A DNA stretch of 64,000 nucleotides from Bacillota bacterium. GTDB taxonomy: Bacteria; Bacillota; Bacilli; Alicyclobacillales; SLC66. The DNA lies in assembly GCA_021805735.1 (NCBI GenBank), contig JAJZEE010000001.1:1-64000 (forward strand). The letters run 5' to 3'. Shown here piece by piece: positions 1-64,000 of the stretch. The position numbers were made by a program, and so were the translations under genes. How positions within the stretch are numbered: position 1 is the stretch's first letter; every line of letters begins with the position of its first letter. The notes beneath the pieces were generated by a model that saw only the letters and a program-made list of their open reading frames with translations, did not search any database and was not told the DNA's origin.

Positions 1-282
1 GCCATGTATTTTCTTTTCATGTTATCAACAACCCCCTGTTATTCTTGAGTCACCTTCATTATAGACACTCATAATTGACTCAGCAATACACTTTTTGGAT
101 ATTTCCCATTGAGTGTGGAAGCACTAATCAACGAACCTGAACTGGATCCAGCACACGACGGCGACCACAGCAGAGACATCGCAAATCGCCAGTGAACACG
201 GTGACACATGGGGTTGTGAATTGACTCTGTCCGTGGTATTGTATGGCGTATGATGTTTTTTGTCAGCAGGAGGTGAAATGCA

Positions 283-480
283 GTGAGGAAAGCGATTCAT
301 CCCGAATATAAAAAAGTTATGGTGACCTGTGCCTGCGGTGAGCAGTTTGAAACAGGTTCCGTCAAGACAAATCTGCGCGTCGAAGTGTGTTCAAAGTGCC
401 ATCCATTTTTCACTGGCAAACAGAAGTTTGTGGACGCTGGCGGTCGTGTTGATCGATTCAAGAAAAAATATGGCATGTAG
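283..480 (+). CDS. rpmE: 50S ribosomal protein L31 (zinc-binding C+ form)
   Basis: 65 aa; CxC...CxxC cysteines (CACG, CSKC), [20 protein letters not shown] motif; GTG start after AGGAGGTG. Confidence 0.95.
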
Positions 481-641
481 GCCACAGCCGCAGATTGGTT
501 ATGGATTCATTGCGATACAGCGAATAGCTAGCGTTTCCGGTACTGCACAAGATTGCGGTGCCGTTTTTTCTGTGTGTGCTTTGACGCACTTTTCTTATGT
601 GGGATATATTAAAATGAGGGAACGTTCTCAAATCATAGGGG

Positions 642-1727
642 TTGATGATGGTGTTTGATCGCCTGCAGGCGGTTGAGGAACGATATGACGAACTTGATAC
701 ACTGCTTTCCGATCCCAATGTACACAGTGATGTTGACAGACTTCGCACCTATGCGAAGGAACAAGCTGATCTCTCGGATACTGTGCATGCGTATCGGGAA
801 TACAAACGGGTAACGAAACAGCTTCAGGAAGCGAAAGAATTGTTGCAGGAGAAACTCGACGACGAGATGAGGGAACTCGTCAAGGCAGAGATTGCAACGC
901 TGGCAGAACAAAAGGAACAAAGCGAGCAGGCTCTGATGGTCCTGTTATTGCCGAAAGACAAGAATGACGACAAGAACGTGATCGTAGAGATTCGCGGGGC
1001 GGCGGGCGGCGGCGAGGCGGCTCTCTTCGCGGGGGATCTGTTTCGCATGTACGGTCGTTACGCAGACCGCAAGGGTTGGAAGCTCGAAGTGATTGATGTG
1101 AGCGAAACGGACATCGGCGGTCTCAAGGAAGCGGTGTTCAGCGTGCAGGGCAAAGGCGCATACAGTATGCTCAAATACGAAAGCGGCGCACACCGGGTGC
1201 AGCGTGTGCCAACGACTGAATCAGCGGGTCGGATCCATACTTCCACCGCCACTGTCGCGATCTTGCCTGAAGTGGAAGAGGTGGAAGTGGAGATCAATGA
1301 CAAGGATCTGAGAATTGACACCTTCTGTTCAACGGGTCCTGGAGGACAGAGCGTAAACACGACGCAGTCCGCCGTACGCATCACGCATATGCCGAGCGGA
1401 ATCGTCGTATCCTGCCAGGATGAGAAATCGCAACTGAAGAATCGCGATAAGGCCATGCGCGTATTGCGCGCACGTCTATATGAAAAATATCAGCAGGAAC
1501 AGCAGCAGGAATATGCCGAGCAACGCAAATCAGCCGTAGGAACGGGCGATCGCAGTGAACGCATTCGGACCTACAATTTCCCCCAAAGCCGAGTGACCGA
1601 CCACCGCATCGGACTCACTCTACACCGATTGGACAGCGTGCTGCAAGGCGATCTGGATGAGATCATCAACGCGCTCATCACAGCCGATCGAGCGGATAAA
1701 CTGCAGTCGGTGGAAACGAGTCCATGA
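642..1727 (+). CDS. prfA: peptide chain release factor 1
   Basis: 361 aa; GGQ motif [20 protein letters not shown]; followed by prmC with a 4-nt overlap. Confidence 0.97.
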
Positions 1728-2617
1728 ATCTCCGCACATGTCTTCAGCACGCCGCAGCGGATCTGACCCATGCGCAGGTTGAAACGCCTGCGCAGACAGC
1801 CCGCTGGCTTTGGCGTTACGCAACAGGGGCGCAGACTCACGAGATGCTGATGGCTATGGGGAACGAAGTGGCGTCGGATGATCTGTCGGCTTTTGTTCGT
1901 CTGGTGCAACGTCGATGCGCCAGAGAACCGCTGCAATACATCACACAGGAAGCTGATTTTTGTGGACTCACCTTCTATGTGGATGATCGCGTTTTGATCC
2001 CTCGCCCGGAAACGGAGTTGGCCGTTCACACGACCTTGGCCCAGATCCGGCGACAGAAGCGCGCCGACAAACGGAGCGTCCATATTGTCGATGTCGGAAC
2101 GGGTTCGGGAGCCATAGCGATTGCCGTCGCCGTAGCGTTGGATAAAGAAGGCGATCGCACAACGGCGATCACCGGCGTCGATATCTCCGCTGCGGCGCTA
2201 GAGGTCGCCGAGAAAAATGCGCAACGCCACGGCGTGACGGAACGGGTTCGTTTTACACAGGGAAACTACCTCCAGGACTACGATGCAGGAAGACTTGGGA
2301 GCATCGATATCGTGGTGTCGAATCCGCCGTATATCCCAGAGGGGCAAAGAGAACGGCTACAACCGGAGGTGGCGCGTTTCGAGCCGCCGCAGGCCCTGTT
2401 TGCGGGCGCGGATGGGCTGGACGCTTACCGCGCCATCATTCGCCAGGCCGCCTCGCGCATTGCCGCGGATGGGAGCCTCATCTTCGAAGTGGGCGCGGAC
2501 CAGGCTGACGCTGTGTGCGATCTGCTGGGTGCACTCGGGGGGCGGCCGCGCGTGTCTGTGCTGGTGGATGAACGCGGCATGGAGAGAGTTGTGGCGGCGG
2601 AATTGGGGTGGCGTTGA
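1724..2617 (+). CDS. prmC: peptide chain release factor N5-glutamine methyltransferase
   Basis: NPPY motif ([14 protein letters not shown]), [15 protein letters not shown] motif, position after prfA. Confidence 0.95.
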
Positions 2618-2710
2618 CATAGTCATAGACGCGATTCAGTTTAATAAGTTCATAGATTGACCATACTGCCTCCTAGAGATCATTCGCGCGGTGACTGGGA
2701 GGCTTTGAGT

Positions 2711-3409
2711 ATGAAGATGTGGGTTGCGATCCTCGCTCTGGCGGCGGCGGTATTTGGATTGTTGAATGGGTTTCAGGTTACTGGGGTCGGTCAGGCGCAT
2801 GCCTTTGTTGGACCCGATCCATCCGTGATTCCGCAGGACGCCCTGCGCTTTCGGGTGATTGCAAACAGCAACAGTCCACAGGATCAACAGTTGAAGCGCG
2901 AGATCCGAGACCGAGTGATCGCGTTGATCGGAGATCGCATGGCGAGTGTCACATCGTTGCATCAGGCGCGGATCGTGTTGCGTCAGGAGGTTCCCCGGGT
3001 CGAGGGCATTGCCGAGGGCATGGTTCATCGCGCCGACATGCCGTACAGCGTCGTCACAACGTTCGGACCCGCGCACTTTCCCACGAAGCTGTACGGCAGT
3101 AAAGTGTACCCCGCGGGTGTCTATCAGGCGCTGAGAATAACCCTTGGCAAAGGGGCGGGGCAAAACTGGTGGTGTGTGCTCTTTCCACCCCTGTGTTTTG
3201 TGGCGCTGAGCAATGGCGATGCGGTGGCGGCAACGAAGGCGTTTCCGGACTATCCTCCACTCGCTGTCACTTATGTGAAAAATCCCGATGGCCATGGCCG
3301 CATTCCCGTCGCATTGCGACTGGCAGTGGTAGACTATGGCGAGGAGTTGCTAAAGATGGTGGGCGCCGAATTTGGGCAACTGTGGCAGCATATGGTGCGG
3401 GCGATCTGA
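2711..3409 (+). CDS. spoIIR: stage II sporulation protein R
   Basis: ORF 2657..3409; internal ATG at 2711 gives a signal/TM start; FRVIANSNSPQDQQLKREIRDRV motif typical of SpoIIR; location after prmC. Confidence 0.9.
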   Translation: MKMWVAILALAAAVFGLLNGFQVTGVGQAHAFVGPDPSVIPQDALRFRVIANSNSPQDQQLKREIRDRVIALIGDRMASVTSLHQARIVLRQEVPRVEGIAEGMVHRADMPYSVVTTFGPAHFPTKLYGSKVYPAGVYQALRITLGKGAGQNWWCVLFPPLCFVALSNGDAVAATKAFPDYPPLAVTYVKNPDGHGRIPVALRLAVVDYGEELLKMVGAEFGQLWQHMVRAI

Positions 3410-3435
3410 TCGTCGGCAGGTATGCGCCGCGGATC

Positions 3436-4605
3436 ATGCGGGGCGCGAAGGGAACGGGTCTGTACTTGGAAAAACAAACGATTCTATGGAGAACGGACAG
3501 CACCGCGCCGATGCCCGGAGAAGGGGTTCGCTGTGTGCAGCGGGCGCTCGCTGCGCAGGACATCATGGTTGAAGCGGCCGCCATTCTTCGCGCGGGCGGA
3601 CTGGTCGCCTTTCCGACGGAAACAGTCTATGGCCTGGGCGCCAGTGTTTTAAATGAATCGGCTCTCGCCAGAGTGTTTGCCGTAAAACGAAGACCTGCCG
3701 ACAATCCGCTCATTGCCCACGTGGCTGATATGGGGCAGATTGAGGTGGTGGCCCAACGGGTACCTCCCCTCTCTCGAACACTGATGGAGGCTTTCTGGCC
3801 GGGGCCGCTTTCGATCCTGCTGCCCGTGCGCACAGGACTGCCGAAAGAATTGACGGCAGGGCTCGCGACGGTGGCGGTGAGAATGCCCAGACACCCGCTG
3901 GCGCTGCGGCTGATCCGGGAAGCGGGTGCGCCGCTCGCCGCTCCGTCCGCCAATAGAAGCGGGCGTCCCAGCCCCACTACGGCGGCGCATGTGTTGGAAG
4001 ATTTGAGCGGCGAGATCGACGGAGTCATTGATGGCGGTTCTTGCGCGATTGGCATCGAGTCCACGGTGATTGAGGTGGTCGGGGATGCGATCGTCATTCT
4101 GCGGCCTGGGCAGATCGATGCAAGCGCGCTCAGCGCCTTTGGCGTTCCGGTCAGATACGATGCCCATGCGTTGCGGCTTAGTTTGGACACCCGTGCGGGC
4201 GGCGGAGCGGACATGGGCGCGGGGGCCGACGCAAGCATCGGCGAGGCGCCCAGATCTCCCGGGCAAAAGTACCGCCACTACGCTCCCCGCGCCGATCTTC
4301 AGGTGCTGATGGGCCAGGACGCCGCCTTTGTGGACTTCGTTGGGAGCGCACTGCGGGAAGCCCAGGCTCAGGGTCGCCGCGTGGCCGTGCTGCCGAGACG
4401 TGAGCAGATATTTTCACAAGCGGATTTCTCCTATGTTCTCGGGGAGGACGACGAGATGACGGCGCGCCTTTACGACGCTCTGCGCGCCTGTGACAGCGCC
4501 GGAGTCGATATCATTTACCTGCAGGGTCCGCAGGATGAGGAACGGTCGGCGGCATTGGTCAACAGGCTGCACAAGGCTGCAGGAGGGAAGATTTTGCGGA
4601 TTTAG
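3436..4605 (+). CDS. ywlC: L-threonylcarbamoyladenylate synthase (Sua5/YwlC family)
   Basis: GGLVAFPTETVYGLGA, KRRPADNPLIAHV, SANRSGRPSPTTA motifs and Sua5 C-terminal domain; ORF frame extends back to 3169, in-frame ATG at 3436. Confidence 0.93.
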   Translation: MRGAKGTGLYLEKQTILWRTDSTAPMPGEGVRCVQRALAAQDIMVEAAAILRAGGLVAFPTETVYGLGASVLNESALARVFAVKRRPADNPLIAHVADMGQIEVVAQRVPPLSRTLMEAFWPGPLSILLPVRTGLPKELTAGLATVAVRMPRHPLALRLIREAGAPLAAPSANRSGRPSPTTAAHVLEDLSGEIDGVIDGGSCAIGIESTVIEVVGDAIVILRPGQIDASALSAFGVPVRYDAHALRLSLDTRAGGGADMGAGADASIGEAPRSPGQKYRHYAPRADLQVLMGQDAAFVDFVGSALREAQAQGRRVAVLPRREQIFSQADFSYVLGEDDEMTARLYDALRACDSAGVDIIYLQGPQDEERSAALVNRLHKAAGGKILRI

Positions 4606-4660
4606 ACGGCAGGTCTCTTAGCGGGGCCTGTCTCATGATCGTTTCCACCTTCGCATACAT

Positions 4661-5254
4661 ATGTACTCGGCGGTTGCGAAAGGTGGGGATCTGGTGCACG
4701 CGGATGGTGTCATCAGGTTAGCAACAATCGTGATGATTGGCGTAGCCCTCGGGATGGACGCATTTTCTCTGGGACTTGGACTTGGTGCGCAGGGACTCCG
4801 GTGGAGAGACGTGGCCCGGCTCTCGGTAGTTATCAGTCTCCTGCACGTGGTTCTCCCTCTCGCAGGTATGCTGATCGGAGATGTGCTGTTCTTCCACTTT
4901 GGCTCGATCGTACAGAAACTGGCCGCTATTGTGATGATGTTTTTGGGTTCCAAAATGTTTGTCGAGGCGATCGAACGCGGTCAAAAAACGATCGCGCCAC
5001 CCATTACCGCCGCTTTCCCACAGTTATTTGTGTTTGCCCTGGGGGTTAGCGTTGACGCGTTGTCGGTTGGCTTGACATTGGGTACACTAGAAGTGAATCC
5101 TTTCGTGTCGGCGCTGATTTTTGGCGTGCTTAGCGGTGCGCTGGCGATCGCGGGTCTCTATATCGGTCGGAGGGTAAATCAGGTTCTTGGGCGTTACGGA
5201 CAATTGGCCGGGGGCGTCGTGCTGGCCGTGTTAGGGGTGAAGTTTTTTTGGTGA
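4661..5254 (+). CDS. mntP: putative manganese efflux pump MntP
   Basis: Duplicated GMDAFSLGLGLG / SVDALSVGLTLG motifs, six predicted TM segments. Confidence 0.88.
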   Translation: MYSAVAKGGDLVHADGVIRLATIVMIGVALGMDAFSLGLGLGAQGLRWRDVARLSVVISLLHVVLPLAGMLIGDVLFFHFGSIVQKLAAIVMMFLGSKMFVEAIERGQKTIAPPITAAFPQLFVFALGVSVDALSVGLTLGTLEVNPFVSALIFGVLSGALAIAGLYIGRRVNQVLGRYGQLAGGVVLAVLGVKFFW

Positions 5255-5270
5255 CGGCAGGCGATCATCC

Positions 5271-5801
5271 ATGATTCGAATACTGTATGTGTGTACGGGC
5301 AATACGTGCCGGTCGCCGATGGCCGAATACATCACTGAGCGACTCGCAAAAGAATACAATCTGTCCGATCAGATTATCGTTTCGTCCGCAGGCGTAGCCG
5401 CGCTGCCCGGTGCGTCGATTACCCCTGCGGCGGCGTCAGCGCTGACGCGACGAGGCATTGATGACGCTGAGCGTCATCAGGCGGCGCGCGCCTCTCAGGA
5501 TCGCATTGCGGACATTGATCTGATCCTCACCATGTCCGCCGCTCATAAAGAGACTCTCGTCGCGCGCTATCCGGAAGCGAAGGATCGCATTTACACGCTT
5601 CTGGAGTACGTCTCTACACTTTCGCCACTGGCAATCGACGCAAACGGTGAAAATGACAATGTAACGCGGCACTCCCCCGGCTCTGATATCGCAGATCCCT
5701 TTGGGGGCGACGACGATATGTACGAACTCACCGCGGCTCAAATTGAGACCGCCTGCAGGAGACTTCTGGAGTACTTGCGCGTAAACCTTGGCAAGGCTTA
5801 A
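5271..5801 (+). CDS. ywlE: low-molecular-weight protein phosphatase (arginine phosphatase YwlE-like)
   Basis: VCTGNTCRSPMAE P-loop and DPFGGD acid motif; ywl gene order. Confidence 0.9.
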   Translation: MIRILYVCTGNTCRSPMAEYITERLAKEYNLSDQIIVSSAGVAALPGASITPAAASALTRRGIDDAERHQAARASQDRIADIDLILTMSAAHKETLVARYPEAKDRIYTLLEYVSTLSPLAIDANGENDNVTRHSPGSDIADPFGGDDDMYELTAAQIETACRRLLEYLRVNLGKA

Positions 5802-5822
5802 CCAGTCAACTACAATAGAGGT

Positions 5823-5860
5823 TGTCCGGAAAGGGTCGAGAACTCCGCCCTATTCGGACA
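5823..5860. other. intergenic stem-loop between ywlE and rpiB
   Basis: TGTCCG/CGGACA outer arm, GGG/CCC inner arm with mostly paired GAAA/TATT internal segment. Confidence 0.4.
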
Positions 5861-5895
5861 CGCGTCACTTGAATTGACAGTGAGGTGCATAACAT

Positions 5896-6372
5896 ATGCG
5901 GATTGCCATAGCATCCGATCACGGCGGCTTTGAACTCAAGCGTCAACTGCTCACACGACTTCAGGACATGGGCTTCGAGTGGTCGGATTTTGGCTGCGCC
6001 ACTGAGGATTCGGTCGATTACCCGGATTACGCGGAAGTCGTGGCAATGCGAGTGGCGAGCGGCGAATTTGACCGCGGTATCCTGCTTTGTGGAACTGGTC
6101 TTGGAATGTGCATCGTCGCCAATAAGGTGCCGGGAATCCGGGCCGTCACTGTCCATGACACATTTTCCGCACAGGTAACGCGCGAACATAACGACAGCAA
6201 CATCCTGACCATGGGTGGCCGCGTGATTGACGCCGATGCGGCGGAAACGATTGCGCGCATATGGTTGACTACCTCCTTTATGGGGGGCAGGCACGAGCGC
6301 CGGTTGGAGAAAATAAGCAGGGTCGAGGGTCGCGTTCAGGAACTCGCAGAAAAAGCGGGATCACGATCATGA
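5896..6372 (+). CDS. rpiB: ribose 5-phosphate isomerase B
   Basis: IASDHGGFELK, GILLCGTGLGMCIVANKVPGIRA motifs. Confidence 0.95.
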   Translation: MRIAIASDHGGFELKRQLLTRLQDMGFEWSDFGCATEDSVDYPDYAEVVAMRVASGEFDRGILLCGTGLGMCIVANKVPGIRAVTVHDTFSAQVTREHNDSNILTMGGRVIDADAAETIARIWLTTSFMGGRHERRLEKISRVEGRVQELAEKAGSRS

Positions 6373-6935
6373 CAGATGAGGATATCGAACAATCGGTGTA
6401 TGCCGCTTTGACGGAACTGCTCGAAACAGCAGGCCTGCAACGTGATCAGATCCTGGTGGTGGGCGCCAGCACCAGTGAGATTCGCGGCCAACGAATAGGC
6501 ACCGGCGGATCACTCGCTGTCGCAAGAGCTGTTGTAGCAGGTGCGCTGCGCGCCCGCGATCACATTGGGTGTCACATCGGCTTTCAGTGCTGTGAACATC
6601 TGAACCGTGCCTTGGTAACAGAACGCAGGACTTTGCGCGAGTATCGTCTGGAGCAAGTCGCAGCCGTTCCCATGCCGCAAGCCGGGGGCGCTGTTGCCGC
6701 AGTGGCGTACAGAACGCTGGGCGAGGCCGTGCTGGTTGAGCAGATATCGGCCGATGCGGGCGTCGACATCGGGGATACGCTGATAGGCATGCATTTGCGA
6801 CGAGTCGCCGTTCCTGTCCGCCTGCGCATCCAGCAGATAGGCTCTGCGCACCTGACGGCCGCCCGCACACGACCAAAGTTGATCGGCGGAGAGCGCGCCT
6901 TTTATCATGATATAGGACTGGGGGATTCTGTTTGA
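6369..6935 (+). CDS. ywlG: YwlG family protein (TIGR01440/UPF0340)
   Basis: [20 protein letters not shown]...[13 protein letters not shown]-type motif; ATG at 6369 overlaps rpiB stop. Confidence 0.9.
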
Positions 6936-8182
6936 GCCACTTACATTTGATCGATCCGGCCATTGCTGAGGCTCTGGAGGCCGAACGGGTGCGCCAACAC
7001 ACGAAAATAGAGTTGATCGCTTCAGAAAATTTCGTCAGCCGCGCAGTGCTGGACGCTCTCGGAACTGTCCTGACCAACAAGTATGCCGAAGGATATCCAG
7101 GCAAGCGATATTATGGTGGTTGTGAACATGTCGACGTCGTGGAAACGATTGCGATTGAACGGGCAAAAAAACTGTGTGAAGCGGAGCATGCCAACGTTCA
7201 GCCGCACTCGGGAGCACAGGCCAACATGGCTGCGTACCTTGCGCTTTTGAAACCTGGCGACACAGTCCTAGGGATGAATTTGGCGCACGGAGGTCATCTG
7301 ACGCACGGCAGTCCGGTCAATTTTTCTGGTCAATTGTTCAACTTCGTGCCATATGGCGTCGATGAGGCGACGCACCTTATCCAATACGATGAGGTCGAGC
7401 GACTGGCCCAGGAATATAGGCCAAAGATGATTGTCGCCGGCGCGAGCGCCTATCCGAGAGAATTCGATTTTCCCCGGTTGCGCGCCATTGCGGATCAGGT
7501 GGGAGCCTACCTGATGGTGGACATGGCGCATATCGCCGGATTGGTGGCGACAGGCGTTCACTCAACTCCGGTGCCTCACGCGCATGTTGTTACGACAACC
7601 ACACATAAAACCTTGCGCGGTCCACGCGGCGGCATGATTCTCTGTAAAGAAGAACTGGCCAAGGCCATTGACAAGGCGGTGTTTCCTGGGGTGCAGGGCG
7701 GGCCGCTCATGCATGTCATAGCCGCCAAAGCAGTTGCCTTCGGAGAAGCGATGCGGCCAGAATTTGTCGAGTATGCAAGGGAGATTGTAACCAACGCCCA
7801 AGTGCTTGCAAGTGCTCTCTCCGACGCCGGATTTACGCTGGTGTCCGGCGGAACGGACAATCATCTGTTGCTCATTGACGTGAGAAGTGTGGGATTGACG
7901 GGAAAGCAGGCAGAGCATCTGCTGGATGAAGTGGGGATTACGACAAACAAGAACGCCATTCCTTACGATCCGCAAAAACCGGGCGTCACCAGCGGCGTAC
8001 GCATGGGCACCGCGGCGGTGACAACCAGGGGGATGGATACAGGCGCCATGAGAGAGATCGCGGATGTCATAAATATGGTTCTTCGACACCCCAATGAGCA
8101 AGCGAAGATCAATCTGGCGCTGAGACAGGTGCGGACACTTACGCAGAAGTACCCGCTCTACGATACATTTACATACCTGTAG
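6932..8182 (+). CDS. glyA: serine hydroxymethyltransferase
   Basis: 416 aa; [44 protein letters not shown] motif; TTG start. Confidence 0.98.
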
Positions 8183-8211
8183 TGTATTCGATCGGCCCCG
8201 CCCTGCCGGCC

Positions 8212-8281
8212 GGATTTGCATGCTGCGCCCCTGCTCAGACACGGCTGCGCCGAACTCGCGACGGGCGCAGCATGCAAATCC
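8212..8281 (-). repeat. palindromic repeat P, copy A
   Basis: Perfect 19-bp inverted arms GGATTTGCATGCTGCGCCC / GGGCGCAGCATGCAAATCC around a 32-nt loop; minus-strand loop GTCGCGAGTTCGGCGCAGCCGTGTCTGAGCAG matches copy B at 31/32. Confidence 0.93.
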
Positions 8282-8302
8282 TGACAAGAGGAACATGGAT
8301 GA

Positions 8303-9790
8303 TTAGATTCGCGCCTTTTGGGCCTGTTCCATGAGTGTTGACAACGCTTCAGGCTGAACGCCTTTAAAGTAGCGGGTCAGCAGTTCTTCGCGAGTCATCC
8401 ACACCAGTTTCGGCCGCATCTCTCCGAGCCCTGTCTTGAGCCGTTTGTAGCCCTGAGGATGGTACAGGATCATGAGCCAGACAAGCAGCAGGCCAATCCA
8501 GCGATTGAGCGCATTCTGCTCGATCTCTTCCGCGTGAAACCCCAATTTTTCGATCCCTCGATGCATCAGCGTCATTCCAAATATCCCCTTGGCCGATCGA
8601 AAGCGATCATCGTAAACAAGCGCGAGAGCGACATGATGCAGGCTGTTCCTCACTTCTTTCAATATACGGATTGCTATTTTCTCAGGGGAATCCAACGCCA
8701 GCAATTGCAGTAGAGCCTGATTTTGGAAATGCAGTTCCGCCATCGGATCACGGGGGTTGACCACGGCGCGATCGGCTTCGCGGTCTGGGCGTGAATCTGA
8801 CTCGGAGGTCCGCGCGCGTTCGCTGGAAGTTGCAGCCACGTACTCGCTGGCGAGTATACGGGGAGTTTCGGAATTCGGAAGCGATGAGTTCGGCGGGAGT
8901 TCAGCACGGCGCGCGCCAAAGCGCCAGGGCGTTACGCTAAGGCGAAACATCCGTGACAGGGGATAGACGCCATAAATGCGGTCAAACAGCCGTTCCCATT
9001 GGATCCAGATCGGGAGGATGAGCCGCTGCATCAAACGAGGCAATCTCGTTGGACGAGAGGCGGAGACGTTCAGCGCGTATAACACTGGCTCGACGTTGCA
9101 GGAAAAACCGATCTCATGGATGCGCGGCAAGAGAATCTCCAGCGCCTTAAGGGTATTGGCAGGCGCGTTTTGCGCTCCGCCGTTGTCGTGCATCAGAATG
9201 ATGGCGCCGTTGTGCAGACGAGCGCCAATGTTTTTAACAATCTCCTGCGTGCGGCCATCCCCTGTCCGCCAGTCCTTGGCGGCAAACGTCCACAACACAG
9301 GAACCAGTCCGAGGTAATGGGCCATGGCCAGGCTGCCCAAGGTGAGTCGACCCCAGGGTGGACGAAACAGCGTGGCAGGAGTGTGTGTGATCTCTTCGAG
9401 AAGGCGCTTTGTCCGGACTAAGTCCCGGTAAAGGCCCAGGGGCGTCTGGAACCACGCGTTGCCATGACGGTAGGTGTGGATTCCAAGCAGATGACCCCGC
9501 TCGTGAATGGCGCTGATCAGTTCCGGATATTTTTCCGCCTGCTTTCCGACCACGAAAAATATGGCGCGCGCCTGATGCCTGTCAAGCAGATCCAATAACT
9601 GCAGGGTGTATAGCGGGCTAGGCCCATCATCAAATGTTAGAGTGATATCTCTGGCCAGATCGTCTCCTTTGTAAATGCCGCCCACCTGAAACAGATCCAT
9701 GATCAGTTCCGCGACCGGCCCATAGATGACGGCGAGGACGAGAAAAGTGACAATGAGTATAAACAACGAGGACAAATGCGGACACCCCAA
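8303..9790 (-). CDS. polysaccharide deacetylase (NodB homology) with ~230-aa C-terminal extension
   Basis: DITLTFDDGPSPLYT, HTYRHGN, FRPPWG, ILMHDNGG motifs. Confidence 0.9.
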   Translation of the reverse strand: MGCPHLSSLFILIVTFLVLAVIYGPVAELIMDLFQVGGIYKGDDLARDITLTFDDGPSPLYTLQLLDLLDRHQARAIFFVVGKQAEKYPELISAIHERGHLLGIHTYRHGNAWFQTPLGLYRDLVRTKRLLEEITHTPATLFRPPWGRLTLGSLAMAHYLGLVPVLWTFAAKDWRTGDGRTQEIVKNIGARLHNGAIILMHDNGGAQNAPANTLKALEILLPRIHEIGFSCNVEPVLYALNVSASRPTRLPRLMQRLILPIWIQWERLFDRIYGVYPLSRMFRLSVTPWRFGARRAELPPNSSLPNSETPRILASEYVAATSSERARTSESDSRPDREADRAVVNPRDPMAELHFQNQALLQLLALDSPEKIAIRILKEVRNSLHHVALALVYDDRFRSAKGIFGMTLMHRGIEKLGFHAEEIEQNALNRWIGLLLVWLMILYHPQGYKRLKTGLGEMRPKLVWMTREELLTRYFKGVQPEALSTLMEQAQKARI

Positions 9791-9865
9791 TTCATCATTG
9801 CAGCTCTTGATTGCAACTATTGTGCAAATCCAGGACAGACAGCCCTAATGCAGAGGTGGGGATTT

Positions 9866-11083
9866 CTAGGAACTCGGCTTAAGGCGGCGCCCAAGACCGG
9901 GGATACGCATGAACACATATACCAGACCCATAGCACCCACCACGGCGGCACTCAGCAAAAACGGAGCCTGAGGTCCGACAGTCTGCCATAGACGACCGCC
10001 AATATACGGTCCCGCGGCCGTTCCAAGGCCCTCAACAGTCATGAACACGCCCCACATGGCTCCTCTCTTCTCCCGATCAATCGCCCGATCAAGCACAGAG
10101 TTCCAGGAAGGCAGTATCATCGCATACGAGAAGCCCAGCACGATCATAAATCCGATTGCGGGCCAGACACTCGTCTGCAACGTGAACAGCACGAGCGCGA
10201 TCGCCGTGAGCAAAAATCCACCAGACAAAAATGGTCTCGCGCCCACCCGGTCGACCAGTTTACCCATGACAGGCAGGAGGATGACCGTCGCGCCGCCAAC
10301 GGTTAGCATGGCGACACTCTGCAACTGGGGGCTCACTCCAAGCACCACTCGGGCATAGGGGGTCAGTACCGGGATCAGTATGCCGATCGCCAGGGTCTGG
10401 ACGAACATACCCGGAAACAGCACGCGAATCTCCTTTAAGTGTACGATGATTTCCTGCAAATATCTATGCGGATCAAACATTGGCAGTCGCCTGTCTGCAT
10501 GGGCGGGTGAGCGGGTCGCGGGAGTGGTCGTCACAGAGAGCAGCCCCCCGACGAGAAGAACCGTAACGAGTAATGTAAAGGCGGCCCGATACGACCATCC
10601 CAGAATAAAATTGACCAGGACAGGGCCGGATCCGCCGCCGATCAGCCAAGCGATATAGATATATCCCATGGAACTCGCTTTTTGTTTCTCATCTCCGTTG
10701 GCGGTTACGGTTGTGATGACAGCAGGCCACAAAGGCGAGACGCCGATGCCAAGCAGAGCCGCGCCGCCCGTGAGCGTGAGCGCGTCCACAGATCCGGCGA
10801 TGATGATCAGCCCAAGGGCGGCAATGCAAAGTCCGAGCGCCAACACTGTCCGTTGTCCAAAGTGATCGGCCAGGAAACCCATGGGCGTACGCAAAATATT
10901 GTCAAAGAAATAGTGCGTGCTAATGGCCAGCCCAATCGCCGTAGGAGTCAGCGCCAAGGCGTCGATTCCGATGTTTGGGAGCAACGATAAAATGAGCGCC
11001 CCTCGGACAAACTCCACGAGCATGAGTGTGATCAGGGCCGACATCACGTGAGGCTTGAGAATCTGCCTGGGAATCGCCTTCAT
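9866..11083 (-). CDS. major facilitator superfamily transporter
   Basis: ~12 hydrophobic segments, GFLADHFGQR and GKLVDRVGARP loop motifs; 4-nt overlap with upstream gene. Confidence 0.9.
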   Translation of the reverse strand: MKAIPRQILKPHVMSALITLMLVEFVRGALILSLLPNIGIDALALTPTAIGLAISTHYFFDNILRTPMGFLADHFGQRTVLALGLCIAALGLIIIAGSVDALTLTGGAALLGIGVSPLWPAVITTVTANGDEKQKASSMGYIYIAWLIGGGSGPVLVNFILGWSYRAAFTLLVTVLLVGGLLSVTTTPATRSPAHADRRLPMFDPHRYLQEIIVHLKEIRVLFPGMFVQTLAIGILIPVLTPYARVVLGVSPQLQSVAMLTVGGATVILLPVMGKLVDRVGARPFLSGGFLLTAIALVLFTLQTSVWPAIGFMIVLGFSYAMILPSWNSVLDRAIDREKRGAMWGVFMTVEGLGTAAGPYIGGRLWQTVGPQAPFLLSAAVVGAMGLVYVFMRIPGLGRRLKPSS

Positions 11084-12267
11084 GACTGCTCTGCGTAGAA
11101 ATGCTTTTCTGTCGGGAACTGTTCGCGCGCCGCCGCGTCGCTCTCGATCTCCGCCAGTTTTCTTGCGATATCCCGCGCGGCTGTCACTTTGCGAATGGTG
11201 TTGGTGTTGACGCGCATGCGCCTTAGCCGCGATCCGTCATCACGCAAAAGGCGATCGATATGCCCAATCACCTGTCTTCTGGTTCTGGCAAGAACAGCCA
11301 CCCGGGACTTGACGAGAAAGGCGGCGTTTTGTGTTTCCTGACCGGGGATCGGGCGGTACAAGAGCATGGGGAGTTCCATGGCCAGCGCTTCGCTTACTGT
11401 GAGTCCACCCGCTTTTGTAACAATCAGGTCAGACACGGCCATCAGTTCGTGAACTTCGCGCGTAAACCCGAATACCCAGACGGGATTCTTTGCGTCTCTG
11501 GACAGTTGTTCGATAGTCTGGCGAAGCTTCTCATTGCGTCCGCAAACGACGATCAGTTGAGCGCGTCTGTCGGATTGGAACAGTTCTTCGCAAATTTGAA
11601 CGATGTCACCAAGCACGCCATAGGCGCCGCCCATAACGAGAATGGTTGGATAATCATCTTCAAGGCCCAGTTTTACCCGAATCCCAGCGCGGTTTTTCGC
11701 CGCGAGAAACGCGGGCCGGATCGGTATCCCCGTGACGGAGATGCGGTGTTCATCAACTCCGCGAATCATAAGGCCGTGTTTCACGTGTTCGGAACCAACG
11801 AAGTAGTGATCAGTGTAGTGGTGTATCCATTGGCTGTGGATGGCATGGTCAGTGATCACTGTCGCCGCGGGTATGTTGATCAGACCCCGTTCCTTAAGCA
11901 GGGACACCACGCCCGCCGGGGTTGGGAAAGTCGAGAGTATTACGTCAGGCTTGTAAGCTTTCAGATAATCGGCAAGATCTTCGTATCCCAAATGGTTCAG
12001 GCGGCGCTGGATCAATGATGACGGCGCGATGCGGCTTGTTCCCTTGTAGAACAGGCCATACAGGGACGGAGCAAAGCGGACGCTCTTCATATAGCAGTAA
12101 CGTGCCACGGAATTGAGCATTGGGTGCACCATGTCCAGGTAGTCAATAATTTGCATTTCCAGATCAGGATTCTCTTCCATTAGCGCATCGCGAACTGCAA
12201 GCGCGGCCTGCTGGTGGCCCTCGCCGTACGAGGCCGATAAAATCAGCATTCGCCTCAGTTTTGGCAC
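11080..12267 (-). CDS. MGDG synthase / UgtP-like glycosyltransferase (GT28 type)
   Basis: ILSASYGEGHQQAALAVRDAL N-terminus, VTDHAIHSQWIHHYTDHYFVGSE, TKAGGLTVSEALAMELPMLLYRPIPGQE. Confidence 0.88.
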   Translation of the reverse strand: MPKLRRMLILSASYGEGHQQAALAVRDALMEENPDLEMQIIDYLDMVHPMLNSVARYCYMKSVRFAPSLYGLFYKGTSRIAPSSLIQRRLNHLGYEDLADYLKAYKPDVILSTFPTPAGVVSLLKERGLINIPAATVITDHAIHSQWIHHYTDHYFVGSEHVKHGLMIRGVDEHRISVTGIPIRPAFLAAKNRAGIRVKLGLEDDYPTILVMGGAYGVLGDIVQICEELFQSDRRAQLIVVCGRNEKLRQTIEQLSRDAKNPVWVFGFTREVHELMAVSDLIVTKAGGLTVSEALAMELPMLLYRPIPGQETQNAAFLVKSRVAVLARTRRQVIGHIDRLLRDDGSRLRRMRVNTNTIRKVTAARDIARKLAEIESDAAAREQFPTEKHFYAEQS

Positions 12268-12503
12268 GGAACATCCTCCTTGTCAACAGACGAATGTGCG
12301 CGGACATCCTCTGCTATTGTAGGTCACAAAGGTTAGAATGACATTAAAAAGCGTTATAACTAGTCAATTTTAACACTCTGTCGCCATTCTATACCGTCTT
12401 GGTCCGAAAAGAGAGCAACTCGACCGAGTGTAGTTCCAGTGTAGCTTATTGAGGGGCTCGTTTGCTATAATGATTCCGAGTGTCACAGGGAAGGTAAGGA
12501 GAG

Positions 12504-13136
12504 TTGTATTTGAGACCTATTCGCTGCGTGTCGCATCCCGTGGCTCTTGAAAAGATCGGCCGTTTGCGCGATCGATCCACGGACGTGTCCGAGTTTAGGC
12601 GGCTTGTACGAGAGTTGGCCATTTTACTCGCTATCGAAGCCACCAGTGACATGCCCAGCGTCGAGTACATAGTGCAGACGCCGGTGGCGCAGGCCAGGGT
12701 TACCCGCATAGCCGAGCCGGTTATTCTGGTTCCCATTTTGCGGGCGGGCCTTGGCATGGTCGATGGGATGTTGCAGTGGGTGCCTGAGGCTCGCGTCGGT
12801 CATCTCGGCATGTACCGCGATCCACAGACGCTGTCCCCGGTTGAGTATTACGCCAATACACCGCCTGAGTTGAACGAAGGCGTCGTGATCGTCCTTGACC
12901 CCATGCTTGCGACCGGAGGATCTGCGGCGGCCGCTCTCGCTGTTCTGAAGGCCAGAGGGGCGAAGCGAATCAAGGTGACCGCAATTCTCGCCGCGCCGGA
13001 GGGAATCGCCAAACTCGACGAGTTGCACCCCGATGTTGAACTGTATGCGATCGCGGTTGACGAGGGGTTGAACAGTCATGGATATATTGTGCCTGGTCTT
13101 GGGGACGCGGGCGATCGCATATTTGGAACTCTGTGA
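12504..13136 (+). CDS. upp: uracil phosphoribosyltransferase
   Basis: LVPILRAGLGMVDGM, VIVLDPMLATGGSAAAA, GDAGDRIFGT motifs; TTG start at 12504 or 12510. Confidence 0.96.
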   Translation: MYLRPIRCVSHPVALEKIGRLRDRSTDVSEFRRLVRELAILLAIEATSDMPSVEYIVQTPVAQARVTRIAEPVILVPILRAGLGMVDGMLQWVPEARVGHLGMYRDPQTLSPVEYYANTPPELNEGVVIVLDPMLATGGSAAAALAVLKARGAKRIKVTAILAAPEGIAKLDELHPDVELYAIAVDEGLNSHGYIVPGLGDAGDRIFGTL

Positions 13137-13153
13137 TGGCAAGGGGTGAAGCG

Positions 13154-14311
13154 ATGCCGCGCATTCGCGTGATGACAATATTCGGGACGCGTCCTGAAGC
13201 TGTAAAGATGGCGCCACTCGTCAGGGCGCTTCGGGCGGCGCAAGAGTTTGAGACCACTGTATGCGTCACCGCCCAACATCGAGAGCAACTGGATCAAGTG
13301 TTGTCGACGTTTGACATCGCGCCCGACTTCGACCTGAACATCATGGAGGCGAGGCAAACGCTGACGCTGATCTCAACCAAGGCGCTGCAACTGCTCGAGA
13401 GTGTCCTTGAAGAGGTCAAACCGGACGTTGTTCTCGTGCACGGTGATACGACCACGACGTTCGTTGCCAGTCTGGCTGCCTTTTATCAGCAGATCACCAT
13501 CGGACATGTGGAGGCCGGCTTGCGGACATGGGAAAAGTATTCTCCCTATCCGGAAGAGATGAATCGTCAGTTGACAGGCGTTCTCGCCGATCTGCATTTC
13601 GCTCCCACTCAGGTGGCGGCTGATAATCTGTTGCGCGAAGGGAAGCCTCACCACGCGATTTACGTGACTGGGAACACGGCGATCGACGCGATGCGGACCA
13701 CCGTGAAGTCGGATTATCACCATCCCGTGCTCGAGCGTGTCGACCCGTCGCGACGGCTCATTTACATGACGGCCCATCGCCGCGAAAACATCGGTTATAA
13801 GCTGGAACAGATATTTTCCGCCGTGCGTGAATTGGTCGAGACGCACTCCGATCTGTTCGTGGTTTACCCCATGCATCTCAATCCCGCAGTCCGGGAACCG
13901 GCGCAGCGTATCCTTGGCGATCACAAGCGCATCGCCTTGATTGAGCCGCTCGATGTTCTTGACGCGCACAATTTTATGGCCAGGGCGCATCTGATACTGA
14001 CCGACTCGGGAGGCGTCCAGGAAGAAGCGCCGTTTCTCGGGGTTCCCTGTCTTGTGTTGCGGGATACCACCGAACGGCCTGAAGGCGTCGACGCAGGCAC
14101 TCTGAAACTGGTGGGCACCGATAAGGATGAGATTGTACGCACAGCGGACGACCTTCTTCGGAACTCTGACTCTTATCGCAGAATGTCAGTGGCGGCGAGT
14201 CCTTATGGGGACGGTTTCGCTTCGGACCGCATCGTGCAGGCTCTCCGTCACTTCTTTGGTCGGGGGTCGGCGCCGGATTCCTTTGTGCCGCGTCCGAAGA
14301 TGGAACTGTAG
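13154..14311 (+). CDS. wecB: UDP-N-acetylglucosamine 2-epimerase (non-hydrolysing)
   Basis: FGTRPEAVKMAPLV, VHGDTTTTFVASLAAFY, HVEAGLRT, TDSGGVQEEAPFLGVPCLVLRDTTERPEG; ORF extends to 13133. Confidence 0.96.
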   Translation: MPRIRVMTIFGTRPEAVKMAPLVRALRAAQEFETTVCVTAQHREQLDQVLSTFDIAPDFDLNIMEARQTLTLISTKALQLLESVLEEVKPDVVLVHGDTTTTFVASLAAFYQQITIGHVEAGLRTWEKYSPYPEEMNRQLTGVLADLHFAPTQVAADNLLREGKPHHAIYVTGNTAIDAMRTTVKSDYHHPVLERVDPSRRLIYMTAHRRENIGYKLEQIFSAVRELVETHSDLFVVYPMHLNPAVREPAQRILGDHKRIALIEPLDVLDAHNFMARAHLILTDSGGVQEEAPFLGVPCLVLRDTTERPEGVDAGTLKLVGTDKDEIVRTADDLLRNSDSYRRMSVAASPYGDGFASDRIVQALRHFFGRGSAPDSFVPRPKMEL

Positions 14312-14405
14312 AGAGTTCGGCAACCGCCGTACCGTTCGCTGACTTTGGGCAACTGCCGATCGTGAGGGTTCACCGCAACATATCCGCATGCTTTTTTGAG
14401 GGGGA

Positions 14406-15590
14406 ATGGTTATGGAGGAAGCGGTCATCGTCTCAGCCACTCGAACAGCCATTGGCGCCTTTGGCGGCAGCCTGGCGGGGATACCGGGTCCGGACCTTGG
14501 TTCCTTGGTCATCAGGGAAGCGCTTACACGAGCGGGAATTGACGGATCCTCCGTGGACGAGGTCATTATGGGCAATGTACTCCAGGCTGGTCTCGGGCAG
14601 AATCCAGCCCGACAAGCCGCGCTGCACGCGGGGTTGGCGCCGGAACTTCCGGCGTTCACCGTCAACAAAGTGTGCGGATCCGGTCTGAAGACCATCGCTC
14701 TCGCTGCCCAAGCGATTCGGGCAGGCGATGAGGAGGTTGTGGTTGCCGGCGGCATGGAGAATATGAGCCGTGCGCCGTACCTGCTCGAAGGCGCGCGGAC
14801 CGGGTTTCGCATGGGGGATCAGACCGTCGTGGACAGCATGATCAGGGATGGGCTGTGGTGCGCATTCGACCACTGCCACATGGGGGTCACGGCGGAAAAC
14901 GTCGCTGAACGCTACTCGCTGTCTCGAGAAGCGCAGGATTCGTTTGCGCTGCGTTCGCAGGAGCGTGCTCGGGCAGCGATTGCGGCGGGCCATTTTGCGC
15001 AGGAGATCGTTCCTGTCTCCATTGCGCAGAAAAAAAGCGATCCCGTGCTCTTTGCCACCGACGAACATCCCAGGGAAACATCTCTTGAAGCATTGTCGAA
15101 GCTGCGGCCTGCCTTTAAGAAGGACGGCGTCGTTACGGCCGGCAACGCGTCCGGGCTCAATGACGGAGCGGCCGCCGTGGTTGTCATGTCCGCCAGACGC
15201 GCGCAGCAGTTGGGCGTCAAACCGCTCGCCCGCATTGTCGCCTATGCCTCAGCGGGCGTTGAACCATCGGTGATGGGGCTTGGTCCGATTTATGCAACCC
15301 AAAAGCTGTTTCAGAAATCCGGACTGTCACTCGCCGACATCGATCTGGTTGAGGCCAATGAAGCATTTGCGGCCCAGTCTCTGGCGGTTGCCCAGGAACT
15401 GGGATTTGACGAAACAAAACTGAACGTCAGTGGCGGCGCCATCGCTCTCGGGCATCCGATCGGCGCGTCTGGAGCCCGTGTGCTGGTCACGCTGCTCTAC
15501 GGGCTGCTTCGAACGGGCGGCCGAATGGGTCTCGCGACGCTTTGCATCGGCGGCGGGCAAGGCGTGTCCATGGTGATTGAACGTCTGTAA
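14406..15590 (+). CDS. acetyl-CoA C-acetyltransferase (thiolase)
   Basis: [48 protein letters not shown] active-site motifs. Confidence 0.96.
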
Positions 15591-15739
15591 CCGATGTGTC
15601 AACTCCCGGAACTATGCAAGATTGGAGCTTGGCAAGAGGGGTTTTGAGGTTGCTCCAGTCGCGTTGTTCATTATAGACTGTTACTGAGCGTGCCAGCAGA
15701 TGTAATTGCAAGCGTGTAGTTGTAAGGAGGTGAAGTCTA

Positions 15740-15916
15740 TTGACCCATCATGTTCACTGGGAATTCGATTCTGAGTGTCCGCGTTGCGAGAAAATCAATC
15801 ACGTTTCGGCGCCCGCCGGCGAGCGGGTTGTGCATGTGCATTGTGAACACTGCACGCATGGTTATGATTATACCCACGTGGTTGTTGAGCACACTGATGT
15901 GGAAGATGAACAATAG
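15740..15916 (+). CDS. small zinc-ribbon protein (58 aa), absent from supplied ORF track
   Basis: TTG start 9 nt after AAGGAGGTGA; MTHHVHWEFDSECPRCEKINHVSAPAGERVVHVHCEHCTHGYDYTHVVVEHTDVEDEQ with CPRC/CEHC. Confidence 0.75.
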   Translation: MTHHVHWEFDSECPRCEKINHVSAPAGERVVHVHCEHCTHGYDYTHVVVEHTDVEDEQ

Positions 15917-16030
15917 CAATCAGCTGTGGACCTCGCCAAACGTATGCAGGTCATTTTGCGGGCCAGGTCGGGACAACTTTAAGATTTCACTCAAAATAGC
16001 CCCCGGCAGTTCGGATTTCGCTCAGATTCG

Positions 16031-16060
16031 TTGACAATGAATTTTCATTTAGTGTAGTAT
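16031..16060 (+). promoter_or_regulatory. candidate sigma-A promoter of the atp operon
   Basis: TTGACA (16031-16036), 18-nt spacer, TAGTAT (16055-16060), upstream of the AtpZ/AtpI-like ORFs. Confidence 0.6.
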
Positions 16061-16133
16061 TAGCGGGGGTTCCGGTTGACTGAGACAAAAACGGGATCTC
16101 AGGCAGGTTCACTATGGAGCGTATTACCGGCCA

Positions 16134-16403
16134 TTGGCGTTCGTCGATGAGGTGGTGAAGACAATCACTGACCATCGCAAGACTCCCGGATCATCATTTC
16201 GTGAATGGAAAGCGGTTGCGGTTTTCTCTGGGCTCGGACTCCAACTTCTGGTTAATATGCTGGTCTTTGGCTATATTGGCCATCTCCTCGCCGCAAGCTG
16301 GCATCGTTCCTGGATGACCGCCATTGGCGTCTTGGTCGGGCTTGGGGTTGGAATCTATGGGGTGTCCTATCTCATCAAACGAATGCTGGGTGATAAACCG
16401 TGA
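16134..16403 (+). CDS. AtpZ/AtpI-like small membrane protein of ATP synthase operon
   Basis: Two TM segments (LLVNMLVFGYIGHLLA; AIGVLVGLGVGIYGVSYLIKRML), first gene of atp operon; exact start uncertain. Confidence 0.7.
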   Translation: MAFVDEVVKTITDHRKTPGSSFREWKAVAVFSGLGLQLLVNMLVFGYIGHLLAASWHRSWMTAIGVLVGLGVGIYGVSYLIKRMLGDKP

Positions 16404-16813
16404 ATGAGGTGGAGTCTTTTCTTCTCCGGGTGCGCGGTATGGCAGTGGTCGGCGCGGTCCTGGCGGCCCTTACCGGGGTGTGTTGGGCCGTGTTCGGCGC
16501 GATCAGGGCGGATATGAACGGGCTCCTGCTCGGCGAAGTGGGTGGGGCTTACGTTGTCTACAGCATGGTGAGACAGGGGCACTTGAAGGACGGCCTGGAG
16601 GGCAAGGCGTTATTTGCGTCTGGCATGATGGGTATGCTGACCAGGCTGGTGGTGCTCGTCGCCGTGATGGTAGTGGCCGTCAAAACGCCAGGTGTGAATC
16701 CGATCACTGCGCTGGTGGGCTATTTGCTTGGATTTGCGTTCATATTCTTCGGCCTATATGGGTTTGCTCGAAACCGGGTGAAATCTTCAGGTGAAATCTT
16801 CAAAGGAAAGTAG
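16400..16813 (+). CDS. atpI: ATP synthase protein I
   Basis: Four hydrophobic segments, position directly before atpB. Confidence 0.75.
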   Translation: MNEVESFLLRVRGMAVVGAVLAALTGVCWAVFGAIRADMNGLLLGEVGGAYVVYSMVRQGHLKDGLEGKALFASGMMGMLTRLVVLVAVMVVAVKTPGVNPITALVGYLLGFAFIFFGLYGFARNRVKSSGEIFKGK

Positions 16814-16821
16814 GTGATAAG

Positions 16822-17586
16822 ATGCCGGCGTTCCCTTATTTGTTCTCCAACAGTATTTTCCGCATCAATCTGGTTACAATCGCCATGATGATCCTGGCCG
16901 GTCTGGTGGTGCTAATTGTCCTTCGACTCTCCATTCGCAAGCTAGATATGCGCAACCCGCGCGGGTTACAAAATTTAATTGAATGGGCGATAGATTTTAC
17001 CGCGAACATGGCGCGTGACACGATGCCCAGTGAACAGGTCGTACAGTGGATTTTGCCGCTGGCCTTCACCATGATGGCCTTTCTGTTCGTGTCCAACTGG
17101 CTCGGATTGATAGCCACAATCGCGATTCATCAGCAGCAGCCGATCCCGTGGCTGGGGATCACGGCGCAGAGTCTGGCCATGGCACACGGGGAAGTTCCGC
17201 TGTTCGACTCGCCGACGGCCAATATGAGCATGACATTGGGGATGGCTTTGATGGTCTGGGTTCTGAGCCATGCAACAGGGTTGCGGCGCCCAAAACAGTA
17301 CCTCTGGCATTTTGTGAAAAATCCCCTGGGGATCATGGAAGAGTTCACAAACCCTTTGACGCACGGCATGCGTCTATTTGGCAACATATTTGCCGGTGAA
17401 GCATTGGCTGGCGCAATCCTCACGATGCCCATACTCTTTGGGGTCGTGCCAACCGGGTTTCCGTTCCTGTTGGTCTGGTTGTTGTACAGCGGCTTTGTCA
17501 GCACGATTCAGGCGTATATCTTCACGATCCTGATGACGCTCTACGTTGGCCAAAAGTCCTTTCATGGCGGCGTGCACCACTCGTAA
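16822..17586 (+). CDS. atpB: F1Fo ATP synthase subunit a
   Basis: LTHGMRLFGNIFAGEAL, LVWLLYSGFVSTIQAYIFTILMTLYV motifs. Confidence 0.97.
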   Translation: MPAFPYLFSNSIFRINLVTIAMMILAGLVVLIVLRLSIRKLDMRNPRGLQNLIEWAIDFTANMARDTMPSEQVVQWILPLAFTMMAFLFVSNWLGLIATIAIHQQQPIPWLGITAQSLAMAHGEVPLFDSPTANMSMTLGMALMVWVLSHATGLRRPKQYLWHFVKNPLGIMEEFTNPLTHGMRLFGNIFAGEALAGAILTMPILFGVVPTGFPFLLVWLLYSGFVSTIQAYIFTILMTLYVGQKSFHGGVHHS

Positions 17587-17898
<312 letters not shown>

Positions 17899-17979
17899 AT
17901 CGCAGTCGCAGTCGACGAAGTCAGCATCGACCGTCCAGACTGGACGTTACTATGATGCGGAAAGGGGAGCGGGAACCAA

Positions 17980-18464
17980 GTGCAAGTGTTTGAACTGGGA
18001 ACATTTCTGGTATCGATCGTGACATTCCTGATCATGTTTTTGATCATTAGACGCTATGGGTTCGGTCCGATGGCAAAGATGCTGGAGAAACGAAGACTGT
18101 ATGTGGAGACGCAGATCACCGATGCAGAACAGAATCGACTCCAGGCGGAACGGTTTCTGACCGAACAGCAACAATTGCTTGAATCGGCCCGCCACCAGGC
18201 GAAGGAACTGCTTGACACGGCGCGAGTCAGGGCCGACGAACTGGCAAGGGACATTTTGAGCGACGCACAGACGGAATCGCGTCGCTTGCTGGAAGAAAAC
18301 CGCCAACTGATCGAACGCGAGCGGGCGGAAGTGCTAAACGGCGTGATGACCTCCGTGTCAGCCTTGACGGTGGAACTGAGCGAGAAACTGCTGCGGCGCA
18401 ACCTCTCTCATGAAGCCCACCAGGAAATGGTCAGGGAAGCGGAGAAACTGCTGGGTGAATTGAT

Positions 18465-18471
<7 letters not shown>
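17980..18471 (+). CDS. atpF: F1Fo ATP synthase subunit b
   Basis: N-terminal TM then long amphipathic helix; operon position. Confidence 0.95.
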
Positions 18472-20533
<2,062 letters not shown>

Positions 20534-20539
20534 ACCCTG

Positions 20540-20570
20540 CATGCCGCCGCGCGTCACGATCAGCGGCATG
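20540..20570. repeat. hairpin X in the atpA-atpG intergenic region
   Basis: CATGCCGC (20540-20547) / GCGGCATG (20563-20570) with loop containing CGCGTCAC; CATGCCGCnnCGCGTCAC recurs at 23694-23711. Confidence 0.65.
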
Positions 20571-20617
20571 AACAACAGCCTGCGGCATTTTTCAGGGACG
20601 AAGAGCCCAGTAGTGGA

Positions 20618-20687
20618 GGATTCATATGCTGTGCCCATCGCGAGTTCGGCGCAGCCGTGTCTGAGCAGGGGCACAGCATATGAATCC
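20618..20687 (+). repeat. palindromic repeat P, copy B (atpA-atpG gap)
   Basis: Perfect 19-bp arms GGATTCATATGCTGTGCCC / GGGCACAGCATATGAATCC around 32-nt loop ATCGCGAGTTCGGCGCAGCCGTGTCTGAGCAG. Confidence 0.95.
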
Positions 20688-20765
20688 GACCGGCACGGGC
20701 ACGGATGCCCGTATATTTCCAGACAACAGCAACCCAGGCGTCAGAAACCCTACGGCTGAAAGGCG

Positions 20766-23074
<2,309 letters not shown>

Positions 23075-23115
23075 AACAACACAGTCGCACACGGAACTCG
23101 TAAGGAGGTGACTAC

Positions 23116-23550
23116 GTGACGGTACCTTTTGAAGTCGTGACACCAGACAGAGTGGTGCTTACGATAGATGTCGACATGGTGTCTCTTCGTGGAGGCGGGG
23201 GCGAGATCGGCATTTTGCCGCGCCACATTCCTTTGTCCACGACAGTGAAACCAGGGGTTGTCAAGGTAAAGCTGCCGGAAGGGGAGGACTATGTCGCCGT
23301 GACGTCCGGGTTTCTTCAGGTTGTGCCTGACAAGATTACCCTGTTGGTCGAAACTGCCGAAGTGGGTTCCCTCATCGATATTGACCGCGCCATGCGCGCC
23401 AGGGAACGCGCTGAGAAGCGCATCGCCGAACACGCCAACGAGGCCGACCTTCTGCGCGCTGAGGCGGCGTTGCAGCGCGCGCTGAATCGCTTGGAGGCGG
23501 CGGAGTTGTCAGCCCGTTACGGAGATTTGATCAAACAGCGAATCATGTGA
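23116..23550 (+). CDS. atpC: F1Fo ATP synthase subunit epsilon
   Basis: VTPDRVVLTIDVDMVSLRGGGGEIGILPRHIPL; operon end. Confidence 0.97.
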   Translation: MTVPFEVVTPDRVVLTIDVDMVSLRGGGGEIGILPRHIPLSTTVKPGVVKVKLPEGEDYVAVTSGFLQVVPDKITLLVETAEVGSLIDIDRAMRARERAEKRIAEHANEADLLRAEAALQRALNRLEAAELSARYGDLIKQRIM

Positions 23551-23585
23551 CCATAATGTACTTTTTGCGACGCCAGTTCGCTTGA

Positions 23586-23625
23586 GCGCCGTCGGCATGG
23601 AGGATTCCATACCGACGGCGCCTTT
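23586..23625 (+). terminator. intrinsic terminator downstream of atpC
   Basis: 16-bp stem GCGCCGTCGGCATGGA-GGAT-TCCATACCGACGGCGC (one mismatch) followed by CTTTT. Confidence 0.8.
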
Positions 23626-23737
23626 TCACTGGTACGAAGCCCGCTCCGGCCAGCAGGAAAATACTCCTGCGGCGATTTTCCGGGATAGACTTCCATGCCG
23701 CTTCGCGTCACCACCGGAGGAATGAGAGCTCGCTTGG

Positions 23738-23810
23738 CCAGAATCGTATGCTGGGCCGAGGCGAGTTCGGCGAAGCCGTGTTTGAGAAGCGGCACAGCAT
23801 ACGATTCTGG
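23738..23810 (+). repeat. palindromic repeat P, copy C (atpC-nuoA gap)
   Basis: 16-bp CCAGAATCGTATGCTG / CAGCATACGATTCTGG, one G.A mismatch, then GCCG/CGGC; loop AGGCGAGTTCGGCGAAGCCGTGTTTGAGAAG shares the core of copies A and B. Confidence 0.93.
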
Positions 23811-23854
23811 CGGGCAGGAGCAATCGATTATCCGGGATGGTCCGATCGGGTGGT

Positions 23855-23883
23855 TTTACTCATCGCTTCGCCTTTGTTATAAT
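23855..23883 (+). promoter_or_regulatory. candidate sigma-A promoter upstream of nuoA
   Basis: TTTACT (23855-23860), 17-nt spacer, TATAAT (23878-23883). Confidence 0.5.
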
Positions 23884-23988
23884 AACCGTGTTTCACTCCA
23901 GGAAATACTGTCTCATACTGCGACAAGCTACTGTAGCAGTACGCGTTACTTGATCAACCGCAGTAATCGGTGGTTTGGGGGTGACTGG

Positions 23989-24354
23989 TTGATTTACTCC
24001 AATAATTTTGTATTCGTCCTCATATTTTTGGCACTGGGCATTTTGCTGCCGGTAGGAGCGCTCGTCGTCCTGGGCCCGTTGCTGCGGCCCAGTAATCCAA
24101 CGCGTGAGAAAATCACAACGTATGAAAGCGGGCTTGAGCCCATCGGGGACGCGCGCGGTCGTTACAATGTCCGATACTATCTGTTTGCTCTGTTATTTGT
24201 CGTCTTTGATGTAGAGATCGTATTTTTGTACCCTTGGGCGGTCGCATATCACTCCCTGGGCATGTTTGGTTTTGTCGAAATGCTGATTTTTATTTTTTTG
24301 CTGTTCATTGGCCTTGTTTATGCCTGGAAAAAGAAGGTGCTCGAATGGAAGTGA
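23989..24354 (+). CDS. nuoA: NADH-quinone oxidoreductase subunit A
   Basis: [44 protein letters not shown]; in-frame TTG at 23989 is a plausible start within ORF 23695..24354. Confidence 0.93.
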
Positions 24355-24887
24355 ACACTTCCGTACATCTCCCGACTATCGAATACGAAGGATTTACTCC
24401 GGCGGAGTCTGCAGAATTGCGTCGCTCGGGCATCGTTGTCAGCAGTCTCGAACAACTGAAGGGCTGGGCGCGCAGCAACAGCCTGTGGCCGCTGACGTTT
24501 GGCCTCGCCTGCTGCGCGATTGAAATGATGGGCACGGGTGCGTCGCACTATGATCTGGACCGTTTTGGAATCATCTTTAGAGCGTCGCCCCGTCAGTCAG
24601 ACGTCATGATTGTGGCCGGCACCGTGACAAAGAAAATGGCGCCGTTACTGCGACGGTTGTACGATCAGATGCCAGAGCCCAAATGGGTAGTGGCCATGGG
24701 GTCCTGCGCAACGGCAGGGGGACCCTATGTCCGATCGTATTCTGTCGTAAAGGGCGTCGATCAGATTGTGCCCGTGGACGTGTACATCCCCGGTTGCCCG
24801 CCGTCTCCTCCGGCGCTTATTTATGGGCTGAACAAGTTGCAGGAACGCATCCGCCTGGAAGCGGCCGGGAAGAAGGTGACTGGCTAG
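24345..24887 (+). CDS. nuoB: NADH-quinone oxidoreductase subunit B
   Basis: [57 protein letters not shown] at 24345. Confidence 0.97.
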
Positions 24888-25457
24888 GTGAGCGAAGAGA
24901 TGAAACCAGCAGCAGCACCCGCCGCCAAACCCGCAAAAGCGGCCGCTCCGCCCGATCCGAGGGTGGTTGCCGCCACTGCCATGGCAGATGAGATCAGGGC
25001 CAGCATTGAAACCCGCTTCGGCGAGGGCGCCGTGGAGGAAACGGGCGCGGCAAAAACGGTTCCGATGGTCCGCATCGCCTCAAAAAAATGGCGGGATGTC
25101 GTCACATTTTTGCGTGATTCTGAGGATCATCAGTATGATTATGTAGAATTGATGTCTGGAACAGATTACAAAGACTACATAGAACTGGTGATTTATCTGT
25201 ATTCCATGAAGCGGGGCGCCTACATTAACGTGAAGACGCGCACTTCGCGCGACGCCGCTTCGTTGCCCTCGCTGACGCCTGTGTTTCCCGGCGTCAACTG
25301 GGAGGAGCGGGAAGTGTACGACCTCCTTGGGGTGAACTTCGAGGGCCATCCCGATCTGCGCAGAATTATGATGTGGGATGAATGGAAAGGGTACCCTTTG
25401 CGCAAGGACTATTCCGATTTTGATAACATCCCGACTCGGGGAGGTGAACCCCGCTAA
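24888..25457 (+). CDS. nuoC: NADH-quinone oxidoreductase subunit C
   Basis: NWEEREVYDLLGVNFEGHPDLRRIMMWDEWKGYPLRKDY; Ala/Pro-rich N-terminus. Confidence 0.95.
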   Translation: MSEEMKPAAAPAAKPAKAAAPPDPRVVAATAMADEIRASIETRFGEGAVEETGAAKTVPMVRIASKKWRDVVTFLRDSEDHQYDYVELMSGTDYKDYIELVIYLYSMKRGAYINVKTRTSRDAASLPSLTPVFPGVNWEEREVYDLLGVNFEGHPDLRRIMMWDEWKGYPLRKDYSDFDNIPTRGGEPR

Positions 25458-26560
25458 TGGGAACGCTTCGTTCAGAAGAGATGATTCTAAACGTCGGTCC
25501 GCAGCATCCCAGCACTCATGGCGTCTTTCGCCTGGTGATCACGATTGACGGGGAGCGGATCGTCGACGCCGAGCCAGTGGTCGGCTATCTCCACCGCGGC
25601 ACGGAAAAGCTGGCGGAGAGTCTGCAGTACACGCAGATCATTCCGTATACAGATCGCCTGGACTATGTGGCGGCGATGCTGAACAATTATGCTCTTGTAC
25701 ATACGGTGGAGTATGCGATGGATCTCGAAATTCCAGAGCGCGCCGAATACTTGCGCGTCATCGTCATGGAACTGAATCGAGTGGCCTCGCATCTCCTGTT
25801 TGTCGGCGCCTATCTGCTCGATCTGGGCGCGATGAGCCCGTTTTTGTACGTTTTTCAGGAGCGCGAAATGATCGTCCAGTTGTTCAATGAGATTTGCGGC
25901 GCTCGCCTGACATTCAACTATATGCGGGTCGGCGGCGTCAAATGGGACGCGCCTCCCGGCTGGCTCGACAAGGTGCGCAACTTTTTGCCCCACATGCGTG
26001 AAAAGCTGAAGATGTATGACGCGCTCATTTCCGGCAATGAGATCTTCCTTGCCCGGGTCAAGGGTATGGGCGTCATCACACAGGAGGAAGCGGTCAGTTA
26101 CTCGCTGTCGGGGATCAACCTGCGTTCCACCGGATTGCGCTTTGACCTCCGCAAAAAACGCGCATACAGCATTTACGACAAATTTGATTTTGACGTCGTT
26201 GTGGGGGAAAATGGCGACTGTTTCGACCGCTACTTGTGCCACCTGCAGGAGATGGACCAATCCCTGAACATCGTCGAACAGGGGCTGGAAAGCATTTCGG
26301 ATGGCCCGGTGCTCGGGAAGGTGCCCAAACTCATCAGGGTGCCTGCCGGCGAATACTACACGAGCATAGAAGGCGCCCGCGGCGAACTTGGTGTGTACAT
26401 TGTGTCCGACGGCAAGGATAAACCGTATCGGCTGAAGATTCGGCGGCCGTCCTTTGTCAATCTGCAGATTCTCCCAAAATTGCTCGTTGGTCAAAGCATG
26501 GCCAATCTGATTGCGATTCTGGGCGCAGTCGACATCGTGCTTGGGGAGGTGGATGCTTAG
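25457..26560 (+). CDS. nuoD: NADH-quinone oxidoreductase subunit D
   Basis: LNVGPQHPSTHGVFRLV, EPVVGYLHRGTEKLAE, AILGAVDIVLGEVDA. Confidence 0.98.
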   Translation: MGTLRSEEMILNVGPQHPSTHGVFRLVITIDGERIVDAEPVVGYLHRGTEKLAESLQYTQIIPYTDRLDYVAAMLNNYALVHTVEYAMDLEIPERAEYLRVIVMELNRVASHLLFVGAYLLDLGAMSPFLYVFQEREMIVQLFNEICGARLTFNYMRVGGVKWDAPPGWLDKVRNFLPHMREKLKMYDALISGNEIFLARVKGMGVITQEEAVSYSLSGINLRSTGLRFDLRKKRAYSIYDKFDFDVVVGENGDCFDRYLCHLQEMDQSLNIVEQGLESISDGPVLGKVPKLIRVPAGEYYTSIEGARGELGVYIVSDGKDKPYRLKIRRPSFVNLQILPKLLVGQSMANLIAILGAVDIVLGEVDA

Positions 26561-26561
26561 C

Positions 26562-27554
26562 ATGTTTTCCTGGCAGACGCAGCCGCTCACTGGACTAAAC
26601 TTCATTGGCATGGTTATCGGAGCCGTCGTCACTCTCGCTCTCATTCTTGGCATTGTCACGTACCTGATCTACTTTGAGCGCAAAGTGATCGGCTGGATGC
26701 AAAACCGCATTGGCCCCAATCGCGTCGGCCCTTTTGGGTTATTGCAAAGTGTCGCGGACGTGCTGAAACTTCTGATCAAGGAAGATATCGTGCCAGCCAA
26801 CGCGGATCGAGCGATCTTTCTGCTCGCGCCAGCCATTGCTTTTATCCCGTCTTTCATGGTCCTGGCTGTCATCCCTTACACGGCTACGCATATCTTTACG
26901 GCTGGCCTGAACATTGGCGTTCTGTACTACATCGCGCTGTCGTCCATCACGATTCTCGGCATCGTCCTGGGAGGATGGGCCTCCAACAACAAGTACTCGC
27001 TGGTGGGAGGACTTCGGTCAGCCGCGCAGATGATCAGCTACGAAATACCGCTCGGCATGTCCGTGCTTGGCGTGGTGATGCTTGCCGGATCGCTCAATCT
27101 GACGACGATCGTGCAGCATCAGGCCACGGATCGATTCGGTTGGTATATCATTCCGCAAATCATCGGCTTTGTCGTTTTTATGATTGCGGCTGTCGCTGAA
27201 CTGAACCGGACGCCCTTTGATCTTCCGGAAGCGGAATCGGAACTGGTGGCCGGGTATTTTACGGAATACACGGGCTTTCGCTTCGCCTTTTTCATGCTTG
27301 CCGAGTATGTGTATGTGTTCGCCCTTTCCGCGCTGGCCACCACGTTGTTCCTGGGTGGATGGACAGGGCCGTGGCTCCCTTCCTGGCTGTGGTTTGCCGT
27401 CAAGACGAGCGCGGTGATCTTCTTCCTGTTTTGGGTGCGCGCCACCATGCCGCGCATGCGCGTTGACCAGCTGATGGGATTTGCGTGGAAGGTTCTGATT
27501 CCCGTGGCCCTGTTCAACATCCTGCTCACGGGACTGTTGTCGCTGCTGGTATAG
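26562..27554 (+). CDS. nuoH: NADH-quinone oxidoreductase subunit H
   Basis: YFERKVIGWMQNRIGPNRVGPFGLLQSVADVLKLLIKED, ELNRTPFDLPEAESELVAGYFTEY; ATG at 26562. Confidence 0.97.
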   Translation: MFSWQTQPLTGLNFIGMVIGAVVTLALILGIVTYLIYFERKVIGWMQNRIGPNRVGPFGLLQSVADVLKLLIKEDIVPANADRAIFLLAPAIAFIPSFMVLAVIPYTATHIFTAGLNIGVLYYIALSSITILGIVLGGWASNNKYSLVGGLRSAAQMISYEIPLGMSVLGVVMLAGSLNLTTIVQHQATDRFGWYIIPQIIGFVVFMIAAVAELNRTPFDLPEAESELVAGYFTEYTGFRFAFFMLAEYVYVFALSALATTLFLGGWTGPWLPSWLWFAVKTSAVIFFLFWVRATMPRMRVDQLMGFAWKVLIPVALFNILLTGLLSLLV

Positions 27555-27633
27555 CGGACGGTGTGGCTGCCGGCGAGGCAGTCAGGCCTGCTGGCGGAAG
27601 AGGACGAATCTGAACTATTTGGAGGTGAGAGTC

Positions 27634-28113
27634 ATGTTCGGGATTTTTAAAGGCCTCGGAGTTACGCTGGGACAGTTGACGAAGAAGAAAGTGACTTTGC
27701 AGTACCCGGAAGTCAAACCCGTGTGGCCGGAGCGTTTCCGCGGCGTCCATGAATTTATCCCGGAACTCTGCATCGTCTGCAACCAGTGCGCGCGCATCTG
27801 CCCGACCAGTTGCATCTCCCTCTCCGGCTCGCGGGATGCGAACAAGAAAATGCGGATCGACACGTACGACATCAACTTTGAAATCTGCATTCTTTGCGAT
27901 CTGTGCGTCGAGGTGTGTCCCACGGAGGCCATTCTCATGACGGATCAGTTTGAACTGGCGGCCTATTCTCGCGACGATTTATACAAAGATATGCATTGGC
28001 TCTACGATAACCATAAGCAACACGGCACGTACCAGGCCCTGCAGGCGGCGAAGGAACAGGCGGCTCGCGAAGCGGGTTCCGCCAAAGAGACTGAAACGGG
28101 AGGCGAGGCGTGA
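27634..28113 (+). CDS. nuoI: NADH-quinone oxidoreductase subunit I
   Basis: Two 4Fe-4S motifs CIVCNQCARICP and CILCDLCVEVCP; ORF extends to 27619. Confidence 0.97.
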   Translation: MFGIFKGLGVTLGQLTKKKVTLQYPEVKPVWPERFRGVHEFIPELCIVCNQCARICPTSCISLSGSRDANKKMRIDTYDINFEICILCDLCVEVCPTEAILMTDQFELAAYSRDDLYKDMHWLYDNHKQHGTYQALQAAKEQAAREAGSAKETETGGEA

Positions 28114-28643
28114 TGCTGTTTGGCTTTCCCATTACCGGAGAGACGGTTGCGTATTTCGTGCTCGCCCTGATCATCATCACATCGGGCGTGTTTCTCATGA
28201 CTCTGCGCAACGTTATGCATATGGCTCTCGCGCTGGGGGGCGTCTTCCTCGGCGTGGCGGGAATCTTTATCATACTGGGCGCCGATTTCGTGGGTATCGT
28301 GCAGGTGATGATTTACGCCGGCGCCATTACAATCCTGATGGTTTTTTCACTGATGCTCACCCACTCGAGACGCAAAACCGACGAGGAACCGGAGGCCGGT
28401 GGATTGCGCGGAACCGTTACGTTCATTGGAGTGGCAGTCGTTGTGGGGGCCATACTGCTTGTGGTTCGAAAAACATCGTGGCCGGTGAGTCCAACCGCGC
28501 TGCAGCCGTTTCACCAGTCCACAGTGCTGTTGATCGCCGATGCGCTGTTTCACACCTATACGATTCAGTTTGAACTTGTGTCAGCCCTCCTCACGACTGC
28601 GTTGGTTGGCGCAGTGATCATTGCACGAAAGGAGGAGCAGTAG
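28110..28643 (+). CDS. nuoJ: NADH-quinone oxidoreductase subunit J
   Basis: GADFVGIVQVMIYAGAITILMVFSLML. Confidence 0.95.
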   Translation: MMLFGFPITGETVAYFVLALIIITSGVFLMTLRNVMHMALALGGVFLGVAGIFIILGADFVGIVQVMIYAGAITILMVFSLMLTHSRRKTDEEPEAGGLRGTVTFIGVAVVVGAILLVVRKTSWPVSPTALQPFHQSTVLLIADALFHTYTIQFELVSALLTTALVGAVIIARKEEQ

Positions 28644-28949
28644 ATGGCCTTACAACCGTTTCTCGCTCTTGGCGCGATCCTCTTTGGCATTGGGCTGTAC
28701 GGGGCGCTGACAAAGCGCAACCTGATCATTGTTCTCATCTCTGTCGAAATGATGCTCAACGCGGCCAACATCAATCTAGTGGCGTTTTCGCATTTTGCGG
28801 TCACGCCAAACGTCGACGGACAAGTGTACGCGCTCTTCAATATCGCGATTGCAGCGGCAGAGGTAGCCGTTGGCCTCGCCATTTTGCTGTCCTTTTTCCG
28901 GATTCGCAACAGCAGCGACGTACGCGACGTCAACCTCATGAAGTGGTAG
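28644..28949 (+). CDS. nuoK: NADH-quinone oxidoreductase subunit K
   Basis: [46 protein letters not shown]. Confidence 0.97.
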
Positions 28950-28959
28950 GAGTGATCGT

Positions 28960-30912
28960 ATGATCGGTCTGACTTGGTTAGTGCCTGTTTTACCGCTCGC
29001 CGCCTACATCATCCTGCTTGCTTCAGGAAGGCGCATGGGTGAAGCTGTGGCCGCGGGAATTTCAGTGACGGCCGTGTTCGTCAGTTTCCTGCTGTCAATC
29101 GGCATCGTGGGGGATGTTGCAGCGCACGGTCCGGCTGCGCCCACCGTGTACCCTTGGCTCCAGTTTGGTTCGGGAAGCGCGGGAACCATCACAGTAGGCT
29201 ATCAGGTGACCAGTCTGAACGCGCTCATGTTGCTCGTGGTCAGTTTGGTCAGCATGCTGGTGTTTCTCTTCTCACGATCCTATATGCGCGGCGATGATCG
29301 GTTTTCCCGCTTTTATCAGTATCTCAATCTGTTTGTCTTCTCGATGCTGGGGCTGGTCGTATCGCCCAATTTGCTGCAGTTCTATATCTTTTGGGAATTG
29401 GTTGGTGTGTGTTCCTATCTGCTTGTCGGTTTCTGGTATTTCAAACCGGAAGCCGCGGCGGCGGCCAAGAAAGCCTTTATTGTGACACGCATCGGCGACG
29501 TGGGTCTGTTTATCGGAATCATTCTGCTGTATCTGTCGCGGGGAACATTTGACTTTAACACCTTGTTTGGCGCCGCAAGCGCGCCGTCCGGCATGATGAT
29601 CCATGCGGCCGCGCCGCTGGCTTACGCGGGTGCGAAGTTCTTCTCGCTCTGGTACATACCGTTTGCGGGCTGGCACGCCGGCGCGTTCGTGACGCTGGTC
29701 GCGCTGCTCGTCTTTATCGGCGCGATTGGCAAGTCTGCGCAGTTCCCGCTGCATGTGTGGTTGCCGGACGCCATGGAAGGTCCGACGCCGGTCTCGGCCC
29801 TGATTCACGCAGCGACCATGGTGGCTGCGGGGGTGTACCTAGTGGCCCGCATGTTTCCGCTTTTTGAAGCGTCGGCCACCGCCAGTGAAACTGTGGCCGT
29901 CATCGGCGGGTTCACAGCCATCCTGGCTGCTTCCATCGGACTTACGCAACGTGACATCAAGCGCGTGATCGCCTATTCGACGGTATCGCAACTCGGATAC
30001 ATGATGCTGGCCATGGGCGTTGGAGCCTATGTGTCCGGCATGTTTCACCTGGTCACCCACGCCTTCTTCAAGGCCCTTCTGTTCCTTGCGGCGGGCAGCG
30101 TGATTCATGCGCTGGACACGCAGGATCTGTTTGAAATGGGCGGGTTGCGCAAGTACCTGCCGGTTACGCACGCCACCTTTCTCGCAGGGGCGCTCGCACT
30201 GTCCGGCATACCGCCGTTCGCCGGCTTCTGGTCCAAGGATGACATCCTGACGGCTGCATTCACTTCAGGCCACTATGTGCTTTACGCAATGGGGCTCATA
30301 GCTGCATTTTTCACGGCGGCCTATATTTTTCGCGTGTACTTCCTCACGTTCTCAGGGGTCTATAAAGGCGACAGGCATCCGCATGAGGGCGGTCCCGCCA
30401 TGACGATTCCGCTGATTGCGCTCGGCGTACTGGCGACCATCGGAGGATTCATCAATACGCCTTTTGCTCCGATACTCGGTAATTTTCTGCAGGATCAGGG
30501 ACCGATCGGCTTCAATCCGCCAGCCAATTGGGCGCTTATGGCGGTTTCCGCGCTGGTTGGTCTGGGGGGGATCTGGCTTGCCTATACCCTGTACAGAACC
30601 GAGGAGGGCAGGGCAGAGCGTTTTGCGCAGCGCGCGGGCGGCCTGTACACGCTCAGTTTCAACAAGTTTTATGTGGACGAACTGTACAGCCTCATCATCG
30701 TGTTGCCCGTTATGAAAATCGCCGGAATCTTCCAGTTCCTCGATCGCTGGATTATCGACGGCATCGTTCGACTCGCGGGCGAGATTGGTTACACGGGCGG
30801 CGTCGGCGTCAAATATTCCAGCACCGGTCAGGTGCAGACCTACGGGCTTGTGACGGTGTTCGGGCTGGCGGTCATGGTGCTTATCGTCATAGGGATCGGG
30901 GGTGTGATCTAA
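28960..30912 (+). CDS. nuoL: NADH-quinone oxidoreductase subunit L
   Basis: KSAQFPLHVWLPDAMEGPTPVSALIHAATMVAAGVYL. Confidence 0.98.
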   Translation: MIGLTWLVPVLPLAAYIILLASGRRMGEAVAAGISVTAVFVSFLLSIGIVGDVAAHGPAAPTVYPWLQFGSGSAGTITVGYQVTSLNALMLLVVSLVSMLVFLFSRSYMRGDDRFSRFYQYLNLFVFSMLGLVVSPNLLQFYIFWELVGVCSYLLVGFWYFKPEAAAAAKKAFIVTRIGDVGLFIGIILLYLSRGTFDFNTLFGAASAPSGMMIHAAAPLAYAGAKFFSLWYIPFAGWHAGAFVTLVALLVFIGAIGKSAQFPLHVWLPDAMEGPTPVSALIHAATMVAAGVYLVARMFPLFEASATASETVAVIGGFTAILAASIGLTQRDIKRVIAYSTVSQLGYMMLAMGVGAYVSGMFHLVTHAFFKALLFLAAGSVIHALDTQDLFEMGGLRKYLPVTHATFLAGALALSGIPPFAGFWSKDDILTAAFTSGHYVLYAMGLIAAFFTAAYIFRVYFLTFSGVYKGDRHPHEGGPAMTIPLIALGVLATIGGFINTPFAPILGNFLQDQGPIGFNPPANWALMAVSALVGLGGIWLAYTLYRTEEGRAERFAQRAGGLYTLSFNKFYVDELYSLIIVLPVMKIAGIFQFLDRWIIDGIVRLAGEIGYTGGVGVKYSSTGQVQTYGLVTVFGLAVMVLIVIGIGGVI

Positions 30913-30913
30913 C

Positions 30914-32461
30914 ATGGCAGATGTGCTTTTGCTGCTGATTCTCATACCCGCCCTGACCGCTCTGCTCATCATGGCTCTGTCTCCCAAGGCTGAGGGAATG
31001 ATCCGGGCGATTGGGCTGCTGGGTTCGCTTGTGCCTACCGCCTTCGCGATCGCCGCGTATGCCGCGTTCCACCATGGCGCGACCGCTCTGCAGTACCCGT
31101 TTTCAGTTCGCTGGCTGGCGGTCGCCAATGCGTTCAACATGCTGACTCTGCATATTCAATTCGCTTTCGGCGTGGATGGCATTTCCATGCCGCTCGTGGT
31201 GCTGGTCGGCATCGTCAGCACACTGTCTTTCCTGCGCAGCTTCACAGTCACAGAACGCGTGAAGAGCCATTATGTGTGGATGCTGTTTTTAACGATGGGG
31301 CTGTACGGCGTGTTTGCCGCTTCTGACCTGTTCACGTTCTTCTTCTTCCTGGAGAGCACCCTGGTGTCCAGCTACTTCCTCATCAGCATTTGGGGCGGCG
31401 AACGTCGGCATTACGCAGCCACCAAGTTCTTGATCTATCGGGGTGTCGCCAGCGTGGTATTGCTGGCCGGGTTAATCGGGCTCGCGTACAGTTTCGCCGC
31501 CCAGGCGCAGACCGCCAGCGCCAGCGTGGTTTTGCCCAACGCGCCGAACTTCCTGACTCTGTCCATTCCGCAACTGATTGCGGAAGTACAGTTGATCCAG
31601 TTGCCCGCTGCCGCGCAAAACGTGCTGTTCCTGGTATTTTTACTGGCCGTCCTCATCGAAGAGGCGTTTGTTCCCTTTCACACATGGCTTCCGGACACTC
31701 ACGAAAATAGCGATACGGGAACAAACATGATGATTGGCGGCGCCCTCATGAAAATCGGGCTGTATGTGCTGCTTCGCTTTGGAGCCGAACTGCTGCCGCT
31801 AGGTCTGCAACACTACGCGACCCTGTTGGCCGTTCTCGGAGTCATCAGCATTCTCTATGGCGCTTTGGTTGCGATTGCATCGCGAGACTGGCGACGCCTG
31901 ATCGCGTTCTCAAGCATCAGTCACATGGGACTTGTCTTGCTGGCCATTGGATCGATGCAGGCCATTGGCATTCAGGGGGCCGTGTTCATGCTTGTCTCCT
32001 CAGGGCTGCTCACCGCGTTGCTATTCTTTACAGTGGGAGCGCAGGCGGATCGCACAAGAACGTTTACCATCGGCGACCTAGGCGGTTTGTCGAAGAGCCT
32101 TCCGGTCATCTCCGGCGTGATGCTGGTCGCGGCTCTGGGTTCGGTCGGCCTGCCCGGAATGAGCGGCTTCATTAGCGAGTTCTCGCTGTTTGTAGGCGGC
32201 TTCACGACATTCCCGGCACTGTCGGCCGTCGGGACACTGGGCATGATCCTCGCAGCGCTGTATCTGCTGTACGCCATGCAGAGGACCACGTTTGGGCCAG
32301 TACAGACGCTGGTGACTGAGATGCCGGACGCCAGCGCCGTCGAGTACGTTCCCATGGTCGTCCTTGTCTTTCTGGTGGTGCTTATCGGCGTATATCCGGA
32401 CGTGCTTGGCAATGTGGTTCATGGCACAGCGCAGGCCATCGCGGCCAGGATAGGGGGTTAG
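30914..32461 (+). CDS. nuoM: NADH-quinone oxidoreductase subunit M
   Basis: FVPFHTWLPDTHENSDTGTNMMIGGALMKIGLY, RLIAFSSISHMGLVLL. Confidence 0.97.
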   Translation: MADVLLLLILIPALTALLIMALSPKAEGMIRAIGLLGSLVPTAFAIAAYAAFHHGATALQYPFSVRWLAVANAFNMLTLHIQFAFGVDGISMPLVVLVGIVSTLSFLRSFTVTERVKSHYVWMLFLTMGLYGVFAASDLFTFFFFLESTLVSSYFLISIWGGERRHYAATKFLIYRGVASVVLLAGLIGLAYSFAAQAQTASASVVLPNAPNFLTLSIPQLIAEVQLIQLPAAAQNVLFLVFLLAVLIEEAFVPFHTWLPDTHENSDTGTNMMIGGALMKIGLYVLLRFGAELLPLGLQHYATLLAVLGVISILYGALVAIASRDWRRLIAFSSISHMGLVLLAIGSMQAIGIQGAVFMLVSSGLLTALLFFTVGAQADRTRTFTIGDLGGLSKSLPVISGVMLVAALGSVGLPGMSGFISEFSLFVGGFTTFPALSAVGTLGMILAALYLLYAMQRTTFGPVQTLVTEMPDASAVEYVPMVVLVFLVVLIGVYPDVLGNVVHGTAQAIAARIGG

Positions 32462-32467
32462 ATTCGC

Positions 32468-33952
32468 GTGGCTAATGCGCTTCAGTTTCTCACGTTCTCC
32501 GATGTCTGGCGCAGTATGGGCCCTGAGATTATAGTGATCGGCGGCGCTTTTTTGATCATGCTTGTCGAGTTGTTCCTTCCGGCTTCTCTCAAGCGAGTAT
32601 CGCCCTGGTTGGCCGTTCTGGCGCTTGTCGCGTCTGCGACAGTGCTCGTCATCCGGCTTGGCGCCGCCGTCACGACCTACTCCACGCCCGCCTACATCGT
32701 CGATGATTTCGGCAGTATCTTTAAACTGATCATTCTCATTGCAACCCTGCTTGTCATTTTGCTGGCCATAGCTGATCGCAGCGCCGAGTCCTTGCCCTAT
32801 GAGTATTCGTACCTGGTGCTGTTCGCCACGGGCGGAGCCATGGTCATCTCCTCAGGCGTCGACCTGGTCACCCTCTATGTGGGACTGGAACTGCTGTCGA
32901 TCGCCAGCTATATTCTCGTTGCTCTGTACCGAAAGAGCGCCCGTTCCGCAGAGGGCGGGCTCAAGTATCTGATTATCGGTTCGATCGCTTCGGCCTGCAT
33001 CCTGTACGGTCTGTCATTCCTTTATGGCGTCGGCGGCTCCACAAACCTGGGGCAGATCGGAGTCAACCTGCAGAGCGGGTGGACCAATTACAGTGGCATC
33101 CTGTATCTTTCACTTGGATTTGTGCTCGTGGGCATTGGCGTAAAAGTGTCCGTTGTGCCGTTTCACCTGTGGACCCCGGATGTGTATGAAGGCGCGCCGA
33201 CGCCGGTGACCGCTTATCTGGCCGTCGTCTCAAAAGCGGCTGTCCTCGCTTTTTTCCTGCGCGTCTTTGTCTGGATCTATGGTCAAAAATTTGGCCAGTG
33301 GGGGGACATCATCGCCTGGCTCTCCGTCATCACGATGATTGTAGGGAACATCGGAGCGTTGCCTCAACGCAATGTGAAACGAATCCTCGCCTATTCCAGT
33401 GTCGGCCAGGTGGGATACCTGCTGCTGCCGTTTGCGGCCGTGGGCTCGAGTACGCTGCTCAATGATATGTGGCAGGCTCTGTCTTCCATCGCGTTTTATC
33501 TCTTTGCGTACATGTTTATGACGATTGGCGCATTTGCGGTGTTGGCAAAGGTTGCGGAGGCCAGAGCGTCCGAGGACATTGACGCTTTTGCCGGGCTGTA
33601 CAGGCGCAGTCCATTCCTTGCCGGCATGATGGCGCTCTTCCTGCTTTCACTGGCCGGATTGCCGCTTACGGCAGGCTTTTTTGGGAAGTTCATGATCTTT
33701 CTGGTGGCGTTCAATGCGGGTCAATACTGGCTTGGCGTCATCCTGTTTGCCACGAGCGCCATCGCCTTTTACTACTACTTTGGCATTCTGAGGGCCATGT
33801 TCACCCGCGAACCAGCCGGCGATCAGGAACGGGTGAGGAGTTCCCCCACTCTGGTCGTGGTGGTGGCGTTGTGCGCTCTTGGCACACTCGCCCTGGGCAT
33901 TGCGCCCTCGCCGCTGATGGATGTACTAAACGGCTTGCATTGGTTCGGGTAG
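32468..33952 (+). CDS. nuoN: NADH-quinone oxidoreductase subunit N
   Basis: VVPFHLWTPDVYEGAPTPVTAYLAVVSKAA, RILAYSSVGQVGYLLL. Confidence 0.97.
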   Translation: MANALQFLTFSDVWRSMGPEIIVIGGAFLIMLVELFLPASLKRVSPWLAVLALVASATVLVIRLGAAVTTYSTPAYIVDDFGSIFKLIILIATLLVILLAIADRSAESLPYEYSYLVLFATGGAMVISSGVDLVTLYVGLELLSIASYILVALYRKSARSAEGGLKYLIIGSIASACILYGLSFLYGVGGSTNLGQIGVNLQSGWTNYSGILYLSLGFVLVGIGVKVSVVPFHLWTPDVYEGAPTPVTAYLAVVSKAAVLAFFLRVFVWIYGQKFGQWGDIIAWLSVITMIVGNIGALPQRNVKRILAYSSVGQVGYLLLPFAAVGSSTLLNDMWQALSSIAFYLFAYMFMTIGAFAVLAKVAEARASEDIDAFAGLYRRSPFLAGMMALFLLSLAGLPLTAGFFGKFMIFLVAFNAGQYWLGVILFATSAIAFYYYFGILRAMFTREPAGDQERVRSSPTLVVVVALCALGTLALGIAPSPLMDVLNGLHWFG

Positions 33953-33955
33953 AGC

Positions 33956-35128
33956 ATGGATCCCTGGATTCGGACCGAGGAAGATCGCGAACTCGTCAAA
34001 TGGACGGGAGAACTGGCAACCCTACTGGCAACGCGTGCAGAGGCCTATGACCGCGAAGGAACGTTCGTTCACGAACAGATCGATCTTCTTACGCAGGCAG
34101 GATACGCGAGCCTCACAGTACCAAAGGAATTGGGCGGTCGCGGATGCAATCTGCGGCAACTGCTCCTTGCCCAGGAACGACTCGCAGAGGGCGACGCGTC
34201 GACGGCTCTCGTCATGGGCTGGCATCTTGGCATCACGCTAAGTCTGGCCGCCACCCACGCCTGGCCGGACGACGCGTATCGCGCCTTCTGTGAGGAAGCG
34301 GTTGCCGGACGGGCCATGATTAACGCGTGCGCAAGCGAACCCGAGACCGGCAGCCCGAGCAGGGGCGGCCGTCCCACGACGACGGCAAAACGAGTACCGG
34401 GCGGGTATAGCATCAACGGCAGAAAGACATGGGCGACAGGCAGCCCCATCATCACCCACATACTGGTTACCGCGGCCATCGCCGATGAAGACAGCGTTGG
34501 CGAGTTTTTGGTCCACGGAGGCAGTACTGGCCTGTCTGTGGAGGAATCGTGGGACAGTATGAGCATGCGCGGTACAGGAAGCCACACGCTTGTTCTTGAC
34601 AACGTGTTTGTGCCGGATGAGCGTCTGCTGGACACGATGACGTCCGGGCGCAAATCAAAGCGCGGCGGCGATGGGGGCGGCTGGCTTTTACACATCCCGG
34701 CCACCTATCTTGGCGTCGCCAATGCAGCTCGCCGTTTTACTCTTGATTTTGCCAACACGTACGCCCCAAACAGTTTGGGTGGGCCTATCGCGACCGCGCC
34801 TCATGTTCGCGAGAAGGTCGGACAGCTGGAAGTAGAACGCGCGACGGCGAGAACACTGCTTTTTGCTACGGCTATGCGCTACGACGAGGCGTCGCTCGCG
34901 GATCGCATGGAGATGCGCGCGGATCTGGGGCTCGCCAAATACGTGACAACCAATGCGGCCGTGCGAATCGTCGATCTCGCCATGCGCATTGCCGGCGGCC
35001 AAAGCATCTTGCGCAGTCTGCCGCTCGAGCGCTATTATCGCGATGTGCGCGCCGGTCTGCATAATCCGCCTATGGATGACATGACTCTTGCGATGCTGGC
35101 TGACAGCGCGCTTCAGGGCCGACGCTGA
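33956..35128 (+). CDS. acyl-CoA dehydrogenase family protein
   Basis: Acyl-CoA DH N, middle and C-terminal domains (YSINGRKTWATGSP, MSMRGTGSHTLVLDNVFVPDE); starts 4 nt after nuoN stop. Confidence 0.9.
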   Translation: MDPWIRTEEDRELVKWTGELATLLATRAEAYDREGTFVHEQIDLLTQAGYASLTVPKELGGRGCNLRQLLLAQERLAEGDASTALVMGWHLGITLSLAATHAWPDDAYRAFCEEAVAGRAMINACASEPETGSPSRGGRPTTTAKRVPGGYSINGRKTWATGSPIITHILVTAAIADEDSVGEFLVHGGSTGLSVEESWDSMSMRGTGSHTLVLDNVFVPDERLLDTMTSGRKSKRGGDGGGWLLHIPATYLGVANAARRFTLDFANTYAPNSLGGPIATAPHVREKVGQLEVERATARTLLFATAMRYDEASLADRMEMRADLGLAKYVTTNAAVRIVDLAMRIAGGQSILRSLPLERYYRDVRAGLHNPPMDDMTLAMLADSALQGRR

Positions 35129-35163
35129 CGCATGATTCCGGAAACCATGCGGCCTCGAACCGT

Positions 35164-35199
35164 GCGGCCTCCTGGACATGGACAAAAACAGGGGGCCGC
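35164..35199. terminator. stem-loop downstream of nuo/acyl-CoA dehydrogenase operon
   Basis: GCGGCCTCCTG / CAGGGGGCCGC 11-bp stem (one G.U), no clear T tract. Confidence 0.45.
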
Positions 35200-35233
35200 G
35201 TGCGTATACTACCCATAGAAATGAGGTAAGCCC

Positions 35234-35473
35234 GTGGGCGTGTTCTCAAATGTCAGTTTTCGTGTTCAGGGCAGTCTGACGATCCTGGGTCTGTTGCTGG
35301 GCACGCTGCTGGCCTGGTATGCTCTGGGAGCCGTGAGATGGGATGTTTTCCTGAAGGCGCCCGAATCGCGCGCCGCCAGTCTGCTGCGTCTATTGCTCGC
35401 TGTGCTGATCGGCGCGGGAGTCGCCGGCTTTGTCGTCCAGTATGCGACGGGCGCCGCGATGATTCGCAGTTGA
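35234..35473 (+). CDS. DUF1146 family membrane protein (YwzB-like)
   Basis: ~79 aa, two TM segments, position between ATP synthase/nuo block and murA as in Bacilli. Confidence 0.7.
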   Translation: MGVFSNVSFRVQGSLTILGLLLGTLLAWYALGAVRWDVFLKAPESRAASLLRLLLAVLIGAGVAGFVVQYATGAAMIRS

Positions 35474-35633
35474 GAGGATCACTGTAACCTTACCCCCCGC
35501 TTATTCGTCAGATAGATCAGTCATAGAACGCGCAGCGGCGCATTATCATTTCTTTGCGTGAAAGTTCATAGTCTCGTATAGCCGTCTTTCTCATGGTCCA
35601 TACTGTGTACCACGTACGCGGTATGAATGGGAG

Positions 35634-36419
35634 ATGGCGGAGATGAAGAAACTAGCGCTGATAGGTCTTGCAGTCCTTCTGACGGCGTCATACATGTCAG
35701 GTCAGACATTTGCAAGGGCTATACGGCCAGGCCCGGGGCGTACGACCGCGTTTCTGACGCAGGCATTCGTCGCCACGCACAGTCGGTTGACTGGCTTTGA
35801 AGTGCACGACTGGTCGACCCTCTATGACGGGTTCTCTTCAGTGGCCGCCCTGACGCGGAACTCGAAACGGCTGGCGCAAAAGATGGACATCGCTTCAGCG
35901 CGCCTGTACACGCATAACGGCCTGCACGATCACGTAGCCATGTGGACGGGGGTCTTCGCTGTCGGAACACAGAAAAGCCCCATGCAGGCAACGGTGGAAA
36001 TGGCCAGTATGTCGTTCCCTGACGCGCCGGCGCAAACGGTGCTCATCTTGCGGCTCCTGGCAAAAAGCGCCACTTATCAGGATTTTGCGGCGGCCTATCG
36101 GACCGTTCAAACGACCGCCGATTCCGCCGGAGGCAGCGCAGTGGTTAACGCAACACTCTTCGGTGTTTTGCCCGGACTCCTGAACACCGCGCAGCGGGGA
36201 GCGGTCGTTCGCGAAGCGTATGCGGCGGCGCGCGCGCGACCGCTTCAGACGATGGTCTATACATACACCACGAGTGTCGCGGGATATGCAGTCAGCGGCG
36301 GGCGCTCCGTGCTCGCGGGAAGGCAACCCGTCAACCTGCAGGTGGCTTTGCATGAAAATAGTTACAGCCAAAGCACGAGGGTACTTGTGGGAAGTCCTAT
36401 TATCACGGTAGAATACTAG
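35634..36419 (+). CDS. YwmB family (TATA-box-binding-like fold) secreted protein
   Basis: Signal peptide, neighbourhood ywzB-ywmB-murA; weak motif support. Confidence 0.6.
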
Positions 36420-36478
36420 CATTACGTGTCGTATACATGGAGTGTACGAGCACGCGAGCGCCTATGGAGGTACTACGA

Positions 36479-37774
36479 GTGGCTACAATCAAGATTCATG
36501 GAGGCTATCGCCTCGCGGGTACCGTTCGGGTTGACGGCGCAAAAAACGCCGTGTTGCCGATTATGGCGGCGTCTCTGCTTGCGGAAACGGGAGAGACCTG
36601 CATTGAAGAAGTGCCATATTTGACCGATATTGAGAATCTCGCCGATGTAGTCCGCAGTCTCGGAGCGCGGGCAGAACTCTCCCATAATGGAAGTCTGAAA
36701 CTGTCAGCGGAACGGCTGACAACCACGACTGCCCCCTATGAGCTGGTTCGCAAGATGCGCGCGTCGTTTTGGGTGGCGGGACCGCTGCTGGCCCGCACAG
36801 GCCACTTCCGGGTGCCGCTTCCGGGCGGATGCAACATCGGCGAGAGACCGGTCGATCAACATATAAAGGGTTTCGAAGCCTTAGGTGCGCACGTTGCGAT
36901 AGAACACGGTTACGTTGAAGGCTATGTGAAAGATCGCCTGCGCGGCGCGCGGGTCTATCTGGACATCGTCAGCGTCGGAGCCACGATCAACACCATGATG
37001 GCCGCCACGCTGGCCGAAGGGCAGACTCTGATTGAAAACGCGGCGAAAGAGCCCGAGATTGTCGATCTGGCCAACTATCTGAACGCCATGGGCGCCAAAG
37101 TTCGCGGCGCCGGAACTGACGTCATCCGCATCGAGGGCGTCAAGTGTCTGCACGGCGCCGCGCACACTGTCATTCCAGACCGCATTGAAGCGGGCACATA
37201 CATGCTTGCGGCTGCCATCACGCGCGGCGATGTGTTTGTAGAAGGAGCGATCTACAATCATCTGAGCTCCCTGTGCGCCAAACTTCGGGAAGCGGGCGTC
37301 ACCGTCGAGGATGACATCAGCGGCATACGTGTGCGCGCGGACGGACCACTGCACCCGATCGATGTCAAAACTCTGCCGCACCCAGGGTTCCCCACGGATC
37401 TCCAGGCGCAGATGCTCGCCTTGCTGACCACCATCGAAGGCGTAAGCATCGTGACTGAGACGCTCTATGAGAATCGCTTCCTGCATGTGGCCGAACTTCG
37501 GCGCATGGGTGTGGATGTGAAGCTGGAAGGGCGAAGCGCGATCGTGGAAGGGGTGTCCAACCTGACGGGGGCGCGTGTAAACGCGACTGATCTCCGAGCG
37601 GGAGCGGCTCTTGTGCTGGCGGGTCTGGCAGCGAACGGCGAGACTGTAGTCACAGGTCTGGAGCATCTCGATCGCGGCTATGGCGACCTTGTCAGTAAAC
37701 TTCGACAGTTGGGCGGGTATATCGTGCGCACCGATGAGGCGCAACCGCCACTGCGGTTGGTCACCGCAAACTAG
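36479..37774 (+). CDS. murA: UDP-N-acetylglucosamine 1-carboxyvinyltransferase
   Basis: [47 protein letters not shown] (active-site Cys), [20 protein letters not shown] start 36479. Confidence 0.97.
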
Positions 37775-37808
37775 CTGGATCATAGCGTGTTCTCCCGCTG
37801 CAACAGTG

Positions 37809-37865
37809 AACGCAACAAAGGACGCTCCCATCGGCCAGGTCGACGGGAGCGTCCTTTGTTGCGTT
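37809..37865. repeat. 21-bp perfect inverted repeat downstream of murA
   Basis: AACGCAACAAAGGACGCTCCC (37809-37829) / GGGAGCGTCCTTTGTTGCGTT (37845-37865), 15-nt loop. Confidence 0.9.
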
Positions 37866-38004
37866 GTCGGCGCAGACTGGGCGGCCTGTGCAGAACTCGG
37901 GAAGTTTGCAGGAACGGGGTATGATCAGCGATGCAGGCGGGGGGTCAACTGTCGAGAAGTTGTGTTTGGCGCGCTTCTCAACTTTGGAAGCGCAACGAGT
38001 TCGC

Positions 38005-38352
38005 TCAGTTCGACAATTCCTTCCGAAGCCGCTCCACTTCTTCGACGGACAACCCGGTGTAGCGCGCGATTCGTTCGATATCCAAGCCATCTGTCAACAT
38101 TGCCCTTGCCGTGGCTTCCGCCTTCTTCGCTTCGCCTTCCTCACGGCCTTCCTCATACAATTCCTGCGCGATCCTGGACACCGGTCTCAGCTCCTTTCTC
38201 AGTCGTTCCCGCAAATCGATCCGCAAGGTGTTTGCCGGAAGCTCCGTCGGCAACGGATCGGTCAACTCCACTCCGTATACCGCAATGGACTCCAAGGCGC
38301 CGCCGGACAGGGACTTTGTGAGAGCCTTCATCAGCGTGCCCTGCTGCGCCAT
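38005..38352 (-). CDS. small protein resembling C-terminal part of Rpn-type (PD-(D/E)XK) recombination-promoting nuclease / transposase-like family
   Basis: RIAQELYEEGREEGEAKKAEATARAMLTDGLDIERIARYTGLSVEEVERLRKELS tail; ATG at 38352 preceded by AGAGGTGACACG. Confidence 0.55.
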   Translation of the reverse strand: MAQQGTLMKALTKSLSGGALESIAVYGVELTDPLPTELPANTLRIDLRERLRKELRPVSRIAQELYEEGREEGEAKKAEATARAMLTDGLDIERIARYTGLSVEEVERLRKELSN

Positions 38353-38541
38353 CGTGTCACCTCTTTGACTGAAGTATATCGCGCTTGCCTCCGGCTGCCA
38401 ATCACTGTATTGTATGACCGCGTTCGACAACGGCTAAAATTCGACAGCTCCGGCCACACTAACCCCATACAGACGTGTGCGGCGAACGGTGCAGAGCGCA
38501 CGTTCATCGCGGAAAGTCACAGCGTACGAGGGTGAGTGTCG

Positions 38542-38712
38542 GTGTTCCGAGTGACAGATTTTTTGACGTCCTACTGGGAAATGGTGAAAAAAGGGGTGAT
38601 CATGACCGAGTATCCGGAACTGCTGGAATCGCTCTATCCGCCGCCTGCGACCGAAGCGGCGGTTGAAAGTCTGCCTGAGGAGCTTGCGGCGCCGCCAGAA
38701 GGCTCTCCCTGA
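38542..38712 (+). CDS. possible small ORF (56 aa) upstream of spoIIQ
   Basis: GTG start, MFRVTDFLTSYWEMVKKGVIMTEYPELLESLYPPPATEAAVESLPEELAAPPEGSP; below ORF-track cutoff. Confidence 0.35.
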   Translation: MFRVTDFLTSYWEMVKKGVIMTEYPELLESLYPPPATEAAVESLPEELAAPPEGSP

Positions 38713-38825
38713 TAGACATCTATAAAAACAAAACCGAAAATCATCAACGCGAACATCCCTATTTTTGGACAAACTTGTTTAAGGCTACCTCATTTTGGCG
38801 AGACTGCGAAATGAGGTGATTAACA

Positions 38826-39533
38826 GTGAATAATGAAGAAGACAAACAGCAACAAGGCGCTGATACGCAGACTGGTCAGACGCCTGACGATGCAGTAAAG
38901 AAACGCGGATGGAGGGCGTTATTTGCCAAGCGATGGGCGTTTCCCGCTTTATACCTCACCGCTGCGGCACTCATTATCGCCCTCATGTATGGACAGGCCA
39001 ACCGTCTGATCAACCTGGGCGGAAGCGCTACTGCGGCGCCAACATCCTCGCCGACCGCAGTGACCGCCGCGTCCCCGTCGTGGATATGGCCAATCGCGTC
39101 CGACGCTGCCGGAGTCAGGGTGCTGCGCGGCTACTACGACATGAACGCGAAGGGGGCGACAATCGCAACACTCGCCTCAGATCTGGTGCACTACGACAAC
39201 AGTTACCAGGGATCGACCGGTTATGATCTTGGCATGCAAAACGGCAACCGGGCGTTTGGAGTCGTTGCCGCGACTTCCGGAGCTGTGACGGATGTCAGGA
39301 ACAGTCCGGTCATGGGGCAGACAGTGGTCGTTTCCTCCGCCAACGGCTATTCGGAACTCTACCAATCGCTTGGGGCTGTCGATGTCAAAGTCGGGCAACA
39401 CGTGTTGCAAGGGCAGGAAATCGGAGCGAGCGGATACAATCAGAAGGAGGCCAATCTGGGCAACCATCTCTTCTTCGCGGTCCAAAAGAATGGATCCGCG
39501 GTAGATCCAGGGAGTGTTCTTCCAAAGGCCTGA
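38826..39533 (+). CDS. spoIIQ: SpoIIQ-like M23 (LytM-fold) sporulation protein
   Basis: N-terminal TM, LytM-like domain, directly upstream of spoIIID and mbl. Confidence 0.8.
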   Translation: MNNEEDKQQQGADTQTGQTPDDAVKKRGWRALFAKRWAFPALYLTAAALIIALMYGQANRLINLGGSATAAPTSSPTAVTAASPSWIWPIASDAAGVRVLRGYYDMNAKGATIATLASDLVHYDNSYQGSTGYDLGMQNGNRAFGVVAATSGAVTDVRNSPVMGQTVVVSSANGYSELYQSLGAVDVKVGQHVLQGQEIGASGYNQKEANLGNHLFFAVQKNGSAVDPGSVLPKA

Positions 39534-39588
39534 TCATAGACGAAGGCGTTCCCGTCTGAGATCTAGCAAGCGATCTTCACTGTTGCCC

Positions 39589-39620
39589 AAAGCTGCTTCG
39601 TAGAAAGAAGCAGCTTTTTC
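39589..39620 (+). terminator. intrinsic terminator after spoIIQ
   Basis: AAAGCTGCTTC-GTAGAAA-GAAGCAGCTTT followed by TTC. Confidence 0.85.
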
Positions 39621-39771
39621 TATGCTATCAAAATAACGTGATAGAGCGAGTCAGGACGAGCAAAGTGATGAAAATGCGCCTCAATGTAGCCAAATTGCCC
39701 GATCTTGGCATATGGCGATGCACCCCTCATATACTGTAGCAGACTTGCGAAACACTTGGGGAGGCGAGGGT

Positions 39772-40080
39772 GTGCATGACTACATTAAGGAGAGAACGCT
39801 GAAAATCGGCGAATATATCGTCGAAACCCGCAACACGGTAAGGACGATCGCGCGAGAGTTTGGCGTCTCGAAAAGCACCGTGCATAAGGACCTGACTGAG
39901 CGACTGCCTGAGATCAACCCCGACCTCGCAAACCGCGTCAAAGAGATCCTTGAATACCACAAGTCGATCAGGCATTTGCGCGGTGGCGAGGCAACGAAGG
40001 AAAAATACAGAAAGGATGAACCGAAACGCAATCTGACAAAAAATCTGGCAGTGGGTAGAGGATTTGGTGTCCGAGTGTAG
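39772..40080 (+). CDS. spoIIID: stage III sporulation transcriptional regulator SpoIIID
   Basis: MHDYIKERTLKIGEYIVETRNTVRTIAREFGVSKSTVHKDLTERLPEINP; GTG start at 39772. Confidence 0.96.
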   Translation: MHDYIKERTLKIGEYIVETRNTVRTIAREFGVSKSTVHKDLTERLPEINPDLANRVKEILEYHKSIRHLRGGEATKEKYRKDEPKRNLTKNLAVGRGFGVRV

Positions 40081-40174
40081 AACAAAGATAGAAGCACTAT
40101 CTCGGTGTTGCTATCCCGTCGAGATGCGTGCCTAGGGGTGTTCGTCCTAGTTTCTCGACAGAGAGGTCTAACGG

Positions 40175-41194
40175 ATGTTTAGCAAGGATATTGGTGTTGA
40201 TTTAGGCACGGCTAATGTTCTGGTTCATGTTCGCGGCAAGGGAATCGTTCTCAACGAGCCTTCGGTAGTGGCAATCGAGAGTCAAACCAGGCGCGTTGTC
40301 GCAGTCGGCGAGGAAGCCCGGCGCATGCTGGGGCGCACTCCCGGCAACATCGTCGCCATCAGACCGCTGCGAGAGGGTGTGATCGCCGACTTTGAAATCA
40401 CGGAGATTATGCTGAAACACTTTATCGCAAAGACGATTGGCAAGGGTCTTTTGTCTCAGCCTCGGGTAGCTGTCTGCATTCCGGCAGGCATTACCTCAGT
40501 GGAGCAAAAGGCGGTGCGCCAGGCGACGGAAGCGGCGGGTGCGAGGCACGTCTATCTGATCGAAGAGCCGAAGGCGGCGGCGATCGGAGCTGGGATCGAT
40601 ATCACGCAGCCCAGTGGGAGTATGGTGGTCGATATTGGCGGAGGTACGACGGATGTCGCTGTCTTGTCGCTTGGAGACGTCGTCACCGCCTCTTCTATTC
40701 GAGTGGCAGGGGACAAGTTCGATGAAGCGATCATCCGATATATAAAGCGTAATCACAACTTGCTGATCGGCGAGCGAACAGCCGAAGATATAAAGATTCG
40801 AGTTGTTTCCGTGTTGCGCGACGGTCGAAGGGAAGAGATTGACGTGCGCGGCCGTGACATGGTGACCGGGCTGCCAAAAACCGTCTTGATCAAAACCGAA
40901 GAGATGGCCGTCGCTCTGGAGGAATCCGCGTACGCCATCGTTGCGGCGGCAAAGGCGGTGTTGGAACGCACATCCCCCGAACTGGCAGCGGACATATTTG
41001 ACAAGGGTATTATTTTGACAGGCGGGGGCGCGTTGCTAAATGGAATGGACAAGCTCCTCATGGCGGAGCTTCAGGTGCCGGTGCACATCGCCGATGATCC
41101 CATGACGTGCGTGGCGCGAGGCACTGGCGCATTTTTGGAAAACATCGACAAGTGGGGCCGCCCGCCCGTCAAATCTCAGCGCAATCGCGCGTAG
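40175..41194 (+). CDS. mbl: rod shape-determining protein, MreB/Mbl family
   Basis: DLGTANVLVHVRGKGIVLNEPSVVA, VDIGGGTTDVAVLSLG, ILTGGGALLNGMDKLL; spoIIID-mbl-flhO order. Confidence 0.95.
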   Translation: MFSKDIGVDLGTANVLVHVRGKGIVLNEPSVVAIESQTRRVVAVGEEARRMLGRTPGNIVAIRPLREGVIADFEITEIMLKHFIAKTIGKGLLSQPRVAVCIPAGITSVEQKAVRQATEAAGARHVYLIEEPKAAAIGAGIDITQPSGSMVVDIGGGTTDVAVLSLGDVVTASSIRVAGDKFDEAIIRYIKRNHNLLIGERTAEDIKIRVVSVLRDGRREEIDVRGRDMVTGLPKTVLIKTEEMAVALEESAYAIVAAAKAVLERTSPELAADIFDKGIILTGGGALLNGMDKLLMAELQVPVHIADDPMTCVARGTGAFLENIDKWGRPPVKSQRNRA

Positions 41195-41209
41195 GATGTG
41201 TAGGGAACT

Positions 41210-42427
41210 ATGGATGGATTGTCGGCCACGGGCGCTGGTCTGGTATCCGATCAGCGATTGCAGCAAGTGATCATGAACAACATCTCCAATCTGGGTACGC
41301 CCGGTTTCAAGAATGCGAGCGGACAACTGATGGCGTTTCCGGAGCAACTCCTGCAGCGCTATCAGTACGGTTCGAACGGAGCCGGCGCGGTTCCGCTCGG
41401 AACTGTCAACCCTGGCGTGCTGTTTCAGGAGACTGTGCCAAACTTTTCCCAAGGACTGATTCAACAGACAGGTCAGCCGCTTGATCTCGCCATCGAGGAT
41501 CCACTCAATCCCGGCGTATCGGTGTACGCCTTGACGGCGCAGGGGGGAGCGCCCGGCAAGACTGCCGCCGCTCCAGCCATGGTGTCGACGCTGTCGCTCG
41601 TCGTCGGGCGCGGCGGCGTAATCGAGACAGCGCAGGGCGCTCCCGTGCTGCCCGTGAACGCTTCGGGCGCGCCGATCGCCGATGCGCGCGTCGTCGTGAA
41701 TCCACAGTATAAAGGCGTTACCCTGTTTGGCGAAGCCGGCAGTCCGGTCATTGATGCAAAAGGAAACTCCTCCTATATCATTGTGGGACCGCAAGGCAAA
41801 CCCATCCCGCTGCAACAAGGAATGCCGGGCGCCTATTTTCCGGTTTCCAGTTCGCAAACCGGTGGCGTGCACTCATTTTTTGCTGTTGCCAACGTGGACG
41901 CGCAAGGGCGTCAGTCGGTGGCGCTCACGAGGGACGGTCAGTTGCATGTCGGCCCCAACGGTTTTTTGTACGACGCCGTATCACAGCGTCTGCTGGGTGT
42001 CAACGCGCAGGGCGCGCCAATCCTCAACTCAGCCGTCAAGCTTAACCCGCTATATCAGGGCAGCAGCTACTTTGGTCCGAACGGCGCACCGCTTCGCGAT
42101 GCAGCGGGCCAACTCTCCTATACGGTCGTTCAGGCAAACGGCGCGCCCCTGCCGACGGCTTCCTTTCATACGGTGGCCACTGCGGTGAGCACGCTGCAGC
42201 CGTTGGGCGGCACGACCTTCTTGCCGACTGCGCAAACCGCGTTTGTGAAAAGCGGGGCGGTCATCCAGACGGGCGCTCTGGAGTCTTCAAACGCCAACAG
42301 CACGCAAAACACGATCGACATGCTTTCTGTGTACCGCAACTACCAGGCTAACCAGATCATGGCGCAAACGATTGATTCCACGCTGAAACTGGCAGTCACC
42401 CAGGTCGGCGTCGTGACGGGGCTATAG
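41210..42427 (+). CDS. flhO: flagellar hook-basal body protein (FlhO-like, rod FlgF/FlgG family) with internal duplication
   Basis: N-terminus VSDQRLQQVIMNNISNLGTPGFKN, C-terminus SNANSTQNTIDMLSVYRNYQANQIMAQTIDSTLKLAV. Confidence 0.9.
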   Translation: MDGLSATGAGLVSDQRLQQVIMNNISNLGTPGFKNASGQLMAFPEQLLQRYQYGSNGAGAVPLGTVNPGVLFQETVPNFSQGLIQQTGQPLDLAIEDPLNPGVSVYALTAQGGAPGKTAAAPAMVSTLSLVVGRGGVIETAQGAPVLPVNASGAPIADARVVVNPQYKGVTLFGEAGSPVIDAKGNSSYIIVGPQGKPIPLQQGMPGAYFPVSSSQTGGVHSFFAVANVDAQGRQSVALTRDGQLHVGPNGFLYDAVSQRLLGVNAQGAPILNSAVKLNPLYQGSSYFGPNGAPLRDAAGQLSYTVVQANGAPLPTASFHTVATAVSTLQPLGGTTFLPTAQTAFVKSGAVIQTGALESSNANSTQNTIDMLSVYRNYQANQIMAQTIDSTLKLAVTQVGVVTGL

Positions 42428-42499
42428 CGCCGTCAGTGAGATCGGTCTGAGGGAACTGTTGAGAGGAAAGGCACGACGCGAAGGGAGCCAGGCAGAGTC

Positions 42500-43324
42500 A
42501 TGTCGTTACTATCGGTGGCCGGTTCAGGGCTGCAAAGCCAGATGCAAAGTCTCGACGCCATTTCAAACAATATCGCCAACATGAACACGACCGGCTATGA
42601 AGCGACGGGCGTGTCGTTTGCGGACAGCCTGACGCAGGTGTATGGACAGGCGCCTGCAACGCAGGGTCTGCCAAACAGGCAATCGCCCATGGGCCTGTGG
42701 CTAGGCACAGGGGCGTATGCGATGCCGGGCATGCGTTCATTTACTGCGGGCAACTATGTGACAACGCACAATCCACTCGACATGGCGATACAGGGCGACG
42801 GCTTCTTTACGCTCTCGCTGCCGGGGGGCGCGACGGGTTACACGCGCGCCGGAGCTTTTGCGGCGAGCAACGATCCGCAAACGGGGCAGATGTACCTGAC
42901 CACGTCTGACGGCGCGCCTGTTCTGTCTGTGAACGGCAAGCCGATTAACCTGACGGGCGTCAATCTCGCCACACTGCACGTGTCGCCGGACGGGGTGCTG
43001 ACAGCCGACACAACCGCCGGGCAACCCCGCCGCATCGGCCAGTTGGCGCTCGCCTATATTGCCCATCCGGGAAGCGCTCTCGCGAGTCTCGGCGCGAATG
43101 TGTACCAGCTTAAGCCCGGCTTTGCCGCATCCTCAAACGCCGCCGGCGCGCCCTCTGTTCTTTCGGCCATCGGCCAGGTTCATGGCGGGATGCTGGAAAT
43201 GTCCAATGTCAACTTGACTACTCAGATGACCAACATGATTCAGACGCAACAGCGATATGATCTGGCAGCCAAGGCGGTAAGCATCGCCGATCAGATGATG
43301 GGGCTGGCAGCCACCATCAAGTAA
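42500..43324 (+). CDS. flhP: flagellar hook-basal body protein (FlhP/FlgG-like)
   Basis: SGLQSQMQSLDAISNNIANMNTTGYEATGVSF, LDMAIQGDGFF, EMSNVNLTTQMTNMIQTQQRYDLAAKAVSIAD. Confidence 0.92.
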   Translation: MSLLSVAGSGLQSQMQSLDAISNNIANMNTTGYEATGVSFADSLTQVYGQAPATQGLPNRQSPMGLWLGTGAYAMPGMRSFTAGNYVTTHNPLDMAIQGDGFFTLSLPGGATGYTRAGAFAASNDPQTGQMYLTTSDGAPVLSVNGKPINLTGVNLATLHVSPDGVLTADTTAGQPRRIGQLALAYIAHPGSALASLGANVYQLKPGFAASSNAAGAPSVLSAIGQVHGGMLEMSNVNLTTQMTNMIQTQQRYDLAAKAVSIADQMMGLAATIK

Positions 43325-43344
43325 GGCGGAATCGTACAGCAGGC

Positions 43345-43380
43345 GACGGAGCGGACAACCCAGGGGGTGTCCGCTCCGTC
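43345..43380. terminator. bidirectional stem-loop between flhP and convergent sigma factor gene
   Basis: GACGGAGCGGACA / TGTCCGCTCCGTC perfect 13-bp stem, 10-nt loop. Confidence 0.6.
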
Positions 43381-43482
43381 TGCATCCTGGCGCCGATGTC
43401 GCGTGGCCTTTGCGCCGACTGCATCCGCTTCACCGCCCGCCCGTTTCCGTGTGCAAGCTGGCGCCCATGTCGGATGCGCCTC

Positions 43483-44103
43483 CTACAGATCCTGTCGCGA
43501 CTTTCCACAGCCTACGGGAGTAGCGGCATCCGCCAACAAGGCGCGGTACAGCTTTTTGAGCGCTCGTTTGCGCCATGTCTTGACGGTTTCCTTTGACACT
43601 CCAAAGACAGCCGCGACTTCCTTTGTTGAGAAATCCCTCAGGACCGTCCATTCGACAGCGATTCGTTCACGCGGCGACAGGAGGTGAAACAGGTCGCTCC
43701 ATTCGGCTGTCTGATAGGAATGGTGCGCTTGCGCATCGACTGCGTTTGCGAGCAACAGGTCAATGTGGGCTCCGTTGTGGCGCCGGTCCGCGATCTCACG
43801 GCCCTGACGTGTTTCAGAGCGCCGTACGGCCGCGTAAACCCCCGCCCGCACCCGCAGTTTAGCGAAGTGGGCAAAGTACACCCCCTGTGTCGGGTCAAAC
43901 TCTCTGATCGCCCGCAGCAATGCTTCGTACCCGACTTGCTGGAGATCCTCGCGTTCCTGAACATGCTCGCGGTAGCGGCTGACGCTCGCCTGCACCAGCG
44001 GCGTGAAACGCTCGCACAGCGCCTGGCTGGCGAGTCGATCGCCGGCTTTTGCCAGGGCTGCAAGCCAGACGATGTGTTCGTGATCCGGGTTGTCTCTGTT
44101 CAT
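43483..44103 (-). CDS. sigma-70 family RNA polymerase sigma factor (regions 2 and 4)
   Basis: EDLQQVGYEALLRAIREFDPTQGVYFAHFAKLRVRAGVY region 2; LSPRERIAVEWTVLRDFSTKEVAAVFGVSKETVKTWRKRALKKL region 4. Confidence 0.88.
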   Translation of the reverse strand: MNRDNPDHEHIVWLAALAKAGDRLASQALCERFTPLVQASVSRYREHVQEREDLQQVGYEALLRAIREFDPTQGVYFAHFAKLRVRAGVYAAVRRSETRQGREIADRRHNGAHIDLLLANAVDAQAHHSYQTAEWSDLFHLLSPRERIAVEWTVLRDFSTKEVAAVFGVSKETVKTWRKRALKKLYRALLADAATPVGCGKSRQDL

Positions 44104-44357
44104 GCTGATTGATCCTTTCGGACCGGTCCCTGTGAGATTGCGCGCAAACGAATCATAGCGGCGGTCATTTCAGAGCGCAACACAATACTGAGGCATTTAT
44201 AAGACTTCGAATGGTGATCGTGATCACGAAATATACTCCATAAGGCAAAATAAAACCTGAATATATTTTATCTATTGTGTAAATCATGCGTAAATTATGC
44301 TAATATACGTCTATTAAAGTAACTGAGTAATTAGCGCGAAACCAGGAGGAATGAACC

Positions 44358-45053
44358 GTGGTGAAACATGTACTGCATCTGAGGGATGTCGCGGCGTTAG
44401 CGCCGTTCTATGAGGAGGGGAGAGGGTTGTGCTCAAGGGTTTACAAGACCGACGGACAGACTCTGGTTGATTCTCGGGGTCCACAACTGATTCTGCGCAG
44501 GCTTCTGCATTACGACGGGCTGGATTTTATCAAGTATCGAAAGGCGCAAGCCAGAGCTTCGCATGTCAGGCAACGCATGCCCATCGTGTGGCGCGGATAT
44601 GCCTTCATGACCTGCAAGATGCAGCGCGCCAGGGTGCGTGGCGACGAAGCATACGGATATATTCGGATCGATGCGGTCGCCGGGATTGGGGAAGAAGAAC
44701 GCCTGGGCGTCATCCTTCTAAAAAATGGTCAACGGTTGCCCACCGTGCAGAAGGCGGCGACGGTCGAGCGGTATCTGGCGAGTGGAGTCCTGGCGAGTTA
44801 TCGGGCCCAGGAAGCGGAATTTCGACCGGAGGAACAGTCGCTAAACGAGGTGCTGCGCGCCGCCGTCCTGCGCTCGGCGGCGGGGCGGTCAGCGACTGGG
44901 GAGCAGGGGAATGGGGCAACTCACGGGGGAGCGGGTCAGTCGGCGTTTTCCCTTGCGGTGTGGATGTTAGATACAGCCTTGCAGGAATTGCGAAAGCGCG
45001 ATGAGGTACAGGGCGTCGCAGAGCACATCCTCACACCCCGGCCTGAGGTGTAG
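44358..45053 (+). CDS. ComK-like competence transcription factor (candidate)
   Basis: N-terminal 160 aa resemble ComK in layout: LCSRVYKTDGQTLVDSRGPQLILRRLLHYDGLDFIKYRKAQARASHVRQRMPIVWR ... GYIRIDAVAGIGEEERLGVILLKNGQRLPTVQKAATVERYLASG; GGAGGAATGAACC RBS. Confidence 0.55.
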   Translation: MVKHVLHLRDVAALAPFYEEGRGLCSRVYKTDGQTLVDSRGPQLILRRLLHYDGLDFIKYRKAQARASHVRQRMPIVWRGYAFMTCKMQRARVRGDEAYGYIRIDAVAGIGEEERLGVILLKNGQRLPTVQKAATVERYLASGVLASYRAQEAEFRPEEQSLNEVLRAAVLRSAAGRSATGEQGNGATHGGAGQSAFSLAVWMLDTALQELRKRDEVQGVAEHILTPRPEV

Positions 45054-45084
45054 ATCCCGGTCATAGCGCGAAGGTTCGCAGTGG

Positions 45085-45726
45085 TCATCCATCGAAGGGA
45101 CGCAGCGCTGAGGCGATCGGAACAGCGGCCTCGGGGTCGTGCGTCAGTCTGGCGATGATGGAGGCGATCGTGAGTCGGTCGATGGCCGGCGCGGTCAAAT
45201 GACAGATGATCCGGTCGGTAAATTCGGCCGTCAACTGCCACCCCGGGTTTGCGAACAGTGATTGCGCCAGTTCGTACTGGCCGTATTGCAGGGAAAACTG
45301 ATAACTGTCGTGCGGTTCGTAGGTCATGAGCGACGCCTGCGAGAGCGCGTGCGCGACCGCGCCGCCATAAGCGCGCGCCAACCCGCCAGCGCCGAGCAGC
45401 ACACCGCCAAAGTAGCGGGTGACGATAGCCAGGATGTCAGTGACGTGCTGCTGTGTCAGAACATGCAGCATGGGTCGCCCCGCCGTACCGGACGGCTCCC
45501 CATCGTCGGCGGCGCGCTCCACGCCGTCTCTCAGGCGAAACGCGGTGCAGTGGTGGGACGCGTTCCAGTGTTCTTTTCTGGCGAGCGCCACCTGATGAAG
45601 GGCTTCCTGTTCGGTTTCTACTGGGTAGAGGCCACAGAGAAACCGGGACTTCTTCTCCACTATTTCAATATGGACAGGGTCCTTGATCGTGCGATAGGAT
45701 ACAAGCGGGCGCGCTGAATCATTCAT
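45085..45726 (-). CDS. YigZ/IMPACT (UPF0029) family protein
   Basis: EKKSRFLCGLYPVETEQEALHQV, DDGEPSGTAGRPMLHVL, VTRYFGGVLLGAGGLARAYGGAV. Confidence 0.94.
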   Translation of the reverse strand: MNDSARPLVSYRTIKDPVHIEIVEKKSRFLCGLYPVETEQEALHQVALARKEHWNASHHCTAFRLRDGVERAADDGEPSGTAGRPMLHVLTQQHVTDILAIVTRYFGGVLLGAGGLARAYGGAVAHALSQASLMTYEPHDSYQFSLQYGQYELAQSLFANPGWQLTAEFTDRIICHLTAPAIDRLTIASIIARLTHDPEAAVPIASALRPFDG

Positions 45727-45862
45727 AGCGATTCTCCCCGTGCCATTCTTCCTGACCGCCGCGTAGTTCCCGGCGGCGCCAGCGCCATTTGCGGTCCACC
45801 ATCTGTTGGCTATTGTACCATGAGCGTAGTTTCATGGAAGCGGGAGAAGCAGAACATGAGGG

Positions 45863-47065
45863 ATGGGTTCTATCGTGACTGAAACCACATATGATACACA
45901 GTTGGACCAAAACCACCTTGCCGGGCCGATTGTGCATGTCGTGGGCGCCGGCGAGTTTGGCGGAGCAGAGGCGCAGATCCTGGCGCTGCTCACAGAACTG
46001 CAGCGCAGGCGGGTGAACCTGGTCGTTGTCACCTATTACGAAGGAACATTTGCGCAAAGAGTAAAAGCAATCGGAATTCCCCTGTATACCTTACGAACGC
46101 GCACGCCATGGGGAGATTTTTATCAATTGCTCACCATCTGCCGCACAGTAAGGGCCGGACTTTTACATACTCATGGTGTCCGCGCCAGTCTTGCGGGGCG
46201 CTTTGCCGGTCGTCTGGCCGGTGTTCCGGTAGTCACCACGGTGCACAGCGACCTTTATTACGATTATGCTTCACCAGCCAAGCGCATCGTATTCATGGGA
46301 TTCGAGGCCATGACCAGGCGGCTGTCCCTGCGCGTCATCGCTGTGTCGGAAGCGCTGTCCAGAACATTGTTGGAGCGGGGCTACAGGCGAGAGCGACTGG
46401 TGGTGATTCGCAACGCGCTTGACGTGACCGCCGCAGATGCCGAGATCGCCAGAGTGCGCGAGGCGCCCCTGCGTCTGAGGTGTCAGTTGCGCGTACCGGA
46501 TCACGCGTATGTGGTTATATGCGTGGCCCGACTGCACGCCGTCAAACGACAGGATGTACTGATAGAAGCGGCTGCGCTGCTGCCTGCGGTCAACGACAGG
46601 CCCGTACATCTCGTTCTCGTCGGCGACGGAACGGAGGCGGACGGACTAAAGCGGTTGGCGCAGGACGGTCCGTCGGCAGACCGGGTACATTTCCTTGGGG
46701 CGCGCGGCGATGTGTTCGCGTTGCTCGCGGAAGCAGACGTGTTCGCACTTCCGTCACAAATGGAGGGCCTGCCGATCGCGCCGCTGGAAGCCATGCTATG
46801 CGGGCTTCCGGTGGTCGCCTCGCGCGTTGGCGGATTGCCGGAGATTGTGGTCGAGGGCGAGTCGGCCACGGGTGCGCTCGTCGCGCCAGGCGACGTTCAT
46901 GCGTTCGCGCAGGCGATGCGCTCGATTCTGGCGGAGGATGAGCGGCGGATTGCCATGGGTCAGCGGGCTGAACAGCGTGTGCGATCCCACTTTGCGCTTG
47001 CTCAAATGGTAGATATCACGGCTGAACTCTACGAAAACACGGAAAAAGCAGCGAAAAAAATGTAA
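45863..47065 (+). CDS. glycosyltransferase family 4 protein
   Basis: GEFGGAEAQILALL, CVARLHAVKRQDVLIEAAALL, LPSQMEGLPIAPLEAMLCGLPVVASRVGGLPEIV. Confidence 0.92.
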   Translation: MGSIVTETTYDTQLDQNHLAGPIVHVVGAGEFGGAEAQILALLTELQRRRVNLVVVTYYEGTFAQRVKAIGIPLYTLRTRTPWGDFYQLLTICRTVRAGLLHTHGVRASLAGRFAGRLAGVPVVTTVHSDLYYDYASPAKRIVFMGFEAMTRRLSLRVIAVSEALSRTLLERGYRRERLVVIRNALDVTAADAEIARVREAPLRLRCQLRVPDHAYVVICVARLHAVKRQDVLIEAAALLPAVNDRPVHLVLVGDGTEADGLKRLAQDGPSADRVHFLGARGDVFALLAEADVFALPSQMEGLPIAPLEAMLCGLPVVASRVGGLPEIVVEGESATGALVAPGDVHAFAQAMRSILAEDERRIAMGQRAEQRVRSHFALAQMVDITAELYENTEKAAKKM

Positions 47066-47390
47066 ATTGTGTGGAAAACGCATAAACCGGGTCAAAAAAT
47101 CTTGGTTTCTATCGTAATCTACCAACATGGCCGCCAAATTTCTGGTACACTGTACCTAACAACCGGGAACAACAGTCTGGGGCTTGGTATGAAGCGCGCT
47201 GTTCGAGCGATGATCCGTTCGGTTGAATAGTGCATAGATTCTACTAGGCACTCTGTTATTTTCCCGTGTTTCCAGTATCGAACGCTTTACGAGATGTGAG
47301 AGTCTCGTCTATAATGCAATGGCAGGCGAAACAAAAGGAAGAGCCGCCTGCGTGGCGCACGGCAGCGCGCCAAAGGGGCGCAAACACTCT

Positions 47391-47453
47391 CGGCGATGGT
47401 TGTGTAACCTTCGCCGCCCGAGAATCGTCTATTTATTTGTTAAGGATTCTCGG
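47391..47453 (+). promoter_or_regulatory. two tandem hairpins in S-layer gene leader
   Basis: CGGCGA-T-GGTT-GTGT-AACC-T-TCGCCG (47391-47416) and CCGAGAATC (47418-47426) / GATTCTCGG (47445-47453). Confidence 0.6.
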
Positions 47454-47728
47454 CGTGACAGCAGATTGTTGATGATGCAAGCAACTTAAACTGTACTGAG
47501 GGGAGGGATGTCATCCTGTGAGATACGCCCGATGAGAACTCGCTGCGTACGCTCGATTGGCGCGTGGGGACGGGGAGCGAGCAGTATGGCTCTAATTGCG
47601 GGTGCCGGCGCGGGACTCGGATACGGCTGCACAGGGACATGACACTACTTCGGTTCGCATGTTGTATGATGCATAGCATTCTCATCATTAAACGCTTTTA
47701 TTCTTGGCAACAAAGAGGAGGAACCGGA

Positions 47729-50700
47729 TTGAAACGCACGCTTTCCAGCATCGCTGCAGCAGCTCTCGTTATGGGTACGCTCGCTCCGGCCGCATTCGCG
47801 AGTACGTCGGCGTCGACTTACTCGGACATCACCGCACAGTACCAATTTGCGGCGCAGGACATCACGAATCTCAGTAACATGGGATATATCCATGGGTACA
47901 GCGACGGCACATTCCGTCCTGCCAGTTTCGTAACGCGCGGCCAACTGCTCGCCTACTTCTGGAACGTCGTCTCGCAAGGCGCAGTTCCCCAAGCGGACGC
48001 TCAAGTTTACGCTGACGTGGCTCCCGGCAACTGGGCTTTCAACTATGTCGGCGAAGGGTTCAGCAAAGGCTGGTTGAATCAGTACTGGCTCGGCATCAAG
48101 CCTGGCTATAACTTCAATGAGAACTATCATGCCTCGTACAGCGACGCCGCGTCGTACTTCGTCGCTGCGATGGAGAAATCCGGCATGATCACGTCGACAA
48201 ACGGCATGGCGCCGCTGGCGTTCGCGAAAGCCGCAGGCCTGTTCCAGGGCATCCCGGCCAGTGAAATGACCGCCAATCCGGTTTACATGGATCGCGCGTC
48301 GACCGCAGTATTCCTGTCCAACGTGATGGCGTTCATGAACGGCCAGTTGCTCCCTGCTGGCGCCACAGTCACAGTTGTGCCAACGAGCACCAACACGGCT
48401 CCAGGCACCACCGATCAACTGAACGTCTCAGTCAAGCTGGCTGACGGCAGCAGCTATACGCTTCCGAGCACGGCGGCCATTTCGTACTCCGTTGATAACA
48501 AAGCGGGCTTCATCAGCCCCGCGAACCAGCTTGTCGTAACAGCAGCCGGCACGTACAACGTTGTGGCGACTGTCGACGGCGTGCAATCCCAGCCAGTCGC
48601 GATCACCGCTTACGGCGCTATCGCCAATGTGAAGCTGTCCGCCACAACCACCAGCCCGGTTGCAAACGGCGTGTCGTCTGACACGATCACCGCAACGGCT
48701 GTCGACGCGAACGGCAACACGGTCGGCAACTTCACAGGCACTGTGATCATGTCGATGACTGGAACCGGCACCTCGCCTGCTTTGAGCACAGCCCAGGCGA
48801 CCGATGCGGCGGCCAACTCAAATGGCACGTACACGCTGACATTCACCAACGGCGTCGCTACGTTCAATGTTATCTCGGGCACCACGCCGGGCGTGACATC
48901 GACGTACACATCCTCTTACACGCCGAGCGGCAGCACTGTCGCGCAAACCGCGACGCTGAACCTGACCACGGCGCAACAGCAGGCGACTGCGTTGCAGGTA
49001 ACGCCGGTCAACAAGTATATCAGTTCAAACGTCGCAACCCCGACCACGTTCAACGTGCAGGTGGTTGACCAAACGGGCAATCCGATGTTGAGCGGCACCT
49101 ATCCATTCACCGTCGCGGTGTCCGGTCCTGCCTCGTACTCCGGCCCGACGACGGGTGTGTTCTTCGGCAACGGCAGCACTGCTCCGGCGCCTGCAACAGT
49201 GTCGGTGACCTCTGAGCAGGGTGTGACCGGGACGATTTCGGTAACCGCCAGCGCACAGGGTTTGACTGCCGGCTCCGGCAGCACGCAGTCAGTCATTGCG
49301 GGAGCGGCCGTCAAGATCGCCGCGACTGAAACGGCAGGCGTCACGTCCTTCGCGGAAGGCGCAGGCAACGGCTTGTCCTACACCTTGACCGGCGCTGATG
49401 TGAACGGTTATCCGACCGCCTTCCCGACGGCAAGCGGACCTTTCAATGTGTATGTGACAAACTCCAGCAACGCATCGGCTTCGAACATCCTGGTGAACGG
49501 TCAGGCGCAGGGCACCAATGGCGTTGCGCTCGGCGCCAGCCAAACGCTGCAAATCACCGATACGAACGCCGGCGCTGATGCGGGAACCTACACGGTCGCA
49601 ATCAAGGATGCCAGCGGCAACACCTGGTCGACCTTCCAGTTCACTGAAACGGCGACTACGGCAACTGTGCTGAATCTCTCGTCAGGTTCGCAGTATGTGT
49701 CGGAAGCTGCGCCGACCACCACGGTCAGCGCGCAGGTTTCGGACGTGTTTGGCAACGCAGTGAGCACGGCCGGCGTTCCGGTCACGTTTACTGTAGCTGG
49801 CTCGCCTGGCACGGGAACGTTCAGCGGCGGCACCACCACCGTCACTGTGGACACAAGCGCAAACGGCGTTGCAACAGCTACGCTCAACATGCAGCCGTAC
49901 GCTGGCGAAACCTATACAGTGCAAGCTGCAGCAACTGGTTACACGGTGAAACCGTCCACGATCGGAATCACAGTCGAACCGACAGTGGCCAGTCAGGCGA
50001 CCGTCACTTTGGCCGGACCGGGCGGCGCGACCATCGTGACTTCCAGCAACACACCGACCGTTACGGGCACGGTGTATCTGAAAGACCCGTACGGCAACCC
50101 CGTCAACGCGGCGCAAACCGTGACGGTGGCCATCACCGGCGGTCTGACGATCAACAGCATCGGCGGCGGCGGGTCGCTGGCCTCCGGCACTACGCTTGCG
50201 GGCGGCGCTCCCTACACGGTTAACGTGTCAGGCGGTCAATTTACCTTCACGGCGACCCCGACCTCGGTGGGCGACGCGACGGTGAGCGTCACTGACACTT
50301 CGGTTACGCCAAACGTGTCTGGCAGCGGTTCGATTCTGATCAATGCCAACACGCAAGTGGCTGGATTCGCATTCTTCAACTCGTCCGGCCAGGAGATTTC
50401 GGGAAGCAACGAACTGTCTGTTGCGGCCAACACGCCTCAGGAAGTTTGGCTGAAGCCTGTCGACGTCAACGGCAACCCGATCACCTCCAACGCCCCGGCG
50501 ACGGTGCAGTTCCTCGACGGCACCACTGCCGGCAACGCAGGATCCTTCCGGATCGGCGCTTCAGACGCGGCGAGTGTCTCGAGCTACTCAGTACCGGCTG
50601 GCACGGTGGCCATCCCTGTGTGGTACGTCAACAGCAACGCGGGCAACAGCGGCAACGTCACGAGCTACGATCTGTCGACCGCGTCGGCGTTGGTAACGAC

Positions 50701-50977
50701 GAACTTCCCGGCCTCCAGCACCACGGTCATGAGTTCCGTGTACGCCTACCAGGCTGCGGTGACTCTGTCCGACTTCAACGGCGGTCTGAGCGCGTACACC
50801 GGCACAGTGAATCCGCAAAGCTTTACGGTCACGGGCTACACGTATACAACCTCGAATGCGCCGACGAATGGTCAGTTCACTGTGACCGCGTCCGCGACAC
50901 CTGGTGTGTATGATGTGACCATCTACACCAATTCAGGAACACTGACGAGCCCACCGAGCATCGGTTACACGTTCTAA
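47729..50977 (+). CDS. S-layer protein with N-terminal SLH domains and Ig-like (Big/invasin-type) repeats
   Basis: Signal peptide LKRTLSSIAAAALVMGTLAPAAFAS; SLH motif NMGYIHGYSDGTFRPASFVTRGQLLAYF; Thr/Ser/Gly-rich beta repeats; TTG 47729 after AGAGGAGGAACC. Confidence 0.9.
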   Translation: MKRTLSSIAAAALVMGTLAPAAFASTSASTYSDITAQYQFAAQDITNLSNMGYIHGYSDGTFRPASFVTRGQLLAYFWNVVSQGAVPQADAQVYADVAPGNWAFNYVGEGFSKGWLNQYWLGIKPGYNFNENYHASYSDAASYFVAAMEKSGMITSTNGMAPLAFAKAAGLFQGIPASEMTANPVYMDRASTAVFLSNVMAFMNGQLLPAGATVTVVPTSTNTAPGTTDQLNVSVKLADGSSYTLPSTAAISYSVDNKAGFISPANQLVVTAAGTYNVVATVDGVQSQPVAITAYGAIANVKLSATTTSPVANGVSSDTITATAVDANGNTVGNFTGTVIMSMTGTGTSPALSTAQATDAAANSNGTYTLTFTNGVATFNVISGTTPGVTSTYTSSYTPSGSTVAQTATLNLTTAQQQATALQVTPVNKYISSNVATPTTFNVQVVDQTGNPMLSGTYPFTVAVSGPASYSGPTTGVFFGNGSTAPAPATVSVTSEQGVTGTISVTASAQGLTAGSGSTQSVIAGAAVKIAATETAGVTSFAEGAGNGLSYTLTGADVNGYPTAFPTASGPFNVYVTNSSNASASNILVNGQAQGTNGVALGASQTLQITDTNAGADAGTYTVAIKDASGNTWSTFQFTETATTATVLNLSSGSQYVSEAAPTTTVSAQVSDVFGNAVSTAGVPVTFTVAGSPGTGTFSGGTTTVTVDTSANGVATATLNMQPYAGETYTVQAAATGYTVKPSTIGITVEPTVASQATVTLAGPGGATIVTSSNTPTVTGTVYLKDPYGNPVNAAQTVTVAITGGLTINSIGGGGSLASGTTLAGGAPYTVNVSGGQFTFTATPTSVGDATVSVTDTSVTPNVSGSGSILINANTQVAGFAFFNSSGQEISGSNELSVAANTPQEVWLKPVDVNGNPITSNAPATVQFLDGTTAGNAGSFRIGASDAASVSSYSVPAGTVAIPVWYVNSNAGNSGNVTSYDLSTASALVTTNFPASSTTVMSSVYAYQAAVTLSDFNGGLSAYTGTVNPQSFTVTGYTYTTSNAPTNGQFTVTASATPGVYDVTIYTNSGTLTSPPSIGYTF

Positions 50978-51013
50978 AGAGTAACGGTGGATGAGCAGTA
51001 CCCCAGCGGCAAG

Positions 51014-51048
51014 GCAAAGGCTGAGAGTGCACCACTCTCAGCCTTTGC
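51014..51048 (+). terminator. stem-loop downstream of S-layer gene
   Basis: GCAAAGGCTGAGAGTG-CAC-CACTCTCAGCCTTTGC, perfect 16-bp stem, 3-nt loop, no T tract. Confidence 0.75.
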
Positions 51049-51128
51049 TGTAGCTTGCGGAGCGCGTGATTTATGTCCGAAGTCAATTATTCTACTGATC
51101 GTCATTTTCATGTTAGGAGGCAACTCCC

Positions 51129-53510
51129 TTGCGCATCCGATTTCCCACCATCGCAGTATCGGCTTCCCAAGAAACCCCTGTTTGGCGACTCTGGGTATTT
51201 GTTGTTCTTTTACTGACGGTCGTTACTGTCAGTCCATGGTTCACCGCGCTCTTCTTCCCGCCCGCTTCGACGGTCGTATCGACTGTCATAACCCTGTTGT
51301 GCGTGATGGCGATCCGGTACAGAAGGCTGCCGGTTTCCGCAGGCAATCCTGTTGTGTGGGCGCTGGTGTTGGCCGCCTACATGGCCTTAACCAATTTGTG
51401 GGCAGCATCCGCTTTGCTGTCTCTTCAGGTGACTGTCATGCAGGTGTCGGCGATTCTCTTCTTTGTCGCTGTATCGCAGTGGGGAATGCGCGTGGGGCGC
51501 CTGTATACGATTGCCGCATCTATAATTGGCATCGCTTTATACATCTATGGCATGGGCGCGCAAGTGGGTTGGTGGAAGGCAGTCGACGCGGTCTACGGCA
51601 AGCATCTGTTGGCGTCCGTGTTTGAGTACCACAACACGTTTGGCGCAATTGAACTGGCGATTGCCGTATTTGCGTTTATGGCGCGCCCGACACATAAATC
51701 GCAGTGGGGCGAGAACGCTCTTGCGTGGTTAACTTTTATCATTGGTCTGGATGCAGTGCTCGGCAGTTACTCCCGGGTTGCATGGGCGTTCACCCCTTTT
51801 GCGCTGATTGCCGTCTTTTGGATCAAGGCGCGGCTGGAGAAATCCCTTCGGTCAGTCGGAGTCGGTGTCATGTCTCTTATCGTTTCAGCGGCGAGCGGCG
51901 TTTATGCGATCAAGGTCCTGGAAACCGCATCGTCCAAAGACTTTGTTCTATCCGCGCTCATGGCCATTTGTGGAAGCGCAGTTCTCACCGTACTTGAGAC
52001 CAAATACTCAGGCATCATCGTGAGCAGAAATAAGCTGCGCATAACCGCCGGTCTATTTGTGGTCCTCATCGCGGCCGCGCTATACATAGTGAGACATCAT
52101 CTGGCACACTCGGCAGCCTCGATCGCCACCCGGTTGCACAGTATTTCGCTGAGCAGCGTCAGTCTTCAGGAGCGGTTTTACTATTATCGCAACGCGATGG
52201 CGATCTGGAAGAGCAGTCCCGTCTTTGGCAGCGGCGGCGCCACATGGACCGCGAAGTACCAGGCGTTTCAAACGCTCCCCTACGTGTCTGAGCAGGTACA
52301 CAGTTCTGTCCTTGACCAACTTCTAAATGGGGGCGTCATAGGGTTGGCCCTGGAGTTGACGGTCTTTGGCCTAGCCCTCGCGACCGTGCTCCGAGGGGCG
52401 CGGCGCCTCGTCAACCAGGAGCAGCGGACGCTTCTGCTGGCGAGCTTCCTGGCCGCAGCCGTCATGCTGGCACACTCATGCGTTGACTTCGACTTTGCCT
52501 TTGGTTTTTATCAATATATGTTTTGGGGATTTCTCGGATTGGCTATGAGCATGGTCCTTGTTGCCCCGACGCTGCCCGAAGCGATCCGACAGGCGCCCGT
52601 ACCTTCCGCAACATCAACTATTGAGTGGAAGAAAATGCGCGAAGACAATGCTCTTCGGACGGCATTGGACAAGCGTTTGACGGTGCTAAAACGGTCCACC
52701 ATCGCTGTGGCGGCTGCAGTGGGCGGAGTGACGCTCGCGCTGTCTGGAACCTTGGCGGCCGCGCAAATCCTCACGGGCGACTCCACACAACCTGGTCTGG
52801 CGATCGATTCCCAACTCAATCTAACACAGATGGCCTCAACACTGGCTCCTTACAGTCCGGATCCATACCTCTCGCTAGCCCAATATGACATGGAAACCGC
52901 TCAGTCTGCCCAAGATCCCTCCCTTTACAGGCAAGCCTGGAATAATGTGTCGGCTGCCGCTGCGGTGGCGCCATGGGATCCGACAGTACAAACACGGGCG
53001 GCGATTCTCGCCTATAACCTCGGCAACGGTTCCGCGGCGCTCAAATTCGCGCAGCGTGCCTACCGCGACGCACCCTTTAGTTCGCTTGGATTTCGCACTT
53101 TGCTTGGACTCACTATGTGGAACGGCGCTGCGACCCTGCGAACCAATCCGCGGGCAGGCAGGGCGGAACTGCAACGGGTCCAGCACTTGTACAGACAATT
53201 TGTCCAGCAGTCGAAGATTGTCAATCTTGCGCTATTTCCTACGGCCATTCCACTGCGGACCGACGCGCCCATTCAAGTGTACCGCGGGGCGAGTGATTAC
53301 CTGCTGGGGCACTACAGGCAATCGCTCGCGGTTATGAATCCATTCTTGAAGATTGATCGCGATCAGGCAGCAGTGAACATTTATGAAATTGTGACCGTTC
53401 TGGACGATGCGAAACTGCACATCGCGAACAAGGCGACTGTCTTTTTCAAAAAGCAGATCCTTGCGAATGCGTCCGCTGCAGCCGAGTACACTTACCTCTC
53501 GCATGCGTAA
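51129..53510 (+). CDS. O-antigen ligase-like (Wzy_C) membrane protein with C-terminal repeat domain
   Basis: Many TM segments, VFEYHNTFGAIELAIAV and MLAHSCVDFDFAF motifs, TPR-like C-terminus; TTG start after TAGGAGG. Confidence 0.82.
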   Translation: MRIRFPTIAVSASQETPVWRLWVFVVLLLTVVTVSPWFTALFFPPASTVVSTVITLLCVMAIRYRRLPVSAGNPVVWALVLAAYMALTNLWAASALLSLQVTVMQVSAILFFVAVSQWGMRVGRLYTIAASIIGIALYIYGMGAQVGWWKAVDAVYGKHLLASVFEYHNTFGAIELAIAVFAFMARPTHKSQWGENALAWLTFIIGLDAVLGSYSRVAWAFTPFALIAVFWIKARLEKSLRSVGVGVMSLIVSAASGVYAIKVLETASSKDFVLSALMAICGSAVLTVLETKYSGIIVSRNKLRITAGLFVVLIAAALYIVRHHLAHSAASIATRLHSISLSSVSLQERFYYYRNAMAIWKSSPVFGSGGATWTAKYQAFQTLPYVSEQVHSSVLDQLLNGGVIGLALELTVFGLALATVLRGARRLVNQEQRTLLLASFLAAAVMLAHSCVDFDFAFGFYQYMFWGFLGLAMSMVLVAPTLPEAIRQAPVPSATSTIEWKKMREDNALRTALDKRLTVLKRSTIAVAAAVGGVTLALSGTLAAAQILTGDSTQPGLAIDSQLNLTQMASTLAPYSPDPYLSLAQYDMETAQSAQDPSLYRQAWNNVSAAAAVAPWDPTVQTRAAILAYNLGNGSAALKFAQRAYRDAPFSSLGFRTLLGLTMWNGAATLRTNPRAGRAELQRVQHLYRQFVQQSKIVNLALFPTAIPLRTDAPIQVYRGASDYLLGHYRQSLAVMNPFLKIDRDQAAVNIYEIVTVLDDAKLHIANKATVFFKKQILANASAAAEYTYLSHA

Positions 53511-53616
53511 GCGTTTATTGTCAATGCCTGTCGAATTTGATAGCATAGACACGTAGATTCATAGAGCCGTCATAGCGAGGGCCAGACATCTTTGATCATG
53601 CAAGGAGTCCTAAAGA

Positions 53617-55167
53617 GTGCTGCGCAGACATCAGTCTTTCCTGAATAAACTATATGCACTGCTTGACTCAGTCATGGTACTGGTTGCTTTGTTGTTGGCC
53701 TGGTTTTTGCGTTTTCGGACCAACCTTCTGCCCCAGTTCCAGGCGCTTACGTTCGCTGACTACATGTCCATTCTCCTGGCGGCCGTTCCTGCGCTCGTCC
53801 TGAGTTCCGCCCTTCTGGGCCTATATGGAACATCGCGCTCCAACTCCATGCGGACGATCGCCGGGCAAACGGTCAAGAGCGCCGTTGCCATGGCGCTTGT
53901 CGTCATGAGTCTGCTGTACTTCAATCACCAGGTGCATTATTCGCGAGCCGTTCTGTTTTTCTTCGTGACATTCACCTGGCTGCTTGTGGTTGGAGCTCGC
54001 TTCACAGTACGTCTGGTGATGCGAACCGCGCGCAGGCGCGGATTCAACCGCAAGTACCTCCTGTTGGTGGGAGCTACCGCATCGTCACTGACTTTCGCAA
54101 AGAGAGTCATGGCTCAGGAGGATCTCGGCTATGAAATTGTTGGCTACGTAACAGGCGATTCTCCGGATCCGAGGAATGAGGGTCGGACGCTCGAACCCGA
54201 ACCGCGAGTAACCGCGACAGCAGGGAAAATCGCGAGTCCACTGCGCGAGAAGACTCTTCACGCACTGCGCGCGGCGGCCGACGAGCAGGCTGCGGATCTG
54301 CGCACCGCCAGGCATGTCGGTCTGGATCGCCTAGGGGTCTCTCATCTGGGTTCGATCGCGAGTCTGGACTCGATATTGGCAACCCGAATCATTGATCACG
54401 TCGTAATAACACTTGCCAACCGTGGTGATTCGCAACTGTCTGAGGTTATAGACATCGCGGCGCTCCACGGTGTTCACGCCATTCTGGTTCCCGATTTCCT
54501 GGATATCCTGCCGAGTAGACCCCGCTTCGACGAATTTGCGGGCCTGCCTATCGTGGACACCCATTATACACCGCTTGACGATATGATTAACGCCATATTT
54601 AAAAGAGCATTTGACATAGTATTTTCATGTTTTGTGCTCGTCCTTGGATCACCCCTGTTTCTGATCCTCTCCTTACTGGTCAGGTGGTCTTCGCCGGGGC
54701 CGGTCATGTTCTCGCAGGAACGTCTGGGGAAGAACCGCAGACCGTTTCGTATGTACAAATTCAGAACGATGGTCCACGAAGACCCCGACGAACTGGATAC
54801 TGGGTGGACAGTGCCCGGTGACCCCAGGAGAACCTTGGTGGGGCGTTTCTTACGTCGTACGAGTCTCGATGAGTTGCCGCAATTTTTCAATGTCCTTAAA
54901 GGCGACATGAGCGTGATCGGACCTCGCCCGGAACGTCCGTATTTTGCCGAGCGGTTTCGCGACGATGTTCCGAAGTATATGATCAAGCACAGAGTTCGAC
55001 CGGGGATCACCGGCTGGGCGCAGGTTAACGGGCTGCGTGGAGACACCAGCATCGAGGAACGCATCAAGTACGACCTGCGCTATATCGAACACTGGACGTT
55101 CTCGTGGGATCTGCGCATAATCGGCCTTACCATGCTGAGGGGATTCCGCGACAAGAACGCGTGCTAG
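53617..55167 (+). CDS. exopolysaccharide biosynthesis polyprenyl glycosylphosphotransferase (initiating sugar transferase)
   Basis: FKRAFDIVFSCFVLVLGSPLFLILSLLVRWSSPGPVMFSQERLGKNRRPFRMYKFRTM...RRTSLDELPQFFNVLKGDMSVIGPRPERP. Confidence 0.95.
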   Translation: MLRRHQSFLNKLYALLDSVMVLVALLLAWFLRFRTNLLPQFQALTFADYMSILLAAVPALVLSSALLGLYGTSRSNSMRTIAGQTVKSAVAMALVVMSLLYFNHQVHYSRAVLFFFVTFTWLLVVGARFTVRLVMRTARRRGFNRKYLLLVGATASSLTFAKRVMAQEDLGYEIVGYVTGDSPDPRNEGRTLEPEPRVTATAGKIASPLREKTLHALRAAADEQAADLRTARHVGLDRLGVSHLGSIASLDSILATRIIDHVVITLANRGDSQLSEVIDIAALHGVHAILVPDFLDILPSRPRFDEFAGLPIVDTHYTPLDDMINAIFKRAFDIVFSCFVLVLGSPLFLILSLLVRWSSPGPVMFSQERLGKNRRPFRMYKFRTMVHEDPDELDTGWTVPGDPRRTLVGRFLRRTSLDELPQFFNVLKGDMSVIGPRPERPYFAERFRDDVPKYMIKHRVRPGITGWAQVNGLRGDTSIEERIKYDLRYIEHWTFSWDLRIIGLTMLRGFRDKNAC

Positions 55168-55436
55168 GGAACATGTGATATACATAAACAGTATACGACG
55201 CGCTGGGAAGCAGACAGCGCAAGTTCAAATCACTTGCTTGCCGATAGCTTATAGACTATGATCAGCAGTATCGTGTAGCATTTGATGGTAAAATGGCGGT
55301 CGTCGCTTTCTCAAAGTCATCTTGTGCTCAACAGGGGTACGGGAGGCCAGCGGGAGGCTCAAAACTGTTCAGTCAGACCGTCAGTCAGATCGCCAGATCG
55401 TTGTTTGCTGGCTTAGATGTCTCGGAGGTGTATTCG

Positions 55437-57395
55437 TTGCTCAAACAGAAGACGGCCTTGCTGGCTGCTCCACTCGCTGTAGGAATGTTGCTCACGGGCA
55501 TGCCGGCCGCCGCGTCCGCGCACTTTCAGGGACTTCAGGGGCTTCTTGCCACAGGCCATGGAGTCAAGCCGAACCTTGCGTTGATCCAGCCCGTCACCGA
55601 TCTGGGCCCGGCGGATCCGAATCAAATCGTTTCGATGTCGATTGTCCTCAAGGCGCAAAATACAACGCAACTCGCGAACTACATCGCCCAGACAGTCAAT
55701 CCATCCAGTTCCAACTACCACAAATTTCTCAGCGTCAATCAATTTCGCAATCTATACGCGCCTCCTGCGACGGATGTAACCCAACTGATCAGCTATCTCA
55801 CCGCGCATGGCATCCAGAGCTACGCGTATGCTGATGGACTGCTCGTGAAAGCGATCGGCGCGGCCAGCGCGTTTGAACAGTTGTTCAACATCCAGATTGA
55901 GAACTTCTCTGTCAATGGTTCATCATTTTACGCCGCCAGCAAGGCACTGGCGTTTCCAAAGCCGTTTGCGAAACTGGTGTTGACCACGATTGGACTCAGC
56001 AACTACACGGCGGCCGCTCCGCAGATGATGATGCTGTCCAAAAGTCAGCAACCCGCCACCGCCGCTGCTCCGGTTGCCCTGCCCAAGCATGGCACCGCCA
56101 CGGGAGTGCCCGGACAGTACACCGTCGGGGATGTGGCGCATCTGTATCACATCAACGGCCTGTACCGACAAGGGATCACCGGCCAAGGGCAGACCATCGG
56201 GATCGCCACATTTGCCAATTTTCACGCGCAGGACGCGTATCATTACTGGAACGCCATCCATCTCAAATACAAACCCAACCGCATCCGGCAAGTGTTCGTG
56301 GACGGCGGCGGCGCGCTCGGCCAAAGCGCAGGTTCTGGCGAGACGGCGCTCGATGTGGAGCAGTCCGGCGGCATTGCGCCGAACGCAAACATCGTGGTCT
56401 ACGACGCGGCCAATACAGACCAGGGATTCGTGGATGTATTCTATCAGGCCGCGTCAGACAATGTGGTGAACACACTCTCCGTCAGTTGGGGGTCGCCTGA
56501 ACTGTTCTACCTGGCGTCGCAACAGGCCGGGCAGTTGCAAGCGCTCCATCAGGCGTTCATGGAAGCCGCCGTCCAGGGCATCTCCACCTTTGCCGCCGCC
56601 GGCGATTCCGGCGCCTTTGATGTAAACGCCGCCGTTCCCTATCCATTCGTGTCGAAAGTGGTGTCGGTGGACGCGCCATCGTCCGACCCCTACGTCACGG
56701 CGACCGGAGGCACCACGCTGGCGGGCCCCATTCATCTGAAAAATGGGTGGGTCAACGTTCCGACAACACGGGCCTGGAGTTGGAGCTACCTCTCCAACTA
56801 CACTAATACATACTACGGTCCGCTTGCCCTGTACACGCGCAACATATTCCCCGTTGGCGGGGGCGGCGGCGTGAGCTCCGTGTGGCCCATGCCATGGTAT
56901 CAACAGGGGATCCCCTCCATCCAAAAGACGCCGCCGGGGCAACAGTTGATCGATTTCACACAAAGTCCGCCGTCCGTCTATTATCAGTTGCACGGAGGCT
57001 TCGCCGGGCGCAACACGCCCGATATCGCGATGAACGCGGATCCCTATACAGGGTACCTGCTGTATTCGACGCCGGACGGAGGCTGGGTGAAGAACGTCGG
57101 CGGCACGAGTATGTCAGCCCCGCAGATGAACGGCATCACGGCGCTCCTCGGTCAATATCTCGGTTCCCGAATCGGCTTGTTGAACCCGGCGCTGTATGCG
57201 ATGGCCAAGGCGAACGCCTACGGGCCAAACGGTCCGCTGACCGCCGTCACCGCCGGCAACAACTGGTACTACAGCGCCATCCCAGGCTACAACCAGGCCA
57301 CGGGCGTGGGCTCGCCCAACGTCACGAATATGGCCGCCTGGATGAAGGCGCAGCAGCCGCAGCAGCCGCAGGCGGCGGGTGCGGGTGGTCGGTGA
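55437..57395 (+). CDS. S53 family peptidase (sedolisin/kumamolisin type), secreted with pro-domain
   Basis: Pro-domain (YHKFLSVNQFRNLYAPPATDV), Glu/Asp motif GETALDVEQ, AAAGDSGAFD, GGTSMSAPQMNG Ser motif; TTG 55437 after GGAGGTG, ORF frame from 55293. Confidence 0.93.
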   Translation: MLKQKTALLAAPLAVGMLLTGMPAAASAHFQGLQGLLATGHGVKPNLALIQPVTDLGPADPNQIVSMSIVLKAQNTTQLANYIAQTVNPSSSNYHKFLSVNQFRNLYAPPATDVTQLISYLTAHGIQSYAYADGLLVKAIGAASAFEQLFNIQIENFSVNGSSFYAASKALAFPKPFAKLVLTTIGLSNYTAAAPQMMMLSKSQQPATAAAPVALPKHGTATGVPGQYTVGDVAHLYHINGLYRQGITGQGQTIGIATFANFHAQDAYHYWNAIHLKYKPNRIRQVFVDGGGALGQSAGSGETALDVEQSGGIAPNANIVVYDAANTDQGFVDVFYQAASDNVVNTLSVSWGSPELFYLASQQAGQLQALHQAFMEAAVQGISTFAAAGDSGAFDVNAAVPYPFVSKVVSVDAPSSDPYVTATGGTTLAGPIHLKNGWVNVPTTRAWSWSYLSNYTNTYYGPLALYTRNIFPVGGGGGVSSVWPMPWYQQGIPSIQKTPPGQQLIDFTQSPPSVYYQLHGGFAGRNTPDIAMNADPYTGYLLYSTPDGGWVKNVGGTSMSAPQMNGITALLGQYLGSRIGLLNPALYAMAKANAYGPNGPLTAVTAGNNWYYSAIPGYNQATGVGSPNVTNMAAWMKAQQPQQPQAAGAGGR

Positions 57396-57474
57396 TCCTC
57401 TATGCATGGCGCCGCAGTCCGCGCCGACGATGCGCGTTCTCTCGACGTCTGAAGGAAAGTAGGATACGACAGCC

Positions 57475-58635
57475 ATGAGAGTGGCCCTTGTGCATGAGTG
57501 GCTCGTCAATATTCGTGGTTCAGAGCAGGTGCTGTTGCGGTTGGCGCGTCTGTTTCCGGACGCCGCCATTTTTGTATCCGTCATGGAACCTTCGGCGCTC
57601 CCTGAAGAGCTGTCATCGCGAGATGTTCGGACCACCTTTATCCAGAAACTTCCGCGCGCCAGTTCCCTTTATCAGGCGTATCTGCCCCTGATGCCGCTTG
57701 CCTTTGAGTCGCTGGATCTACAGGACTATGATCTCGTCATCAGCAGCAGCCACGCCTGCGCGAAGGGCGTTATCGCAGCGCCGCAGGCCAAACACATCTG
57801 CTACTGTCATACTCCGATGCGCTACGCCTGGAGCGAATACCACAGGTATAGGCAGCACACCCGAGGTCCGATCAGGCGTTTCGCATCCACCTTACTGCTG
57901 CACTATCTGCGGCTGTGGGACGTATCCAGTTCTGCGCGCGTGGATCACTTTATCGCGAACAGTTCCGAAGTCGCCGCGCGCATTGCCCGCTATTACGGCA
58001 GATCTGCTGAAATCATCCACCCTCCTGTAGAGCGAATCGTACAGGCAGAAGAAGACTCTGCGGTCCAGACGCGACCGTTGCTGTTGCCGCGTTTCTTTGA
58101 TGCGCATCCCTTCTATCTGTTCCTGGGTCGACTCGTGCCGTACAAGCGGCTTGATCTGGCAGTCGCCGCCTGCGAACGACTGGGGGCGCCTTTGGTAGTA
58201 GCGGGAGATGGATCGCGCATGGATGAGCCGCGCCACGGAAACAGCGCTGCAGACCGTGGAACAGGACGTGCAGAGCAGACCGCTTATCTCGGGCCGGTGA
58301 CTGACGCCGAAGCGCGCTGGCTGTTTGCGCACTGTCAGGCATTTATCTTTCCGGGACTCGAAGATTTTGGCATCACAATGGTTGAAGCGCTGAGTTTCGG
58401 CAAACCTGTTGTTGCCTATGCGCGAGGAGGCGCACTTGACATCATACGCGATGGCAGAAACGGTGTGCTGTTCCGTGAACCTACGGCAAAAGCGCTGGCC
58501 GAAGCCATGGAGAGACTCCAGAAGATAACCTTCGACCCTGATGAAATAACGTCCTCGGCACTCGCCTTTCACCCCGATTACTTTGATGAACGCGTGCGCA
58601 GCGCGGTTTCCCGGGTTCTGACCGAACAGTCGTAA
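57475..58635 (+). CDS. glycosyltransferase family 4 (mannosyltransferase-like)
   Basis: MRVALVHEWLVNIRGSEQVLLRL, CYCHTPMRYAWSEYHRY, FLGRLVPYKRLDLAV, FPGLEDFGITMVEALSFGKPVVAYARGGALDII. Confidence 0.93.
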   Translation: MRVALVHEWLVNIRGSEQVLLRLARLFPDAAIFVSVMEPSALPEELSSRDVRTTFIQKLPRASSLYQAYLPLMPLAFESLDLQDYDLVISSSHACAKGVIAAPQAKHICYCHTPMRYAWSEYHRYRQHTRGPIRRFASTLLLHYLRLWDVSSSARVDHFIANSSEVAARIARYYGRSAEIIHPPVERIVQAEEDSAVQTRPLLLPRFFDAHPFYLFLGRLVPYKRLDLAVAACERLGAPLVVAGDGSRMDEPRHGNSAADRGTGRAEQTAYLGPVTDAEARWLFAHCQAFIFPGLEDFGITMVEALSFGKPVVAYARGGALDIIRDGRNGVLFREPTAKALAEAMERLQKITFDPDEITSSALAFHPDYFDERVRSAVSRVLTEQS

Positions 58636-58805
58636 GGTCACTGGCGGGGTCAATCTTTACCATGGGGCAAATCCTCTATTGACCAAGTATTTGGCATGTG
58701 CTAGGCTAGCATTGAGGCCAGAATATAGCAAATGGGGAAAGGTGTACATAGCGCCTCTCAGGTGCGATTTCTGGATCGCATTGCGTTATCCTAGGGGGAG
58801 ACTGA

Positions 58806-61800
58806 ATGCGCAAACATGTTTCAAGAACGGCCATGACCATCATGGTCTCCGTTCTGTTGGCGGCATCACCCGCCGCGTACAGTTACGCGGCGACGAGCGG
58901 CGCCTCTTCGCCGCCCGGTTCGAGTTCCACAACCGCACCGGCGGCAGGTTCACAGATACTTCAGCCAGTGCCGAAGTATGTGGGGAAAGCCAAGTCGATG
59001 GGAGCACTGGATCCCGGAAAACAGTTGTCGTTTACTGTCTATCTGCATCCAGCCAATCAAAGTGGACTGTTCTCATACGTACAGGAGACGGTAAACCAGA
59101 AATCTCCGTATTATCATAAGTGGCTTAAGCCAGCGCAGATTCGCGCGCAGTTCGGAGCCAACCCCTCTGCCGTGGCGCAGCTCTCCAATTACTTGCAGTC
59201 GCAGGGGTTGCAGGTAGGGTCATTATCGGCTGACGGTCTCTCCATGTCAGTGAGTGGGTCTGTGCAGCACATCGAGACCGCTTTTTCCACTCAATTGACC
59301 AATTTTTCGAAAAATCACCTCTCTTTCTTCGCAAACTCAACACCCCTGATGCTTCCCGCTTCTGTATCGGGCGTCGCGCTCACGGTTACGGGGCTCGATT
59401 CCTACCAAAAAGCGGTGGCGCCGCAGGGGAACGCTCCGATTCTCATGCATGGCAGGCAGCGGTACACAGATCCGATGAAGCACATCGTTCGCAAGAATGG
59501 CTCATCGTATCCATCCACCGTCGCGACTCGCGCCAACGCGCAAGCAGGATCGCCGGCGGCGTTGAACGACGTGTCGACGTATTCCAGTCTGGTTTCCACG
59601 ACCGGTACAGCGACATTGACGTACACGGTCACTGATTCTACCGGCGCGCCGGTGCCCGGGGTCGCGGTGCAGCTCTCGTCCTCGTTTGGCAATCCATCTC
59701 TGACAGGGTCTACGTCAGCAGTCATTGCAGCCGCATCGACGACAGGCGCAGCCGGCGCAGCCGTTACCGCAACCACCGACTCCTCCGGAACGGTGTCCTT
59801 CACTGTGTCCGACGCGACATCGGAGGACATCAACTTCACCGCCGCAGTACCGTCTGCGGGGTTGAGCGCATCGGCGCCGGACAATATCTGGTTCTTTTAC
59901 GCTAACGCGTTTACAGCTACCGCCGACACGCATACACCGGTGCCGGCAGCGACGGGCCAGGATATCCGGTTCAACCTCAGCGCTTTCACTGATCCGGCAA
60001 CGGGGCAGCCAGTTCAGGGCTCAATGCTGGTCGGTATGATGCCTCCCAGCAACTACAACCCGGATCCCAACATGATGGCGCCATACCTGCCGAACTATTT
60101 TCAGGGGGTATCCGGTCTGCCCAACCAGGACTACATGACGTTGTGGGGTCCGGCAAGTGGACCTGTAACCATCTTCCAGGCAGGTCCGAACGGCAACACC
60201 CTGTATGAGGGTGTGTCCGCCAGCGTGTCCTGGGCAGGGCCGAATGTCAGTAACTATCCGCTTGACGCGACCGCCGGCAACCAGTTGTACGGCGCGACAG
60301 GCACGGTGGCGCGCGCGCAGGCGATCGGCGGCATGCGGATCGGGATTTTTGCTATGTCCGCTTACACGCCGAGCGACCTGCAGGCGTACTTCGGCTACAA
60401 TAATCTGCCGATGCCCAACGTAGTGCAGGTTCCTGTGGACGGCGGCGTCCAAAACCAGATAATTCCCGGTTGGCACGGCGAACTGATGCTTGACATGGAA
60501 CGTTCCGCTTCCTCCGCCCCAGGGGCGACGCTGTACCTGTACCAACTCAACCCGTATGGAGATCCGCTTGACGCGCTGACAGCGGTGGCTGCGCAGGATC
60601 AGGTGCAGGTGTACACCTCCAGCTTCGGAATGGCGGAAGACGCCCTGACGCCCCAATACGCTCAGGCATGGGACATCCAGTCGGCCGCCGCGTCTGCAGA
60701 GGGCATCACCCTGATGGCTTCCAGCGGAGATTCGGGAGCCAACTCCGATCAGAGTCCAAACACTCAGTTGCTGCAAACGGTCAACCTGCCTGCTTCCGAT
60801 CCATACACGACGGCGGTCGGTGGAACGCAACTCGGATACAGCGGCACGTACAATGCCTCGGCGTTCAATCCGACTGCGCCAGTTGCGCCAGGTTCTCTGA
60901 CTGACGCCACATCCACCCCGTCGCTGACCAGTGAGTGGGGTTGGTCGCCGGACGGTCCGTGGCATACGCTTATATCTTCATCCACAGGCGGCTATAGCGA
61001 GTTCTTCGCCAAACCTCCCTACCAAAACGGCGTCGTGCCAGGCGCCATGCGGGGAGTGCCGGACATTTCATTTATGGCGGTCACGCCCTGGTGGTTGACG
61101 ACCGACAACGGACAGTGGTTGCTCGACGGCGGAACATCCGCCGCTTCTCCGACGTGGGCCGGCTATGTAGCCGATATGGATACGGTGCTGGGCGGTCTGA
61201 TGGGTACGATGAATCCGCTCATTTACCAGATGGCGCAAGTGAATCCAAACGCGTTCAATAACGTTACGGCCGGTTGGAACAACGGATATCAGGCGACCGG
61301 GGTAGGCTGGAACGCCGTAACCGGTTGGGGTTCCGTGAAAATCGACCAGTTTCTCAGCGACTTGCAGCCGCAGTACAACATCGCGTGGGGACAGAACACC
61401 ACGCCCGCGTCGATGAGCCCCGGAGCCAGCCAAAACGTGTCGGTCACACTGACAAACGAAGGGCAGACGACATGGACGGCGGGCCAATTCTTCGTGGCTT
61501 ACCGCTGGATCAACACACAGGGCCAAGTCGTCAGCACGGGTCCGTGGGCGTCCCTTGCGAGCAATGTCGCAACAGGCCAGTCGGCGACGGTGACAGATAA
61601 AGTAACGGCGCCGACCACACCAGGCTCTTATGTACTGCAATGGGATGTTGTCGACAACGGCGTAACATGGCTCTCGAACGCAGGCGCGCAGACCGATGAC
61701 ATTCAGGTCTCGGTGGGCGGAAAGCAGGGTGTCGTGTGGGGATCGACAACCACCCCGGCAACCATTGCCACAGGCGGCACCGTGAACGCCGCCGTGACGC

Positions 61801-63188
61801 TTCAAAATACCGGTTCCGATACGCTGGCTTCACCGAAATACTTCCTGGCTTACCACTGGACAACGCCGCAGGGGCAGATGGTGAACTTCAACGGCGCCTG
61901 GAACGCTTTCCCGAGCGGCGGCATCGCAAGCGGCCAGACGGGTTCAGTGCCAGTGTCCATCACGGCGCCAAGCAAGCCAGGCAACTATGTGTTGCAGTAT
62001 GACATCGTAGAGCCTGGCGTTGCGTGGTTCTCGTCGGAAGGCATTGCGGTTGACTCTGTGCCAGTCACCGTGGCGCCGTCGTTCTCCGTGTCGTTTGCTT
62101 CGGATCAGACACCGTCGACCATTATCTCCAGTCTGCCGACACAGTCGTCGATCCAGATTACCAATACGGGGTCGACGACCATGACTCCGAACCAATATTT
62201 CGTCAGTTACCACTGGCTCAACAGTCAGGGGCAAGTGGTCCAGTTCAACAACACGTGGTTCCCGTTTGTCGCCTCACCAACTGGCGCCGTGTCGCTGGCG
62301 CCGGGACAAAGCATGACCGTTCCCGTGACCATTTCGGCGCCGACTACTTCCCAGGGCTACAACATGCCGCCCGGTCAGTATCAGATCGTGTGGGATGTCA
62401 TAGACAGCGGCGTCGCGTGGTCGTCGTCCAACGGCCAGGACAAGGTCGACGCAGTGACAGTGATGCAGCCGCCGCTTGCGGTGAAATGGCTTAGTTCCGA
62501 CACACCGTCGAACATGCTGGCCGGACAGACGGCCAACGTCAATGTTGCGCTTGAAAATTTCAGTCCGGTCACTTTGCAATCGCCGCAGTACTATCTGGCT
62601 GGGGAGTGGCTGAACGCTTCCGGACAGGTCGTTCAGACAACCAACTGGGCATCGATCAACGTCGCGTCTCTGGGCTCCGCGACTGTGCCTGCACAGTTGA
62701 CAGCTCCGAGCGCGCCAGGCACATACACGTTCCAGTGGGATATTGTGGAGCCTGGCGTCACATGGTTGTCGCAAACAGGAAATCCGACGGTTCCGATTAC
62801 CATCGTGGTGCAGAAATCGGCGCCATACGGCGTGTCGTGGGGCGCCAACACGACGCCCGCGACCATGACGCACGGTCAAACGGGAGTCAGCGCGTCGGTG
62901 ACACTGACAAATACCGGCACTAACACATGGACCAACAGTGGCAACAACGCCTATTATCTCGCGTACCACTGGGTGAACAGCCAAGGTCAGGTGGTCTCCT
63001 GGAACGGCGTGTGGACGCCATTTCCGTCCAGCGTACAGCCAGGCCAGACAGTGACGGTGAACGCCAGCATCAACGCGCCGAGCGCTCCCGGTTCCTACAA
63101 GCTGGAGTGGGATATCGTACAATCGGGAGTCACCTGGTTCTCGGTACAGGGTGTCCAACCTGATGTGATCCCTGTCGCAGTGAACTGA
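58806..63188 (+). CDS. large secreted S53 family peptidase with inserted Ig-like region and five C-terminal NBR1-like Ig domains
   Basis: Signal peptide, pro-domain (YYHKWLKPAQIRAQFGANPSAVAQLSNYL), ELMLDMERS, MASSGDSGAN, GGTSAASPTWAGYVAD, repeated WG.NTTPA.M...G......L.N.G...W units. Confidence 0.92.
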   Translation: MRKHVSRTAMTIMVSVLLAASPAAYSYAATSGASSPPGSSSTTAPAAGSQILQPVPKYVGKAKSMGALDPGKQLSFTVYLHPANQSGLFSYVQETVNQKSPYYHKWLKPAQIRAQFGANPSAVAQLSNYLQSQGLQVGSLSADGLSMSVSGSVQHIETAFSTQLTNFSKNHLSFFANSTPLMLPASVSGVALTVTGLDSYQKAVAPQGNAPILMHGRQRYTDPMKHIVRKNGSSYPSTVATRANAQAGSPAALNDVSTYSSLVSTTGTATLTYTVTDSTGAPVPGVAVQLSSSFGNPSLTGSTSAVIAAASTTGAAGAAVTATTDSSGTVSFTVSDATSEDINFTAAVPSAGLSASAPDNIWFFYANAFTATADTHTPVPAATGQDIRFNLSAFTDPATGQPVQGSMLVGMMPPSNYNPDPNMMAPYLPNYFQGVSGLPNQDYMTLWGPASGPVTIFQAGPNGNTLYEGVSASVSWAGPNVSNYPLDATAGNQLYGATGTVARAQAIGGMRIGIFAMSAYTPSDLQAYFGYNNLPMPNVVQVPVDGGVQNQIIPGWHGELMLDMERSASSAPGATLYLYQLNPYGDPLDALTAVAAQDQVQVYTSSFGMAEDALTPQYAQAWDIQSAAASAEGITLMASSGDSGANSDQSPNTQLLQTVNLPASDPYTTAVGGTQLGYSGTYNASAFNPTAPVAPGSLTDATSTPSLTSEWGWSPDGPWHTLISSSTGGYSEFFAKPPYQNGVVPGAMRGVPDISFMAVTPWWLTTDNGQWLLDGGTSAASPTWAGYVADMDTVLGGLMGTMNPLIYQMAQVNPNAFNNVTAGWNNGYQATGVGWNAVTGWGSVKIDQFLSDLQPQYNIAWGQNTTPASMSPGASQNVSVTLTNEGQTTWTAGQFFVAYRWINTQGQVVSTGPWASLASNVATGQSATVTDKVTAPTTPGSYVLQWDVVDNGVTWLSNAGAQTDDIQVSVGGKQGVVWGSTTTPATIATGGTVNAAVTLQNTGSDTLASPKYFLAYHWTTPQGQMVNFNGAWNAFPSGGIASGQTGSVPVSITAPSKPGNYVLQYDIVEPGVAWFSSEGIAVDSVPVTVAPSFSVSFASDQTPSTIISSLPTQSSIQITNTGSTTMTPNQYFVSYHWLNSQGQVVQFNNTWFPFVASPTGAVSLAPGQSMTVPVTISAPTTSQGYNMPPGQYQIVWDVIDSGVAWSSSNGQDKVDAVTVMQPPLAVKWLSSDTPSNMLAGQTANVNVALENFSPVTLQSPQYYLAGEWLNASGQVVQTTNWASINVASLGSATVPAQLTAPSAPGTYTFQWDIVEPGVTWLSQTGNPTVPITIVVQKSAPYGVSWGANTTPATMTHGQTGVSASVTLTNTGTNTWTNSGNNAYYLAYHWVNSQGQVVSWNGVWTPFPSSVQPGQTVTVNASINAPSAPGSYKLEWDIVQSGVTWFSVQGVQPDVIPVAVN

Positions 63189-63268
63189 TCGCGCTGCCCC
63201 GCAGTGGATAGCCGCTTCAGTTCGCTGCACAGGCAGGCGGGAAAGGTGTAGTTAGTAGTTCATACGGC

Positions 63269-63313
63269 AAGGCGATCGGTCTCCTCACTAGGGGGGGCTG
63301 ATCGCCTTCTTTT
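63269..63313 (+). terminator. intrinsic terminator after S53 peptidase gene
   Basis: AAGGCGATC (63269-63277) / GATCGCCTT (63300-63308) followed by CTTTT. Confidence 0.8.
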
Positions 63314-63519
63314 GATTGCCGTCACTGCGTCGGGGCGCTCTCCACTTCGTTAGCGTCCGCCCTACATATCCATAGCAGTGACTGCTGGAATTTGTATACG
63401 AATTTGCGCTATCCAGTGTTTATGCTACACTATGACCATCCTAGTAAATGCGTGATGCGACAATCCTTTGTCCATCGTCATGCAGGGAAGAAACACAGAC
63501 GGACCTTGAGGGGATCGCA

Positions 63520-64000
63520 TTGGAACTGCATGAGTTGCTTTCCGCTACCCTGCGCGAAGAAGTGAGTCGCGCGCAACCGCACGCTTCGTTGGTGAAAACA
63601 GCTCACCTTCAGCTTCAGGTGCTGGATCATGTCGTCGCTCAGTTGCAAAGCAGCGCTGAGATTGATCTCACGATTCCAGTGGGGTCGCACAGGCGAGTGA
63701 TAGGGCGGTTCATCTCTCTGTACAAGCGTCTCGTTGCTCGTGCGCTTCGCTGGCACACCGATGTGCTCTGGAGGCGGCAAAGCGAGTACAACAGAACATT
63801 GCTTGAAGCGCTCACGCTCGTTCGGCAGTTTCAGGTTGAGATCCTGGAGAGACTCACCATGTTCGAGAATTCACCCGACCAAACTGTGGCTCGCCTGGTT
63901 TACGACTTTCCGGAGCGTCAAAAGAGAGATGAACTGAACATTGCAGGGCAGTCGGTCGACCCGCCTCCGAACAGATGTCACGAGGCTTTCCCGGAAGCGG
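63520..64000 (+). CDS. partial CDS, N-terminal region reminiscent of glycosyltransferase/methyltransferase-associated proteins
   Basis: TTG start, open to window end: MELHELLSATLREEVSRAQPHASLVKTAHLQLQVLDHVVAQLQ...SHRRVIGRFISLYKRLVARALRWHTDVLWRRQSEYNRTLLEAL. Confidence 0.55.
   Translation, partial: MELHELLSATLREEVSRAQPHASLVKTAHLQLQVLDHVVAQLQSSAEIDLTIPVGSHRRVIGRFISLYKRLVARALRWHTDVLWRRQSEYNRTLLEALTLVRQFQVEILERLTMFENSPDQTVARLVYDFPERQKRDELNIAGQSVDPPPNRCHEAFPEA

What the first reader, a model, noticed from the sequence alone, without database searches (positions are those of the whole stretch)
8212..23810. Three-copy covarying palindrome with a conserved ~30-nt loop (repeat family P)
Three intergenic copies: 8212-8281 (minus), 20618-20687 (plus), 23738-23810 (plus). 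Loop core GCGAGTTCGGCG(C/A)AGCCGTGT(C/T)TGAG(C/A)AG is nearly invariant (A vs B loop 31/32 identical). Stem sequence differs (GGATTTGCATGCTGCGCCC vs GGATTCATATGCTGTGCCC vs CCAGAATCGTATGCTGGGCC), and nearly every change is matched on the opposite arm (A vs B: 4 of 4). The loop contains CGGC-G(C/A)A-GCCG, a GNA triloop mini-hairpin. A conserved loop with compensatory stem changes is the signature of a selected structured element, and I do not recognise it as a known RNA or REP family. Whether it acts as RNA or as mobile DNA is open.
Basis: seen in the sequence. Interest (0 to 1): 0.88.

Follow-up and report, generated by a model that had tools for sequence, protein, structure and literature searches.

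The report
Exchangeable RNA-like hairpin repeat in UTRs
This is a previously unnamed DNA repeat, present in about a hundred copies in this bacterium, that folds into a long hairpin with one strictly conserved internal loop, sits between genes almost always in the direction in which they are read, and has had its stems swapped wholesale between sister species, which suggests a mobile structural signal working in RNA.

Summary
Confirmed and extended. The three palindromes are real, and they belong to a family of more than 90 copies in this genome and about 107 in a sister species (95% identical). The family is also abundant in a third congener and present in two other genera of the family. Stem covariation is overwhelming: 96% of cells are paired, with 110 two-sided changes against 29 in shuffles. 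The "conserved 30-nt loop" is really two things: an inner mini-hairpin that itself varies, and a conserved internal loop GCGAGTT / TGTYTGAGC. That internal loop recurs, with unrelated outer stems and inner hairpins, in a second family of Bacilli, where one species carries it in its 23S-5S rRNA spacers. Rfam, phage, plasmid and viral collections gave no match. Copies lie on the sense strand of neighbouring genes (46 regions to 5, p about 2e-9), and this follows transcription, not replication. At orthologous sites in the sister species 12 of 37 copies have switched stem type while their flanks stayed put; hybrid copies exist. One clean insertion is the gain of a whole framework unit, without a target-site duplication. 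Best reading: the swappable hairpin module of a BOX-like composite intergenic repeat, acting in the transcript, spread by recombination and gene conversion. Function is not proven.

The parts
8212..8281 (-). Copy A (stem type I). On the minus strand: 5' arm 8281-8263, internal-loop strand 1 GTCGCGAGTT 8262-8253, inner hairpin CGGCGCAGCCG 8252-8242, internal-loop strand 2 TGTCTGAGCAG 8241-8231, 3' arm 8230-8212
   Evidence: Read directly, pattern match, CM hit 2.1e-21. Lies between serine hydroxymethyltransferase (+) and a polysaccharide-deacetylase-like gene (-), in sense with the minus-strand gene.
20618..20687 (+). Copy B (stem type I): 5' arm 20618-20636, ATCGCGAGTT 20637-20646, inner hairpin 20647-20657, TGTCTGAGCAG 20658-20668, 3' arm 20669-20687
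   Evidence: CM hit 2.6e-20. Lies inside the atp operon between atpA and atpG. The orthologous copy in G001 is nearly identical (pair 15).
23738..23810 (+). Copy C (stem type II): 5' arm 23738-23758, AGG+CGAGTT 23759-23767, inner hairpin CGGCGAAGCCG 23768-23778, TGTTTGAGAAG 23779-23789, 3' arm 23790-23810; one G.A mismatch
   Evidence: Downstream of atpC and just upstream of a promoter-like site (23855-23883) before a nuoA-like gene. The orthologous site in G001 carries a type I hairpin instead (pair 16).
23663..23737 (+). Framework units upstream of copy C: ACTCCTGCGGCGATTTTCC (Y slot), CGGGATAGACTTCCATG, X hairpin GCCGCTTCGCGTC, CACCACCGGAGGAATGAGAGCTCGCTTGG
   Evidence: Matches to framework modules that recur around copies genome-wide. 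The fold extends the copy C stem into them.
23811..23845 (+). 3' framework of copy C: CGGGCAGGAGCAATCGATTATCCGGGATGG
   Evidence: Conserved 3' flank GGCAGGAACGATCGATTTTCCGGGATAG in many copies.
20538..20617 (+). Degenerate 5' framework of copy B (...GCGGCATTTTTCAGGGACGAAGAGCCCAGTAGTGGA)
   Evidence: Compare ...TTTTTCAGGGATGAAAAACCCGCTTGTGAGG at other loci.

Best explanation
P is the exchangeable hairpin module of a composite, BOX-like intergenic repeat. Shown: a long outer stem, an internal loop of fixed sequence (GCGAGTT on one strand, TGTYTGAGC on the other) and a small inner hairpin. Outer stem and inner hairpin are replaced between species while the internal loop stays. Copies lie in untranslated regions in sense with the flanking genes, and in one distant species in rRNA-operon spacers. 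Copies change by gain of whole framework units and by whole-hairpin replacement at fixed sites (ectopic gene conversion, inferred from switched stem types and hybrids). Inferred: after transcription the hairpin works in RNA. A protein, most simply a double-strand-specific ribonuclease or an RNA-binding protein, reads the internal loop clamped between two helices, so the element sets processing or stability of the transcript around it. The proliferation itself may be partly selfish.
For: Structure: 96% of cells paired against 84% shuffled; 16 of 23 pairs with two-sided change against 7.7 shuffled; slid controls 29-43% paired. A model built from G000/G001/G002/G005 copies finds G010 copies with a wholly different outer stem. 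A model built only from the second family finds own-genome copies at E about 1e-5 and nothing in the other 299 genomes searched. Sense bias: 46 to 5 co-directional regions in the own genome and 44 to 4 in the sister, with no region of mixed orientation. Not replication: in other contexts copies lie on the G-rich strand in only 12 of 27 cases. Transcribed setting: six copies in 23S-5S/tRNA spacers of G177 and one between atpA and atpG. Exchange: 12 switched against 25 kept orthologous copies; in kept copies 15 two-sided paired stem changes, 11 G-U-tolerant and 6 broken, with loop divergence 1.9% against 13% in the 40-nt flanks. Hybrids: 3 of 83 and 2 of 88. Unit gain: locus L044 vs L124.
Against: No transcript, protein or phenotype was examined. 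The restricted distribution (part of two families), high copy number and presence/absence differences also suit a selfish element. In the second family orientation is not clearly sense-biased (the gene caller was trained on another genome). rRNA-spacer placement is seen in one species only, and no tRNA was found next to the own-genome copies checked.
Confidence: 0.5

Rival explanations
1. Selfish mobile DNA: a non-autonomous element whose single-stranded hairpin is recognised by a transposase (HUH/Y1 or other). The sense bias is only what survives selection against harmful insertions.
For: High copy number, lineage-specific amplification, clustering of copies and presence/absence differences. 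The genome has 8 Y1_Tnp matches. The DNA-parameter fold is as strong.
Against: No copy or framework module beside the Y1 genes, apart from one weak S-like match in L144. No target-site duplication or precise junction at the best empty site, where a whole framework unit was gained instead. A pure DNA signal does not by itself explain 46:5 sense bias or sequence-fixed asymmetry of the internal loop.
Confidence: 0.3
2. Neutral by-product: arms are kept complementary by template switching (quasi-palindrome correction), so covariation needs no function.
For: Such correction is established for bacterial palindromes (own knowledge). Some orthologous differences are whole-hairpin replacements rather than stepwise changes.
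Against: Correction would erase the mismatched internal loop, yet that loop is the best-conserved part across two families, and the inner hairpin covaries separately. Does not predict sense bias.
Confidence: 0.07
3. Transcription terminators or attenuators spread between genes.
For: Stable hairpins, often 3' of a gene (upstream gene in sense in 66 of 77 copies). The framework carries a T-run after the hairpin.
Against: No terminator-like site scored at B or C. B sits inside the atp operon. Many copies lie between co-directional genes. A terminator needs no conserved internal loop.
Confidence: 0.06

Closest known systems
Pneumococcal BOX elements (boxA-boxB(n)-boxC; PMC3049150)
   Same: Composite modular intergenic repeat, RNA-like fold, found within transcripts, gain and loss of modules, clusters with other repeats.
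   Different: Here one module is a hairpin with a conserved internal loop whose two helices are replaced wholesale, stem types switch at fixed sites, and orientation follows the flanking genes 9:1. No sequence relation was tested.
REP/BIME palindromes and RAYT (PMC3733652)
   Same: High-copy extragenic palindromes.
   Different: REPs are 20-40 bp with a GTAG or CGTC tag at one end (abstract). P is about 70 bp with a 30-nt structured loop and no such tag at its foot, and no RAYT link was found.
ERIC and Correia/NEMIS elements
   Same: Long-hairpin intergenic repeats reported as RNase E or RNase III targets when transcribed (cited in PMC3049150).
   Different: Unrelated hosts; no internal-loop motif kept across families is described in what I read.
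Bacillus cereus bcr1-bcr18 repeats
   Same: Dispersed structured intergenic repeats in Bacilli (own knowledge, not read here).
   Different: Not compared by sequence; the key paper was not found in the library.

Membership tests
Any Rfam family (release 15) | Match at or above the gathering score | tested here: not met
   No match in the window, in eight loci even at E<=1 apart from chance hits, or on the second-family copies.
REP (GTAG/CGTC-tagged palindromes) | 20-40 bp palindrome with a fixed tetranucleotide at its foot | tested here: not met
   About 70 nt; no conserved tetranucleotide at the foot in alignment A2.
REP (GTAG/CGTC-tagged palindromes) | Associated RAYT-type Y1 transposase flanked by the palindromes | tested here: inconclusive
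   Y1 genes are present, but no copies or modules within about 1.5 kb except one weak S-like match in L144. Several of these genes lie at contig ends.
MITE | Precise insertion with target-site duplication, ends shared with an IS | tested here: inconclusive
   Best empty site shows unit gain between framework repeats and no duplication. IS ends were not surveyed.
BOX-like composite repeat (as a kind) | Modular units present in variable number and order at different sites | tested here: met
   Framework, X, Y, P, S and Q modules in varying order; unit gain.
BOX element proper | Homology to boxA/boxB/boxC | not tested
   Pneumococcal sequences were not compared.
Phage, plasmid or viral element | Copies on such replicons | tested here: not met
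   No match in plasmids, phages or viral contigs.
Ribonuclease processing element (ERIC/Correia-like behaviour) | Cleavage in the transcribed hairpin | not testable with these tools
   Needs RNA-end mapping.

The most novel reading that the evidence does not exclude
The internal loop GCGAGUU/UGUYUGAGC, clamped between two freely replaceable helices, is a new protein-recognised RNA motif shared by at least two families of Bacilli. It travels between transcripts as a swappable cassette and so changes post-transcriptional control of many genes between sister species.
Probability: 0.3. Interest if true: 0.78.

Novelty: new variant of a known kind. Interest (0 to 1): 0.62.

Why it matters
Small interspersed repeats are common, but whether they act in RNA or only spread as DNA is rarely decidable. 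Here a natural experiment helps to separate the two. The internal loop is kept across two families while both helices are replaced. Orientation follows transcription rather than replication. Sister genomes at 95% identity catch the hairpins in the act of being exchanged at fixed sites. That gives a defined motif to use as bait for its protein partner and dozens of matched loci for testing the effect.

Tried and rejected
Rfam at gathering and relaxed thresholds: only chance hits. Plasmid, phage and viral collections: nothing. Y1/IS200-IS605 link: the genes look like ordinary IS copies without flanking P copies. Terminators. Replication-strand bias as the cause of orientation: rejected. A kink-turn reading of the internal loop (tandem G.A) was considered on paper only; the bulged strand does not fit well across families, so it is not claimed. 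Pattern-only hits in other Bacilli (exact GCGAGTT...TGTYTGAGC) outside the two families lack flanking stems and are probably coding chance. A 23-sequence cross-family alignment had mis-set coordinates for two rows and was not used. My first hybrid count used a wrong offset for the 3' arm and was redone. Literature searches for a prior description in this group gave none.

Full report
Check of the observation. The three copies are at the stated places. Aligned, they share the core CGAGTT-CGGCG(C/A)AGCCG-TGT(C/T)TGAG, which occurs exactly three times in the window against 0.01 expected. Copies A and B differ at four stem positions and all four are matched on the other arm; copy C has one G.A mismatch. 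All three fold far better than shuffled sequence as RNA and as DNA.

A large family. The window's own genome (3.76 Mb, 170 contigs) has 85 core matches with at most three mismatches, against one for the reversed control. The pattern GCGAGTT-N8-24-TGTYTGAGC gives 92 in the own genome. A sister species, G001, whose coordinates match MAG JA1.bin52, has 107 core matches. G002 (same genus) has 4 and G005 (another genus of the same family) has 9. Of the other 147 relatives, 141 have none and six have a single two-mismatch hit, which looks like background.

What is conserved. A covariance model from 39 diverse copies finds at least 69 copies each in G000, G001 and G002 (69 is the number scored per genome), 12 in G005 and 32 in G010, and none in 58 other genomes of the family, order and class. 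G002 therefore has many copies whose inner hairpin differs (GTGC-GAA-GCGC and others). G010 has both another outer stem (CGCCCGTGTCCCTTTGCTC / GAGCAAAGGGATACGGGCG) and another inner hairpin. What stays is the internal loop: GTCGCGAGTT on one strand and TGTCTGAGCAG on the other. A further class of copies in the own genome, S, has outer stem GGATCATGC...GCATGATCC and inner hairpin TTGCGGCC-TTT-GGGCCGCA around the same loop. Covariation on 39 copies: 95.9% of cells paired (shuffles 84.3%, slid versions 29-43%), 110 cells with two-sided change (shuffles 29), 16 of 23 pairs with two-sided change.

A second family. Among 400 Bacilli the exact loop pattern stood out in one other family (f37), above all in G177 with 11 matches. 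Those copies read stem-GGAGGAGCGAGTT-hairpin-TGTYTGAGCGGGG-stem with unrelated outer and inner helices. In G177 six lie just after 23S rRNA or in its spacer, before 5S rRNA and tRNA genes. A model from f37 copies only finds 2-15 copies in five of seven f37 genomes. Run over 300 genomes of the phylum, it finds only the own genome, at E of about 1e-5 to 4e-5. That is independent support that the two are one structural family.

Placement and orientation. With a simple hexamer-based gene caller, the copies lie between genes, a median of about 75 nt after the upstream stop and 120 nt before the downstream start. Counting each intergenic region once, in co-directional gene pairs the copies are in sense in 46 regions and antisense in 5 in the own genome (p = 2e-9), and 44 to 4 in G001; no region mixes orientations. 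Genes follow replication, so this could be a replication effect. I therefore looked at surroundings of up to 20 kb of copies in convergent, divergent and antisense settings: there the copies lie on the G-rich strand in only 12 of 27 cases. The orientation follows transcription. Copy A shows it directly, being in sense with a minus-strand gene in a region that is 90% plus-strand.

Exchange and mobility. Own-genome and G001 flanks are about 95% identical, and many sites carry a copy in both. Of 37 classifiable pairs, 12 have switched stem type with the flanks in place, including copy C of the window. In the 25 same-type pairs, 15 stem positions changed on both arms and stayed paired, 11 changed on one arm but stay pairable, and 6 are broken; loop divergence is 1.9% against 13% in the neighbouring 40 nt. 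A few copies are hybrids with one arm of each type (3 of 83 and 2 of 88). This is what short ectopic gene conversion would leave. Many copies are embedded in framework repeats (...CATG-hairpin-CACCAACAACCGGGAAGAAAA-[slot]-ATTTTTCGGGATAGACTTTCATG...) in which the slot may hold P, S or a short Y hairpin. At L044 the own genome has gained one whole framework unit with P where G001 has none, with no target duplication visible. Recombination between framework repeats, rather than classical transposition, is the simplest account of that site.

What it is not. Rfam has no match. It is absent from plasmid, phage and viral collections at the sensitivity used. It does not flank the IS200/IS605-type genes of this genome. 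It lacks the REP tag. No terminator-like site scores at copies B and C.

Mechanism. Shown: structure, conserved internal loop, transcription-following orientation, location in untranslated regions and in one rRNA operon context, exchange at fixed sites. Inferred: function in RNA through a protein or ribonuclease that reads the internal loop between two helices; gene conversion as the exchange mechanism. Not shown: expression, binding, phenotype, or the route of first spread. A selfish DNA element shaped by selection is the main rival, and the two are not exclusive.

Limits. The genomes are mostly drafts. Collapsed or missing repeats mean counts are lower bounds. Gene starts come from a home-made caller. 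G001 and G000 orientation counts are not independent because sites are shared. The second family's orientation could not be judged well. The organisms' names are not available beyond 'Bacillota bacterium JA1.bin52'.

Noticed in passing
L030, L041, L053, L063, L064, L065 (own genome); L193 (G002): A second hairpin class, S, with about 25-bp stems (GGATCATGC...GCATGATCC) and a longer inner hairpin but the same GCGAGTT/TGTTTGAGC internal loop; often next to P copies.
   Followed up: partly
L006, L011, L040, L050 and many others: Another dispersed hairpin, Q (CTGAGTTTTGCGAAGCAAAATCTCA), and UUCG-like X hairpins (GCTGCTTCGCAGC, GGCGCTTCGCGCC) form the framework between P and S copies; at least 25 Q copies in the own-genome loci fetched.
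   Followed up: partly
L231, L232, L233, L243, L244, L245 (G177): A P-like hairpin in the 23S-5S (or 23S-tRNA) spacer of every rRNA operon fragment fetched from one species of a distant Bacilli family.
   Followed up: partly
L174, L179, L184, L189, L194, L199 (G005): In G005 the hairpins carry their own, different conserved flanks (TTGAAACCANTTAACAC ... CAAATTTGCTCAAAAAGGGCCTTTGAAAGGTCTC), so the same core rides in a different repeat there.
   Followed up: no
window 37809-37865: Near-perfect 28-bp inverted repeat with a 1-nt spacer (AACGCAACAAAGGACGCTCCC...), no T-run after it; not related to P.
   Followed up: no
window 23855-23883: Good promoter-like site (TTTACT-17-TATAAT with extended -10) directly after copy C and before a nuoA-like gene.
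   Followed up: no
L025 and L113: A copy with a unique stem (ACGGACCGACTGTTGTGCCC) next to a short tandem repeat GGCAGACGTGCGGCCTTCGTTC; G001 carries an extra inserted palindrome (CACATATAGCGTTTGAGG...) beside it.
   Followed up: no
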